Origin: a virus
Reading direction: 5' to 3' (one strand)
IMG/VR virus record: IMGVR_UViG_3300032770_001059
Coordinates: 1 to 48,393 of that record
Length of the DNA: 48,393 nt
Both the position numbers and the translations under genes were made by a program. Position 1 is the stretch's first letter, and every line of letters starts with the position of its first letter. Below the pieces are notes generated by a model. The model saw nothing but the letters and a program-made list of their open reading frames with translations, was not told the DNA's origin and made no database searches. This document shows positions 1-48,393 of the stretch, in pieces.

Positions 1-846
1 ATGCTAAAGCTTCCATTACCACCCTATACAGCAGATTATACGTTTTCTACTTGTATTCACCGGATCAAGAGCGCAGACCTGAAGGGTCGCCTTTCGGGCA
101 TTAAAGCGACAATCGTTGCCGAAGCACTCGGTTATGAGGAGGCTGCAAGCGAAAATGCGCTTTACACTATTGAAGCTAGTCAAACCGTGGACGGCGTAGT
201 CACAGCAGACGAGATGTCAGCCGTTTACGACCTCCGAATGGCTAATAAGCGCGGTCCTGGTCGACATATCTATGACAAACTGATATCGGCTCCTGCATAC
301 GGACGATGCCCTCTGTGCGGCCTAGGCAAAGTGTGGACCTTGGACCATCATCTTCCTAAGAAGCAGTATCCGGGGCTGGCTGTTACGCCGGCAAATCTTG
401 TCCCGTCGTGCATGGATTGCAATAAGGCGAAAGGCACAACCATTCCCACGAAACCCGAGGACGGCAGCTTACATCCATACTTCGACGACATCGACACGCA
501 TCGCTGGCTGACGGCGGCCGTTGTCAATACCGCACCCGCTGCGGTTTTATTTAATATCACCAGGCCTGCGGTGTGGGACGACATCCTATTTGCTCGAGTT
601 TGTCATCACTTTAGACTGTTTGGCTTGGCTTCTCTTTATTCGGGACATGCCGCAGAAGAGCTGTCGAATATCCGTGACTATGTCTCCGGCCTCCATGCGT
701 CAGCTGGGCCGGAAGCTGTCAAGCAGCACCTGAGTGATCAAGCAGCGAGCCGCGAAGCTTCACGTCGAAACAGTTGGCAGACTGCGACATACAGAGCGCT
801 AGAGGCCAGTGAGTGGTACTGTAATGGTGGATTCGCCCTAAATTGA
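1..846 (+). CDS. HNH endonuclease-like protein (possibly clipped at its start)
   Basis: The 281-residue product carries an HNH/treble-clef nuclease signature. A first zinc pair is CPLC (C103, C106), the catalytic-type D-H-H is at 115-117, and the second zinc pair lies in CMDCNKAKG (C137, C140). HNH enzymes of this shape cleave DNA with a single metal ion; in phages they act as homing enzymes, packaging-associated nickases or cargo nucleases. Residues before 95 and after 160 match nothing I recognise. The reading frame is open to base 1 and the ATG lies at the window edge, so the true start may be upstream. It faces away from the integrase if the genome is circular, and converges on the end of the late operon. 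Its base composition is lower in GC than the structural genes, which fits cargo DNA. The HNH call is firm; the biological role is open. Confidence 0.8.
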   Translation: MLKLPLPPYTADYTFSTCIHRIKSADLKGRLSGIKATIVAEALGYEEAASENALYTIEASQTVDGVVTADEMSAVYDLRMANKRGPGRHIYDKLISAPAYGRCPLCGLGKVWTLDHHLPKKQYPGLAVTPANLVPSCMDCNKAKGTTIPTKPEDGSLHPYFDDIDTHRWLTAAVVNTAPAAVLFNITRPAVWDDILFARVCHHFRLFGLASLYSGHAAEELSNIRDYVSGLHASAGPEAVKQHLSDQAASREASRRNSWQTATYRALEASEWYCNGGFALN

Positions 847-855
847 GGTCCTGCC

Positions 856-1027
856 GTGAAGACCCGCCGCATCAGCATTCGGTTGAACTAGCAGGAGTGT
901 GCAATCGCTGAGGCCCGTGAAACGCTAGATCAGGAACTTGCGTATCGTGGTGAGCAATAACGGCAACCTCCGATACGTCGGTGGCGACAAATCGAAAGTC
1001 GAGCTGGCGAACCGGATGCGACGTTAG
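856..1027 (+). pseudogene. Possible small gene remnant in a convergent gap
   Basis: The 177-bp gap between the HNH gene and the end of the late operon holds no intact gene. A GTG at 856 opens a frame reading MKTRRISIRLN then TAG (889-891); the same frame continues plausibly (IAEARETLDQELAYR) to a TAA at 958-960. A second frame from about 941 reads NGNLRYVGGDKSKVELANR to a TAG at 1025-1027. The pieces look protein-like but are split by a stop and a frame change, as in a decayed gene. This is a judgement by eye and could be chance in GC-rich DNA. I see no clear terminator here. Confidence 0.22.
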
Positions 1028-1326
1028 AGCGACGGGTCGAACAGCAGCCGGCCGCGAAGCCCGCTATAGGGATTCTGGATTCTGGCCGGGGTTTTCTGAG
1101 TTGTGATAGTGGGCGCGCTCGTCGCAGGAGTAGGGGTGGGCGCGCCCTGTACCGCTTGCGATGTCAAATAGGTCTGCAGCGAGCCCGTATCAGATCCTCC
1201 GGGCTGTGCAGCGGCAGAGGTGGCGTCAAGCCCAGGCGTAGGCGCCTGAGTCCCGATCACGTTGACGTTCGACGCCCCGAACGGACTCGGCTGATTGAAC
1301 ATCTTCGGTGGTACTGTAGCGCCCAT
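1024..1326 (-). CDS. Small Pro/Ala/Thr-rich virion-type protein, last gene of the late operon
   Basis: The product is 100 residues, rich in Pro, Thr, Ala and Gly, with no recognisable domain. The ATG is preceded by an ideal ribosome site (GGAGG, 5 nt spacing) that contains the TAG stop of the giant gene upstream, so the two are translationally coupled. The composition resembles the low-complexity segments of the other small proteins of this operon (12293-14651), which suggests a minor structural or ejected protein. Function unknown. Confidence 0.75.
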   Translation of the reverse strand: MGATVPPKMFNQPSPFGASNVNVIGTQAPTPGLDATSAAAQPGGSDTGSLQTYLTSQAVQGAPTPTPATSAPTITTQKTPARIQNPYSGLRGRLLFDPSL

Positions 1327-1335
1327 GCTTGCCTC

Positions 1336-4300
1336 CTAAACCATCGGCTGTGTCGCAGCCGACCTCCCTCTCAAAAACGCGGGGATTGACGAGCCTTTGC
1401 TCGGGTTGATAGCGTCATAGAGCTTCTGCCGCAACGCTTGCCGCTTGTCCGGGCTCACCCGCCGCACCTCCGCATTGAACTTCTGAACGAGCGCCGCACG
1501 ATTCTGCTGCTTCTCCTCCGCGCTCATAACATTCCATATCGGAAGGGCCTCGCTGAATGTGATCTCGTGGTTGGCGAACGTGTGCTTCAGGAAACCTTGC
1601 CGATCTGCAACCCGCGCCCGCGCCGCTTCCTTGCCTTCGAGCTGCCCCGACTCTCTACGAGTGATATAGTCGTCCGCTTCCTCTACTTCTTCAGGCGTGC
1701 GTGGCCCACGGTGTGCCTTTAGCGACTCGTAAGCCTTGCGCTCGGCCCGTGTCCAATCGAATCCGCGCGGAGGAGGACCCAGGCCTGCTTCACCCAGTCC
1801 CGCCTTTACACCCTCGCCCTGCTTCCAGCCGCGCAAGATGCTCTGGATGCTAATGGGAGTGCCAATGCCGTGCTTCGCGTCCTGCCACCGCTGCACCCAC
1901 CACGAATCGTCCGGGTTGTGAACCATATCATTGTTGAAGTCCCGATTCCGCATGACATCCCAAAGGCCGCTCACCAGATCGGAGGTCTTCGCCGACAGGT
2001 ACGAGCCGATGCCGTGGAAGTACAGCGACATCGCATCCTTCATCACGACTGCCGGGACCGTAACACGCCGCGGCTTCCCGTGGATGTCCGTTCCACCGAT
2101 GCGGGCCGCGAACAGGTCGTAAGCATCCTTCGGACGTTCCCCGGTGGTGAGGTACTGGAGGATGGCGTTACCAGCCGTCCACGCCATGAAGAGGCCGAGT
2201 ATCTTGGCGAAGTCCGGGTGCAGCCTGGGGACCCACGTCGAACCTGCCGGAGGCTCGAACTTCGGGTTGAACCGGCTGTACGCATACGCCGCGCTGTTGC
2301 CGATCTCGCGCGCCTGTCCGAAGAGAGCATTCTTCGTCAGACGATAGTTGCCAGCCGCCCACTGTGCCGCACGGAACAGAATCTGGTTTCCCGTCTTGAA
2401 CGTGCTATTCCAGAAGAACTTGTCCCAGTTCACCTGCCCGAATAGATCCTCAACGCTATCGACGCTCTTCCGGGCTACCTCGTCCCGCGTCATCTTGCCG
2501 GCCGCGATCTCGGGAGCATAGTCCGCCAGGTTGAAGGCGTGCTCTTTGAAGAAGGAGCCAACCTTCAGCATGGGGATGTACACCTCGAACAGCGGCTTAA
2601 AGCTGTACTGGAGTGCTGCCCGCCCGCCGTGCCACAGCGTCTTGAATGCCGTCCCAAGGGGATTCGTGCCCCAGTCGCGATTCACCCATGCTTGATTGAA
2701 TTGTGCGACGGCGTTCGTCCGCTCGTCGGGATGGAGGTCGAGCCTCATGCCGCCGTGGAACATATCATCGACGTACTGCTGCACGAGCGGATACTGCCGC
2801 GCGAACTTCTGCCCCCGCTTCGTTTGCAGAAAGCTCTTGGAGTCGCGGACGTAAGCCATCACGTCGCGCCCGAGCTGGAACCGGGTGACTGGGCTGGCCA
2901 GCGCTGTCGCCATGTCCACCGCGCCACGGCTGATCCACGGCAGCCCGTTGCCCCGGAGCCCGTGCACCACTTCGCGCGCGCCCAGGCCAAGCTCGGAGCC
3001 AATGCCGGAAACCGTCTCGGTCACGGCATGGAACAGCGAGAAGCCCAACCGCCATTGCGTGAGCGTGTTCTTGGTCGCCAGCACCCCGCGTCCGATGGCA
3101 TACTTGCGAATCCAGTCGTCGCTCAGATAGTTGTTCATCAGGCGAGCGTAGTCATTTCGCAGATACCAGTCGCCAGCATCGACATATCCCTCGCCGGATG
3201 CGGCCATGAACCGCACGTTGCCGATGCGGTCATTCTCGATCTTCGAGAAGCCGTCTGGCGGTCTGACGCCCTTGCGCCGTGGAACAAAGATGCGAGCGCC
3301 CTGGTCCTTCGCGTCCCACCACATGTTCTGCGCGGTGATGTAGCGCTCCGCATCCGCCTGTGCCCTCTTGAACATGGTCACAGGGTTCCACTCCCACGGC
3401 ACGCCGCCGCGCTCGACGCCCTCGCTCATACTGGCGAGAGTGGACTGCTTCATAAAGCCCTTCGAACCTTGCAGCGGCCGACGACCTTTCGGCGCTCCGG
3501 GTGCCACGCGATTGCCGGTGGTCTGCTCAGACTCTTCCGGCTCGATGAGGTTGCCCTCTTCGTCGACGCCCTTCGGCAGTTCCTTCCACATCACGCGGTA
3601 GTGATTGCGCTTGTACGAGAGGATGCTGTCGGCAATCTGAGTGGCAACGCTCCGCTTCGTCGGGCGCTCGCCTTTCTCGGCTTCCTTCGTCGCACTGCGG
3701 AATTTCTCGAGGTTGTGAACGAACGCCGCCTTCTCTTCGCGCGACAGTCCGTTCCACAGTTCCTGCTCCTTCGGTCCGAGGCTGCGAACCTGCGCCTCGA
3801 CCACCCGCATGTAGGTGTCCTCGTCCGTGTCGGCCATGAACTTCGCCAGGTCACGGAGTTCGGAGGTGGGCTGGTCTGCGCCGGCTTTCATGCGATCGAC
3901 GAACTTCACCTGCTGGTCGCGCGGAAGCTTGTCGAACGCTTTCTCAGCAGCGCCGAGCGCCTGGTCCAGCAGGAAGGCACGCTTCGCCTTCTCGCCCGTC
4001 AGAGTCATCACGCTAGTCAACGTCGGCTCAGGGACATCCGCGCGCGGAGTGACCAAGTGTCGCATCTCGGTGAGCGCGGTGCCCAGGTTACCCCGCAGCT
4101 TCGCCAGCGTCGGCGCGAGGTCCTGCTTCGACAGGCCAGACAGCGCACGGGCGCCGTACTGAGCTGCAACGTCCACGCCGAACAGCGAGCCCCGCAGGGT
4201 CGTGCCTGCCTCAGTCGAGGAGGGTTTCGGCTTCGCCGCACCCTTCTCCGCCGGTGCCATGCCCTTCGCTTCGTCGGCCATCGTCGGAGAAGCATACAGG

Positions 4301-7300
4301 GCGGACTTCTTCATGACCTGCTCAAGCACCTGCTTCTCTTTGCCGGCCGGAATCGCGGCGCGCATCGTGTTGCCCTGCGAAACGAAGTCGCCAGTGAGGT
4401 CGGTGATGCCATGATCGAGGAAGTATTTTCCCCCGCGCGCTTTCGCCTTCGGAGTGACAACGAACAGCTTGCCGCCATCGTTGATGACACGCACATTCTG
4501 GTCGCGGCTGGAGATGCCGATGTCCTCGATGCGCGGGTTGACGCTACTCTTCAGGAACTTCACCGCATGAGCGGCGTCGCGCAGCCGATAGTCGCCCTTC
4601 GTGTTCTGTTTGAAATCGAACTTCTTCGGCAGCAGGATACCTTGCTCGGTAGTGCCGTCCTGCTTCGTGAAGTTGATGATCGTGCCGCGAGTCTCGTGCA
4701 GTTCACCATAGGCAGCGAGCAGGTTGCCAGTGATGATCTTGGCCGTCTCGCGCGTATCTGTCCGTGCCAGCTTGAAGATATTGGGTGCCTTCTCGTACAG
4801 TGACGCGACCTGAATCCTCTCCAACTGGGTCGCCGGAACCGCGATGTGACGCATGGGGCCAGCCACCGCTAGTTGCACGTTGATCTTGCTCATGGCATAA
4901 GGATTGCCATTGCCCTTGTGCGTGCTGCGGATGTTCGTCACCGCCGCGCTGAACGTGTCGCCGTTGATCTCGATGCGGAGCGTGCTGCCGATCTCGTGGT
5001 CACGGATGAACGCGCGCGCCCTCTGCGCGATAGCATCAGCGTTCACAAGCGCCGGACTGTTCGGATCCATCGAGCGCTTGAAATCGGCAAACTGGCCGTC
5101 CAGGGTCGAGATAAGTTCCTGTGCGTGCTTCGGTGGAGTCTTGCCGTCGAGGTGGGTGTTGATGCTCTCCGTCACCTCTTCGGGCGTGAGCGGCTTGCCC
5201 TGCGCCTTGATGGAGTATTCACCGTAGATAGCATCTTCACCGAACGGCGAATCCGGGTTGGTGCCATCCGACAGCACATCGGAGCGCAGTTCCTGCGCGT
5301 CGAAGTCGAAGGTCTTGGGCTCAAGCTCGTTCTGGTTCGTCGCGTCCAGGTACGCGATGTAATCGTTGTACTGCTGTTCCACGTCGCGGTAGAAGGCTTC
5401 CTGCACCTTCACCGGGAGGATGGCCAGCCGGCCCGTCGCTGTGCGCGCGATGTCGGGAGCAGGTTCGCCGTTGTCTTGCAGCCCGTCGAGGTTGAGCATG
5501 TTGGCGAGCTGCGGGTTGTCGTTCAGGTAGTTACCGATGATCTGGTCGCCATACTTGTTCATCATGTCGGCCGCTTTCACCGAGGTAGCCGACTCCGTGT
5601 TGCTCGACGTGTTCGCGTTCAGCGACTTCATCTTTTTGGAGAGCAGCGCGGTGGGCCGCTTCTCTGCCGGAAGATCGACATTCAGGATGGTGTAGGAAGG
5701 CAACCGAACCTGCCCGGTGCGATGGATGCGGCCCAGCATCTGCATGAAGGTGTTGATGTCCTGGGCGGGTTGGAGGACGAACATGTGCCGCGGGCGCTGG
5801 TCGGCAAACTTTTCTGACGCATGGAGGCTGATACCGGTCGAACCGGCCACGTTCAGCACGAGTGAGTCAAGTCGCCCGTCATTGAACCGGCGCGTGGTTT
5901 CCACCTTGTCGCGCTGCTCTTGAATCGGGACGTGCGCGAGCCTTGGGTTCTCCGGGTCCGAGTAGTCCACCGCCAGGTTGCGGCCCGTGATCTCGGCAAC
6001 ACTGTAGCCAGCTTCCTCGATGCGGTGCCGAATCCAATCTATCGGCGACACAGGAATGTTGATTTGCAGTTTGTCGATGATGCGCTGTGCGCGGTCGTAA
6101 GCCTTCCGTGTCTCCGGGTCGAGGTCGCTGAGGGGAACGTGCTGCGTACTCTTATCACCGTGCCTATCTTTAATGACCAGGTAGCGCGTCCTATCCAGCG
6201 CGCGCGAGAGCACGGTGCGATAGTCGAAGTTCTCCAAGGGGTCGCCGTCGCGCATGTGGTTCCCGAGCTTGCCATCCGGCCCGAGTTCAAGTTCCTCGCC
6301 ATCGTGAATCGTGCGATGTTCATTAACATAGGCGGACAGGAACGAACCCATCGTGTTGTCAAGCGCGACGATGGGCTTCTCGCCGCGCCGAATTGCCGCA
6401 ATCGCTTCCTCAGCGCCGCTGTCAGCCTTGATCCCGAGCAGCATCTGCCGCACGAAGTTGTGAACCACTGACGAGAACTCGGTGTGACCGACGTTCTTTT
6501 CCGCCTGATTGCCGCCACCTTGAATCTTGGTTGCCTTGTTCTCCCTACGCGCCTGGGCCTGTGCTTCAGCCACATACGTCTCGTGGAACGCATGGTCAGC
6601 CTCGACTATGGCGCGCAGAGCTTCGGTGGTCGCATTCGCAAGTCTCGCGTGCTCCGCGCGGTGCTCGGTGTCCACCTTCGTCACCATGCTCACGCCAGCG
6701 TAAGAACGCTCACGACGGAACATCTGGCCGGCCTTGACGAGATTGTTTGACACAACCGTTTGCAGCGGTAATCCGCCGTCCTTCATCGCCTGAATCAGAG
6801 TGCCGCCGTCTCCAATAGCATCCCCGATGTCGGTCTTGAAGTAGAGCGGCATGTTGTCAGGCCGCTTCGCGTAGGTCGCGGAGAGATAGGTAACACCCTT
6901 CGCGCCCGCCATGGTCTGCTGCATGTACTCGCCGGTGTTCGACTCGCCGCCGGCATTGTGTGATTCGTCGAGGATAAAGATGGCGTGCGGCGCGACTGCC
7001 CTGAGCACTTCCTGCTGAGTGTTCGCCTGATTGACTTGCGAGTAGGTGACGAACATTGCATTGCGGCCCGACGGGAGCTTGCCAGTCGCCGCAATGGATT
7101 TCAGGGTTTCGCGGTGAGTTGAGGGCTTGTTCGTGTAGGCTTTTCTGCCATCGGGCAGTGTGATCGCCGCTTCGCTATTGACGATGAGTGGCTTGATGTC
7201 ATGGCTACCGATGTCGGCCAGGTCGCCATACATGTCGCTGAACAGCTCCGGCTTTTTCGTGACAAAGACTGGGATGTCGCCCTGCTTCGCTGCCCAACGA

Positions 7301-10300
7301 ATCAGAGCCGCAGCTTGCCGTCCCTTGCCGATACCCGTCTGGTCGGCGATGATCACTGCCTTACCGTTCTGTATCTGGTGAATCGCAGCCGCAATCGCGT
7401 CCACCTGCAAACCCATGAACGCATCGTGCAATTCGTCGAGGGAATCGTACCCAAGCTGGTCCGCGACGAACTTGTCGAGGTCGCCAACTGCATCCTCCAG
7501 CGAGCGCATAGCTTGCTGCAAGGGCTGCTTCATGTTGATGGGGATAAGGACGCCGACATCCTTCTTGCCGGATGTTGGCGTATAGCCGACCTGAAGTTGA
7601 TTATCTTCGGAGGTTAGCCCGGTAGGGCTTCCGTTATCTGTTCCAGGCTTGGGAGTTCGCTTTTCTCCAGAGTCAGGTTTTGCCCCTTCTGGAAGTTGAT
7701 CCGATCGAGGCACATCTGCATCTGGCCGCAAGCTAGAATCGCCCCCGGCCAATCCTTCGGGTTGACGAGGTACGCTATGTCGTTTAGGTCCGGCAGGTGC
7801 TCCGGGCTGCTGGTTAGGATGATCTTGGCTTGCTGCGGGTTCTGGTCTATCAGTTCCTTTAGACGATCCACCAGAACCAACTCGTACAACTCCCGCGTCA
7901 TCGGCTTCCGGCCGCTGTACGGAACTGTCAGGCCGACGAACCCCGGATGTGTCAGAGGCGGGCGCCAGACCTTTATCAAATTGCTCATAGGCTTCTTCCC
8001 ATGTTCCTACCCGTGGGATGCTGCCCACCGGAGGGGCGATGGCGGACGACTCTTGCCGTCCGTCGATGGTGATGACTCTAACCGGCCAAGCCGCACCTTG
8101 CCGCCCGTAGAGCTTTCCGTCAAGCTCGAAGTGGCTGCTTACATGGTAGTGCGAGTACAGCCAGTTGAAGAAGATGGAATCATCCGTGCTTTGACCACCG
8201 GGAACGCGATTCGCTCCCAAAATGAGACACGCCCTGCCGTCATCTTTCATGGCATCCAGGGCACGGGCAGCGATCAACTGGTCAATCTGCCCGATTTTGT
8301 AGCCGTCGACGCGAACTTTCGTCGCCTTACCGTCATCGTCCTTCACGGAGCCAAACGGCGGATTCGTGACAACCGCATCCACTGACTTTGCCTTCACGTC
8401 AGCTTTCAGCGCATCGCCTTCGGTGGTCTTGAATCCCTGCTCCTTCAGCGCCTCGGCGCGGCCCGGATTCAACTCGTTCGCGGTGACCTTCGACGGGTCG
8501 GCAGCGATGAGCAACATGCCATTGCCAGCCGTGGGCTCATACACTGTCGTGTTCTTGTCGATGCCCGCGGCCTTGTCCGCGAGGAAGGCGAGAGGTGCAG
8601 GTGTGCTGTACGCCTGATTCTCGATACTGGTCGATGTGCGGACGTTGAGGTTCGGCTGTGATTCGTACAGCTTCAGCAGGTCATCGAAAGTGCCCTTCGT
8701 GTCGGAACCCGACGCAACGATGTCGCGCGCGCGGTGAACGATGGCGACTTCCAGGGCCTCTTGCGCTTCCTTCATGCGCGCGGGTTCAGGCGCTTTGCCG
8801 TCGAACTCCTCGACCATCTTCTTCAGCGCGTTATTGTCGGCCGGCATCTCGCCGTCCATGATCTTCCGCAGGAAGTAGGCGCTTAGGGTCGGCTGCTTGG
8901 GCTGCGGTTGCGTCTCGGACTTACCGCTTACCACATCCGACCTACCGCTTACCGAATCCGGTTTCGCTTTCGCTTTGGGCGCCAGTTCGATCTCAGCTTC
9001 GTCCGCTGAGACGAGTTCGATGTGGCCATCCGGCTCCGAACGCACCGTCAGCATCGGATGCCCCTGCTGGTCGTGGCTCACATAGGTCACCTCACCATAG
9101 AAAGGGCTGCCGTATTTCGGCGTGACGAAAATGCGCTTCCCGACGAGATCGGGAGTGAACTGCACACCCGTGGGCTTGGGCTGTACTTCGAGATTCCTTC
9201 CACTCGGTGCTTTTCCGGCGCGCAGATCCTCAGCAGCTTGGTTCGCCTCTTCCTGCGTCTTTCTCCGCGCGACCACGCGACCTTCTTTGTCGAGAACCTT
9301 CCAGCCTTTGTCCCACGGAGTGCCCGCACCCTTCTTCACCAGGTATCCGCCCTCTGGCTTCGGCGGTTCCCTGTGAACACCCGCGCCCGGAGAGAACTTC
9401 ACCGGCTTGGGCTTCTCTTCGGTCTGGTCCGGCTGCTGTGGCTGCTGCACGTCCGTCGAGACGGGACCAGCTTCTTGCCCCATCGCACGCTTGAGGCTGT
9501 TCGTAAAATCCGACTCGCTCAGGTCCGTGCCGAACGCGCCATTGAACGCAGCCACTGCGCTCGGCTTCTCGCCCATCATCAGGAAGCCCTGATCGGGCGT
9601 GTCCATCGCAGCATCGTGAGCGAACTTCCGGAAAGCCTTGCGCGCATCCCTCGTCGGCTCGGCCAGCTTGCGAACGACGGCGTCGACGGCGGGATTGCGC
9701 TGTGCGAAGAAACCAGCCTGCGCGAGGTGAGTCTCGACGTTGCTACCACGTTCTGCGATGTCTGCGTGGTCGGCCAGGGCAGCGCGCACGATCGGCACGA
9801 TGTTGTACTCATCGTTGCGGCCAGCCAGCGTCACGAGGTCGGTGAGCGAGCCATCGAGCTTATTCAGGATGGACGAAGGGGTCTTGTCCATCAGCACCGG
9901 GTCATTGACGACCAGACCGCGCACAGCACGCTCGACGAACGTCTTACCCTCTGCACTCAGGCCACCGTTCGAGCTGTCCACAAATTGCGGACGTTCACGT
10001 TCCGTGATCACGCCGTCCTGCGTGAGCAACTTGATGATGTCGTGGCCGTGGTCACGCATCACGTCGCGCAGTGAGCCCTCGCCCCCGAGATCATCCACCC
10101 ATCCACCAATCGCGCGGAGCGTGTCGGGCGAGATGTTCTTGCCGGCACTGACAGCGCGCTCACTGACGCCGAGCGCACCCGTCATCGACTTGTTGAGTTC
10201 AGAACCGAGACGGCGTGCTTGTTCCAGCGTCGAAGGCGAATCGTTCAACTCGCGCACGAGCACAGGGTTCTTGAACTTGTCCACTGCCTTCGGATCGAGT

Positions 10301-12279
10301 CCGAACTGCGCCGCCTGATTCTTGATGGCTTGCCGATATGGGTCACCAGCGCCAGCCGCATAAACGCGTTGCGTGGACATCACGCGCGAGTTGCCGCCCA
10401 GGACAATTCCGTCCTTGGAGACAACAGGCGGACCATTCACCGCGTCGGGATTCGTGTTCACCGTGTACGCAGGGTCATAGTGCTGTGACTGTTGAATGAC
10501 GCGGTTCTGCGCTTCGGGCTGAGTGTGGTAGGCGCGCTCTTGAACACCCGGAGGATAGTTAGGGTTCGGCGCGAACGTCTGCGGATTGTGCGAGGGAGTG
10601 AGGTGATCAGCCTCGACGATCTTGTATTTGGCCGCGAGCGAAGAGGAGGGCGTCTTGACGGCAGTGTCGCCGCCGTACATGCCCGGAATCGCAGCGCCTT
10701 TGCCGAACTGTTCGTCCTGCTTGCCCGTGTTCACCAGCGGGGTGCGGGGTGCGGGGGTGGGTGCGGGTGCGGGGGTGGGTGTGGGGGTGGCTCCGGTTTG
10801 GAATTCACCTTCTTTACTTACCGTGGGTTTACTTTCTGGCTGCTGCTCTAAACCAGGTGCAGGTGCAGGAGCTTGCTGCGGGATCGCGGGCGCTTGTGCT
10901 TCAGGCTTCGGTGCGACAGCGGGTGCAGATTGCGGCTGTGCCGGCTCCTCAGGTTGCTGGGCGACGATAGGCTGCGGTGCTTGTTCCTGCGTACCAGGTA
11001 GCGCGAGATTGCGTTGTGGGGAAGGCTGCTGCTCAGTGGCCGGCTGCTCCGCCGCGCGAGACCGGGTGAACCGCTCCGTGATGCGGTTCCACAAGTCTGC
11101 GAGCCGTTGACGAATCGCGCCCTGCGCCTGTACCGGGGTCGGAGCAGCTTGGTCGGGGAATACACCAGCGTTGCGTAATGTGCCCCACGCCTGATTCAGT
11201 TGCGAAGCCTGTTCCGCCGTGTTCGGGTTGACGTCAGGGTGAACCTTCGCCACCGCCTGTTTGTAGGCAGATGTGGCTTGGTCGAGAGTCGCGTTCTGCG
11301 GAAGATCGACACCGACGCTCTGGAGAATGGCGCGGAAGTCAGCGACGTGCTGCGCGAGTTCGGCTGCTTCGGGTGACACAACCCCCGCACCCTCAGCTGA
11401 TCCGCTGCTTCCACGGAACGCGCTGCGGAGGAATGGCAGCAACAGCGCAGCGTTCGAGATGAGTTCGGCTGTGTCGGGGTCTGCGCCCAACTTCTGCGCG
11501 CCTTTCTGGATGGCCGGTTGAGCAATAGCGTAAGGAGCAACCGATGGGAGGAACGCGGGGTCCATCATTGCGACGGGCGCGGCAGTTTCCATCGCGCCAG
11601 AAATGGCTTCGTTCGCACCGCGGATAGCTTGCTTCTTGTTTACCTGTCGGCTCGGCGCACTGCTTGTGATTCCCGGCCCGCCGAGCATATCGCCCAAGGC
11701 ATCCAACGCGCCGCTCTGTTGCAGTTCACCGATCCCATGAGCCGCTTTCACGGGGCCAACTGTGATTGCGGCGCCGGGAATGAAGGGCTCCGCACTTTCG
11801 GGCACGCCTGAAGCCGTGCCCGGAGCGCCCATCTTTTGCAGGATTCGCCCAGGCAGTGTTGCGCCCGTGCCGTGCTTGATGTCGCCTTCCAAGTCCTCCA
11901 GCCAAGCCAAAGGCCCGGAGCGAGCAGAGATCGTGGCATCGGCAGTCGGTTGCGTCGGCTTCGCCGTGGGGGTCGGAGCCGTGGTCGGCGCTGGCGTCGG
12001 TGTGGGCTGTCCCCACAGCGCGTGCTCGCCGCCGGGAAAAGTGTCGGGACTTGGCTGTTGCTGCTGTGCGGTCGGAGCGGACGTTCCGGCCGGCGCGCCG
12101 CCGAACTTCATATCCCACAGTGTCGCCTTCGTCTCGCGAGGCAGGTTCAGCCCATCGAAGCGCTGTTTGAAGTCAGACTGGTTCTGTGCTTGGTGAAACG
12201 CATCCCATGCGTCAGCTTTGACGCTGTTGGGAGCGTCCACCCCGTCCAGAACACCCTTCAGATCCTGCGGCTCCGCCAT
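1336..12279 (-). CDS. Giant polyvalent protein: J domain, DdrB/ParB-like, N6-methylase, strawberry-notch helicase
   Basis: A single frame of 3647 codons, 22% of the window. Order of regions: Pro/Gln-rich N-terminus (about 60-130); a J domain near 305-370 with the HPD motif at H347; a Pro/Ala-rich linker (about 400-530); a ParB/DdrB-like domain (about 550-700, GGNSR near 630); an N6-adenine methylase with EPTAGNG (about 1245) and catalytic NPPF at 1306-1309; a disordered linker (about 1430-1560); a superfamily 2 helicase of the strawberry-notch type with Walker A TGIGKG (K1652), DESH (1771-1774) and motif VI GRIHRTGQ (2183-2190); then a long C-terminus with amphipathic helices typical of large polyvalent protein-associated domains. 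Such proteins (phage P1 DarB/DdrB are relatives in concept) are packaged in the capsid and injected to protect or process DNA. GGAG lies 7 nt before the ATG, 13 nt after the previous stop. The domain calls are strong for the methylase and helicase, good for the J domain, moderate for ParB, weak for the C-terminus. A second gene is nested in the 1430-1560 linker. Confidence 0.93.
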   Translation of the reverse strand: MAEPQDLKGVLDGVDAPNSVKADAWDAFHQAQNQSDFKQRFDGLNLPRETKATLWDMKFGGAPAGTSAPTAQQQQPSPDTFPGGEHALWGQPTPTPAPTTAPTPTAKPTQPTADATISARSGPLAWLEDLEGDIKHGTGATLPGRILQKMGAPGTASGVPESAEPFIPGAAITVGPVKAAHGIGELQQSGALDALGDMLGGPGITSSAPSRQVNKKQAIRGANEAISGAMETAAPVAMMDPAFLPSVAPYAIAQPAIQKGAQKLGADPDTAELISNAALLLPFLRSAFRGSSGSAEGAGVVSPEAAELAQHVADFRAILQSVGVDLPQNATLDQATSAYKQAVAKVHPDVNPNTAEQASQLNQAWGTLRNAGVFPDQAAPTPVQAQGAIRQRLADLWNRITERFTRSRAAEQPATEQQPSPQRNLALPGTQEQAPQPIVAQQPEEPAQPQSAPAVAPKPEAQAPAIPQQAPAPAPGLEQQPESKPTVSKEGEFQTGATPTPTPAPAPTPAPRTPLVNTGKQDEQFGKGAAIPGMYGGDTAVKTPSSSLAAKYKIVEADHLTPSHNPQTFAPNPNYPPGVQERAYHTQPEAQNRVIQQSQHYDPAYTVNTNPDAVNGPPVVSKDGIVLGGNSRVMSTQRVYAAGAGDPYRQAIKNQAAQFGLDPKAVDKFKNPVLVRELNDSPSTLEQARRLGSELNKSMTGALGVSERAVSAGKNISPDTLRAIGGWVDDLGGEGSLRDVMRDHGHDIIKLLTQDGVITERERPQFVDSSNGGLSAEGKTFVERAVRGLVVNDPVLMDKTPSSILNKLDGSLTDLVTLAGRNDEYNIVPIVRAALADHADIAERGSNVETHLAQAGFFAQRNPAVDAVVRKLAEPTRDARKAFRKFAHDAAMDTPDQGFLMMGEKPSAVAAFNGAFGTDLSESDFTNSLKRAMGQEAGPVSTDVQQPQQPDQTEEKPKPVKFSPGAGVHREPPKPEGGYLVKKGAGTPWDKGWKVLDKEGRVVARRKTQEEANQAAEDLRAGKAPSGRNLEVQPKPTGVQFTPDLVGKRIFVTPKYGSPFYGEVTYVSHDQQGHPMLTVRSEPDGHIELVSADEAEIELAPKAKAKPDSVSGRSDVVSGKSETQPQPKQPTLSAYFLRKIMDGEMPADNNALKKMVEEFDGKAPEPARMKEAQEALEVAIVHRARDIVASGSDTKGTFDDLLKLYESQPNLNVRTSTSIENQAYSTPAPLAFLADKAAGIDKNTTVYEPTAGNGMLLIAADPSKVTANELNPGRAEALKEQGFKTTEGDALKADVKAKSVDAVVTNPPFGSVKDDDGKATKVRVDGYKIGQIDQLIAARALDAMKDDGRACLILGANRVPGGQSTDDSIFFNWLYSHYHVSSHFELDGKLYGRQGAAWPVRVITIDGRQESSAIAPPVGSIPRVGTWEEAYEQFDKGLAPASDTSGVRRPDSSVQRPEADDAGVVRVGSGGSSKGTDRPEPAASQDHPNQQPGAPAGPKRHSVPRQPEGLAGGDSSLRPDADVPRSDQLPEGAKPDSGEKRTPKPGTDNGSPTGLTSEDNQLQVGYTPTSGKKDVGVLIPINMKQPLQQAMRSLEDAVGDLDKFVADQLGYDSLDELHDAFMGLQVDAIAAAIHQIQNGKAVIIADQTGIGKGRQAAALIRWAAKQGDIPVFVTKKPELFSDMYGDLADIGSHDIKPLIVNSEAAITLPDGRKAYTNKPSTHRETLKSIAATGKLPSGRNAMFVTYSQVNQANTQQEVLRAVAPHAIFILDESHNAGGESNTGEYMQQTMAGAKGVTYLSATYAKRPDNMPLYFKTDIGDAIGDGGTLIQAMKDGGLPLQTVVSNNLVKAGQMFRRERSYAGVSMVTKVDTEHRAEHARLANATTEALRAIVEADHAFHETYVAEAQAQARRENKATKIQGGGNQAEKNVGHTEFSSVVHNFVRQMLLGIKADSGAEEAIAAIRRGEKPIVALDNTMGSFLSAYVNEHRTIHDGEELELGPDGKLGNHMRDGDPLENFDYRTVLSRALDRTRYLVIKDRHGDKSTQHVPLSDLDPETRKAYDRAQRIIDKLQINIPVSPIDWIRHRIEEAGYSVAEITGRNLAVDYSDPENPRLAHVPIQEQRDKVETTRRFNDGRLDSLVLNVAGSTGISLHASEKFADQRPRHMFVLQPAQDINTFMQMLGRIHRTGQVRLPSYTILNVDLPAEKRPTALLSKKMKSLNANTSSNTESATSVKAADMMNKYGDQIIGNYLNDNPQLANMLNLDGLQDNGEPAPDIARTATGRLAILPVKVQEAFYRDVEQQYNDYIAYLDATNQNELEPKTFDFDAQELRSDVLSDGTNPDSPFGEDAIYGEYSIKAQGKPLTPEEVTESINTHLDGKTPPKHAQELISTLDGQFADFKRSMDPNSPALVNADAIAQRARAFIRDHEIGSTLRIEINGDTFSAAVTNIRSTHKGNGNPYAMSKINVQLAVAGPMRHIAVPATQLERIQVASLYEKAPNIFKLARTDTRETAKIITGNLLAAYGELHETRGTIINFTKQDGTTEQGILLPKKFDFKQNTKGDYRLRDAAHAVKFLKSSVNPRIEDIGISSRDQNVRVINDGGKLFVVTPKAKARGGKYFLDHGITDLTGDFVSQGNTMRAAIPAGKEKQVLEQVMKKSALYASPTMADEAKGMAPAEKGAAKPKPSSTEAGTTLRGSLFGVDVAAQYGARALSGLSKQDLAPTLAKLRGNLGTALTEMRHLVTPRADVPEPTLTSVMTLTGEKAKRAFLLDQALGAAEKAFDKLPRDQQVKFVDRMKAGADQPTSELRDLAKFMADTDEDTYMRVVEAQVRSLGPKEQELWNGLSREEKAAFVHNLEKFRSATKEAEKGERPTKRSVATQIADSILSYKRNHYRVMWKELPKGVDEEGNLIEPEESEQTTGNRVAPGAPKGRRPLQGSKGFMKQSTLASMSEGVERGGVPWEWNPVTMFKRAQADAERYITAQNMWWDAKDQGARIFVPRRKGVRPPDGFSKIENDRIGNVRFMAASGEGYVDAGDWYLRNDYARLMNNYLSDDWIRKYAIGRGVLATKNTLTQWRLGFSLFHAVTETVSGIGSELGLGAREVVHGLRGNGLPWISRGAVDMATALASPVTRFQLGRDVMAYVRDSKSFLQTKRGQKFARQYPLVQQYVDDMFHGGMRLDLHPDERTNAVAQFNQAWVNRDWGTNPLGTAFKTLWHGGRAALQYSFKPLFEVYIPMLKVGSFFKEHAFNLADYAPEIAAGKMTRDEVARKSVDSVEDLFGQVNWDKFFWNSTFKTGNQILFRAAQWAAGNYRLTKNALFGQAREIGNSAAYAYSRFNPKFEPPAGSTWVPRLHPDFAKILGLFMAWTAGNAILQYLTTGERPKDAYDLFAARIGGTDIHGKPRRVTVPAVVMKDAMSLYFHGIGSYLSAKTSDLVSGLWDVMRNRDFNNDMVHNPDDSWWVQRWQDAKHGIGTPISIQSILRGWKQGEGVKAGLGEAGLGPPPRGFDWTRAERKAYESLKAHRGPRTPEEVEEADDYITRRESGQLEGKEAARARVADRQGFLKHTFANHEITFSEALPIWNVMSAEEKQQNRAALVQKFNAEVRRVSPDKRQALRQKLYDAINPSKGSSIPAFLRGRSAATQPMV
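7614..7988 (-). CDS. Overprinted 124-aa gene nested inside the giant polyvalent gene
   Basis: The frame lies on the same strand as the giant gene, offset by one base, over the codons for residues about 1431-1556. Its product has ordinary globular composition (for example RELYELVLVDRLKELID, then NDIAYLVNPKDWPG), while the host frame here reads as a Pro/Gly/Ser/Asp-rich disordered linker. By hand count about 75% of nested codons end in G or C, against about 36% in the host frame over the same bases, so the codon bias of real coding sequence sits in the nested frame. The ATG is preceded by GGGAAGAAG, a fair ribosome site with 5-6 nt spacing. The host frame also seems preserved: all 12 T-ending nested codons avoid a following codon that would create a host-frame stop. 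There is no membrane segment or known domain. It could be an accessory partner of the methylase-helicase. Function unknown. Confidence 0.7.
   Translation of the reverse strand: MSNLIKVWRPPLTHPGFVGLTVPYSGRKPMTRELYELVLVDRLKELIDQNPQQAKIILTSSPEHLPDLNDIAYLVNPKDWPGAILACGQMQMCLDRINFQKGQNLTLEKSELPSLEQITEALPG
10739..10796 (+). repeat. G-rich simple repeat with quadruplex potential
   Basis: The + strand has many runs of three to five G separated by T, C or TGC, which satisfies the usual G-quadruplex pattern. On the - strand it encodes the Pro/Thr/Ala repeat of the giant protein (PTPTPAPAPTPAP). The G-rich strand is the template for that gene, so any quadruplex would form in DNA rather than in the mRNA. 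It may simply reflect codon choice in a Pro-rich linker. Confidence 0.6.
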
Positions 12280-12292
12280 TCATTAGCTCCGC

Positions 12293-13699
12293 TTACTTTC
12301 CGAGGGGAAGGAGGCTTTTCTTCCCCTTGGGTTGACGATAGGGATTGCCGTTGTCGCGCGGGTACGGATTAGGCTGATCGTTGCCGTGCGCGGGAACTAA
12401 ATTGGGAGTGCCCGATGTCTTGCTTAAATCGGGAGGGGTTTCGCCAGCCGCAAGGTAGCGATTGAAGCGCGCGTCCTCGATATTGTTTTGCAGTTGCTCG
12501 TACTGGTCGGGCGACAACACCGTGCCGTCCGAGGCCTCGTACATCCCTGACTGCTTATTGAGGACGTACTTCTGCTGGAGCTTCCGCGTGTCGTCCTGGT
12601 ACTTGCCCTCAATCTCGGCACGCTGATTCGGGCTCAGACCGGCATCGTTACGTCCGCCAGCATTCGCGGCAGACTTGGCGCGCCAGAAGTCCTGAATCGA
12701 GTTGTGACCTTTGTTCGACGGGTCACCGCGCCATTCCTCGTACTCGGTGGGCTGACGCGGTTCATGCGAGGAAGGCCCGACAAAGATGTCGTAGCGGCCG
12801 GTGTCCGGGTTGAACTGGTACACGCCCTTGCCGGTTTGAACTGTGTGCGGAGTCGCACCAGCGCCGCCGCCCGCGGGAGTCTTTGCCTTCGCATCCGTCT
12901 CAGCCTTGAGCGCCGACCGGAGCTGCAACACGTTCGGATCGATGTTCGGGTCACGCCCGTTGTCGAACGCGTCCTGTGTCGCCAGGTCGAGTTGCTGCTG
13001 CGTGCTGAGATTCCCGCGTTGCTGCGCGAGAGCGTTGTACGCCTTCCCGCGCTGTAGGAAGTAGGGAACCTGCGCCTGATGCAAGGCCGACTCGCTCTGC
13101 GCGGCTTGCGTCTGCGCCTGGGTCTGCTCGATCTTCGCTTCCTCGGCCTGTACTTCGCGCTGCTGTGCCGCACGAATGAGCGGCATCTCCTTCGCAGCTT
13201 TCCAGCCAAGGCCAAACGCACTCGGACGATCCGGCCCGTTGTGCGCGTCGAGCGCTCCGCCCGCGATGGCATCTGACCCGCCCTGCACTCCGGCCGCGAT
13301 GACTTGCATCAGCGAGCCGAGCTTCGTGAGGCCGCTATTCGGACTGACAGGCTTCACATTGCCGTACTGGTCGGTGGTCGCATCCTTAAATGTCGGCTTG
13401 ACGACGGTTGGCAGATTCGCCCTCGGCGTGCTCACGAGTTGCGGCCCACCGCCCGAGGTGGTGACGGTCGGCGGTCCAACCTCGGCGGGCTCAGGGCCGG
13501 CGACACCGGGAGGAAGCTGCCCCTGTCCGGGGCCCACTGAAACGGCAGTCGGAGGGGTGTTCACCATCGCCGGCCCAGGCTGCTTCGAGAGCGCAGCATT
13601 CGCCGCGTTCATCGCATCAACCGGCGAGTTGTAGAACGTGGTATTGCCGGAGGGGTCCTGAAGGCCAGTCTTTGTGAGGTTGTCGAAGAAGTGTCCCAT
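12293..13699 (-). CDS. Large low-complexity virion protein (probable ejection or internal protein)
   Basis: 468 residues. The N-terminal 150 are rich in Pro, Gly and Val; the centre (about 180-280) is a long Gln/Ala/Glu-rich helical stretch (QAEEAKIEQTQAQTQAAQ) likely to form a coiled coil; the C-terminus is polar and Asn/Gln-rich and ends with a basic patch (KGKKSLLPLGK). No enzyme motif is visible. It sits directly upstream of the giant gene (13-nt gap) and downstream of two small proteins of similar composition, the usual position of internal or ejected proteins in short-tailed phages. GGAGG lies about 9 nt before the ATG. Role inferred from position only. Confidence 0.8.
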   Translation of the reverse strand: MGHFFDNLTKTGLQDPSGNTTFYNSPVDAMNAANAALSKQPGPAMVNTPPTAVSVGPGQGQLPPGVAGPEPAEVGPPTVTTSGGGPQLVSTPRANLPTVVKPTFKDATTDQYGNVKPVSPNSGLTKLGSLMQVIAAGVQGGSDAIAGGALDAHNGPDRPSAFGLGWKAAKEMPLIRAAQQREVQAEEAKIEQTQAQTQAAQSESALHQAQVPYFLQRGKAYNALAQQRGNLSTQQQLDLATQDAFDNGRDPNIDPNVLQLRSALKAETDAKAKTPAGGGAGATPHTVQTGKGVYQFNPDTGRYDIFVGPSSHEPRQPTEYEEWRGDPSNKGHNSIQDFWRAKSAANAGGRNDAGLSPNQRAEIEGKYQDDTRKLQQKYVLNKQSGMYEASDGTVLSPDQYEQLQNNIEDARFNRYLAAGETPPDLSKTSGTPNLVPAHGNDQPNPYPRDNGNPYRQPKGKKSLLPLGK

Positions 13700-13704
13700 G
13701 TGCC

Positions 13705-14097
13705 TCAGCCTCCAAAGAATCCGCTGCGGGGTGTGTTGCCCAAGGTGAATAGTGTCGGCACCTGCATGGGCTGCGGTACGCCGTATCCATTCACGCTCGC
13801 GGGCGCCGGAGCCGAGAAATTCGTCGGCCTCGCGCTGCGGTTGATGTTCTGCCGCGACTGGTCGAGAGACTGAAAGCCGGAAGCGATGCCCGAGCCGATG
13901 CCTTGCTGCAAAGCTGATGGCGAAGTCTTGGCACCCATGCCCTTCAGGTCATCGCTCGTAAGCGTGGGGTAGTCGGTTTGGAGTTGCGCCGCCGTGCTGC
14001 CCGTTCCCGGAACCTGGGCGTTCGGGTCAACCTGTGGACTGAACAGGTTCTTTACGGCGCTCACGCCATTCGCAATGTCACTGAGCCCGCTTCCCAT
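13705..14097 (-). CDS. Small virion-associated protein
   Basis: 130 residues, Gly/Ser/Asn/Gln-rich, beginning MGSGLSDIANGVSAV and ending in a Phe/Gly tail (SGFFGG). A short N-terminal hydrophobic helix is possible; no domain recognised. A strong ribosome site (AAGGGGGTG) precedes the ATG. The stop lies 5 nt before the ATG of the 468-aa gene, so they are co-translated. Together with its neighbours on both sides it forms a set of low-complexity proteins, probably minor virion or ejection proteins. Confidence 0.72.
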   Translation of the reverse strand: MGSGLSDIANGVSAVKNLFSPQVDPNAQVPGTGSTAAQLQTDYPTLTSDDLKGMGAKTSPSALQQGIGSGIASGFQSLDQSRQNINRSARPTNFSAPAPASVNGYGVPQPMQVPTLFTLGNTPRSGFFGG

Positions 14098-14108
14098 GGT
14101 TCACCCCC

Positions 14109-14651
14109 TTAGAACGGGATCTTGGAAATCACGCCGCTTGCGATGCCGCCGAACAATCCGCCGAGTCCGGGAGAAGCCAGCGGAGCGTTCATAATCGAGC
14201 TGTTGCCCTGCATCGCGCCGGAGAAGTAGCTGGCGGGGTTGGCGATCTGCTCTTGGCCGGTGAGCATCGCAGCCGCGTTGTTCTTCGCCTGCTCGTTCGC
14301 GAAGAGATTGTTAGCAAGGTTGCCGTCGAACGAGCGCGCTTCCTGCGCATTCAGGTCGTTTGTGGACTGCTCCTTCATGCCACTGGGGAGCGCACTCATT
14401 GTGCTGAACCGGCGCGCGAGCGCTGCCTTGGCCGGCGCGAACGACTGACCAGTCAAACCGCCGGTGTAGTCGGTGAGAGCGTTAAAGAAGGGCAGACCAT
14501 TGTTCATGCGCGAAGTCGCATAGGGGTCGATCTTCGCCTCTTGCGACTTCATGAAGGCGAGCTGATCTTCTGCCGCCTGTCCCTCTGCGTTCGAGAGATT
14601 GGCCTGCGCGTCGGCCGCTCGATTTTGTGCTGCGCTCGGGCCACCACCCAT
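14109..14651 (-). CDS. Ala/Gln/Asn-rich internal virion protein candidate
   Basis: 180 residues. The first half is helical and Ala/Gln-rich (NRAADAQANLSNAEGQAAED), with a central segment ALARRFSTMSALPSGM; the C-terminus is Gly-rich and hydrophobic (GLGGLFGGIASGVISKIPF). This resembles small ejected proteins of podoviruses, which have helical bodies and glycine-rich membrane-active ends. GGGAGGTGA precedes the ATG. It lies 11 nt upstream of the next small gene in the late operon. The family is not certain; the role is inferred from composition and position. Confidence 0.75.
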   Translation of the reverse strand: MGGGPSAAQNRAADAQANLSNAEGQAAEDQLAFMKSQEAKIDPYATSRMNNGLPFFNALTDYTGGLTGQSFAPAKAALARRFSTMSALPSGMKEQSTNDLNAQEARSFDGNLANNLFANEQAKNNAAAMLTGQEQIANPASYFSGAMQGNSSIMNAPLASPGLGGLFGGIASGVISKIPF

Positions 14652-14662
14652 GACTCACCTCC

Positions 14663-15094
14663 CTACACAGTCGCCACGTACCGCTCGGCGGGTTTTGCCT
14701 TCATCGCTTCCAGCCATTCCAGATAATGTGGACAGCGTTGTTCGGGAGCTTCGTTGTCGGCGATATAAACGAACACCTTGCCACCCTGCGCGCCGTTGTC
14801 GCACAGGTAGTCCCGCATCCGATCAATCAGGAGCTTTGCGCTGCGGGCATTCGTCGAGCGGAACACACCGATGTCAGGAACCATCTGCAGCGTCGAGATA
14901 CCTTCGACCTGCACCGGAGTACCGTTTTCATCGACGGTGCACTCGACAAAGACGTTGCGGTAATCGGTGAAGTTGATTTGCTGCGCCAGTTCGCGCTCCG
15001 CAAACTCGACAGCGAGCTTGTGCAGATGCGGATCGCGCGGGAAGTAGGTTCCCCCGCGCTCGACGAACATCAACTGAAATACTCTGGCCTTCAA
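14663..15094 (-). CDS. Hypothetical late protein with TTG start
   Basis: 143 residues with globular composition. It begins MKARVFQLMFVERGG and includes helical and strand-like stretches (LLIDRMRDYLCDN, GKVFVYIADNEAP). The start is TTG at 15094, overlapping the TGA stop of the upstream fibronectin-type gene (TTGA); GGGAG lies 9-10 nt before it. An ATG eight codons later is a possible alternative start. Some phage tail regions carry an acetyltransferase-like protein at this point, but I see no acetyl-CoA loop, so I leave the function open. Confidence 0.75.
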   Translation of the reverse strand: MKARVFQLMFVERGGTYFPRDPHLHKLAVEFAERELAQQINFTDYRNVFVECTVDENGTPVQVEGISTLQMVPDIGVFRSTNARSAKLLIDRMRDYLCDNGAQGGKVFVYIADNEAPEQRCPHYLEWLEAMKAKPAERYVATV

Positions 15095-15471
15095 GACGTT
15101 GCACTCCCTTGCGCCTGTACTTTGCGCGATTCAAGTCCCATGCGGTTCAGCGATGAGACGAAAATGTTGTGCTTGTGCGTATCGCTGACACTCACTTGAT
15201 AAGTCGTCAGCGCGACATCGGAAATTGAGCCTATTAGGTTGCTTTCGGTGTCGAGATAGACCCGCCATCCCGTCACGTAGTTCGCCAGCGGAAGGGTGGG
15301 CGCGTCCCACTTCACGGTGAGCGCGGCATGGGCGCCCGTCACGATGATGTTTCGCGGAGGAGCGGGCCGAGAGGCTGGTCCGCGCGCATTAAACAGATCC
15401 CCGGAACGACGCTTCGCGCGCATCGTTCCCGGAGTCTGAGGTGTTACCAAAGGCCCATAGGATGTCGGCAT
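15091..15471 (-). CDS. Fibronectin type III-domain virion protein
   Basis: 126 residues if started at the ATG at 15471, which overlaps the TAA stop of the upstream nozzle-like gene in a TAATG arrangement. Residues about 38-125 have the strand pattern of a fibronectin type III domain: a Pro-rich entry (APPRNIIVTG), LTVKWDAPTL, the conserved Tyr-containing strand GWRVYLD and a final strand with NRMG and KVQAQ. Such domains decorate phage tails and capsids and bind carbohydrate or cell surfaces weakly. The frame is open 18 codons further upstream, but the coupled start is more convincing. Likely a small tail or virion surface protein. Confidence 0.8.
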   Translation of the reverse strand: MPTSYGPLVTPQTPGTMRAKRRSGDLFNARGPASRPAPPRNIIVTGAHAALTVKWDAPTLPLANYVTGWRVYLDTESNLIGSISDVALTTYQVSVSDTHKHNIFVSSLNRMGLESRKVQAQGSATS

Positions 15472-18263
15472 TAGTGCCCCCGGCCAGGACGGAAGTTCGG
15501 CGCTACCATGTACACGCGCCCCCAACTCTCCAGCGGGAAGTGCGGAGGGTTATTCAACGCCAGCGTGAGCGGTTGCGCGTTCGGCGCGAACCGCACCACG
15601 AAGCGGTCGAAATCCGAGGCAAGCTCGACGCCGCTCGTACCGCCCGTGAGTTCCACGTAAGGGTTCACGTAGAGGGTTTGCGTGCCGGGAGGAGGTGTTG
15701 GCCCGTAGGGATTCCCCGAGACACTGAGCCAGAGCCCCGTCTGGCCGTCGAACTTGTAACCGGCAGTGATGTCCGTCGCGCCGGCGTCAGCGGGAGTTGT
15801 GTTCACCAGCAGCCCGAAGTTTGTGTAGGAGTTGTCGCTGCCGTGAAGCTGCCGGAAACGCCCGATGATCTGAAACGCCGGTGGGTTCCCCGGAGAGAGT
15901 TGTTGGAAGAAGGCCCAGTTCAGGGGCACCCACATGGGTGCGTTCGCGTCCTGATCCCATAGCCGCACCCGCAGGCTTGAAGTGGTGATGTCCAGATGCA
16001 GGTAGGAGTGTTGCGCGTAGCCGTTGCCGATAGGCTCCCAAATGAAAGTGCAGCCGTTCGGCAGGTTCGACCACAGCGCCGGATCATTGAAGTAAGGGTC
16101 GAGGACCGAGTTGAGATTGGTGCCCAGGCCCACCTGGACGAATAGCCGCTTTACTTCGACATCGGGATTGTCCACGCCCATTACGACGCGATACTGCGAA
16201 TCGCTCTCGCCGCCCGGAACCTGCTCGATGGTTGCGCTGATGTCGGAGAGCGCGCCACCGTTGAGCTGCCCGCAGACCGACCACCTTGCGTTACCATCCC
16301 CGAACCATTCAAGGCACTCCAGCTTCGGGCGTGACGGTCCCGCATTCAGCAGCGCCATGTAGAGGCCGCTGATGTCGTAAGCATCGTCAAGCTCGCCGCT
16401 GTAGAGCTGGTAGATGCGGCCATCCTGCGCGCCCGCGTAGAGCCGCGGGTGATCGTTGCCGTCCCGCACCTGCGCCATGTAGTAGTCGCTGGCGAGCACT
16501 CCGCTGAAGCGATCTTCGTAGCCCTGTCCCATCGGGCTCCTGCCGCCTTGCAACGTCGTATAGGTCCACGAGTCGCGCAGCATGAAGTCGTGGACGATGC
16601 GGAACGGAGCCGCGTATGGACCCACGCTGTCGAGGGCCTTAACGACCAATTGGTCAATGAACGATGCCTGGTCGCGGAAGTAGCGAACCTGGACCACTGA
16701 CAGGTTCTGGTCGGGGATCTTGCCGAGCAGCGCGACCTCGTACTCATCGGAAACCTGCGTCGGCCCGGAGGACGACATGGTTGCCAGTTGCTTATTGCCC
16801 GTCACCCAACATGGGCCGTAGGGCGTGCTCTGGAAGGCTTCTCTGCCGGCTGCTCCAACCTGCCAGGTGCCTTCCCACCCCATGACACCGGACAGTTCAT
16901 CGAGGATTCCTACGTCCTGTTCGCTGAAGGCGTAGCACATCCCCGAATCCGAACCGAGGCAGTTGATAGCAGCGCCCGTCTGGAAGGTTTCGACGTTATT
17001 TCCGGGCCACGCCTGGGCGCAGTCGCCCACGTAAGTGAACTGCTCCGCGTTCTGAGCTGCATCCGCCTCGCTGTCCGTCCAATAAATGTAGGGACTGTTC
17101 GGCGGATTGCCCATGAGCCTGTCGCCCACGCGCACGATCTTGTCGAGCACCGGAGGAGGACCGTTGCGAGTCGGCATCTCGGCCGTGCCGTCCATTCCAG
17201 CCGTCGCTACAGTGATCGCAGTCGTTCCATTCGGGCAGTACAGCCAGTTACCGTCCGAACCCATGACGGGATATGGAACTTCCGCGCCGTCCCCGGTGCG
17301 CCCGATCATGATGTCCCACTCGGAATCGTTGAGCCCGCCGTTGCTCACGGTGCCAGTGTCGGGCGCCGGCCCGTAAGGACCACCGAAGCTGCCCGAGCAA
17401 CTGATGCTGTTCGCGGTGACGGCAAAGACGTTGAGGTACTGTCCGTTCAGCCAAGTCGCGGTCGTGAAACCAGAGGCGAGCACTTGGTCGCCCACCTGAA
17501 AAGGAGGCTGCGAATTGAAGGTGAGAACGAGATAGTAGACTGGCGGATTGTTGTGGCCGTTGCGGAGAACTTGAACCGTCGTGACCTGCGCGCTGCCCGA
17601 GTTGTGAAAGTTCGGCAGGTTGACGATGTTGATGTCGCTCGGAGTGGTGGGCGCTACGCGCTGCCCAATCGGGATGCGGTTGCTTACGTGGCCCGTGACG
17701 CGGTTCCAGATGGCCGCATAAAACTGGAAGCCAGGTTGTGCTCCGCCGATGGTGGACACCAGGCCGTTCGGGTCGGCTGCGCCGATGTTGACTTGCACGG
17801 TAGCCCACAGGTTCTGCTGGCTGACGTTCGGGTCCGGCAGGCCGATGTCGCGCATGACGCCGTTCGCGTCGAGCATCTTCATGTCCGTGCCGTTCACGCC
17901 GAAGAGCATGTTCTTGGCGTAGGCCCACTGCCACAGACTTGAGGAAATGATTTGCTTGCCGCGCACTGTGACCGTGCTGACGTGCCCCGTGTACACGTCG
18001 AGCAGGTAAGGCGTCGTGTCCCGAAAGAACACCACGTACTGATCCCCGTTGAACACGCGGAAGGATGCCAGCGAGTGCATCGCGGGAGTCAACTGAATTG
18101 CGTCCTGCGAAATAGGCGAGTAGCCGCGCCGAACCTGAAGGAACCCGGCGCGCATCGGCGTGACATTGACGCACTGTAAGGCGCGATTCTGCGGCATGTT
18201 GAGGGGATTACTCCGGCTGTCCACGCCGCCGAACTCGAACTGTTCCTGTACTTGAACGCTCAT
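15471..18263 (-). CDS. Tail nozzle-like protein (beta-rich, 930 aa)
   Basis: 930 residues, beta-rich, beginning with FEFGGVDSRSNPLNMP and then RALQCVNVTPMRAGFLQVRRGY. This opening, in which a list of features (GGVD, N, L, RRGY) precedes a large beta-propeller-like body, is typical of podovirus tail nozzle / DNA-stabilisation proteins of the T7 gp12 and P22 gp10 type. The body repeats strand pairs with aromatic turns; the C-terminus has a lectin-like stretch. It follows immediately (3-nt gap) after a tail adaptor gene, the order seen in many short-tailed phages. GGAG lies 10 nt before the ATG. The family assignment rests on the N-terminal pattern and context. Confidence 0.78.
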   Translation of the reverse strand: MSVQVQEQFEFGGVDSRSNPLNMPQNRALQCVNVTPMRAGFLQVRRGYSPISQDAIQLTPAMHSLASFRVFNGDQYVVFFRDTTPYLLDVYTGHVSTVTVRGKQIISSSLWQWAYAKNMLFGVNGTDMKMLDANGVMRDIGLPDPNVSQQNLWATVQVNIGAADPNGLVSTIGGAQPGFQFYAAIWNRVTGHVSNRIPIGQRVAPTTPSDINIVNLPNFHNSGSAQVTTVQVLRNGHNNPPVYYLVLTFNSQPPFQVGDQVLASGFTTATWLNGQYLNVFAVTANSISCSGSFGGPYGPAPDTGTVSNGGLNDSEWDIMIGRTGDGAEVPYPVMGSDGNWLYCPNGTTAITVATAGMDGTAEMPTRNGPPPVLDKIVRVGDRLMGNPPNSPYIYWTDSEADAAQNAEQFTYVGDCAQAWPGNNVETFQTGAAINCLGSDSGMCYAFSEQDVGILDELSGVMGWEGTWQVGAAGREAFQSTPYGPCWVTGNKQLATMSSSGPTQVSDEYEVALLGKIPDQNLSVVQVRYFRDQASFIDQLVVKALDSVGPYAAPFRIVHDFMLRDSWTYTTLQGGRSPMGQGYEDRFSGVLASDYYMAQVRDGNDHPRLYAGAQDGRIYQLYSGELDDAYDISGLYMALLNAGPSRPKLECLEWFGDGNARWSVCGQLNGGALSDISATIEQVPGGESDSQYRVVMGVDNPDVEVKRLFVQVGLGTNLNSVLDPYFNDPALWSNLPNGCTFIWEPIGNGYAQHSYLHLDITTSSLRVRLWDQDANAPMWVPLNWAFFQQLSPGNPPAFQIIGRFRQLHGSDNSYTNFGLLVNTTPADAGATDITAGYKFDGQTGLWLSVSGNPYGPTPPPGTQTLYVNPYVELTGGTSGVELASDFDRFVVRFAPNAQPLTLALNNPPHFPLESWGRVYMVAPNFRPGRGH

Positions 18264-18266
18264 CGG

Positions 18267-18992
18267 TTATGTGCTCCGAATCGCGTGCTCCGCGACGGTG
18301 TACTCGCGCACCTTCCCGGTGCCGAAATCGCGCTTCAATGCCGCCTTGTCTTTCGCATCGCTGTATTCAGCGAACGCGGTGGAGTATTGCGCGCTCTGCT
18401 CGCCCAGGCAGAAGCGATAGATCTGTGCCTCTAAACCTTTCGCAAGGACGCGATGAAGGAAGGCCGGAACGAGCGGGATATCGTCGGGCAACTTGTCGTA
18501 GCGGCTGTTTGGGAGCGCCCAATAAGTCGCGCGGAGGTGATAGACGCCATCGGGAACCGGACTGACGATGAGCGTGTCCGGGTCACCGAGCGCGGGGAAG
18601 TATTTCGCGGGAGGCCCCTGAGTCGTATCTTCCAGCGCATAGTCCTGAGCGTCTGTTTCGTAAAGAGGAGTCAGTCGCCGCCAGCTTTCGCCACCGCCGG
18701 CAGGAGCAGTCGGGTCCGGGAAGAGCTTGACCGAGATGATCTGCTCGCACTCGAACTCTTGGCCGTTGGTCGGCCCGATGTTGTAGGCGTTCGTTCCCGC
18801 AGCAGTGTCGAAGCCGATGCTGTACTTGCGCCAAGACCAGTAGTACTCGGAGCAGAAGTCCTGCAACAACGCAAGGAACTCCTGATCGAGGTTGAGCCTG
18901 CCCTGCGCCATGCGGCGTGTGCGCTGGTCGGCAAGCTGAATCAGGCGCTGGCGGGTCATCCCCGACGATGTGGGGTTATTTAGGACCGGCAT
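18267..18992 (-). CDS. Tail adaptor / head-tail connector protein, copy 2
   Basis: 241 residues of the podovirus tail-tubular A / P22 gp4-like type: an N-terminal helical region (LIQLADQRTRRMAQG, LDQEFLALLQDFCSEYYWSW), a central strand region, then GDPDTL, SPVPDGVY and KGLEAQIYRF. These proteins form the ring below the portal and guide assembly of the nozzle. The same motifs in the same order occur in the product of 21737-22342, so the two are paralogues placed on either side of the tail fibre gene. GAGG lies 7-8 nt before the ATG. It is followed by the nozzle-like gene. Which copy contacts the portal cannot be told from sequence. Confidence 0.8.
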   Translation of the reverse strand: MPVLNNPTSSGMTRQRLIQLADQRTRRMAQGRLNLDQEFLALLQDFCSEYYWSWRKYSIGFDTAAGTNAYNIGPTNGQEFECEQIISVKLFPDPTAPAGGGESWRRLTPLYETDAQDYALEDTTQGPPAKYFPALGDPDTLIVSPVPDGVYHLRATYWALPNSRYDKLPDDIPLVPAFLHRVLAKGLEAQIYRFCLGEQSAQYSTAFAEYSDAKDKAALKRDFGTGKVREYTVAEHAIRST

Positions 18993-19010
18993 GTTGTTCC
19001 TCTTGGGGCG

Positions 19011-21731
19011 TTACTGGACGGTGGAGCACCAGAACATGTCGCCCTTCACTTGATCGGTAGCAGCGACACTGAACTGGAGGTATATCGTGCTGGCGTTCGC
19101 CAGGTTCTCCGACCACGAGAGGCCGGAGTAAGGCGATTCAGTGGTGCCACCGAAAGCCGCCCACGGGACGTTCACCACCTCTGCGGAAACTGAAGAGGGA
19201 ATGAAAATCTCGATCGACACATCACCGCCGTTGTTCCCCGTGGTGAAGTTGGTCGGGTAGGTGTAGGACGTGCTGCCGAGCTTCCAGTACACCGTCGTGG
19301 TCGAGCTGCCAGACGTGTGACGCAGACGCCCAAAGCACTTCACCCCCATGCCGACAGAGAATGTGCCGGCCGGAATCGTGTAGCTGTACACCGTCGCCGC
19401 CGAACCTGTGCCAGTGATGGCCGACGTCGGCCCTTGCATCGAACCGCTCAGGACGTGCGAGCCCTGTACCGGAATTGTCGGCTTGTTCTTGATGAAATCA
19501 GGGTTTCCCGCGTTCGATTCGTTCCAGTCGGCCTGTTGCTGCGCGGGAACCTCGACCGAGACATTTCCATCGTTGGCTGTGCGCCACACGCCGTTCACGT
19601 AGCCGCTGTCCGCCGCGGGCTCGGCAGCATTGAAATTCGCCTGCGCTCCGGCGCCGTGCCAGATCGTGCCGTTGAAAGAAAGCCATGACTGGCTTGCTGC
19701 ATACCAGTTCGCACCCCAAGCCTCGCAGAGCACCCACGTCCCGCCGCCGCCCGCGCTGCAATCGTCGCGAGTTGCGCCGTTGGAAACCCATACCAGGGTG
19801 CCGGGTGCAAGACTCGAAGCAGAAGGCAGTCCGCTTACCGTGTACGTTCCAATGCTCACGCTCTGTGCATCCACGTTTACCGCATAGACGTGCGACCAGC
19901 GGCAACTCACCGACGAGCTACCCTTCTGGCAATGGGTGTACGTGTTGCCGATGTTTTTCTCTGTGGTGTCGCCCGTGTTCCAAGCGGGTATCAGGTCCCA
20001 CTTCGAGGTGTCGTACCCGTTGTTCGGCCCGAGCCAGCGATAACCCCATCGCGCCATTGCTTCGGGCGACGACCCAAACTGCGTGCGGTTGTGTCCGTAG
20101 ATCAAAATTCCACCCGAGATCACGCTGCTGTTGTCACCGTTGCCTGCGTCGGCGATCAGGGTCGAACCTGCCGAGGTAAGCCCAAAGAGTTCGGTGGGTG
20201 TGCCGTTCGGATTGCCCTGCATGAATGTGTTCGGCTGAAAGGTGAACGCCTGGTTTCCGAAGACCACGCCGTTGCTCAGGTAGAACACCGGCTGTTTCGT
20301 GGTGGTCGCGACATTCGCGATCACCTGCCCGCGCACCGTGTCGTTGAGGATGTTGGTGTAGCCGATGAGGTAGAAGTTCGCAGACTGAAACTGGATCGTC
20401 CCCGGCCCTGTGCTCTTCACGAAATCACGCTGCGAAGTGCCGAAGGCGTACCCGCCGTCAACCTTGATGGCTCCGAGAACCGTCGCGTCCGTGGTGGTCG
20501 AAAGGATTACCGGGTCCTGCACCTGCGCGGGGCAGATCGACGCCTCAGCTTCGGATTTGAGGCCGTGCAGCGTAAGCGTACCGGCCGCGTTAAAGTTCGC
20601 GGAGATGAGCGCCACCTGATTACAGTCGCCGCTCACGCCGTCGATAACGCCCACGCCCGACAGGTTCGTAAACGCCACACCCGCGCCGTTCAATGAGCGA
20701 TTGCTGGTGATGTTGCTGATGGCCGACTGCGTAGCTGCGTAGCCGATATTCTCGAGATTGTGGCTGTAGCACGCCGACAACTCGATGTCATGCACGCGCG
20801 CCGTCTCGCCCATGTTCTCGATCTTGAGGCAGTCGCCCGCGGTCTGGTTCGTGCCGTTGCCAATAAGCCGCAGGTTGCCGATCTCGCCCCAGTGCCACCA
20901 CTGCGGCGTGGCAGTGCCGGTGCCCACCGTCGATGTCGCAATCAGATCAGCATTGAGCCCGTTGGAGGGCTGAATGATCGTGCCGTGGTTTGTGGAGGTG
21001 CTAGCACCGAGCAGCCGCGCGCCGGGTTGCAGAATGATCCCAGCGGTCACATTGTTGTTGCCATTGTTGAAGGTGACTGTCGCGTTGATGGTGTAGGTCA
21101 CAGCCGCGAGCTGTACCAGCACTGAGTCAGGGACAATGAATCCGGCGCCGGTGTAAGCGCTGGTGCGGTCATCCACGACCACGCCCGTCACCTGCCCGCT
21201 TCCCGCCGCCGCGGCAATCGCCGCTTGGATGCTGGCGTACTTGCTGACCAGATACTCCTTGCCGACGACGGTTTGATACGTAATCGCTCCGAAGGTCTGC
21301 TCTTGTGTCCAGGTGTTCTGCTGATTCAGCAGATTCCCGCCGCCGCTGGCGTCCACATACTCTTTCGTTACCGGCAGCATCAGGTCCGGGTTCGTGCTCA
21401 GCTGATTGCTGAACGCGACTTGCTCAACGTAGTGCGTTCCGCCCGTCGCGCACCAGCGATAATTGCCCTGCAAATCGGACGCGAAGCTCGGGACAGAGGG
21501 AGGATTCGTGAGAGGTGCGGTGAGAGCCACGTCCGAAAAGACCTGCACGGGCGTGGTGCATGGGCCGCTGCCGCCGTAAGGCACCGAGCAGACGGTAATC
21601 TGCGCGCCGCCGGCAGGATGTCCGTACTTGTCGAGAGCCATGCCGGCGTGACACACGCCCATCGGGATAGTCGCCGAAGCGAGCCCGCAGAGCACGAACA
21701 GCGAGAGAATTGCGGATAAGAGTCGTTTCAT
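19011..21731 (-). CDS. Tail fibre / tailspike with an N-terminal signal peptide and beta-helix
   Basis: The chosen ATG at 21731 lies 5 nt after the previous stop, with GAGG about 8 nt upstream; the frame extends to a GTG six codons earlier. The 906-residue product begins with a textbook Sec signal (MKRLLSAILSLFVLCGLASA, cleavage after ASA). Residues about 30-130 are a Cys-containing beta domain, and 150-480 have the repetitive strand-turn pattern of a right-handed pectate-lyase-like beta-helix (IGNLRLIGNG, VHDIELSACYSHN). The C-terminal 150 residues look like a beta-sandwich tip. Such proteins recognise or degrade surface polysaccharide. A signal peptide on a virion fibre is unusual, since phage tails assemble in the cytoplasm. 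It lies between the two adaptor paralogues. Confidence 0.82.
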   Translation of the reverse strand: MKRLLSAILSLFVLCGLASATIPMGVCHAGMALDKYGHPAGGAQITVCSVPYGGSGPCTTPVQVFSDVALTAPLTNPPSVPSFASDLQGNYRWCATGGTHYVEQVAFSNQLSTNPDLMLPVTKEYVDASGGGNLLNQQNTWTQEQTFGAITYQTVVGKEYLVSKYASIQAAIAAAAGSGQVTGVVVDDRTSAYTGAGFIVPDSVLVQLAAVTYTINATVTFNNGNNNVTAGIILQPGARLLGASTSTNHGTIIQPSNGLNADLIATSTVGTGTATPQWWHWGEIGNLRLIGNGTNQTAGDCLKIENMGETARVHDIELSACYSHNLENIGYAATQSAISNITSNRSLNGAGVAFTNLSGVGVIDGVSGDCNQVALISANFNAAGTLTLHGLKSEAEASICPAQVQDPVILSTTTDATVLGAIKVDGGYAFGTSQRDFVKSTGPGTIQFQSANFYLIGYTNILNDTVRGQVIANVATTTKQPVFYLSNGVVFGNQAFTFQPNTFMQGNPNGTPTELFGLTSAGSTLIADAGNGDNSSVISGGILIYGHNRTQFGSSPEAMARWGYRWLGPNNGYDTSKWDLIPAWNTGDTTEKNIGNTYTHCQKGSSSVSCRWSHVYAVNVDAQSVSIGTYTVSGLPSASSLAPGTLVWVSNGATRDDCSAGGGGTWVLCEAWGANWYAASQSWLSFNGTIWHGAGAQANFNAAEPAADSGYVNGVWRTANDGNVSVEVPAQQQADWNESNAGNPDFIKNKPTIPVQGSHVLSGSMQGPTSAITGTGSAATVYSYTIPAGTFSVGMGVKCFGRLRHTSGSSTTTVYWKLGSTSYTYPTNFTTGNNGGDVSIEIFIPSSVSAEVVNVPWAAFGGTTESPYSGLSWSENLANASTIYLQFSVAATDQVKGDMFWCSTVQ

Positions 21732-21736
21732 GTTCG

Positions 21737-22342
21737 TTACCTCGACCACGCGCCTTGCACCATCGCGTCGTATTCGCCCTTGGTGCTTTGGTATTTCTGG
21801 TCTTCTTGTCCGAGGGTGTAGCGCAGGATTGTCGCTTCCAGCCCTTTGACGAGGATGCCGTGCAGGTGCGAGTGAATGTAGGACGGGACGTTGGTGCCGA
21901 GCGGTGCGGTTGGAATTGCGTAGTACGCGAGCACGAGAGGATAAACGCCGTCAGGGATGGGCGAAAGGCGTAGCGTATCCGGGTCGCCCAGCTTGCGGAA
22001 GTAGTTGGTCGGCTGGCCCTGCGCGTCTTTGTTCTGGCGCCGGGCCTGGTCGCTCGGTTCGTTTACGGGATCGAGGCCGATGATGTCCGTCGCCCCGCCC
22101 ACAATCTGCACCGAGTAGATGTCGTCCACCTCGCAGGGACCATTCTCGCCATCAGTGGGCATCGGATAATCAGCCGTGGTTGCCGCCGTATTGATGGGTA
22201 CGGTTTTCAAGCGCCACGGCCACGGGTACATTCCGCAGAACTCTTGCAGGACCAACAGCAATTCGTTGGCGAGGTTAAGCACCTTGCCGCCGCGCTTCTC
22301 CGTGCGGTTGTCTGCGGTCGTGATGATGTCCTGAACCGTCAT
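21737..22342 (-). CDS. Tail adaptor / head-tail connector protein, copy 1
   Basis: 201 residues, paralogous to the product of 18267-18992: both contain a helical N-terminus with LQEFC or LQDFC, then Y-F-x2-LGDPDTL, SPIPDGVY, KGLEA and a C-terminal EY segment. Here the centre is ENGPCEVDDIYSVQIV. The family forms the gatekeeper ring of podovirus tails. The ATG overlaps the stop of the glycosyltransferase gene (ATGA), and its last codons carry the ribosome site of the tail fibre gene. Two adaptors may build successive rings, or one may serve the fibre; this is inference. Confidence 0.8.
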   Translation of the reverse strand: MTVQDIITTADNRTEKRGGKVLNLANELLLVLQEFCGMYPWPWRLKTVPINTAATTADYPMPTDGENGPCEVDDIYSVQIVGGATDIIGLDPVNEPSDQARRQNKDAQGQPTNYFRKLGDPDTLRLSPIPDGVYPLVLAYYAIPTAPLGTNVPSYIHSHLHGILVKGLEATILRYTLGQEDQKYQSTKGEYDAMVQGAWSR

Positions 22343-23310
22343 TGCACGACCTCTTCAACGTAAGTCCCCTTGCGCTTGGCTTCCTCGATCACGCCCCGCT
22401 TGTGCGCGAGGAAATCCGCGATGCCGTAGCCGTAATCGCCATGGTGCAACGGCGTCACGTTCGTATCGCAGTACACCGGGATTCCGGCGATGCGAGCTTT
22501 CAGGCAGAAGGAAATATCCTCGCCATACTCACCGCAGCCGTTCACGGCAGGCAGGGTTTGAAACCACATGCCGTTCTTCAGCCAGCGCGTGTCCTTTGTG
22601 TCGCTGAACTGCCGCTTGCGGAGGGCTTGCAGTCCCGCGGTGTTCCACGCTTCATCAGGAGGGTGGGGAATACCGCCTTGCTCGCCTATCCACTTTGTGA
22701 GGTACGCCTCGTACCCGCCGTTCAGGTACAAGTCAGCAATGGCGTCGAGCGCCTTCTTCGAGATGAGAATCATGCCCGTGCCGAGGGCATCCACCTCGAT
22801 GAGTTCGCCCTGCTTCCACTGGAAGCGCTGAACGAAGTCGCCGCTCTTCTCGTCGAAGATCCTCAGCGTCGGAATCGGCGGATCGGCGCGTCGCGTGCAC
22901 AGCGCCCCAACGATGTCCTTGCCATGCGACAGCAAGCGCACGAGCGCATCCGGCTCGGGCTCAATGTCGTCGTCGATGAAGAGCACATGGGTGAACGGAC
23001 TGTTCTCCTGGTACAGCCGCGCCACCATCTCGTTACGTACCCAATGGATAATCGAGTGCCCGAATAGCCGTGGCTGGATGATGTTCGCAACCTTCCGCGC
23101 CTGCGCGATCATCTGCTCCCAGGCAACCATGCAACTCGGCTTGGGACTTCTATAGCTCGGAACGAGTACGGCGACGGTGGGGAGTTCGGCGCGCTTCGTA
23201 TCGCCCGTGAACTCAATGTTCAGCGCGCGAGAGAGCACGGCACGCCCGTCCGCGTCTTGCAGCATTCGGGACAGTTGCTTGCGGAAGCCTTCGATACGCT
23301 CGTCGGTCAT
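22339..23310 (-). CDS. Family 2-like glycosyltransferase
   Basis: 323 residues of GT-A fold. Features: the entry strand PTVAVLVPSYRSPKPSC (about 41-57), the metal-binding DDD in VLFIDDDIEPEPDALVRLL (near 117), an acceptor-loop region GTGMILISKKALD (about 174), and an ED pair (YGEDISFC) as the likely catalytic base region near 265. These enzymes transfer sugar from a nucleotide donor to a surface polymer or protein. In a late virion operon it may glycosylate capsid or tail proteins, or modify the host envelope. The start overlaps the upstream stop by ATGA, as does its end with the next gene. Donor and acceptor are unknown. Confidence 0.85.
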   Translation of the reverse strand: MTDERIEGFRKQLSRMLQDADGRAVLSRALNIEFTGDTKRAELPTVAVLVPSYRSPKPSCMVAWEQMIAQARKVANIIQPRLFGHSIIHWVRNEMVARLYQENSPFTHVLFIDDDIEPEPDALVRLLSHGKDIVGALCTRRADPPIPTLRIFDEKSGDFVQRFQWKQGELIEVDALGTGMILISKKALDAIADLYLNGGYEAYLTKWIGEQGGIPHPPDEAWNTAGLQALRKRQFSDTKDTRWLKNGMWFQTLPAVNGCGEYGEDISFCLKARIAGIPVYCDTNVTPLHHGDYGYGIADFLAHKRGVIEEAKRKGTYVEEVVQ

Positions 23311-23753
23311 GGAAGCACCACCCCCGCCGCTTGTGCGCCCATCATTCGCTCGACGAGCGTCATCTGGTCGCGGATGTAATCCTTGACCTTCTGCACGTCG
23401 GCTTCACTCATGGGCTGTGTGTTGCGCTCGCGCGCGAACTCGCGCTTGCGCTCAATGGCCTCAGCCTCTTCGGACTTCGCCACCGGACCTTCCGCGATCC
23501 GCTGCTCGAACTCGCCTCTGGCCCAGTCCTTAATGCAGGGCACGCGCTCGCCATCCTCGTAAGCCAGGGTGTCGTACTCTTCCGGGTTTACTTCCCAGTT
23601 GGGCACGAGTTCGAGCTTCGGCGGTTTGGGAGGCAGTTCGGGGTGACACTCGGAGCACTCGTCCCGAGGTTCCGGCAGTGGCACCCCGCCTTCGGTGAAA
23701 GTGGTAATAAGGCGCGAAGGATTCTCCGCGCCACAAGTCCTGCACCGCTGCAT
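23307..23753 (-). CDS. Zinc-ribbon late protein with helical tail
   Basis: 148 residues, beginning at the ATG at 23753 that overlaps the upstream TAA (TAATG). Residues 4-40 carry two zinc-knuckle pairs, CRTC and CSEC. The C-terminal half is charged and helical (EEAEAIERKREFARERN, then VKDYIRDQMTLVERMM). The frame remains open for 66 codons upstream, but that part is the out-of-frame shadow of the preceding gene and is Arg/Gly-rich noise. It is coupled to another zinc-ribbon gene upstream and a glycosyltransferase downstream. It could bind nucleic acid or act in capsid assembly. Function unknown. Confidence 0.75.
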   Translation of the reverse strand: MQRCRTCGAENPSRLITTFTEGGVPLPEPRDECSECHPELPPKPPKLELVPNWEVNPEEYDTLAYEDGERVPCIKDWARGEFEQRIAEGPVAKSEEAEAIERKREFARERNTQPMSEADVQKVKDYIRDQMTLVERMMGAQAAGVVLP

Positions 23754-24238
23754 TACTTGCCTTTCTTCCCGTCGGGAGGCTGAGAACCACTGCCCTGTGC
23801 GGTGGAGTTGCCCTGCGCGGCCAGCGCAGCCTTCTCCGCTTCCAACGCCTGAATCTTGGCGAGCAGTTCGTTGTTCTCTTTCTGCAAGCGCTGCTGGAAG
23901 TTCTTGGCGAGAGATTCCTTCTCTTTCGCGTCGAGGTGCGTCTCGCGCCACTCTTCCGTGGAGATGCAGCCGGGATACGTGTCGAGGAATTCCTGCTGCT
24001 CGGGGTCGGTGGTCTGGTACATCCCCCGAACAAAGGTGATGACGCCGCGCACATGGTTCTGAACGTCCGTGCCCTTCACCGGGCCGTAGTGGACGCTCAG
24101 ACCTTCGCCGCGGACGTAGTAGGTTTTGGTTGGGACGGTGTGGCGATTATTGTCCTTGCAGTGCCACTCGCCGGCATTAAAGCCCTTCTTGCAGCGAGTG
24201 CAGGTAAATGCGTAAACCACTTCCTGTTCGTCGGCCAT
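23753..24238 (-). CDS. Zinc-finger and coiled-coil late protein
   Basis: 161 residues. The N-terminus has CTRCKKGFNAGEWHCKDNNRH, a CxxC...C/H cluster near residues 13-32 that could bind one zinc; the middle has a conserved-looking aromatic core (YYVRGEGLSVHYGP); the C-terminal third is a coiled coil (LAKNFQQRLQKENNELLAKI) ending in a Gly/Gln-rich tail. GAGG lies close to the ATG (3-4 nt). It is the first gene after the capsid gene and its terminator-like hairpin. Role unknown; a small head protein or capsid accessory factor is possible from position. Confidence 0.75.
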   Translation of the reverse strand: MADEQEVVYAFTCTRCKKGFNAGEWHCKDNNRHTVPTKTYYVRGEGLSVHYGPVKGTDVQNHVRGVITFVRGMYQTTDPEQQEFLDTYPGCISTEEWRETHLDAKEKESLAKNFQQRLQKENNELLAKIQALEAEKAALAAQGNSTAQGSGSQPPDGKKGK

Positions 24239-24253
24239 ATTCCTCTCGAAGCG

Positions 24254-24278
24254 AAAGGGCAGGCCCGAAAGCCTGCCC
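24254..24278 (-). terminator. Hairpin after the major capsid gene
   Basis: GGGCAGGC and GCCTGCCC pair across a short TTTCGG-type loop at 24257-24278, and on the - strand are followed by TTTCG. The T run is short, so it would terminate only partly. Such attenuating hairpins directly after a capsid gene are common and lower expression of the genes that follow. Confidence 0.5.
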
Positions 24279-24305
24279 TCAGAAATGCCGCCTCCTTATT
24301 AGGGA

Positions 24306-25511
24306 TTAGGCGAACTGGGTGATGTTGTAGCCGCGAGCGTGCTTCTTCTCGTGCCGAACCTGCCAGCCGGCCACGGTGCGATACTCGTCCACCTTGCGGG
24401 CGCTGCCGTCCTTTACGACGTCCTGCCACAGCTTGGTGTTCATGTTCTGCCCGTTGCCCGCCAGGTAACGGTAAGTCACCGAAGGCAAGTCGATGAGGTA
24501 GAGCTCATCGTTAAATCCGGCCGCACCGGCGATGCCAGCTTCCATACGGAAGTTGTTGGCGATCATGTAGGTGCCGTGATTGCTCACGATCTTCTTGATG
24601 GTCACGCCGAACACCGAATCCTGCACGTTGGTGAGGATCTTGTTGGCGCTGAAGAAGTCGAAAGCGGAGAGCACGTGCGGACCCGCCATGCACAGCTTCT
24701 CCTTCTCGCCATACCGGAACCCCGTCTCGCCGAACTGCAACATGGCGGAGTAGGTGATGGTGGTGGAGAAGTCGGTCACGTTGGTCGCGATGCGCGCCTT
24801 CACGCCGTCCGTCGCCCAGCGAGAACCCGTGGACTCCAGATCCTCGTAGAATTGGCCCCACAGGCCGGCAGCCTCGATCTCCGAGCGGTGCCGCACCAGC
24901 GAAACACCCATCTGGTACTTGCGCTCGCCTTCGGGCACCGCGTAGGCTTCGGTCGCCTCCATGATGTCCGAGGTCTGGATCGGAGTGCGGAAGAACTGGC
25001 ACGCCGACTTGTGAGGAACCTTCTGCGTCGAACGCACGGTCGGAACCGGGCCACCTTCCACGCACGCCTGCCCCAAGATGCGGAGCGAGCTGGTCGCGGT
25101 GATGGTGCCGCCCGCGCCGCCGCCCAGGTTGCGGGTGACGGTCAGCAGGTTGCCGGCGACGGTGGTGACGAGGATGATCTCGTCGAGTCCGCTCTGGCCG
25201 GCGCCGGTAGGCTTGGGCACGATCACCAGGTCGTTGACGGCGAAAATCGTGCCATCGGCAACGGTGATCTGCGTTGCGTTGGACGCGTAGTCGGTGCCGT
25301 TGTTCACCTGCCCCCACAGCGGAGCTTCCGCGTCCTCAAACCACTCGAACTTCGGAGCGATGGCGGGAGCGCGCTTCTTCGCGTTATTGGTGAGAACCCA
25401 CAGCGGAGCGGCATCAGGCTCCAGCTTGAGCATCGTTTCGTCGACGTCACGCTTCAGAGTGGTTTCCTGAGAAGCCATCTGAACCGTGCGGGTCATGTTG
25501 ATGATAGCCAT
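24306..25511 (-). CDS. Major capsid protein (SU10-like, HK97 fold)
   Basis: 401 residues. The N-terminal helix (QETTLKRDVDETMLKLEPD, then APLWVLTNN), the FEWFEDAEAP segment and the E-loop-like region with a VNDLVIVPKP strand are typical of the SU10 / DUF5309 capsid family, which adopts the HK97 fold. The C-terminal part (KLWQDVVKDGSARKVDEYRT) is also family-like. GAGGAA precedes the ATG by about 7 nt. It lies between a scaffold-like gene upstream and a terminator-like hairpin downstream, the standard order for head genes. There is no fused protease. This is one of the most secure calls in the window. Confidence 0.9.
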   Translation of the reverse strand: MAIINMTRTVQMASQETTLKRDVDETMLKLEPDAAPLWVLTNNAKKRAPAIAPKFEWFEDAEAPLWGQVNNGTDYASNATQITVADGTIFAVNDLVIVPKPTGAGQSGLDEIILVTTVAGNLLTVTRNLGGGAGGTITATSSLRILGQACVEGGPVPTVRSTQKVPHKSACQFFRTPIQTSDIMEATEAYAVPEGERKYQMGVSLVRHRSEIEAAGLWGQFYEDLESTGSRWATDGVKARIATNVTDFSTTITYSAMLQFGETGFRYGEKEKLCMAGPHVLSAFDFFSANKILTNVQDSVFGVTIKKIVSNHGTYMIANNFRMEAGIAGAAGFNDELYLIDLPSVTYRYLAGNGQNMNTKLWQDVVKDGSARKVDEYRTVAGWQVRHEKKHARGYNITQFA

Positions 25512-25562
25512 GTCAGATTCCTCGTAACGGGTATCGACAGCACCTCGCCGAAGTTGACACCT

Positions 25563-26762
25563 TTACCGTTTCATGCCGAACGCGGAGCCGTGCCTCGCGT
25601 TGTACGCGGCCATGATTTCGGCGTTGATGTCGCCATCAGGCTGGGTGATCGTCCCCTTGGACTGCCCCGCTCCCAGTGCTTGTCCCGCACGGCGCTGTTC
25701 AGTCGCCTTGCGTTCCAGTCGTTTCCCAGTGTTCACCGCCTGGGCTACCGTCTCGGGAGTGATCTTCTGCCCGCTCATGATCTTGGCGAGCAGCGCATAG
25801 CGAGCCGCGGTCTGCTGGCGGAACGGCAAAACATTGCCCGCCCTGTCGCGGAACACCATGCCCTCGAAGCCCGGGATCTGTGCAGCAGCTGTCCGAGTAG
25901 CCTGCCGGAACTCCTTGCTTCCATACTCGGGCAGGTTGTCGTACAGCTTCTGGCCGTCAGGACCCGTCGCATTGCGAACGCCGTCCCACTCTTCCGCGTA
26001 GGCCACGCGCTCGTACATCTGCGAGAAACCGGGGAACACGCGCTCAATCGCGGCATTCACCATCGAAGGCAGCGCCGTGTTCATCAGGTCAACCGCGCCC
26101 CTGGCGAGAGTCTTCCCCACCACAGGAGCGTTCTTCACCAGGTCCGCATACTCCGGGTCGTCGAGCTTGACGCCAAACGCCGAGAGCATGTTCAGACCCA
26201 GCTCGTTGACCGAGTTCTGGTCGAGGTTCTTCTCCACAAACTGATCCAGCGCCGCGTAATACTGCTTACGCTGCTCTACCGGGTCAGCGACAGTTGCGTT
26301 TGCTGGCTGCTCGCCGGTTTCGGTTTCGAGGGTGGGTTCCTCTCCCGTGGCGGCCTCGGCCTGCTCCCGCTGTTGAGCGATGAAAATGTCGGAATTGATC
26401 TTGTCGTGGAGGGCTTGGCGAATCCGTGGGTCGGCCGCGATCTCCTCCGCCGTATAGCCGTACCGCTTGCCGTACTTGGCGACCACGTCATCGGGGAAAA
26501 CCTTCTGTTGCTCGTCAGGGAGCCAGTTCGGGTCGTCCGCCTCTTCGGTGGTCGTGGTTTCGGTTTGTTCGGTTGGGGTTTCCGCTTGCTCGGTGTTCTC
26601 GGCCTCTGCGCTGGTAGCGGGTTCTTCCGCAGTGGCTTCGAATCCGGGGCGGTATCCCAGGAAGCTGGAATGTTTCTCCAGTTCCTGCGTCGTCCCTTCG
26701 GACGTGGTGGTGGTCGTCGCTGCCGGCTGCGACGAAGTCGCAACCTGCTCAGTAGTTTCCAC
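25563..26762 (-). CDS. Scaffolding-type head protein
   Basis: 399 residues, GTG start at 26762 with AAGGAG 6 nt upstream. The first 85 residues are extremely Thr/Glu-rich and acidic (EQAETPTEQTETTTTEEAD). The centre (90-330) is helical and charged (RIRQALHDKINSDIFIAQQ). The C-terminus ends with NARHGSAFGMKR, a short basic tail as in scaffold proteins that bind the capsid interior. The position immediately upstream of the capsid gene supports this. No protease motif is seen. It is the first gene of the long late operon, with a structured leader. Confidence 0.75.
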   Translation of the reverse strand: METTEQVATSSQPAATTTTTSEGTTQELEKHSSFLGYRPGFEATAEEPATSAEAENTEQAETPTEQTETTTTEEADDPNWLPDEQQKVFPDDVVAKYGKRYGYTAEEIAADPRIRQALHDKINSDIFIAQQREQAEAATGEEPTLETETGEQPANATVADPVEQRKQYYAALDQFVEKNLDQNSVNELGLNMLSAFGVKLDDPEYADLVKNAPVVGKTLARGAVDLMNTALPSMVNAAIERVFPGFSQMYERVAYAEEWDGVRNATGPDGQKLYDNLPEYGSKEFRQATRTAAAQIPGFEGMVFRDRAGNVLPFRQQTAARYALLAKIMSGQKITPETVAQAVNTGKRLERKATEQRRAGQALGAGQSKGTITQPDGDINAEIMAAYNARHGSAFGMKR

Positions 26763-26781
26763 GTTGTGCTCCTTGTTCTCA

Positions 26782-26817
26782 GGCAGTGGGTCTGCCGAGA
26801 TTCAGCGGTGGGTCCGC
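26782..26817 (-). promoter_or_regulatory. Two tandem hairpins with identical ACCCA loops in the leader of the late operon
   Basis: On the - strand GGCAG-ACCCA-CTGCC (26782-26796) and GCGG-ACCCA-CCGC (26805-26817) are two small stems with the same five-base loop, separated by 8 nt. The first ends 7-8 nt upstream of the scaffold ribosome site (26769-26774). Two stems with different stem bases but the same loop suggest a protein or RNA recognition element. No function is known to me. Confidence 0.5.
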
Positions 26818-26918
26818 CAAAACTTTGTGGGTTTAACGAATCGGCTGGCTTAAGGAGTTATTCCGGAATTGGGAGTAAACGCCGTATTCCTGTCTTAGCT
26901 CCGAGGGCAAAAGCACTC

Positions 26919-26934
26919 GTTCTCCGCGGAGAAC
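26919..26934. promoter_or_regulatory. Perfect 16-bp palindrome, possible operator
   Basis: GTTCTCCG/CGGAGAAC is a perfect palindrome in the divergent region between the late operon and the cargo gene at 27021. It has no T run on either side, so it is not a terminator. TAATAT at 26940-26945 could be a -10 box for the cargo gene, but I see no matching -35. The remaining DNA of this 258-bp region holds nothing else I can support. Confidence 0.4.
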
Positions 26935-27020
26935 ACCTGTAATATGGTGTGTCAACGCTCTCCCTTCTTACGTTGATGGAATAAGGTGCCGCAGCTTCTA
27001 ACAATGCTCGGGGGTAATGA

Positions 27021-28223
27021 ATGCCAGCAGGAACACAAAGTACCGGAGATAAAGACAAACATCCTTGCGAAGTGAAGGACTGCACATGCCCTGATTATGA
27101 ACCAAATGGAGCGGCTCTTGGCATTTGCCTGCGCGACGGGTGCGGTCACCGTGATGTGGATCATGCGATCACATCTTTCATAGAGCGCGTGAGGCAGCAA
27201 ACATCAGGGTTGATCCCGACCAATTCGGGGGACGCCCGCTCCAGGATCATTGATGTGCTCCTGGACATTGGCTTAACTCTGGCTGCGGGATACCTGCTCG
27301 GCGACCCTGGCGGGCTAGACAATGCCGAGCTCCAGGCAATTAGCGGACAGCTAAGTCAGATTAGCTCACAACTCGATCAAATCGACCGAAAACTCGACAT
27401 GATAATCGAGCAGTTGAAAGACCTGCAGATTGCAATGGACAAGAACAAGGTTGAGACATATATGTCGATTGCGCAATCGAGGATAGGTACTCTGAAAGGG
27501 TACATGAAAGATACCTCTACGTTCATCCCTTCAGAGGTTCTGTCGAGCGCGGCAACGCTAATGGATTCAATTTACGTGCTCGTGGGGGATAGCTCAAACC
27601 AGGCATTCAGCGCGCTGCTCCAAACCGCAGCGGCATATGCAACCTGGGTTCAGTCATATATGGCAGTTGTACGCCAGATCAATGGCAAGATCACCGTCTG
27701 GGACCACCCACACCATCAATTCTATTCTAACTTTACACTGCAGACAGTCAAAGACATGACAGCGAACCGCGACCAGTGGTTGATAAAGAGTCAGGAGCTG
27801 GAACAGTGGACCAAGATTAACACAGTGTTCGAGTTCAATGGCTCATTCGCGAATAGCACTGTTCCTTTTAAGATGCAATATGCACCTAACGAGGGACGTC
27901 GATATCTTTATGCTAACGTGCAATTTACCTACACGCACCCGCCACATCCACCTGTAACTTGGATTAAGTTCTGTGCAACTGACCAGAATGCGCTAGGCGC
28001 CTGGGAGTGGACTCCTTTATTTGGCCCTTATGGTGATGACCATTGGAAGGCAGCATGGGCAGCCAACGAAGCAAATTTGAACACTCTCAGTCAGTTGTGG
28101 CGCGCACTACAACAGTTAGCTGGGATTGACGCTCTGAACGACAAACTGAAGAATGATGTTTTTAAGAAACCCGCCAATTGGGATTCGCCACCGCAGCCCG
28201 CCAAACGATCAAAGAGGAAGTAA
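27021..28223 (+). CDS. Cargo protein: Cys/His motif, membrane helix, coiled coil, beta C-terminus
   Basis: 400 residues on the strand opposite to the structural genes. Residues 16-48 form a Cys/His cluster (C16, C21, C23, C36, C41, H43, H48) of the CxC..Y.P...C....CGH....H type. Residues 76-93 are a hydrophobic helix (IIDVLLDIGLTLAAGYLL). Residues 100-145 form a coiled coil with LSQISSQLDQIDRKLDMII. The remainder is mixed helix and strand with many aromatics. The base composition is clearly AT-richer than the flanking genes, a sign of separate origin. It is inserted between the scaffold gene and the 75-aa gene downstream of portal. A membrane-acting effector, such as a pore-forming or defence protein, would fit this architecture, but no family is recognised. 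GGGGG lies 7 nt before the ATG. Confidence 0.8.
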   Translation: MPAGTQSTGDKDKHPCEVKDCTCPDYEPNGAALGICLRDGCGHRDVDHAITSFIERVRQQTSGLIPTNSGDARSRIIDVLLDIGLTLAAGYLLGDPGGLDNAELQAISGQLSQISSQLDQIDRKLDMIIEQLKDLQIAMDKNKVETYMSIAQSRIGTLKGYMKDTSTFIPSEVLSSAATLMDSIYVLVGDSSNQAFSALLQTAAAYATWVQSYMAVVRQINGKITVWDHPHHQFYSNFTLQTVKDMTANRDQWLIKSQELEQWTKINTVFEFNGSFANSTVPFKMQYAPNEGRRYLYANVQFTYTHPPHPPVTWIKFCATDQNALGAWEWTPLFGPYGDDHWKAAWAANEANLNTLSQLWRALQQLAGIDALNDKLKNDVFKKPANWDSPPQPAKRSKRK

Positions 28224-28309
28224 AGGTGCCGCTAGGCAAGACAGCTTGGTCAATAATTCCGGCATGGCACGATTTGATATACACCCAAGCAATCCCGATC
28301 TGTCGACGC

Positions 28310-28537
28310 TCAAGCGTTTACTAGTTCGTGCATGAACATCTCATACGCCTCCGCTTTGGCCGCATCGTCGGCTGCGCGCTCAACATCACGCGGTACCATC
28401 GACATGCGCTGTGTGCAGCTCCGGCGGTACTCGTCTGCCTTGAGTTCGCAGAACTTCGCAAGCACCGCCTTGAGAGGTGAATTGCCTTCCTGAAAGTCGT
28501 TCAGGACATACCTTTCGCCGTCGCTGAACCCTGTCAT
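28310..28537 (-). CDS. Small protein coupled to the portal gene
   Basis: 75 residues, charged and helical (EYRRSCTQRMSMVPRDVERAADDAAKAEAYEMF split over two helices). The ATG overlaps the portal stop (ATGA). No domain recognised. A weak stem (ACGCT/AGCGT followed by TTTA on +) overlaps its end at 28306-28320 and might terminate the convergent cargo gene. It probably works with the portal or in head maturation, from position only. Confidence 0.7.
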   Translation of the reverse strand: MTGFSDGERYVLNDFQEGNSPLKAVLAKFCELKADEYRRSCTQRMSMVPRDVERAADDAAKAEAYEMFMHELVNA

Positions 28538-30894
28538 ACGTTGCCGACCCTTGTCTGCATCGCTTTCGGAGCTGCAGTCACGATGTCCTGCGCCTCGTCA
28601 GCTTTGTCGGCCGGCGAGAGCAGGTTGCTTGCATGGTCGGCAGCTTCGGACATCCTGCCCACCGCATCCATCGTGTCGCGGTGCGCTAACTCAGCGCTCG
28701 GCTGCAACCCGAACATTGGGAGGATTTGATTCACAACGTCCGATGGCATCTTGTCGAGCGGCAGGTTGACGCCGATGTTGCCCTTGAATGGCGGAGGCTG
28801 CGGATTCGGATTCTCGGGAATGATGTAATCGTCGGGATTGCCAATTCCGCGAATTGTAGAGAGGTGGAAACGTACCACCTTGCGATGATCGACCACATCA
28901 GGTGCGGCCATTGCGACCTGTTCCAGGTCCATCGCAGCGGCGCGGCGCAGGTCGTCATCCACGGCAAGATATGATCCAGCTTCCGGCTCAACCTCGTATT
29001 CCTCCTGAATATCCATCGGGTCGAGTCGCACTGCTGCCGCCTTTCCGTAGCGGCTGGTCGTCACCCACTGTTCCGGCGACTGCTTGGTCGCATCGAAATT
29101 CACCGCGCGCGGCAGGGCATTGTTGTCGTCGTCGAATGACGCCGGAGCGTTGAGCTGGTCCGGAGACGCCCTCGACAACATCTCGCGAAGTTCCTGAGTC
29201 CAGAAGTTCGACGCGATTTCCCAGCTCTCACGTGCCGCTTGCTGGTTCATCCACAACTTCTTCTGCCCGAGTTCGCGCAGGTAGAGGTTGCGCCCATCGA
29301 GCTTGAACTGGGTCAGCCCATCAAACGACTTCGCCGCCAACATCGCGGTTGTGGCGGTCTTGCCAGCCTGGGGATTCGTCGCCGTACCTGCATCCACCCC
29401 GTTCACCGAAGGCTCGGCCAGTCCGAGCACGCGCCACAATTCGGCGCCACGCTCGAACGCGCCAGTCGGCAGCGGTGGGTCTTGCAGGTACTGGAAGTTG
29501 CTTGGATCCTTGCAGCGCAATTCGCGGAAAGGTCCCCGGTTGATTACCTCGTCCGCGCCATCCTCTTTGTCGCGCACGAGCAGGAACTTGCTCAACAGGT
29601 TCGTGACGTAATCGAAGTTCTGCCCGAACGTGTAATTCAGCAGCAGGTGAACGTACCGCAGTAGCCGCGGAGTCGAGTCGCCCTGAGCATTCACGAGATC
29701 GGGAAGTGGCACCAATTCGGTGTAGGTGTACTTGCCGTACAGGTCCCACGGGTAAGGCATCCGGCCGAGCGCCTTGTCACGGAGGTGCTCGCTGCACCAG
29801 GTGATCCACATGCGCCCGTCGTCGCCCAGCTCGTGACACTCGATGATGTCGAACCGCTTGCCGGGGAGAAGCCTCTTGGGAATCCACGGCTGAGTCTGCT
29901 TGGTGATGTCGCGGAACATCTCGCGGAGGTCAGAAATCTTGCTTCCCGGCATCTCGGGTCCGGGGTCCATGTCGAGGAGCTCCTGCGCGGCTTTCGAGTC
30001 GAACGCCTGAATCGTGCTGCCATTGTCGTCCGTGTACGTGACCTTGAGCATTTTCTGGAGCCACAGGTCAGTCTCGGTGTACTGCTCGATCACATAACCA
30101 GAATCGTCGAGGCAGAGCGTTCCCGGTTCAATAAACACGTCGCCCACGAACAGCGATTTCACCACCGGCCCTTCGTATCGCTTAACCTTCGTCGGCAGAA
30201 TGATCTCGTTGCCGCTCTTGCCGATGAACTCGGCCACTTCTTCGGGGGTGAGGAACTGGCCGTATTCCTGTACTGCCGACTGAATCTCGTCCTGGGGAGC
30301 CCCCTGCGCGCCCATTACAGATGCGCGATCGTTGAACACAACCTGATTGCCACGCATTAGAGCCTTGCGGAACACGCGTGTCGGTTCGATGTTGTCCCAG
30401 TAGAGCTTGCTGTAGCTGAAGCCGAATGCCTCAGCTCCCATCACGACTCGACGATCATGGCGCCCTTCGTTCGTGCGGTCATATTGGAGCGCCGCTTGAG
30501 CTGTGAGCAATTGCGCGATGAGCGGATCACTGCCGCCGATGTAGCGCAGCTTGTATGGCTGTGCGGTCATCCTCGCCGCGTTGCGACGGAAGATGATGTT
30601 CAGGTCGGGCATCGCGACGTTGGTGCGCGACTTGTCCTCAACCTCCTTCCCATTGTTGTCAATCTTCAGGAATGGCTTGGTGCGGCACTTGATCGCGCGG
30701 TATGTCTCTACGAGTTCGTCGTAATAGTTGGCGACCATGTAGTCGCGCGACTGATTGCGCCGCTCGATAATATCGCTGACGGTGCTATCGACAGCCGTAG
30801 CGCTCTTCTGACTGGTCGTGACAGTCCCGTCCCCGAGCAGGTGCGTGGTGCGAACCGGGTTGCTACCGTCGTAGGAAATGGCCGAAGTGCTCAT
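28534..30894 (-). CDS. Portal protein
   Basis: 786 residues if started at the ATG at 30894 (MSTSAISYD), 1 nt after the terminase stop; the frame extends 21 codons further but that part overlaps the terminase gene. Portal features: N-terminal helical wing (RRNQSRDYMVANYYDELVE), the long middle with metal-poor strand-helix repeats (WITWCSEHLRDKALG, PFRELRCKDPSNFQYLQ), and the stem/crown region with LRELGQKKLWMNQQ. The C-terminus is Asp/Ala-rich and helical. The length and order match SU10-like and other large podovirus portals. It follows the terminase nuclease and precedes a small coupled gene. The family call is strong from context and moderately strong from sequence. Confidence 0.87.
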   Translation of the reverse strand: MSTSAISYDGSNPVRTTHLLGDGTVTTSQKSATAVDSTVSDIIERRNQSRDYMVANYYDELVETYRAIKCRTKPFLKIDNNGKEVEDKSRTNVAMPDLNIIFRRNAARMTAQPYKLRYIGGSDPLIAQLLTAQAALQYDRTNEGRHDRRVVMGAEAFGFSYSKLYWDNIEPTRVFRKALMRGNQVVFNDRASVMGAQGAPQDEIQSAVQEYGQFLTPEEVAEFIGKSGNEIILPTKVKRYEGPVVKSLFVGDVFIEPGTLCLDDSGYVIEQYTETDLWLQKMLKVTYTDDNGSTIQAFDSKAAQELLDMDPGPEMPGSKISDLREMFRDITKQTQPWIPKRLLPGKRFDIIECHELGDDGRMWITWCSEHLRDKALGRMPYPWDLYGKYTYTELVPLPDLVNAQGDSTPRLLRYVHLLLNYTFGQNFDYVTNLLSKFLLVRDKEDGADEVINRGPFRELRCKDPSNFQYLQDPPLPTGAFERGAELWRVLGLAEPSVNGVDAGTATNPQAGKTATTAMLAAKSFDGLTQFKLDGRNLYLRELGQKKLWMNQQAARESWEIASNFWTQELREMLSRASPDQLNAPASFDDDNNALPRAVNFDATKQSPEQWVTTSRYGKAAAVRLDPMDIQEEYEVEPEAGSYLAVDDDLRRAAAMDLEQVAMAAPDVVDHRKVVRFHLSTIRGIGNPDDYIIPENPNPQPPPFKGNIGVNLPLDKMPSDVVNQILPMFGLQPSAELAHRDTMDAVGRMSEAADHASNLLSPADKADEAQDIVTAAPKAMQTRVGNV

Positions 30895-30895
30895 G

Positions 30896-31933
30896 TCAGT
30901 ATGCAATCCCCTCGGTAGCCGGCTGCCAGCGGTTCTCTCTCGGACGCGCCGGCCCAACGTACTGCGGATTCGCCATGCACATGTATAGCAAGTTGTCGGT
31001 CATGTGCTTTCGCACCATTACCGGCTTGCCCGTCGGGTCCACGCGCTCTGCCTGTAAGGGCGTGAGCGTTTGGCGACGGTTGTTCTTGAGTTCGTAAACA
31101 AGCTCGGGACAGCGATCAGCGAAAATGTGCAGCCTACTCCGCTTCCTCCAGCCGTCCTTGCCGTCATCTACCTCGCGCGGCAGCAGGTAATCGTTGACTA
31201 GATCCTCGCCCACACCGCGGTCTTTTTTCGCGTCGTTGAATGTCAGCGACCAGCAAACGTTCTGCTCGTCCGCAAATTCTTCCGACTTTTGCTCGAAGCG
31301 CTGTTGATAGTTGGGCTGCTCGGGGTCGTCAGACGTTCCCTTGCCGAACGCGCGCGCAGCGTAGTCGATCACTCGCTCGTGAATGACTTCATTGAAGTGC
31401 TCGCCATTCCACTCGTTCTGCGCGTTCTGGTCGGATTCGAGGTAGTAAAACGCCTCGACGTAGTGCTTGACCGGATAGCGGTTGTCGTCATCCTGGCAAC
31501 GCCCCGGCTTGCCGTATTGCTTGGACGGCCACAACTCGCGGTAAATCCACAGGTCGCCCCAAGGGTCAACCGCCCCCCAAAGCGCCGCGTGCGGCACCGC
31601 AGGATGCGGGTCGAGGGAGAAGTATCTCGTCCAGTTCGGCGGAATCGGAAACGATTTTTCAAGAGTCGCTTCGTCGTGCAGTTGATAAACCAGCGTACCG
31701 AGTCTGGCGTCTCCCTTTACTTCGTACTCTTGGAGGTACATGGACTTGTCAGTCATGCCCCCGTACTGCTTCAAGGCCCACGGCGAGAGTTGCAGGTTCA
31801 ACTCCGGCACAAATACCTTCTCGCCATTGCCTTTTACAGGGTCCGCAGCATAGTGCAAGGTTGCTATCGCAATTCCGTGTGGGTTCCTGCGCCGCGAGAG
31901 CCCAACATGCGGAAAGGTGATCAGCGCGGACAT
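30896..31933 (-). CDS. Terminase large subunit, nuclease half (separate gene)
   Basis: 345 residues matching only the C-terminal half of a phage terminase large subunit. After a lead-in (GLSRRRNPHG, then IATLHYAADPVKG, typical of the linker after the ATPase) comes the RNase H-like nuclease: first acidic residue in YFSLDPHP, followed by AALWGAVDPWGDLWIYREL; a later acidic helix; and the last acidic residue in MTDNLLYMC. There is no Walker A or B in it; those are in the gene at 33844-34530, 1.9 kb upstream. The ATG is only about 20 nt after a strong terminator hairpin, with a weak AAGG 11 nt before it. How it is expressed is therefore puzzling. It must pair with the ATPase half to cut DNA. Confidence 0.87.
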   Translation of the reverse strand: MSALITFPHVGLSRRRNPHGIAIATLHYAADPVKGNGEKVFVPELNLQLSPWALKQYGGMTDKSMYLQEYEVKGDARLGTLVYQLHDEATLEKSFPIPPNWTRYFSLDPHPAVPHAALWGAVDPWGDLWIYRELWPSKQYGKPGRCQDDDNRYPVKHYVEAFYYLESDQNAQNEWNGEHFNEVIHERVIDYAARAFGKGTSDDPEQPNYQQRFEQKSEEFADEQNVCWSLTFNDAKKDRGVGEDLVNDYLLPREVDDGKDGWRKRSRLHIFADRCPELVYELKNNRRQTLTPLQAERVDPTGKPVMVRKHMTDNLLYMCMANPQYVGPARPRENRWQPATEGIAY

Positions 31934-31951
31934 AGGAATTAACCTTCCGCT

Positions 31952-31992
31952 CTAAAAAGCAACGGGCGACACGGAGAGTGCCGCCCGATTGC
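31952..31992 (-). terminator. Rho-independent terminator between the terminase halves
   Basis: On the - strand GCAATCGGGCGGCAC pairs with GTGTCGCCCGTTGC around a TCTCC loop and is followed by TTTTTAG, a classic terminator. It lies directly after the small Ig-like gene (ends 32021) and just before the terminase nuclease gene (starts 31933). Confidence 0.85.
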
Positions 31993-32020
31993 TTACGCGC
32001 GTCCGGTTAGGAAGAAGATG

Positions 32021-32311
32021 TTAAGAGAGCGACTGGTCGATGGACGTGGGCGTGGTGTCGGCGTTGAACTGCAAGGTCTTCACGCTGGCGAGGTTGAATG
32101 CGGTGTCCTTCACCGTCAGGTTGACGGTGCCTTCGCCCAGGCCGAGCACATCCGCCGATCCGTCTGCGTTCTGCGTGAGCTGCCCGATGGACGGATTGTC
32201 CACCGAATACTGAATATTTGCCGGAACGATGGGAACATTGCCGCCTTCAGCGTTCTTCTCGACAGGCACGGAGTGAACGGTTGAACCGACGTTTTTGATA
32301 ATGTCAGCCAT
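32021..32311 (-). CDS. Ig-like (BIG2-type) protein, possible capsid decoration
   Basis: 96 residues from the ATG at 32311 (MADIIKNVG), which has AAGGAG 11 nt upstream. The frame extends 35 codons further (aromatic and Arg-rich) but without a ribosome site. The core has the strand pattern of a bacterial Ig-like group 2 domain: IQYSVDNPSIGQLTQ, then a Gly-rich turn and GEGTVNLTVKD. Such small Ig domains decorate capsids or tails. A strong terminator follows it, as is usual for an abundantly made protein. It belongs to the cassette lying between the two terminase genes. Confidence 0.78.
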   Translation of the reverse strand: MADIIKNVGSTVHSVPVEKNAEGGNVPIVPANIQYSVDNPSIGQLTQNADGSADVLGLGEGTVNLTVKDTAFNLASVKTLQFNADTTPTSIDQSLS

Positions 32312-32422
32312 GCTGCTTTGTGCTCCTTCGATGAGTTGAAATAGAGTTACGGGAACCCGCGAGATGCGCTTGCGGCGTCTCTCGCGAAGGAATCTGAACC
32401 AGTTGAAGAACCACATCGCGGT

Positions 32423-32842
32423 TTACCCTTTCAGGTGTTTGGGCCTGCCGCCGAAATCGCCGAAGAATGCGCTCGGCTTCGCCGCCGGTTTCTTTTTGCC
32501 CTTGGTGATGGCATTAGTGAGAACAGGCTTCGGACTTCCGAGCGAGAGCGGCTTGCTACTAACCACTCCGCGCTTCGCGTTCGGCATGATGTCGCTTTGG
32601 CTCACCTGCTCCTCTGTCGGGCCCACGTCCTGCTCGCTGAGGTCCTGGTCGTACTCGGGAGTGCGGCCGGCCTGCTCCATCAATTCGTCGTCGTCCGGCC
32701 CGGTCGTGGACAGCGGCGAATTGCCGGCGACGGCGCGGCTCGCAAGGTGGGGTTTCAGGTGCGCAGGTGTCCTGGGAGATTTCATGGCCGCTTGGACCCC
32801 TTTCATCATGTGGGCGCGTTGCTGCGGGTGCTGGAATCCCAT
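32423..32842 (-). CDS. Small basic-tailed protein 3 (cassette inside split terminase)
   Basis: 139 residues: a His/Gln-rich start (MGFQHPQQRAHMMKG), an acidic centre (PDDDELMEQAGRTPEYDQDL) and a basic C-terminus ending KKKPAAKPSAFFGDFGG. GGAGGGTGA precedes the ATG. The Lys-rich stretch followed by an aromatic pair and Gly recurs at the ends of the two neighbouring small proteins. The disordered appearance suggests a small DNA- or protein-binding virion component. Function unknown. Confidence 0.72.
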   Translation of the reverse strand: MGFQHPQQRAHMMKGVQAAMKSPRTPAHLKPHLASRAVAGNSPLSTTGPDDDELMEQAGRTPEYDQDLSEQDVGPTEEQVSQSDIMPNAKRGVVSSKPLSLGSPKPVLTNAITKGKKKPAAKPSAFFGDFGGRPKHLKG

Positions 32843-32845
32843 GAG

Positions 32846-33046
32846 TCACCCTCCATAGAACAAATTGGACTTGCCCTTCTTCTTCCGCCTCGCCGTCGCT
32901 CCCACGGTTTGCGTCGGATTGACGTTCGCGGGGTTCTTGAACAGGGCGGGCTCAGTCGAAGGAGGCGTTTGCAGCGGCCTCATCGCATAATCGACGTTCC
33001 GCAGCGACGGCGAATTGGTGTTACTGAATCGTGGCTGGAAAGCCAT
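32846..33046 (-). CDS. Small basic-tailed protein 2 (cassette inside split terminase)
   Basis: 66 residues, Asn/Pro-rich, ending RRKKKGKSNLFYGG. It is separated by 3 nt from both neighbours and so is part of the same operon. It shares with the neighbouring small genes a C-terminal basic stretch followed by F-[FY]-G. No other feature is recognisable. Confidence 0.68.
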   Translation of the reverse strand: MAFQPRFSNTNSPSLRNVDYAMRPLQTPPSTEPALFKNPANVNPTQTVGATARRKKKGKSNLFYGG

Positions 33047-33049
33047 GTC

Positions 33050-33271
33050 TTACTCCCCGAAGAAGCGATCAGGCTTCGGTTTGGCGCTCCTCTTCCGGTT
33101 TTTCGGGAGCGGCTTAAAGTGCCGCTTCGCCATGCGCGCGAAGTTTGCTTCCTGCCCCAGCTTTCCGCCGGCGTGCGCTTCCTCGTTTGCGTACTCCTGA
33201 ACGCTTTTCCCCGCGGCATTCGCCTTCTTCGTGAACAGCCCTCTGTGCGCGGGATTAATGTGGATTGCCAT
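33050..33271 (-). CDS. Small basic-tailed protein 1, phage HPAHRG-type
   Basis: 73 residues. The opening AIHINPAHRGLFTKKA, followed by GKSVQEYANEE, is a pattern I associate with small conserved phage proteins of unknown role. The C-terminus is very basic and ends in PDRFFGE. The stop lies 3 nt before the next gene. It is coupled to the methyltransferase gene upstream. Confidence 0.75.
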   Translation of the reverse strand: MAIHINPAHRGLFTKKANAAGKSVQEYANEEAHAGGKLGQEANFARMAKRHFKPLPKNRKRSAKPKPDRFFGE

Positions 33272-33274
33272 GCG

Positions 33275-33847
33275 CTACCTCTCTTTCGTCCAGCAGGACG
33301 GAGGCACACCGGGAGTATGCCGGCGAGGTCGCGCCCCTCCGTCCTGCTGAAGTACCCGTCGAGTAAACTGCGCGTATCCGAGCACGCCCTCAAGATGCAG
33401 CCGGTCGCCGCGCTTCACGTAAACCGAAATCCGCGAACTGTTGCCGATTCGCAGCGGAACGACCAGCCTCCCGTCCTCGCGTATCTGCTTCACCCACACG
33501 GGAGCGATCTCGCGCGCCGCGAACGTCACCAGCACGGCATCAAACTGCTCGCCAGAGTCGTAAGTGCAACCGTCTGCCGCAATCAGCGCTACATTTGCAG
33601 GTAGTTTTTCCTGCACGCCTGGGAGCGGTTGCACCTCGACACTCACCACATCTGCGAAGCAGCTCGCCAGCACAGCAGTTTGAAAGCCCGAACCTGTTCC
33701 AAGTTCGAGAACGGATGTACCCGTTCCTAGAGTAGCGGCCAACATCTCCGCCATTTGCGAGGTCGGGACCGTGCAGTCCTCGCTGATCGGCACCGGGAAA
33801 TCAGGGTCGCTGCCATCCGGCGTGAAGAGTCTGCGATCGACACTCAT
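33275..33847 (-). CDS. Protein-L-isoaspartate O-methyltransferase-like protein
   Basis: 190 residues from the ATG at 33847, which overlaps the TGA of the terminase ATPase gene (ATGA); an ATG five codons upstream is an alternative. The product has the PIMT signature: TVPTSQMAEMLA (substrate-binding entry), VLELGTGSGFQTAVLA (motif I, SAM binding), VVSVEV (motif post-I), DGCTY, then FDAVLVTFAA (motif II) and GRLVVPL (post-motif). These enzymes methylate isoaspartate in damaged proteins to start repair. In phages they may maintain or modify virion proteins. It is the first gene of the cassette inside the split terminase. The family is clear; the substrate in this phage is not. Confidence 0.85.
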   Translation of the reverse strand: MSVDRRLFTPDGSDPDFPVPISEDCTVPTSQMAEMLAATLGTGTSVLELGTGSGFQTAVLASCFADVVSVEVQPLPGVQEKLPANVALIAADGCTYDSGEQFDAVLVTFAAREIAPVWVKQIREDGRLVVPLRIGNSSRISVYVKRGDRLHLEGVLGYAQFTRRVLQQDGGARPRRHTPGVPPSCWTKER

Positions 33848-34530
33848 AGTCCCAACTGACATTCATCCCAGAACGGCCCCGGTGCGGGCGAACTCACGGC
33901 GATGATCTGCTTCGCTACCGGCTGCACCGTGTTGTAGCAATCGTTGAACTCCGGCAGAAACGCAGCCTCGTCGAACATCACCCCATACGGGTGAAACAAG
34001 CGCACTTGGTTCACACCTTTCGGGACTCCGACAATGCGGGAGCCATTACTGAGAATCAACTCGCGCGTATTGTCCACGCGGAGCTGAATCCTGTCGCTCA
34101 ACCACGACTGTTGCCGCCGGTAGAGGATGCGGCAGTAGTTGATGAGTTCGACAACTTTGTCCTCTTTCTCCGTTTGGAGAATCCACTCGATGTGCGGGAA
34201 CCACTGGCACATCCACGCGATATACCCGCAGACCAGCCACGAGGTCATCATTTCGCGGCTTTTCGGGATGAACAGCCGCAGCTCGTCAAGCATGATCTGG
34301 AGGAGCGCGGCGAAATACGTTTTCTTCGGGAACGGCGCGACTGGCGGAGTGCCCTTGGCGAGCCAGTGATTGTCCTCGGTTTGGGTGTAACCTGTCAGCC
34401 ACAGTAGACAGCCTTTGTCGAAGGATGCCACCCTCTCACCCATGCGATCCCAAAGCTCTCGCCTGTCGCACTCTTGCCGGACTTGAATCAGTTCGAGCAG
34501 AAGGTGTCGTTCGGCTGGATCGTCTGGCAT
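33844..34530 (-). CDS. Terminase large subunit, ATPase half (separate gene)
   Basis: 228 residues matching only the N-terminal half of a terminase large subunit. It has the atypical Walker A IPKSREMMTSWL (about 88-99), the adenine-binding region, Walker B VMFDEAA (near 195) and the coupling motif SSPAPGPFW close to the C-terminus, where the protein stops at ECQLGL. The nuclease half is a separate gene at 30896-31933. The ATG at 34530 overlaps the end of the small terminase gene by 43 nt and has no clear ribosome site; an ATG 29 codons in (34443) is an alternative. It would power DNA translocation and must associate with the nuclease protein. Confidence 0.86.
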   Translation of the reverse strand: MPDDPAERHLLLELIQVRQECDRRELWDRMGERVASFDKGCLLWLTGYTQTEDNHWLAKGTPPVAPFPKKTYFAALLQIMLDELRLFIPKSREMMTSWLVCGYIAWMCQWFPHIEWILQTEKEDKVVELINYCRILYRRQQSWLSDRIQLRVDNTRELILSNGSRIVGVPKGVNQVRLFHPYGVMFDEAAFLPEFNDCYNTVQPVAKQIIAVSSPAPGPFWDECQLGL

Positions 34531-35039
34531 GTTTGGTCGGGCTGGTTAGCTTCCTCCTTCAGGGCGTTTTCCGGCCAATATCTGTGCTCCAAGAAGAACT
34601 TCAGTTCCGCATTGGTGCGGTTGGTGTAATCGGCTCCCAGGCCGCTTACATCCACCTGCTGCTTCGGCTTACCTTCGGCACGATCAATTAGGTAGGCACG
34701 AAACTTGTATTTGGCGTGAACATCGTCGCCGGAGAAGGCGTCCATAATGAGCTGGTGAGCAAGCGCATCGGCCAGCGTGCGCTTTTCGGCATCGGTGAGC
34801 AGGTTCATTTTTTCCAGCTCATCCGGAGTGAACTCTTCCGCGAGAGGGACACCTAGTTTTTTCACCAGAGCTTGCGTCACCAGCGTTTGATAAATCTTTG
34901 GGCGCCCCGCAGGATTGCCTGACTGTCCTTTTGTGAAAGGCCGCCCGGCATGGGGTTGCGTGCCCTTTTCGAAAGGGCGGCCGCGGGTGCCCGAGTTGGG
35001 TTTCCCCTCGGGTTTACTTGCCTTCGTCTGCTTGGCCAC
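34488..35039 (-). CDS. Terminase small subunit-like protein (DUF5681 type)
   Basis: 183 residues, GTG start at 35039. The N-terminus has two copies of a Gly/Arg/Pro element, GRPFEKG and GRPFTKGQSGNPAGRPK, characteristic of DUF5681 proteins. The middle is helical (LLTDAEKRTLADALAHQLIM). Immediately upstream of the terminase ATPase, this is the small-subunit position, and the basic N-terminal repeat could bind DNA at the packaging site. The start overlaps the end of the upstream gene by 26 nt. No classical HTH is obvious. Confidence 0.78.
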   Translation of the reverse strand: MAKQTKASKPEGKPNSGTRGRPFEKGTQPHAGRPFTKGQSGNPAGRPKIYQTLVTQALVKKLGVPLAEEFTPDELEKMNLLTDAEKRTLADALAHQLIMDAFSGDDVHAKYKFRAYLIDRAEGKPKQQVDVSGLGADYTNRTNAELKFFLEHRYWPENALKEEANQPDQTCQTIQPNDTFCSN

Positions 35040-35295
35040 GGGATTCGATCTTGTTATTTCCCCAGGCGGTCGCGACTTTGTTCACGCCATAAAGCGAACC
35101 TGCGCTCGTGGTGAGGAACCACGTGATGCCCTCCAGCGGGGGCACCTGCTTGTTGTGGATCGTGAGGAAGAGGACCACAACGCAGCAGGTCAGCACGACG
35201 ACTCCGGTTGCCCAGCGCCCGAACGACGGCTGACCGGTCGGCTCGGATAAGACGAGGGCGTGAAAGGTCGCGACCTTCATGAGGAAGTTGTTCAT
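35014..35295 (-). CDS. Small membrane protein, holin candidate
   Basis: 93 residues with a clear membrane helix (TGVVVLTCCVVVLFLTIHN, about 30-48) and a second moderately hydrophobic stretch (GITWFLTTSAGSLYGV). It lies between the lysis genes and terminase, a usual place for a holin. No clear ribosome site precedes the ATG at 35295; a second ATG at 35280 is possible. The call rests on topology and position. Confidence 0.65.
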   Translation of the reverse strand: MNNFLMKVATFHALVLSEPTGQPSFGRWATGVVVLTCCVVVLFLTIHNKQVPPLEGITWFLTTSAGSLYGVNKVATAWGNNKIESRGQADEGK

Positions 35296-35297
35296 GG

Positions 35298-35600
35298 TTA
35301 TTGGGCGGGGGTGGGACTTGGGGCAGCGACGGTCGTGCCAGCCCTGTGACCAAACAAGCCTTTGACGTTGCAGGCCAGAACGATCCCGTTGACGATCGTA
35401 CTCAGCGCCCCATCGATGACGGGCTGGTTTTCAGGAGTGATTTGGTCCGCGAGCCCCGCTTCGTTTTTGATGATGTTGATAGCAAGCTGCTGTTTCGCGG
35501 AACCAGGCTGGTTTTGCATCGTCGCCTCTGCGACCGCTACTGCGGAGAGAGCAACATTCGTCCAGTTCATGATGTTCGGCAAGAGGTTTTTCACATCCAT
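35298..35600 (-). CDS. Small lysis-region protein, second holin candidate
   Basis: 100 residues from the ATG at 35600 (MDVKNLLPNI), which has AAGGAG 9 nt upstream; the frame extends 14 codons without a ribosome site. Moderately hydrophobic helices occur at TNVALSAVAVAEA and at IVNGIVLACNVKGLF. It is rich in Ala, Asn and Gln and ends in a Pro/Ala tail. It lies directly after the muralytic enzyme gene. It may be a holin or holin modulator. Confidence 0.65.
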   Translation of the reverse strand: MDVKNLLPNIMNWTNVALSAVAVAEATMQNQPGSAKQQLAINIIKNEAGLADQITPENQPVIDGALSTIVNGIVLACNVKGLFGHRAGTTVAAPSPTPAQ

Positions 35601-35666
35601 AAATGACGGCTCCTTTGTAGGCGTTTTACAGGTGCTCTTCACTTTCCCGATTGAGTGCGTCGGACT

Positions 35667-36233
35667 TTAGGGCATGGGGAAGCCCTGGTAGTAATTGGTG
35701 CCATCGTGGATGTACTTCACCGGCACATGAACGTCTCGCCAATTGCCGGAGTTGTACGTGTCCAGAACGGCTGAAAGGGTTCTCGCTTTGCGGAAGCCGA
35801 GAACGAAATTGACGATAAAGTGAACCGCGGCATCACACGCGATCTTCGGGTCGGAGCCAAGCTGCTCCGGCGAATATTGCGTGTTAATGCAGAGCACTTG
35901 CCACGGGCCATACGAACAGGCGGCATCGCGGCCCCACATCTGCACCGCTTGACGTATGCGCTTGTCACGGAGGTAGTAGTAGCCGCCGGAGTAATACGCA
36001 CGCTCGAAGCGCGGCTCACAGTGATCCCCGAAGGTGCTTTCGCACCCGGAGATGGCCCATAGCAGCTTCGCTCCGTCTATTGGGTGCCCTGATCCGTCAT
36101 CCGTTTCGGCCAGCGGAATCAGGGATCCAAATTGTTGGCACAGCTCGGCGACGGTCTCACGCGGGATCTTAGCCAATAGCGGCTTCGGGTTTAGTGGTGG
36201 TGACGCGTTCGGAACTTCGACAATTGCGCTCAA
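35667..36233 (-). CDS. Endolysin: lytic transglycosylase-like enzyme
   Basis: 188 residues with a goose-lysozyme/SLT-like catalytic fold: SGCESTFG with catalytic E65, then SYGPWQVLCIN (about 107-117) and DTYNSGN near 160, the three motifs of lytic transglycosylases. These enzymes cleave the glycan strand of peptidoglycan to release virions. There is no signal peptide, so export would depend on a holin. The ATG overlaps the stop of the coiled-coil membrane gene by 4 nt. It lies within a four-gene lysis cassette. Confidence 0.85.
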   Translation of the reverse strand: MSAIVEVPNASPPLNPKPLLAKIPRETVAELCQQFGSLIPLAETDDGSGHPIDGAKLLWAISGCESTFGDHCEPRFERAYYSGGYYYLRDKRIRQAVQMWGRDAACSYGPWQVLCINTQYSPEQLGSDPKIACDAAVHFIVNFVLGFRKARTLSAVLDTYNSGNWRDVHVPVKYIHDGTNYYQGFPMP

Positions 36234-36583
36234 CGTGTGGCCTCTTTCGTGGTGTGTGGGGCAGGTACGTGTAGGTGATCAACGATGGACGCTGTCGCCA
36301 CGCTTACGATCAGCGAGACGATCAAGGCTACGATGATGGTGATGACCGAGTGCCGTCCGATCTGCTGGTTGTGAGCGGCTTCGAGGGCGGTCACGCGCTC
36401 AGCCGTACTGCGCTGGATCTCCTCCAACCGTTGCACACGTCCCGGCTGACCGTTGCCGACCATTTCCTTGCGGAAGTTCTCTTGCCGCTCCTCAATTCGG
36501 GCAAGAGTCGCGCTGGTTTTCTCGCGCCAATCGTCAAATTCTGGGGTATGGACCGGACAAGGCTGCTGCACGGCGCAATTCAT
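36230..36583 (-). CDS. Coiled-coil protein with C-terminal membrane anchor (lysis accessory)
   Basis: 117 residues from the ATG at 36583, which overlaps the upstream stop (ATGA). Residues 20-80 are a coiled coil (SATLARIEERQENFRKEM, QRSTAERVTALEAAHN), followed by one membrane helix (SVITIIVALIVSLIVSVATA) and a short tail. The topology resembles XhlA-like or spanin-like lysis proteins. It is coupled to the transglycosylase gene. Confidence 0.75.
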   Translation of the reverse strand: MNCAVQQPCPVHTPEFDDWREKTSATLARIEERQENFRKEMVGNGQPGRVQRLEEIQRSTAERVTALEAAHNQQIGRHSVITIIVALIVSLIVSVATASIVDHLHVPAPHTTKEATR

Positions 36584-36957
36584 GGGTGTACCCACACGCG
36601 GGCAGCGCGGGTGTCACCGATAAACGGCCACGCTGCCACTTTGTTGCGGGCTGCTTGTACGCGTTTAGCGTTTGCCCGAGCGCCATACTTGCCCTTCGTG
36701 ATGCCGACATTCGCCTGAGAATCCCTGAATGTCAGCGTTGCGCGCGAGTCGCTCTTCGAACGCTCCGGCCCTCTGAGCTGCAGGGCCATCTCGTGCTCCT
36801 TGCGGCTGACGCAGCGTCCGCGATGTGACCTGCGCGCGCAATGGAGGCATCGCCATTCGGCGTCCCCTGCTTTTACCAGGGCGTCGGCTTCAGAGGTTGG
36901 GATGTAACGGCGGAGCTTTCCTTCGAAATTGTGCAGAGCAATGCTGTGAGTCGGCAC
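36580..36957 (-). CDS. Hypothetical protein with Cys motif, first gene of the lysis/packaging operon
   Basis: 125 residues from a GTG at 36957, with a distant GGAG (about 12 nt). It has a CLHC...C zinc-type element (residues about 37-48), a basic Arg/Lys-rich body and a C-terminal AAWPFIGDTRAARVW. No family recognised. As the first gene of the - strand operon that runs to the portal, it could be a regulator or a small virion protein. Confidence 0.6.
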   Translation of the reverse strand: MPTHSIALHNFEGKLRRYIPTSEADALVKAGDAEWRCLHCARRSHRGRCVSRKEHEMALQLRGPERSKSDSRATLTFRDSQANVGITKGKYGARANAKRVQAARNKVAAWPFIGDTRAARVWVHP

Positions 36958-37308
36958 CGTTCAGAGTGTCTCCAGCGGGGTTCTCTTTTTGGGGAATGGG
37001 ATTCCTGCGAGGTACGGCGCACCACTTACGCAGGAGTCGTGCTCGTGGTCAACGGCACGTCGCCAGCCGCTTGGGGCTGGGTTGCTTACCGGAGCGGTTT
37101 CGGTGAAGGATACCGCCCGCTCCGGGCAACTGGAGAACTCAACCAACTCCTACCCTACACCTGGGGCAGACTGGGGTAAAGGAAAATCTGCAGGAGTTTT
37201 CCACAGGTCTGTAGAAAGCGGGCAAGGCTCCGACAAAGGAGAAATAGTGCGCCGCAGTTTCTCGATAGGTATATAGTGAGTGACTGCTTGGGCTGCAAAG
37301 GAGGGGCT
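36958..37308. other. Non-coding divergent region with a long hairpin
   Basis: 351 bp between the divergent lysis operon and the exported cargo gene. CCGGAGCGG (37089-37097) and CCGCTCCGG (37117-37125) form a 9-bp inverted repeat enclosing a second 4-bp pair (CGGT/ACCG). CCTGCG and CGCAGG make another weak pair near 37001-37031. TATATA at 37270 could be a -10 for the + gene, but I find no good -35. There is no convincing ORF on either strand. It could hold promoters for both directions or a small RNA. Confidence 0.4.
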
Positions 37309-38595
37309 ATGTGGAGGTGTTTGCCTCTTAAATTGTGCTTGTTGCTTCTTATTATTGGCGCTGCATCTCGCTACACGCACGCGCAGGAAATCGCGACGCC
37401 AACAGTAATAGATGTAACTTCCATCCCATCTGTCGGGAGCGTGGCCACTGTTCAAACAATGCAGCCTTTAGACCTGCACCAAGTCAACCAGCAGATTTCA
37501 GAGATCCCGGGCGCCGCCGCCCCGGATTGGAAGGTGATCCAGATAAAGCCAGCGACAGGGCAGGATCAATATTTCATTCGAGAGAGCCCAACCGAGTGGA
37601 AATATGCGACCCCGGAGAAGCCGGCTACGGGGGCGGCGCCCACCGAAGCGGCGCCCACCGAAACGACCAGGCCTGCTATGCCCGTACAGCCCCCTGTGCT
37701 TTGGATTACGGCGGACGGTTCTGGCCAAGGATACAAGATCCTCACCCAACTCGTTCCACCTGATTCTGGACAGAACTCGTGGGGTTGGCCAGAAGTCGGC
37801 CCGTTCGCCATTCATTCCTATCGTGACACACAGGCGCTCCAAGACCTCCTCTCGAATAATCCTGGCCTTATCATTCACCGCGGAGGAGTGCTGCCTGACG
37901 AGTGGTTTCACCTTATTCGAGGTTCGGGCAGACCCTACGTGCGAGTTAGGCCAACGTCACCAAATCAGGGACTTTCGGGAATCAAAGGGGCTGCCCGGTT
38001 GGGCGATCAATCAATATCTCAGGACCGTGCTCGTATAATCAGTGCCCTACCTAGACTAAATGGGGGGCTGTTGGACTATTGGGAGCTGTCCAGAATGGGT
38101 CTGGATTGGGGAGAGAGGGCCGGCTGGAAGGGACTCCTATCGGATCTCGCGAGCCGTTCCTTGTTGGATCAGATGGTCGAAGCAGACTCGGAAGTACTGC
38201 GGACAGAGCTTGTCACCGGGACCAGTGATGTTGTCTTTGTGATTGCCCACAATGACGCCGACCACCGCTTTATTTACCTTCCTGGCTCTCGTGGAAAGAT
38301 CTCCTATGACGACGTCGGAAGTATGCGAAGGGAGGTCGCACCAGACAGGACGATAGTCCTCATCACATGTGAGGGCGGCAGAGAAAACGCGGACGCATGG
38401 TCGCTTGCTGAAATGATGGTACAAAACAAGCTAGCGAAAACCGTATTTGCATCGCGAAACAAAGTCTCTGCCGTTAATCTGCCCGCCATTCTGAACGATC
38501 TTCTCAAGAACGGCGGCAAATTGAGGGACACCCTAGACAAGTACGACTATCTTCAGTTCGTAATGCGGGTGGCATGGACGAACTTCGATGTTTAA
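37309..38595 (+). CDS. Exported caspase/CHAT-like protein (H314/C354 dyad)
   Basis: 428 residues from the ATG at 37309, preceded by AAAGGAGG at 5 nt. A signal peptide (LKLCLLLLIIGAASRYTHA) is followed by a Pro/Thr/Ala-rich segment to about 125. The C-terminal part (about 290-400) has the layout of caspase-family CHAT peptidases: a strand ending in His (VVFVIAHND, H314), a Gly/Leu strand pair, a second strand ending in Cys (IVLITCEGG, C354) and a helix plus strand with KTVFASRNKVSA. CHAT proteases normally act in the cytoplasm as effectors; export makes this one unusual. Its AT-richer composition and + orientation mark it as cargo. It overlaps a membrane protein gene by 8 nt. The dyad is my reading of a remote similarity; the enzyme activity is inferred. 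Confidence 0.75.
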   Translation: MWRCLPLKLCLLLLIIGAASRYTHAQEIATPTVIDVTSIPSVGSVATVQTMQPLDLHQVNQQISEIPGAAAPDWKVIQIKPATGQDQYFIRESPTEWKYATPEKPATGAAPTEAAPTETTRPAMPVQPPVLWITADGSGQGYKILTQLVPPDSGQNSWGWPEVGPFAIHSYRDTQALQDLLSNNPGLIIHRGGVLPDEWFHLIRGSGRPYVRVRPTSPNQGLSGIKGAARLGDQSISQDRARIISALPRLNGGLLDYWELSRMGLDWGERAGWKGLLSDLASRSLLDQMVEADSEVLRTELVTGTSDVVFVIAHNDADHRFIYLPGSRGKISYDDVGSMRREVAPDRTIVLITCEGGRENADAWSLAEMMVQNKLAKTVFASRNKVSAVNLPAILNDLLKNGGKLRDTLDKYDYLQFVMRVAWTNFDV

Positions 38596-38971
38596 GAATG
38601 TTCTGAGTGCGGTCTTCGACCTTGGATTTTTTCCGAACGCCGGGCAGCCCGAAGAACGACTTCTCCTCGGAAGAAGACAACTCACAGCTGCGCAGCTCAG
38701 CTGGGATATTATTTGTTGGATCTTCTTAGCCCTTGGGATTTTCCTCCGTCAAGGACTTGAGGTCCAAGCCCTTTCGTGGCATCGTGAGCGACTCAGCGCG
38801 GCATCGTTTGCGGCGTCGTTAGTTATCTCATTTGCGTTATTTCCGCTCGTCATGCGCCACCTGAACAGACGACGTCCTCGGCCAAACCTAATCCACTTGG
38901 CGACGCCTTTCGCTTTCGGGTTCTTCCTGGACCTTGCCAGGTTCTCTGCTTATAAGTGGTTTAAGGCATAA
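38588..38971 (+). CDS. Membrane protein partner of the exported CHAT-like protein
   Basis: 127 residues with three likely membrane helices: about 38-56 (SWDIICWIFLALGIF), 70-92 (FAASLVISFALFPLVM) and 105-124 (FAFGFFLDLARFSAYKW). It overlaps the previous gene by 8 nt, so the two are co-expressed. No family recognised. It could anchor, inhibit or be a substrate of the exported partner. The 114 bp after it, up to 39085, hold no clear terminator. Confidence 0.75.
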   Translation: MFKNVLSAVFDLGFFPNAGQPEERLLLGRRQLTAAQLSWDIICWIFLALGIFLRQGLEVQALSWHRERLSAASFAASLVISFALFPLVMRHLNRRRPRPNLIHLATPFAFGFFLDLARFSAYKWFKA

Positions 38972-39085
38972 ACCTGCCGACGCGGAGTCTTGTTTGACCA
39001 CCCGCGAGTTGCCGCTTAAATTTTCGTTAGCCGGTTTTTCTTCGGGAGCAGGCCCCAAGGCACTACAAGTGAATAACGGGATAGT

Positions 39086-39916
39086 CTAATTCGCCTGTAC
39101 TTTGCTGTTGACGCGCCGAAACTGGCGCGGTTCGTCGCCCAGAAGGTCTTGCGTGCCGGCCAGATTCAACCATCGTTCACTTTTTTCCGAGAGCGAATTG
39201 GGCTGGCGGCCTCGCTGGGGCACTGGCACCCACTCGCCCCACTGCTTGAAGTAGAACGCCACGCCGGCATCTTCGCACTGCGATTTAATCCGACGCACCC
39301 AGCCGGGGTGCATCGGACGCGCGTGCGGGCCGCTCTCGCCACCGACGATCACCCAATCGATGCTTCTGAGATCAACCGTGCCCAAGTCAGCGATCAGGGG
39401 CTCACAGGAGAGGAAGCGTACTTCTGCTGGAATCTCCCGCAGGATGTCCACACGGTATCGGCGCTCGGGATCTTCCACTGTCGTCCCCACCCAGACGTTC
39501 TCCGGGATTGTGCCGTTCTGGCAGGTATCGATGTAGGCCTTCATTCTGTCTGGTCTCTTCGTGAACAGCAGGAACGTGTGCCGCGAGCACGCCTTCATCA
39601 CCTCGAATGCATGGTTAATAATCTCGATCGGCACCAGCTCGTGGAACGTGTCACTCATCGAATTCACGAACGTCGCCCGCGGCTTCTGCCAGCGCACCGG
39701 GTCATCCAAGTGCTTCTCGATAACGCGCAGCTTACCCGTCCACCGCGGCTCGCCATGGTGCCACTCGGCGAGGCCTTCGTAGGGTTCACCCGGAGCAGCG
39801 AAACGCGCCGAAACTCGTTCCGCATAGCAATGCCTGCATCCCGGACTCTTGCGCGTGCAGCCGCGCAGAAAATTCCAGCTCGAATCAACGTAAGGAATGC
39901 TCGTTTTGTATCCCAT
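39086..39916 (-). CDS. Gp37/Gp68-family protein (DUF5131)
   Basis: 276 residues from the ATG at 39916 (GAGAGG 7 nt upstream), overlapping the DnaB gene by 32 nt. The product has the family's N-terminal pattern SSWNFLRGCTRKSPGCRHCYAER, written here as its key residues C30, C37, C40 in the longer numbering, with a CxxxxxxCxxC cluster reminiscent of an iron-sulfur site; then FVNSMSDTFHE, LLFTKRPDRM, VWVGTTVEDPE, FLSCEPL and WVIVGGESGP. Members are common in phages and plasmids and resemble radical-SAM-type barrels, but their reaction is not known to me. It sits at the end of the replication operon. Confidence 0.87.
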   Translation of the reverse strand: MGYKTSIPYVDSSWNFLRGCTRKSPGCRHCYAERVSARFAAPGEPYEGLAEWHHGEPRWTGKLRVIEKHLDDPVRWQKPRATFVNSMSDTFHELVPIEIINHAFEVMKACSRHTFLLFTKRPDRMKAYIDTCQNGTIPENVWVGTTVEDPERRYRVDILREIPAEVRFLSCEPLIADLGTVDLRSIDWVIVGGESGPHARPMHPGWVRRIKSQCEDAGVAFYFKQWGEWVPVPQRGRQPNSLSEKSERWLNLAGTQDLLGDEPRQFRRVNSKVQAN

Positions 39917-41234
39917 TCTTGGTCCTCTCCATGAATCGCACGTAGTCACGATGCAGCACGACGGACTCGACGCCCACCATGCCTTCGCGCTGCTTCGCGA
40001 TGATGATTTCGTCCTCGCCCGTCCAATTACTGTCCTGCTTGGGGCGAAAGAGCAGCAGGATCACATGCGCATGCGCCTCGATGTAGCCCGTTTCGCGAAG
40101 CTGAATCATCGATGGCCGCGAGTTCTCATTGCCATCCTTCGGCCGAGCCATCTGCGACAGCGCCACAACCGGCACGTGCTCTCTCTTGGGAATCGCGCGC
40201 AGCACATTGCTCGCGTAGGAAACGCGGTCCTTCAGGTCATGCCCCGGCGCCTGCAGGAGTTGCAGGTAATCGACGACGATCAGCTTCACACCGTGCTGCC
40301 GGATGTACAGCCGCGAGATGGCGCACAGGTCCTGCGCTGTCAGCTCGTCGGGATCGACAATCCACATAGGCCACTTGGCGACCTCAGCTGCGACGCGCTC
40401 CAGCTTCGCGTATTCATCCGGCGAAAGTTCTTTCGGACTGCGAATCTTGTAGGCCGGAATCTTTGCCTCCCACGGCAGGATGCGCCGGCATAGCTGGCGG
40501 CGCGTCATCTCATGAGAGAAAAACAGCACCGGAACGCCCCGGCTGGCGTTCGTTGCCGTGATCTGGACGCCCAGCACCGTCTTGCCGCGAGAAGGCAAAG
40601 CGCCGATGACCCAGTACTCGTCCTCGCGAATGCCAGTCGTTATCTCATCCACACCGCGCACCCCTGTAGGCAAGCCAACCAGATCGCCATCACGCTCTCG
40701 GATGCTCTTGATTTCGAGGATGGTCTCGTTCATGGCGTCCCATATAGGCACGGCGACCGTGCGTTCCTCGATGCCGCGCAGCCGTAGCAGCGCGTCTTCG
40801 GTTTGGGAGATGACCTGGTCAGCGTTGATGCTCTGCTCGTAAGCTCCCGAGATGGCGTTCTCGGCGATGTGGATCAGGCCGCGGAGCATCGCCTTTTCGC
40901 GCACGATTTCGCAGTAATGCGCTAAGCTCGGACGCTCGCATACGCCGTCCATGAGATCGAGGATGTAGGCCAATCCGCCGACCGTCTTCAGCCACTGCCG
41001 GCGTTCCAACTCGTCGCTGACGGTAATCGGGTCCATTGGCTGGCCACGATCCGCCATATCACGTACGACGGTATAAATCCTGCGATGGGCATCGCAGGTG
41101 AAATAGTCCGGCCGCAGCATGGTCGCGACTTCATGCACGGTTTTGTTGTTGCTCAGGATGCCGCCGAGGATCGAGCGCTCCGCGGCATCGCTGGCGGGAA
41201 GCCCGCGGTCAAGACTGCGGTCGTTACGCGCCAT
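39885..41234 (-). CDS. dnaB: Replicative DNA helicase
   Basis: 449 residues of the DnaB family, length normal. The N-terminal helical domain (AAERSILGGILSN, about 18-30) is followed by the RecA-like ATPase domain: Walker A GALPSRGKT with K218, FFSHEMTRRQLCRRI (H1a), Walker B LIVVDYLQLL (near 325), and the C-terminal LRETGYIEAHAHVILLLFR. The enzyme unwinds DNA at the phage fork as a hexamer on the lagging strand. The ATG abuts the TAA of the initiator gene (TAAATG). It is encoded with its own initiator, so the phage can load its own helicase. Confidence 0.93.
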   Translation of the reverse strand: MARNDRSLDRGLPASDAAERSILGGILSNNKTVHEVATMLRPDYFTCDAHRRIYTVVRDMADRGQPMDPITVSDELERRQWLKTVGGLAYILDLMDGVCERPSLAHYCEIVREKAMLRGLIHIAENAISGAYEQSINADQVISQTEDALLRLRGIEERTVAVPIWDAMNETILEIKSIRERDGDLVGLPTGVRGVDEITTGIREDEYWVIGALPSRGKTVLGVQITATNASRGVPVLFFSHEMTRRQLCRRILPWEAKIPAYKIRSPKELSPDEYAKLERVAAEVAKWPMWIVDPDELTAQDLCAISRLYIRQHGVKLIVVDYLQLLQAPGHDLKDRVSYASNVLRAIPKREHVPVVALSQMARPKDGNENSRPSMIQLRETGYIEAHAHVILLLFRPKQDSNWTGEDEIIIAKQREGMVGVESVVLHRDYVRFMERTKNGIQNEHSLR

Positions 41235-42197
41235 TTAGTTCACCATCAGCTCCGGGGGAGTCGGGTCTGGGCCATCAGGGTCCATCCCAGCTCGTTGTCG
41301 CCGAACCCTTTCCAGAAGCGGACGTTCCTTCAATGGCGGTGGAAGCGGGTTCGCGTCGTTGCGCTTCTCCTTCCATTGCTCGGGCGTCTCGTTCCAATGG
41401 CCGCCAGCCAGCCACTTCGCCCAGGGCTTGCGCCACTGGCCGGTATATTGATCGCTCTGCTGGTAAAGCCGAGCTTGGAAGACGAGGTAGTCCGTTGCCT
41501 CCATCGCGGAACAGTCACGGTGCTTGGCGCACCTGGCTATCGTCTCGTCGCAGATCACGCGATTCTGCAGCCCGGAAAGCAAAAGCTCCTCCATGAGCTT
41601 GCCGGCGCAAGCAGCGGCATTTAGCTCCTCTTCAGCGTTTAGGCGACGTGGTTTGCTTTCCTGCTCCTGTTCCTGTTCCTGCTCCTGTTCCTGTATGAAC
41701 GAACGGGATGCCCCTTTGATGGGGCTTTGATGGGGCATCGAAGGGGCTTCTGGCGAAGTTTGATGTCCCTTCGAAGGGGCATCCTCTTGTAGGTGGTAGG
41801 GCGCTTGATACAGCTTGAAGAACTCGGCGAAATACCGCGAGCGGTCTTGCTGTCGTGCCAACGTGAGAATGCGCGAACGGCGCTTATCACGTTCGCAGAG
41901 GGTCGCTCCTACCTGGTAGCGCGCCATGTTCGGGACCCAGACCACCTCGACATCGCTGTCGTAGAAGGCGAACTGCACGTCGGCCAGCTTGTCCAACGCG
42001 ACCTTCACCTCGTCGTCGCCGAAGCCCATCTCGTGAGCCACGGTGGGCAACGGCAGGTAGTACAGTCCGATCATGTTCGCGCTTGGACAGGTCAGTAGAT
42101 AAAGGGCGAGCAATTGCGCGTCCCTGCCTGCCTTGCGAATCTGCTTCCCGGTAGCACCTGTCCAGAATGTCGGATGGACAGCGCCGTAGCTCCTCAC
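41235..42197 (-). CDS. Phage replication initiator-like protein
   Basis: 320 residues, GTG start at 42197 overlapping the upstream TGA (GTGA), with GGAG 7 nt before. The N-terminus is a winged-helix-like domain (GKQIRKAGRDAQLLALYLL, then IGLYYLPLPTVAHEMG, DDEVKVALDKLA) known from phage replisome organisers. The middle (about 140-190) is a low-complexity linker with an EQEQEQEQEQE run. The C-terminus is helical and Trp-rich (QWRKPWAKWLAGGHW). Directly upstream of DnaB, it is the likely origin-binding and helicase-loading protein. The linker DNA carries 11-bp iteron-like repeats. Confidence 0.83.
   Translation of the reverse strand: MRSYGAVHPTFWTGATGKQIRKAGRDAQLLALYLLTCPSANMIGLYYLPLPTVAHEMGFGDDEVKVALDKLADVQFAFYDSDVEVVWVPNMARYQVGATLCERDKRRSRILTLARQQDRSRYFAEFFKLYQAPYHLQEDAPSKGHQTSPEAPSMPHQSPIKGASRSFIQEQEQEQEQEQESKPRRLNAEEELNAAACAGKLMEELLLSGLQNRVICDETIARCAKHRDCSAMEATDYLVFQARLYQQSDQYTGQWRKPWAKWLAGGHWNETPEQWKEKRNDANPLPPPLKERPLLERVRRQRAGMDPDGPDPTPPELMVN
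41660..41695 (-). repeat. Hexanucleotide repeat coding for the Glu-Gln run
   Basis: Six CCTGYT units (the last one CCTGTA) in tandem on the + strand, encoding QEQEQ... in the initiator linker. Replication slippage would change the length by pairs of residues without shifting frame. Confidence 0.85.
41704..41784. repeat. 11-bp iteron-like cluster, candidate origin of replication
   Basis: TTTGATGGGGC occurs twice back to back (41715-41736), followed in the same 11-bp phase by ATCGAAGGGGC (41737), an unlike unit (41748), TTTGATGTCCC (41759) and TTCGAAGGGGC (41770). GGATGCCCCTT (41706-41716) and AAGGGGCATCC (41774-41784) are perfect 11-bp inverted repeats bounding the cluster. An 11-bp period is not a multiple of three, so it does not come from a repeated peptide. 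Lambda-like phages place their origin iterons inside the initiator gene, as here. Confidence 0.6.
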
Positions 42198-42493
42198 TGG
42201 ACAGCTCCAGCCAGTTCCGGCTCGCCCACAGGCGCCTGTCGGGTGGTAATGCGCACGAACTGATGGCGGGTGGGCAGCTTGCAGACTTTGCAGTTCAACA
42301 GCGGCTGATACAGACGGTTATCGACGCAGTCGCCAAACTTGCGGTCCTCATGGCACTCGATGCAGCGGTACACAGCAGAAGTTAGCACTCGATCCCCCAG
42401 GCTGCCCCTGTTTTGCCCGCTGGTAACAGCGAGCGAGCGAGCCGACGAGTGCAGTTGTATCGTGAATTGCCCGAATTGGGCTGTGATTCCCAT
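42194..42493 (-). CDS. Small zinc-ribbon protein, first gene of the replication operon
   Basis: 99 residues from the ATG at 42493 (a GTG lies just upstream). It has a four-Cys zinc ribbon: CIEC and C in the DRKFGDC segment, then CKVC. The first 35 residues are polar without features. Its TGA overlaps the GTG of the initiator gene. I see only a weak ribosome site. It may be a DNA-binding accessory factor. Confidence 0.6.
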   Translation of the reverse strand: MGITAQFGQFTIQLHSSARSLAVTSGQNRGSLGDRVLTSAVYRCIECHEDRKFGDCVDNRLYQPLLNCKVCKLPTRHQFVRITTRQAPVGEPELAGAVQ

Positions 42494-42541
42494 CACTAGT
42501 CTCTGCCCAAGGCACTTAATACAACATCATCTTCACAAACG

Positions 42542-42628
42542 CAGCATTCATGCTGGTATTAAGCAGTCTCCGTTCGGGAGACGGAACGAAAATGGGACTT
42601 GCCAAAACCTAATCACAAACATTTGTGA
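42542..42628. promoter_or_regulatory. Dyad-rich control region between the replication and early operons
   Basis: Three inverted repeats lie in this divergent region: CAGCATTCATGCTG (42542-42555), GTCTCC/GGAGAC around GTTCG (42566-42582) and TCACAAA-CA-TTTGTGA (42613-42628). The third lies 10 bp before the -35 of the + promoter and would suit a repressor or activator site. I see no equally clear promoter for the - strand genes. Confidence 0.5.
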
Positions 42629-42638
42629 CAAACAGGTC

Positions 42639-42666
42639 TTGACTACCCTAGATAAGCGTGTACACT
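42639..42666 (+). promoter_or_regulatory. Early promoter for the Sak4-like gene
   Basis: TTGACT (42639-42644), a 16-bp spacer and TACACT (42661-42666) match a sigma-70-type promoter. Transcription would begin near 42673, about 40 nt before the chosen ATG at 42712. An upstream TTTGTGACA (42622-42630) adjoins the -35. Confidence 0.65.
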
Positions 42667-42711
42667 ACGCCTGAAACTACAACCCGTCTGCTCGAAGGAG
42701 GCAGACCGAAC

Positions 42712-43953
42712 ATGGCGTTCACAAAGGCAACAAAACAAGTGGCATACGCAAGAATAGGCGGGTTCGGCCCAATGGGTTCCGGCAAGACGACCCTGATGGC
42801 CCTGCTCGCTCTGCATCTCTCCAAGACCTACCACGGTGGTGCGCCGGTCGCTTTCCTCGATACCGAAAAGGGCTCTGATTTCGTTGAGCCGTACTTCGGC
42901 GCTGAAGGGGTCGAGCTCCTGGTCGACAAGACTCGTGCCTTCGTCGATCTCCGCGATGCGCACGCGCAAGCTCTCAGATCGGGAGCTTGTGTGCTGGTCA
43001 CCGATTCCCTTACACATTTCTGGCAGGAACTGCTTCGGACCGTGAAAGGCGAGGCCCGGCGCTTCAACATCAAGATGATCGGTGAGGCCAAGGAGCGGTG
43101 GGCCGAGTTCACCGAAAACTACGATCGCGCTCCCATCCACTACCTGGTTGCCGGACGTCTTGGATACGACTGGGAAAATGTCGACATCGAGGACGAGGAC
43201 GGCAAAATCACAAGCGAGCTGATCAAAGGCGGCTCGAAGATGAAAGCCGAAGGCGACTTCAGCTACGAGCCTGACCTGGTGCTCGAACTGTCGTCCGCCG
43301 ACGATCCCGATGCGGCCGACTACAAGAAGCTGAAGAAGGGCAACCGGATTAAGAAGCTCGCCTCCAGCCAGATTCACATTGCCAACGTGAAGAAGTGCCG
43401 CGTACGCGCTCTTAACGGGCAGATGTTCTCTTGGCCCGACAAGGGCAGCTATAAGCCCGGCGATTATGCGAAGGTCGGCGACTGCTTCAAGCCATACTTC
43501 GATTTCCTGAACATCGGCGGGGAGCACCTGGCGTTCGACGCATCCCGCAATTCTCAGCAGCTCATGGCCGATGCCGGCAAGCGCGACTTCTTCCAGCAGC
43601 AGCGCCGGCGCGAGATCGCCTGTGAGGAGATCAAGGGCTCTCTGAGCTGCGTCTGGTCGGCTGCGACGGGCAAGGACGCCGCGGTGAAGACCGAAGTCAT
43701 CAACGCGCTGTTCGGCACGCACTCCTGGACAGCGGTCGAGAAGATGAATCCCGACGTTCTGGAAGACGGCGCCAGAGTTTGCGTGCGCATGAAGAACCTG
43801 GCCATCTCGCAGATGCCTCAAGACCGCGAGGCGCTGCTGCGGCTGGTGAAGCAGGCGCAGGGTGAGATTCGCGATGAGCAGGAGAATCCGCTCGGTGATC
43901 TCGGCGTAACCGCACATGAAGCCGCGACAGCCAGCGAGCAGTTGCCGTTCTAA
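42712..43953 (+). CDS. Sak4-like RecA-fold ATPase
   Basis: 413 residues from the ATG at 42712, with AAGGAGG 10 nt upstream; the frame opens earlier at a GTG inside the promoter, which cannot be used. Walker A is GPMGSGKT (19-26), followed by LDTEKGSDF, Walker B in CVLVTDSLTHF (about 100-110) and the AGRLGYDW sensor-like strand. A C-terminal extension of about 200 residues contains helical and Trp-containing segments (NALFGTHSWTAVEKM). Phage Sak4 proteins promote single-strand annealing and strand exchange. It begins the + strand early operon. The C-terminal domain is not recognised. Confidence 0.82.
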   Translation: MAFTKATKQVAYARIGGFGPMGSGKTTLMALLALHLSKTYHGGAPVAFLDTEKGSDFVEPYFGAEGVELLVDKTRAFVDLRDAHAQALRSGACVLVTDSLTHFWQELLRTVKGEARRFNIKMIGEAKERWAEFTENYDRAPIHYLVAGRLGYDWENVDIEDEDGKITSELIKGGSKMKAEGDFSYEPDLVLELSSADDPDAADYKKLKKGNRIKKLASSQIHIANVKKCRVRALNGQMFSWPDKGSYKPGDYAKVGDCFKPYFDFLNIGGEHLAFDASRNSQQLMADAGKRDFFQQQRRREIACEEIKGSLSCVWSAATGKDAAVKTEVINALFGTHSWTAVEKMNPDVLEDGARVCVRMKNLAISQMPQDREALLRLVKQAQGEIRDEQENPLGDLGVTAHEAATASEQLPF

Positions 43954-43964
43954 CAACCAGTTTC

Positions 43965-43992
43965 CGCCGGGAGGAATAGGGGCCTCCCGGCG
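43965..43992 (+). terminator. Strong hairpin after the Sak4-like gene
   Basis: CGCCGGGAGG and CCTCCCGGCG pair perfectly around an 8-nt loop, 12 nt after the stop codon. No T run follows directly. A second pair, TGGCGG/CCGCCA, downstream is followed by CGGTTTTTG near 44033-44041, so the two hairpins together may attenuate transcription into the next genes. Confidence 0.5.
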
Positions 43993-44079
43993 CTTCCCGA
44001 TGGCGGCATGGTCGCCCTGACCCGAACCGCCACGGTTTTTGATTCCACCTAAATCCTACTTAGCGTCACAGAGGCCAAC

Positions 44080-44307
44080 TTGACCATCCTGCAGCGAAGT
44101 TCTCTCGCAAGCCTTATCCACCGTTTGCGTCGAAACAGGACCAGCTATCGCGCCATAGCCCGTGCCACGGGCATACCCGTTTCCGTGGTCCACGCCATTG
44201 CCACTGAGCGCATCGTCATCCCGAGCTGGATCGAAAAGCTCGCCAGCGCCCGCAACGCCGAATGGAGGTTGATCGTCCGCCGGCGGCCGAGACGGAGGGG
44301 CATATGA
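44080..44307 (+). CDS. Small helix-turn-helix protein
   Basis: 75 residues from a TTG at 44080 with GAGG 5 nt upstream. Residues 20-45 look like a helix-turn-helix (YRAIARATGIPVSVVHAI), and the C-terminus is Arg-rich. Its TGA overlaps the ATG of the next gene (ATGA). It is a candidate early regulator or Cro-like protein. Confidence 0.68.
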   Translation: MTILQRSSLASLIHRLRRNRTSYRAIARATGIPVSVVHAIATERIVIPSWIEKLASARNAEWRLIVRRRPRRRGI

Positions 44308-44732
44308 GGGCGAAAGCGCGCCAGCACAAGCCAGGACAGATGAACAAGAACGAAGCGGCATACGCGCGGCAGCTTGAGGAGCGTCAGCGCGCCGGCGAGA
44401 TCGTGCGCTATCGCTTCGAGCCGATGAAGTTCCGGCTTGCCGATCTCGCCTACTACACGCCCGATTTCGAGGTGCAGCTGCCGGACGGCACCATCGAGTT
44501 CCACGAGGTCAAGCCCGGATACCGTCAGAAACTGAAGTATGGCACGCGACGGGAGGCGCCGTTCTGCTTCGAAGACGCCAAGCTGAAGATCCGCATCGCC
44601 GCTGAGCAGTTCGACGAGTTCGCCTTCCTGATCGTGTTTCCGCTCAAAGCGGGAGGCTGGGGACGAGTCGAGTTCGGCACGCGCGCGATCGCCAGCGCCG
44701 TGCCAGGCGAGGAGGTGACCTGTGGAGCTTGA
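44304..44732 (+). CDS. DUF1064-type nuclease-like protein
   Basis: 142 residues from the ATG at 44304 (GGAGG 5 nt upstream, ATGA overlap with the previous stop). The pattern NKNEAAYARQLEERQRAGEI, then YYTPDFEV and IEFHEVKPG is that of DUF1064, with D-x-E-x-K residues of the PD-(D/E)xK nuclease fold. Phage members are thought to resolve or trim recombination intermediates. It lies next to the Sak4-like ATPase, which supports a recombination role. Confidence 0.83.
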   Translation: MRAKARQHKPGQMNKNEAAYARQLEERQRAGEIVRYRFEPMKFRLADLAYYTPDFEVQLPDGTIEFHEVKPGYRQKLKYGTRREAPFCFEDAKLKIRIAAEQFDEFAFLIVFPLKAGGWGRVEFGTRAIASAVPGEEVTCGA

Positions 44733-44952
44733 GGGGACCAGCATCGCGCACGATCAGCACTATACGGTCAGCGAACTCGCAAAGCGATGGCATCTCAGCC
44801 CGAACACAGTCCGTCGCCTCGTGGCCGATGAGCCTGGGGTGATCAAGCTGACGGTCGGCCCTTTGCTGCGCAACCGCCGCAAACGACAATTGGTATCGCT
44901 ACGTATCCCGGAGCGCGTTGCGCTACGGGTCCATGCGAAGCTCTCAACCTAG
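44722..44952 (+). CDS. MerR/excisionase-type HTH protein
   Basis: 76 residues from a GTG at 44722 with a strong ribosome site (GAGGAGGTGA). The first 45 residues match a helix-turn-helix of the MerR/Xis type (YTVSELAKRWHLSPNTVRRLV), followed by a basic strand region (LLRNRRKRQLVSLRIP). It may be an excisionase or an early regulator. It overlaps the nuclease-like gene by 11 nt and faces the end of the HTH-TPR gene. Confidence 0.78.
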   Translation: MELEGTSIAHDQHYTVSELAKRWHLSPNTVRRLVADEPGVIKLTVGPLLRNRRKRQLVSLRIPERVALRVHAKLST

Positions 44953-45007
44953 AGAATCACCAAATGCACCGAATGCGCGGGGTCAGCGGCGGCAGGGGAG
45001 GTTGGCT

Positions 45008-46657
45008 TTATACGCGATGGCGAAGTATCCGTGAACGCAGGTTCTGCAAATTGTCTACGAACTGCGTCAGCATCGGGCCATCCCCGAATCTCTTGACGAG
45101 CCCTTCTAATGGGGCAAACACCTTGCCATTGAAACTTTGTAAATCGTCAACGCGACCAATGAGATACTTCTCCAGTCCTCTGCATCGTAAACTGCTCGCT
45201 GCGACCTGCAGATCGTTCATAGAAAAATGCGTGGGTAAGAGAACGGCGCTTACTAGCGCTGAATCCCACGCGCTCTTCAGGGCAGTCTCATCGCTGTGGT
45301 TTTGGCTGAGAAGTTCATAGTAGTGTCTGTGCACTGACGCGACACCTGCTCGAAGTGCAATTCTGAAGAAATAATCCAATGCAGCTTGGAATTCGTCTTC
45401 CCAAGATTCGCCGTCATACGCCGCTTTGATTCCTCGGTTTAAGTGTAGGTAACCAGCACCAGCTCCGATTTTCCCAGTGAAAATTTCGCTGCTTTGGTCT
45501 AGACAACTCTGTACTGCCGAGTCACCTAACTCCAGGCGGCCTTCTACCTGCCACAGTAAGTCAAAGGCTAAATTGGTGGCTGCATCGCTCTTCTTGTCTA
45601 TCCTAGAAACCAGCTCCAATCCGTCCACTCCGCGTTTCAAAAAGAATTCGCTTTGTCGACGGATTCCTCGAATAACATCGTTCTTTGCTTGGAAGTGTCG
45701 AATGAATGTCAACAAGACTTCCGGGGACACTCCATAGTCACTAGATATGACCAACGAGTGTCCAACAGCGCTGGCATATTTCGGAATTCTGTCGGGCAGG
45801 GCAGTACCCTTTGGAATATGCCTCTCCGCGATCGCAAATTCTTCAGCGGCGGGTTCGAACTCCTCGTACGCGTGAAAAATGCGACCACGTGCAATGGCTG
45901 CCTCGGCTGCCGTGACATGATCTCCTTTTTCCAGCGCGTCATTAGAGATATCTAGAAAATGCTGTACAGCTTCGGGCGCACCCCGTCCCATCTCGATGTA
46001 CGCTAGATTGAGCCTGTTTCTCTTTTCCACTTGCCAGTTGCCGCGTTGGCGCGCCAAGCTAACGACCTGCCTGAGCTCTGCAAGGGCTCTCTCGTGGTCG
46101 TTATTTACATGATGAAGGCGCAATGCGTTCTGGGTCGCCCTCAGAAGGTCTGATGATTGCACATCCGTTTGATTGCTTGGCTCAACAAAAGTACCTGGGG
46201 AGCTAACCAGGACGGTGGCAGCTCGTGCTGCTCTCCGCAGAAACTCGCGACGTGTCATTGGTGCGGAAACTTTGAGTCCGCGTTCTTGCCACACGCGCGT
46301 GACTGACGTTCGGCTCAGACCCAGCTGAGCAGCAATTAGGCGTGATGTAGCTTTCGCTGCGGACCTCCTTGTTTCCTCCCATACTTGAGCCTTAATTTCC
46401 TCCGTCAGCTTCTTCTTCCGTCCTGGCCGCAAGCGATCATTGAGACCTTTCAGGCCTTCGTCACGATACCGCTTTTGCCAGTACCGGATGCGCCTCGGAC
46501 TCATTTTCGTCTGAGCTTTGATAGCACGAAGGGACATCCCGAGATCCCGCAACAGCAGAACTTGCGCCCGGCGGGCGTGAAGAGGGTTTGACCCGCCACC
46601 GACTGCTAACGCGCGCAGTTGATGCCGCTCTTCGTTCGACAGAAACGATCCCGCCAT
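45008..46657 (-). CDS. IS630-type double HTH fused to a TPR-like solenoid (candidate lysogeny regulator)
   Basis: 549 residues. Residues 25-128 are the DNA-binding region of an IS630/Tc1-type transposase: two HTHs (41-64, LRAIKAQTKMSPRRIRYWQKR; 103-127, SRLIAAQLGLSRTSVTRV) with the usual GLKGLNDRLRPGRK linker. The transposase DDE catalytic domain is absent. Residues 134-152 (MTRREFLRRAARAATVLVS) look like a twin-arginine signal but lie internally. From about 165 to the end the protein is all-helical with TPR-like spacing (LRLHHVNNDHERALAEL, NRLNLAYIEMGRG, TAAEAAIARGRIFHAYEEF). The gene is AT-richer than its neighbours, lies in the lysogeny region next to the integrase, and has TGTGACA repeats upstream. 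HTH-TPR proteins such as AimR and PlcR sense peptides; whether this one does is unknown. Confidence 0.85.
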   Translation of the reverse strand: MAGSFLSNEERHQLRALAVGGGSNPLHARRAQVLLLRDLGMSLRAIKAQTKMSPRRIRYWQKRYRDEGLKGLNDRLRPGRKKKLTEEIKAQVWEETRRSAAKATSRLIAAQLGLSRTSVTRVWQERGLKVSAPMTRREFLRRAARAATVLVSSPGTFVEPSNQTDVQSSDLLRATQNALRLHHVNNDHERALAELRQVVSLARQRGNWQVEKRNRLNLAYIEMGRGAPEAVQHFLDISNDALEKGDHVTAAEAAIARGRIFHAYEEFEPAAEEFAIAERHIPKGTALPDRIPKYASAVGHSLVISSDYGVSPEVLLTFIRHFQAKNDVIRGIRRQSEFFLKRGVDGLELVSRIDKKSDAATNLAFDLLWQVEGRLELGDSAVQSCLDQSSEIFTGKIGAGAGYLHLNRGIKAAYDGESWEDEFQAALDYFFRIALRAGVASVHRHYYELLSQNHSDETALKSAWDSALVSAVLLPTHFSMNDLQVAASSLRCRGLEKYLIGRVDDLQSFNGKVFAPLEGLVKRFGDGPMLTQFVDNLQNLRSRILRHRV

Positions 46658-46687
46658 TAGTGCAAGCCTAGCAGGTTAGTTCACCCT

Positions 46688-46709
46688 GTGACACCTTCTT
46701 TTGTGACAG
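46688..46709. promoter_or_regulatory. Direct repeats TGTGACA upstream of the HTH-TPR gene
   Basis: TGTGACA occurs at 46688-46694 and 46703-46709, 15 bp apart; the second is part of TTTGTGACA, which is also found at 42622-42630. The site lies between the divergent start of the HTH-TPR gene (46657) and the + promoter. A repressor binding here could control both. Confidence 0.5.
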
Positions 46710-46715
46710 ACGGAT

Positions 46716-46744
46716 TGATACCAGTCTCTGCCTAATCTAGAGTC
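46716..46744 (+). promoter_or_regulatory. Promoter for the 63-aa gene
   Basis: TTGATA (46716-46721), a 17-bp spacer and TAGAGT (46739-46744) make a moderate sigma-70 promoter. Its layout, with TTTGTGACA just before the -35, matches the early promoter at 42639. No good ribosome site precedes the HTH-TPR ATG on the other strand, so that gene may have a leaderless or weakly translated transcript. Confidence 0.45.
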
Positions 46745-46809
46745 GCTCTCATACAAGTGGCTTCACAACAGCCACGAAACGCAAGAACGAAAAGAAAGGC
46801 TGGCACAGT

Positions 46810-47001
46810 ATGTCGAAGAGACAGGAGAATGTTGAATCCCGGGTACAAATCGACCGGGCCCACGGCGGAAAGGACCGCCACGTCGATATCACAACCCCGT
46901 TTGCAGATCGGTCCGGAGCGTTCAAGACTGAGGTCTATCCAGACGGAAGCATCCGACAAGAAGTATGGCAAAAAAACGAACCCACCATTGAACTTCCCTG
47001 A
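46810..47001 (+). CDS. Small acidic-basic protein next to the integrase
   Basis: 63 residues, polar, with the strand-like core DRHVDITTPFADRSG and AFKTEVYPDGSIRQEVW. AAAGG lies about 10 nt before the ATG, and a promoter and a terminator-like hairpin bracket the gene, which supports it as a real transcription unit. It has no hydrophobic leader, so it is not a secreted peptide precursor. A longer overlapping frame on the same strand (46757-47098) has noise-like composition. Role unknown; a small regulator is possible. Confidence 0.6.
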   Translation: MSKRQENVESRVQIDRAHGGKDRHVDITTPFADRSGAFKTEVYPDGSIRQEVWQKNEPTIELP

Positions 47002-47015
47002 ATACAGCTACATAG

Positions 47016-47039
47016 GAGGGCGGAGGGTTCTCCGCCCTC
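47016..47039 (+). terminator. Perfect 10-bp hairpin between convergent genes
   Basis: GAGGGCGGAG and CTCCGCCCTC pair around GGTT, 14 nt after the stop of the 63-aa gene and 55 nt from the end of the integrase gene. The + side is followed by ATCTTCC, a weak T run. It may serve both directions. Confidence 0.6.
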
Positions 47040-47094
47040 ATCTTCCAGTAACGGGCTGGCTTTCAGCTCTCGATCACGAAGGCGATCCGCCGCG

Positions 47095-48393
47095 CTAACC
47101 TTCGGCCACTTGTGCAGCGGGTTTCACGTTGGGCATTCGAATGACGCGAGCCTTACGTCCCTTTGGCGGCTTGGGCGTATGCATCTGCTCAAAATCTACC
47201 ATCGCTGCCCGCGTGAGCCTATCCTGCCGCCTGCTGTCCCAGGGTAGGTAATGGCGTTCCGTGATCTTCACACTGGAGTGCCCCAGGAGCAGCGAAACTT
47301 CCTCAAGCGCGGCTCCAGCCTGCAGCTTCTCCACTGCAAAGGTGTCGCGAAGCATGTGGAGATGACACCGTAGCGGCTTATTCTCGCGCTTCAGTTTTGC
47401 CGCGCGAAAGACCTTCATCAATGTGCGCCTCCAGCCTTTGCATGCGGTCTGCGGTTCCCCGTTGCCCGTCCAGAAGAAATAACCTTCACTCATGGCAGGG
47501 ACGGCAAGCACGGCTTGGGCGACATCAGTCGGGATCGCAACGTAGACGTGTCTGCCGTTCTTCGTACGCCGGAGTTGCACTGTCCAAATGCCATGAGAAT
47601 TCTGTTTTAGGTGCTCGCGCGGGAATCGGACGCAATCGATGATCGCGAGCCCGGTCCAGCGCATGAAGAGCAACAGAGCACGAATCCGGTCAGCGCGGCA
47701 CTTGAAGTCACGCCCACCTTGCCACTCGTGCGAGACGTAGGTCGCATCGAGCACTTTTGCAAACTCGTCCGGCCGGAACGCATTGGTGGGGACTGAACGT
47801 TCCAGACTCGGTTCCAAGAGCTCGGCGGGATTATCGGAGATCCACCGCCGGCGCTCACAATAGCGAAAGAAGCTGCGCAGACGTGACGCCTTGCGGTTGC
47901 TGGTCGCCCCGTTGTTTCCCCAACTGTTGCGAAACTTCGTGACCTGGTCCAGATCGAGTTCGGACAGACGCAACAGACCCTGCTCTTTACACCACTGGAG
48001 CAGTTGTCGCTCCAGTAGCGTGACTTCCTGCTTGACAGTTTCGTATGCGCGATTTGTGCCGTACTTCGACTGCATGTAATCGGCGACCGCTTCCACAACT
48101 GTCTTTTGTGTTTCCAGTTCTTCGGCCGCAGCCTTGTTCGCGAGCTCAAATAGAGGTTTGTTGGTCGGGTCGTGCTTCGCGAACCTGCGCAGCAATTCCT
48201 TGCGAGCGCGCTCCCAACTTGTGGTGCCCGTGGATTCGCGCATGCGTGTGCCGTCGGGCGCGGTGCCCGCGATGTACTTCATGCAGTTGCAGCGGCGGTT
48301 CTCAGTGCGATCAGTTTCGCCGTGCTCGGAGTAGTGTTTGCAGTCGGTGCTATGGCGAGTGAAGATGTACAGCCCTTGGGGTCGGCGGGACAT
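47095..48393 (-). CDS. Tyrosine-type integrase
   Basis: 432 residues; the ATG coincides with the end of the window, so it may be complete or clipped. The N-terminus has a Cys/His cluster (CKHY, CNCMKY) followed by a phage-type core-binding domain (about 100-190). Catalytic residues of the C-terminal domain are visible: K278 (RRTKNGRHV), H346 and R349 in HMLRDTF, H372 in LLGHSS and nucleophile Y382 in ERHYLPW. The first conserved Arg, expected in the TGLR-type motif, is Ala (TGLAIID, A250). The protein would integrate and excise the phage. No attP or core repeat could be identified in the window. If Arg I is truly missing, activity may be altered. Confidence 0.88.
   Translation of the reverse strand: MSRRPQGLYIFTRHSTDCKHYSEHGETDRTENRRCNCMKYIAGTAPDGTRMRESTGTTSWERARKELLRRFAKHDPTNKPLFELANKAAAEELETQKTVVEAVADYMQSKYGTNRAYETVKQEVTLLERQLLQWCKEQGLLRLSELDLDQVTKFRNSWGNNGATSNRKASRLRSFFRYCERRRWISDNPAELLEPSLERSVPTNAFRPDEFAKVLDATYVSHEWQGGRDFKCRADRIRALLLFMRWTGLAIIDCVRFPREHLKQNSHGIWTVQLRRTKNGRHVYVAIPTDVAQAVLAVPAMSEGYFFWTGNGEPQTACKGWRRTLMKVFRAAKLKRENKPLRCHLHMLRDTFAVEKLQAGAALEEVSLLLGHSSVKITERHYLPWDSRRQDRLTRAAMVDFEQMHTPKPPKGRKARVIRMPNVKPAAQVAEG

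Follow-up and report, generated by a model that had tools for sequence, protein, structure and literature searches.

Comparative evidence for a gene overprinted in the methylase–helicase linker of giant polyvalent proteins of phages and plasmids

The window analysed here, a stretch of viral DNA of 48,393 nucleotides, carries on its minus strand a gene for a giant protein of 3647 amino acids (aa), and inside this gene, between regions predicted to encode a DNA methylase and a helicase, lies a second open reading frame (ORF) in a different frame. This locus raises the question of whether the same bases encode two proteins and, if so, what the smaller protein might do. A sequence-only reading had proposed that a real gene is overprinted in the linker between the two enzyme domains. 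The features that bear on this proposal are the following.

12279 to 1336 (1336..12279), minus strand: host gene, polyvalent protein of 3647 aa, with a DnaJ-like stretch, ddrB-ParB, an N6-methylase and a Strawberry-notch helicase
11170-11304, minus strand: DnaJ-like stretch near the N-terminus of the giant protein (residues 326-370; E 3.7e-5, below the Pfam cut-off)
8008..8772, minus strand: host-protein region upstream of the linker, identified by a profile match as the N6-adenine methylase domain
7992..8000, minus strand: Shine-Dalgarno (SD)-like site of the nested gene, GGGAAGAAG, within Trp-Glu-Glu codons of the methylase tail
7603..8007, minus strand: linker of the host protein, low-complexity Pro/Gly/Ser/Asp
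7988 to 7614 (7614..7988), minus strand: putative nested overprinted gene for a small protein, 124 codons, ATG start, TAA stop
6583..7602, minus strand: first part of the Strawberry-notch-type SF2 helicase of the host protein

The host protein has the methylase motif NPP(Y/F), present as NPPFGSV, and its methylase region matches N6_Mtase weakly and PHROG methyltransferases more strongly. A C-terminal SF2/SNF2-type helicase with matches to AAA_34 and Helicase_C_4 (Strawberry notch) is part of the same polypeptide. On these sequence matches we assign the host gene to the polyvalent proteins with a DNA methylase–helicase dyad, described by Iyer et al. 2017 (PMC5512222), whose archetype is DarB of phage P1. 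Like the proteins of that dyad, it is a giant multidomain phage or plasmid protein in which an adenine N6-methylase is fused to an SF2 helicase-like ATPase, and ATPases of the Strawberry-notch type occur in a few polyvalent proteins (PMC5512222). The window itself is apparently from a temperate tailed phage, and its other long ORFs mostly lack PHROG matches. Features matched elsewhere in the window are:

24306-25511, minus strand: major head protein match (phrog_1328)
39885-41234, minus strand: DnaB-like helicase match
41235-42197, minus strand: DnaD-like loader match
47095-48393, minus strand: integrase match

The nested ORF is complete, with its own start and stop, and lies inside the host ORF in the +1 frame relative to it. 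The coding signature changes frame at this ORF and does so equally clearly nowhere else in the giant gene. GC content at codon positions 1, 2 and 3 is 0.60, 0.36 and 0.74 in the nested frame (7988 to 7614) and 0.74, 0.60 and 0.36 in the host frame of the overlap, compared with 0.64, 0.46 and 0.73 in the entire host gene; by codon position, it is the nested frame that has the genome-typical composition. An earlier hand count, which had put G or C at about 75% of nested third positions against about 36% in the host frame, was reproduced (75% without the stop codon and 74% overall, vs 36%). The host-frame linker is, as described before, low-complexity Pro/Gly/Ser/Asp sequence. Twelve nested codons end in T and none of them is followed by AA, AG or GA, with which 26.6% of codons start (P = 0.024), in line with the earlier count. 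The giant gene contains further long ORFs in alternative frames (10848-11165, 11196-11540, 11726-12118 and 6039-6593), none of which shows the coding signature. In the window alone, the length of the nested ORF is unremarkable (host-codon shuffle, P = 0.20), and the case for a gene comes not from this length but from relatives, in which the place and frame are the same, stops are absent and wobble changes are suppressed.

Used as a single query, the nested protein of the window gave no match in phages, plasmids or viral contigs. Because this one protein is too divergent to find its relatives, the host helicase was used as bait, which brought in 10 viral contigs and later 80. Searches with tblastn then located matches in the +1 frame directly upstream of the helicase in L009 (43%, 1e-28), L004 (32%) and L006 (35%), and at the same place and frame in L005 (27%), L008 (25%) and L002 (partial, 62%). 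An iterated profile identified the nested homologue in 48 loci including the window, with position and frame constant, and by profile search there are about 60 loci in total, all in the +1 frame of a fused methylase–helicase gene. Cyanobacterial plasmids (Chroococcidiopsis, Picosynechococcus and Gloeobacter) carry homologues, as do assembled genomes from Betaproteobacteria, Cyanobacteria and Desulfovibrio. A search for free-standing copies that covered viral contigs, phages, plasmids and about 890 genomes from three groups found none.

Among 118 fused genes with linkers of at least 300 nt, a set that includes a few duplicate loci, 97 contain a +1 ORF that reaches 90 codons or more and 8 contain such an ORF in +2; such +1 ORFs occur in 0 of 25 fused genes with shorter linkers. 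Some +1 ORFs in GC-rich relatives, for example in L038, are no longer than codon shuffles give. Host genes that lack the nested gene have linkers that are either short or long and unrelated. A relative in which the nested frame is broken while the linker persists was sought, and within the main nested clade only L096 lacks the nested gene; its linker is short (217 nt). Long +2-frame ORFs (82-157 codons) are also present in the linkers of L056, L057, L070 and L140 (shuffle P up to 0.055), and these could be due to chance or represent a further overlap.

The laboratory cyanobacterium Synechococcus (Picosynechococcus) PCC 7002 carries the nested gene on its plasmid pAQ6, at NC_010480 101013-100510 (L186 3578-4081), where it has 168 codons and lies within SYNPCC7002_RS15125. 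The start of the pAQ6 host gene falls inside the usual methylase domain, beside a RelE/ParE-type gene. In Gloeobacter (L086 4782-5231; NZ_CP063846.1 32507-32956), the nested frame was called by an automatic pipeline, and RefSeq annotates it as WP_230844304.1 and begins the helicase gene after it. We considered this locus as an unfused methylase–nested gene–helicase ancestor and rejected the idea, since the host frame continues without a stop through the whole stretch between methylase and helicase; judging from the sequence, the RefSeq host gene is probably a misannotation.

Substitutions in the overlap differ sharply between frames. Over 21 pairs, nested codon positions 1, 2 and 3 differ at.26,.23 and.40, and in every pair nested identity exceeds host-frame identity. 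The difference is lowest at nested position 2, and therefore the host wobble position is the most conserved of the three. At four-fold sites of the host frame in the overlap, 55 of 598 differ (9.2%), compared with 213 of 590 (36%) at those of the nested frame and 750 of 1558 (48%) in the helicase; synonymous-site conservation, which had been named as a check on the proposal, is thus found (9% vs 48%). Synonymous shuffling of nested codons in 44 overlaps gave an expectation of 88±6.6 host-frame stops, and converse shuffling an expectation of 67±5.3 nested-frame stops; none was observed in either frame, in a test that counts related loci as independent and so overstates the sample. The constraint effects are large and visible pair by pair. 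The absence of stops and the frame contrasts therefore indicate that both frames are held open, as had been claimed, with most of the amino-acid constraint on the nested frame. Specifically, the alignments point to a host linker constrained mainly to stay stop-free and a nested frame under strong protein-level constraint, and the Pro/Gly/Ser/Asp composition of the linker would follow from codon use of the nested frame.

A start signal reported before the nested ATG is indeed there, GGGAAGAAG at 8000-7992, 3 nt from the ATG. An ATG is conserved at the equivalent place in relatives, and in the window's group the SD site and ATG sit in codons of a conserved W-x-x-x-Y methylase tail. Predicted SD duplexes at nested ATGs average -6.6 kcal/mol, vs -2.5 for 2923 other +1 ATGs of the same genes (p = 9e-18, again with related loci counted as independent and the sample overstated). 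The corresponding medians are -6.5 over 44 relatives and -2.4 for control ATGs, and the window duplex is moderate (-4.2 kcal/mol). These SD signals suggest internal initiation at the nested ATG, and both frames are presumably translated in vivo.

The protein encoded by the nested frame also looks like a folded product, as had been suspected from its sequence. AlphaFold2 predicts a confident fold (pLDDT 93.6, pTM 0.85) with the order strand, helix bundle, strand, last helix. In an alignment of 40 sequences (A4), W8, P10, V22 and L115 are near or fully invariant, the first two forming a W-x-P motif close to the N-terminus of the window protein, and neither a conserved polar cluster nor invariant catalytic-type polar residues were found. 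Foldseek returned no fold match in the PDB (best E 3.9) or BFVD (best E 2.1), and searches of Pfam, PHROGs and PDB sequences gave no related family. PHROG 1818 and Pfam families such as DUF2947 were rejected as candidates because their E-values were marginal and came from single sequences; within the 40-sequence alignment, no family drew matches from two or more members. The nested proteins are mostly acidic (median pI 4.6; median charge -8, range -16 to 0), and that of the window is weakly so (-2.3). From its sequence, the small protein is probably non-enzymatic.

On a tree of 164 helicases, the nested state needs 3 changes, vs a mean of 54.7 for shuffled labels; this is a quick tree with long branches, compatible with a single origin or with two. 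Long linkers without the nested gene (L100, L101, L103, L105 and others) belong mostly to one separate Bacteroidota clade. Fused and unfused forms of the methylase and helicase coexist: the methylase and Strawberry-notch helicase are separate and neighbouring, without a nested gene, in Bacteroidota loci L099, L104, L112, L117, L135 and others, and Persicobacter has separate methylase and helicase genes and lacks the nested gene. In the Bacteroidota conjugative-element branch, the nested gene was lost or never gained. Eight deep-branching carriers (A5; L039, L048, BS-TP4 and others) have a weak sequence match to the main family (hhalign 42.6%), and the structure predicted for one of them from its own six sequences arranges the main elements in the same order (pLDDT 79.1). 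For a short divergent subfamily (A6), the comparison with the main family gives 19.8% by hhalign, and homology is not established. The shorter +1 products (about 95-115 aa) of L064, L069, L027, L038, L111, L053, L078, L056 and L060, which start at an equivalent place and are without the W-x-P strand, share this hhalign value of 19.8% and may or may not be homologous to the main family.

The sequence comparisons strongly support an overlap that is old, rather than local or young, and that has been maintained across a deep clade of genes from phages and plasmids. By the same comparisons, the arrangement appears common to phages and plasmids of Proteobacteria, Desulfovibrionales and Cyanobacteria, and probably also to those of Bacteroidota. 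As to how it arose, birth over an existing linker and insertion followed by read-through both stand; the genome-typical composition of the nested frame cannot separate them, because the more constrained frame gains it either way.

We conclude that the nested ORF is very probably an overprinted, independently initiated gene, and homologues, frame-specific constraint, start signals and the predicted fold all bear out the original proposal. Programmed ribosomal frameshifting into the nested frame, which would replace the helicase with another folded domain at the C-terminus of the methylase, would fit the constant +1 offset and the several relatives in which the +1 frame is already open well before the ATG, by up to 102 codons. 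However, an ATG with a strong SD site is conserved at the equivalent place, 9 of 44 nested ATGs come immediately after a stop codon and the +1 frame of the window is closed 6 codons upstream; SD strength and these stops therefore favour internal initiation over frameshifting, which we regard as very unlikely. It is similarly improbable that the giant ORF is really two genes, with the host-frame linker untranslated and the nested frame alone coding there. Nearly frozen host wobble sites, a host frame that is poorly conserved in the linker and the RefSeq split in Gloeobacter would suit such a division, but the host frame is open in all overlaps (0 stops vs 88 expected), short-linker relatives are plain fusions, and nested wobble sites are also somewhat suppressed (36% vs 48%). 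The suggestion that a GC-rich, low-complexity linker merely happens to be open in +1 gains something from the window alone, in which a +1 ORF of this length is not rare (P = 0.20 on shuffling host codons). It is already refuted by the contrast at wobble sites (9% vs 48%), and amino-acid homology across relatives, frame-specific substitutions, SD signals, the confident fold, the scarcity of +2 ORFs and the lack of such ORFs in all 25 short-linker genes also speak against it, leaving it with a negligible probability.

If the nested ORF is an independently initiated gene, one mRNA of the polyvalent gene would give two proteins from the same 372 bases. Ribosomes making the giant protein would read the linker as a disordered Pro/Gly/Ser/Asp tether joining methylase and helicase, while others would start internally, at the SD site and ATG in the methylase-tail codons, and make a separate folded protein of 124 aa. 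We hypothesize that this small protein binds the methylase–translocase giant made from the same message, and might regulate or chaperone it until it is packaged or transferred with DNA. Virions carry packaged DarB-like proteins, which protect the injected DNA in cis (PMC5512222), so that it is plausible for the giant protein to have a partner by which it is held or assembled inside the cell that produces it. We infer such a role from two features, the restriction of the small protein to the linker and its lack of invariant catalytic-type polar residues; that it is a cis-encoded partner or regulator of the giant protein has, in our estimate, a little under an even chance. Overprinting alone would also give both the obligate linkage and the absence of free-standing copies. 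A real nested gene could instead have a product with a role in trans, such as a small protein for anti-defence or host takeover, the linker being only its birthplace or a saving of space. Such elements carry counter-defence functions (PMC5512222), and the usual acidity of the nested proteins would fit; on the other hand, unlike mobile anti-defence genes, the nested gene has no copy outside the linker in the databases searched, and the charge is modest for a DNA mimic. We consider an effector in trans a substantial possibility, if somewhat improbable. The cis-partner reading in its fullest form, a family of unprecedented fold that exists only overprinted in the methylase–translocase linker, with a single origin, spread over several phyla and dedicated to the giant protein, is put forward tentatively, as rather less than an even bet.

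Established overprinted genes occur mostly in small compact viruses. The present arrangement resembles virus overprinting as reviewed in PMC8227390, in that a shifted-frame protein lies inside a gene, one product is disordered and the other has no known fold match. Unlike the established cases, it is found in dsDNA phages and large plasmids whose hosts belong to several phyla, and the disordered member of the pair forms a linker within a giant enzyme. The main text describing the dyad (PMC5512222) uses neither "overlap" nor "overprint" and makes no mention of a second frame. P1 darB, the best-studied methylase–helicase gene, was checked for a nested homologue and has none, in which it differs from the host gene of the window. 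No prior report of the nested overlap was found in the openly licensed literature. Overlapping genes are an already known kind of gene; what is new is a family that is obligately overprinted, lacks a fold match and occurs across phyla in giant genes of dsDNA phages and plasmids.

To our knowledge, long same-strand nested genes in large-genome phages or bacterial plasmids have rarely been proven, and here the proof is comparative and repeated over dozens of lineages. The locus illustrates that a disordered linker can be the coding by-product of a second gene, and that genes of this kind are overlooked or garbled by automatic annotation; in one relative, the nested frame has been annotated to the detriment of the host gene. 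The copy on pAQ6 in Synechococcus PCC 7002 makes the nested gene testable, with Bacteroides phage BS-TP4 as a less certain second, and with this plasmid carrier one can also test directly how old overlapping genes survive when genome size is under no obvious pressure. Polyvalent genes of the anti-restriction type have an unrecognised component, which, if the model is right, may offer a new fold.
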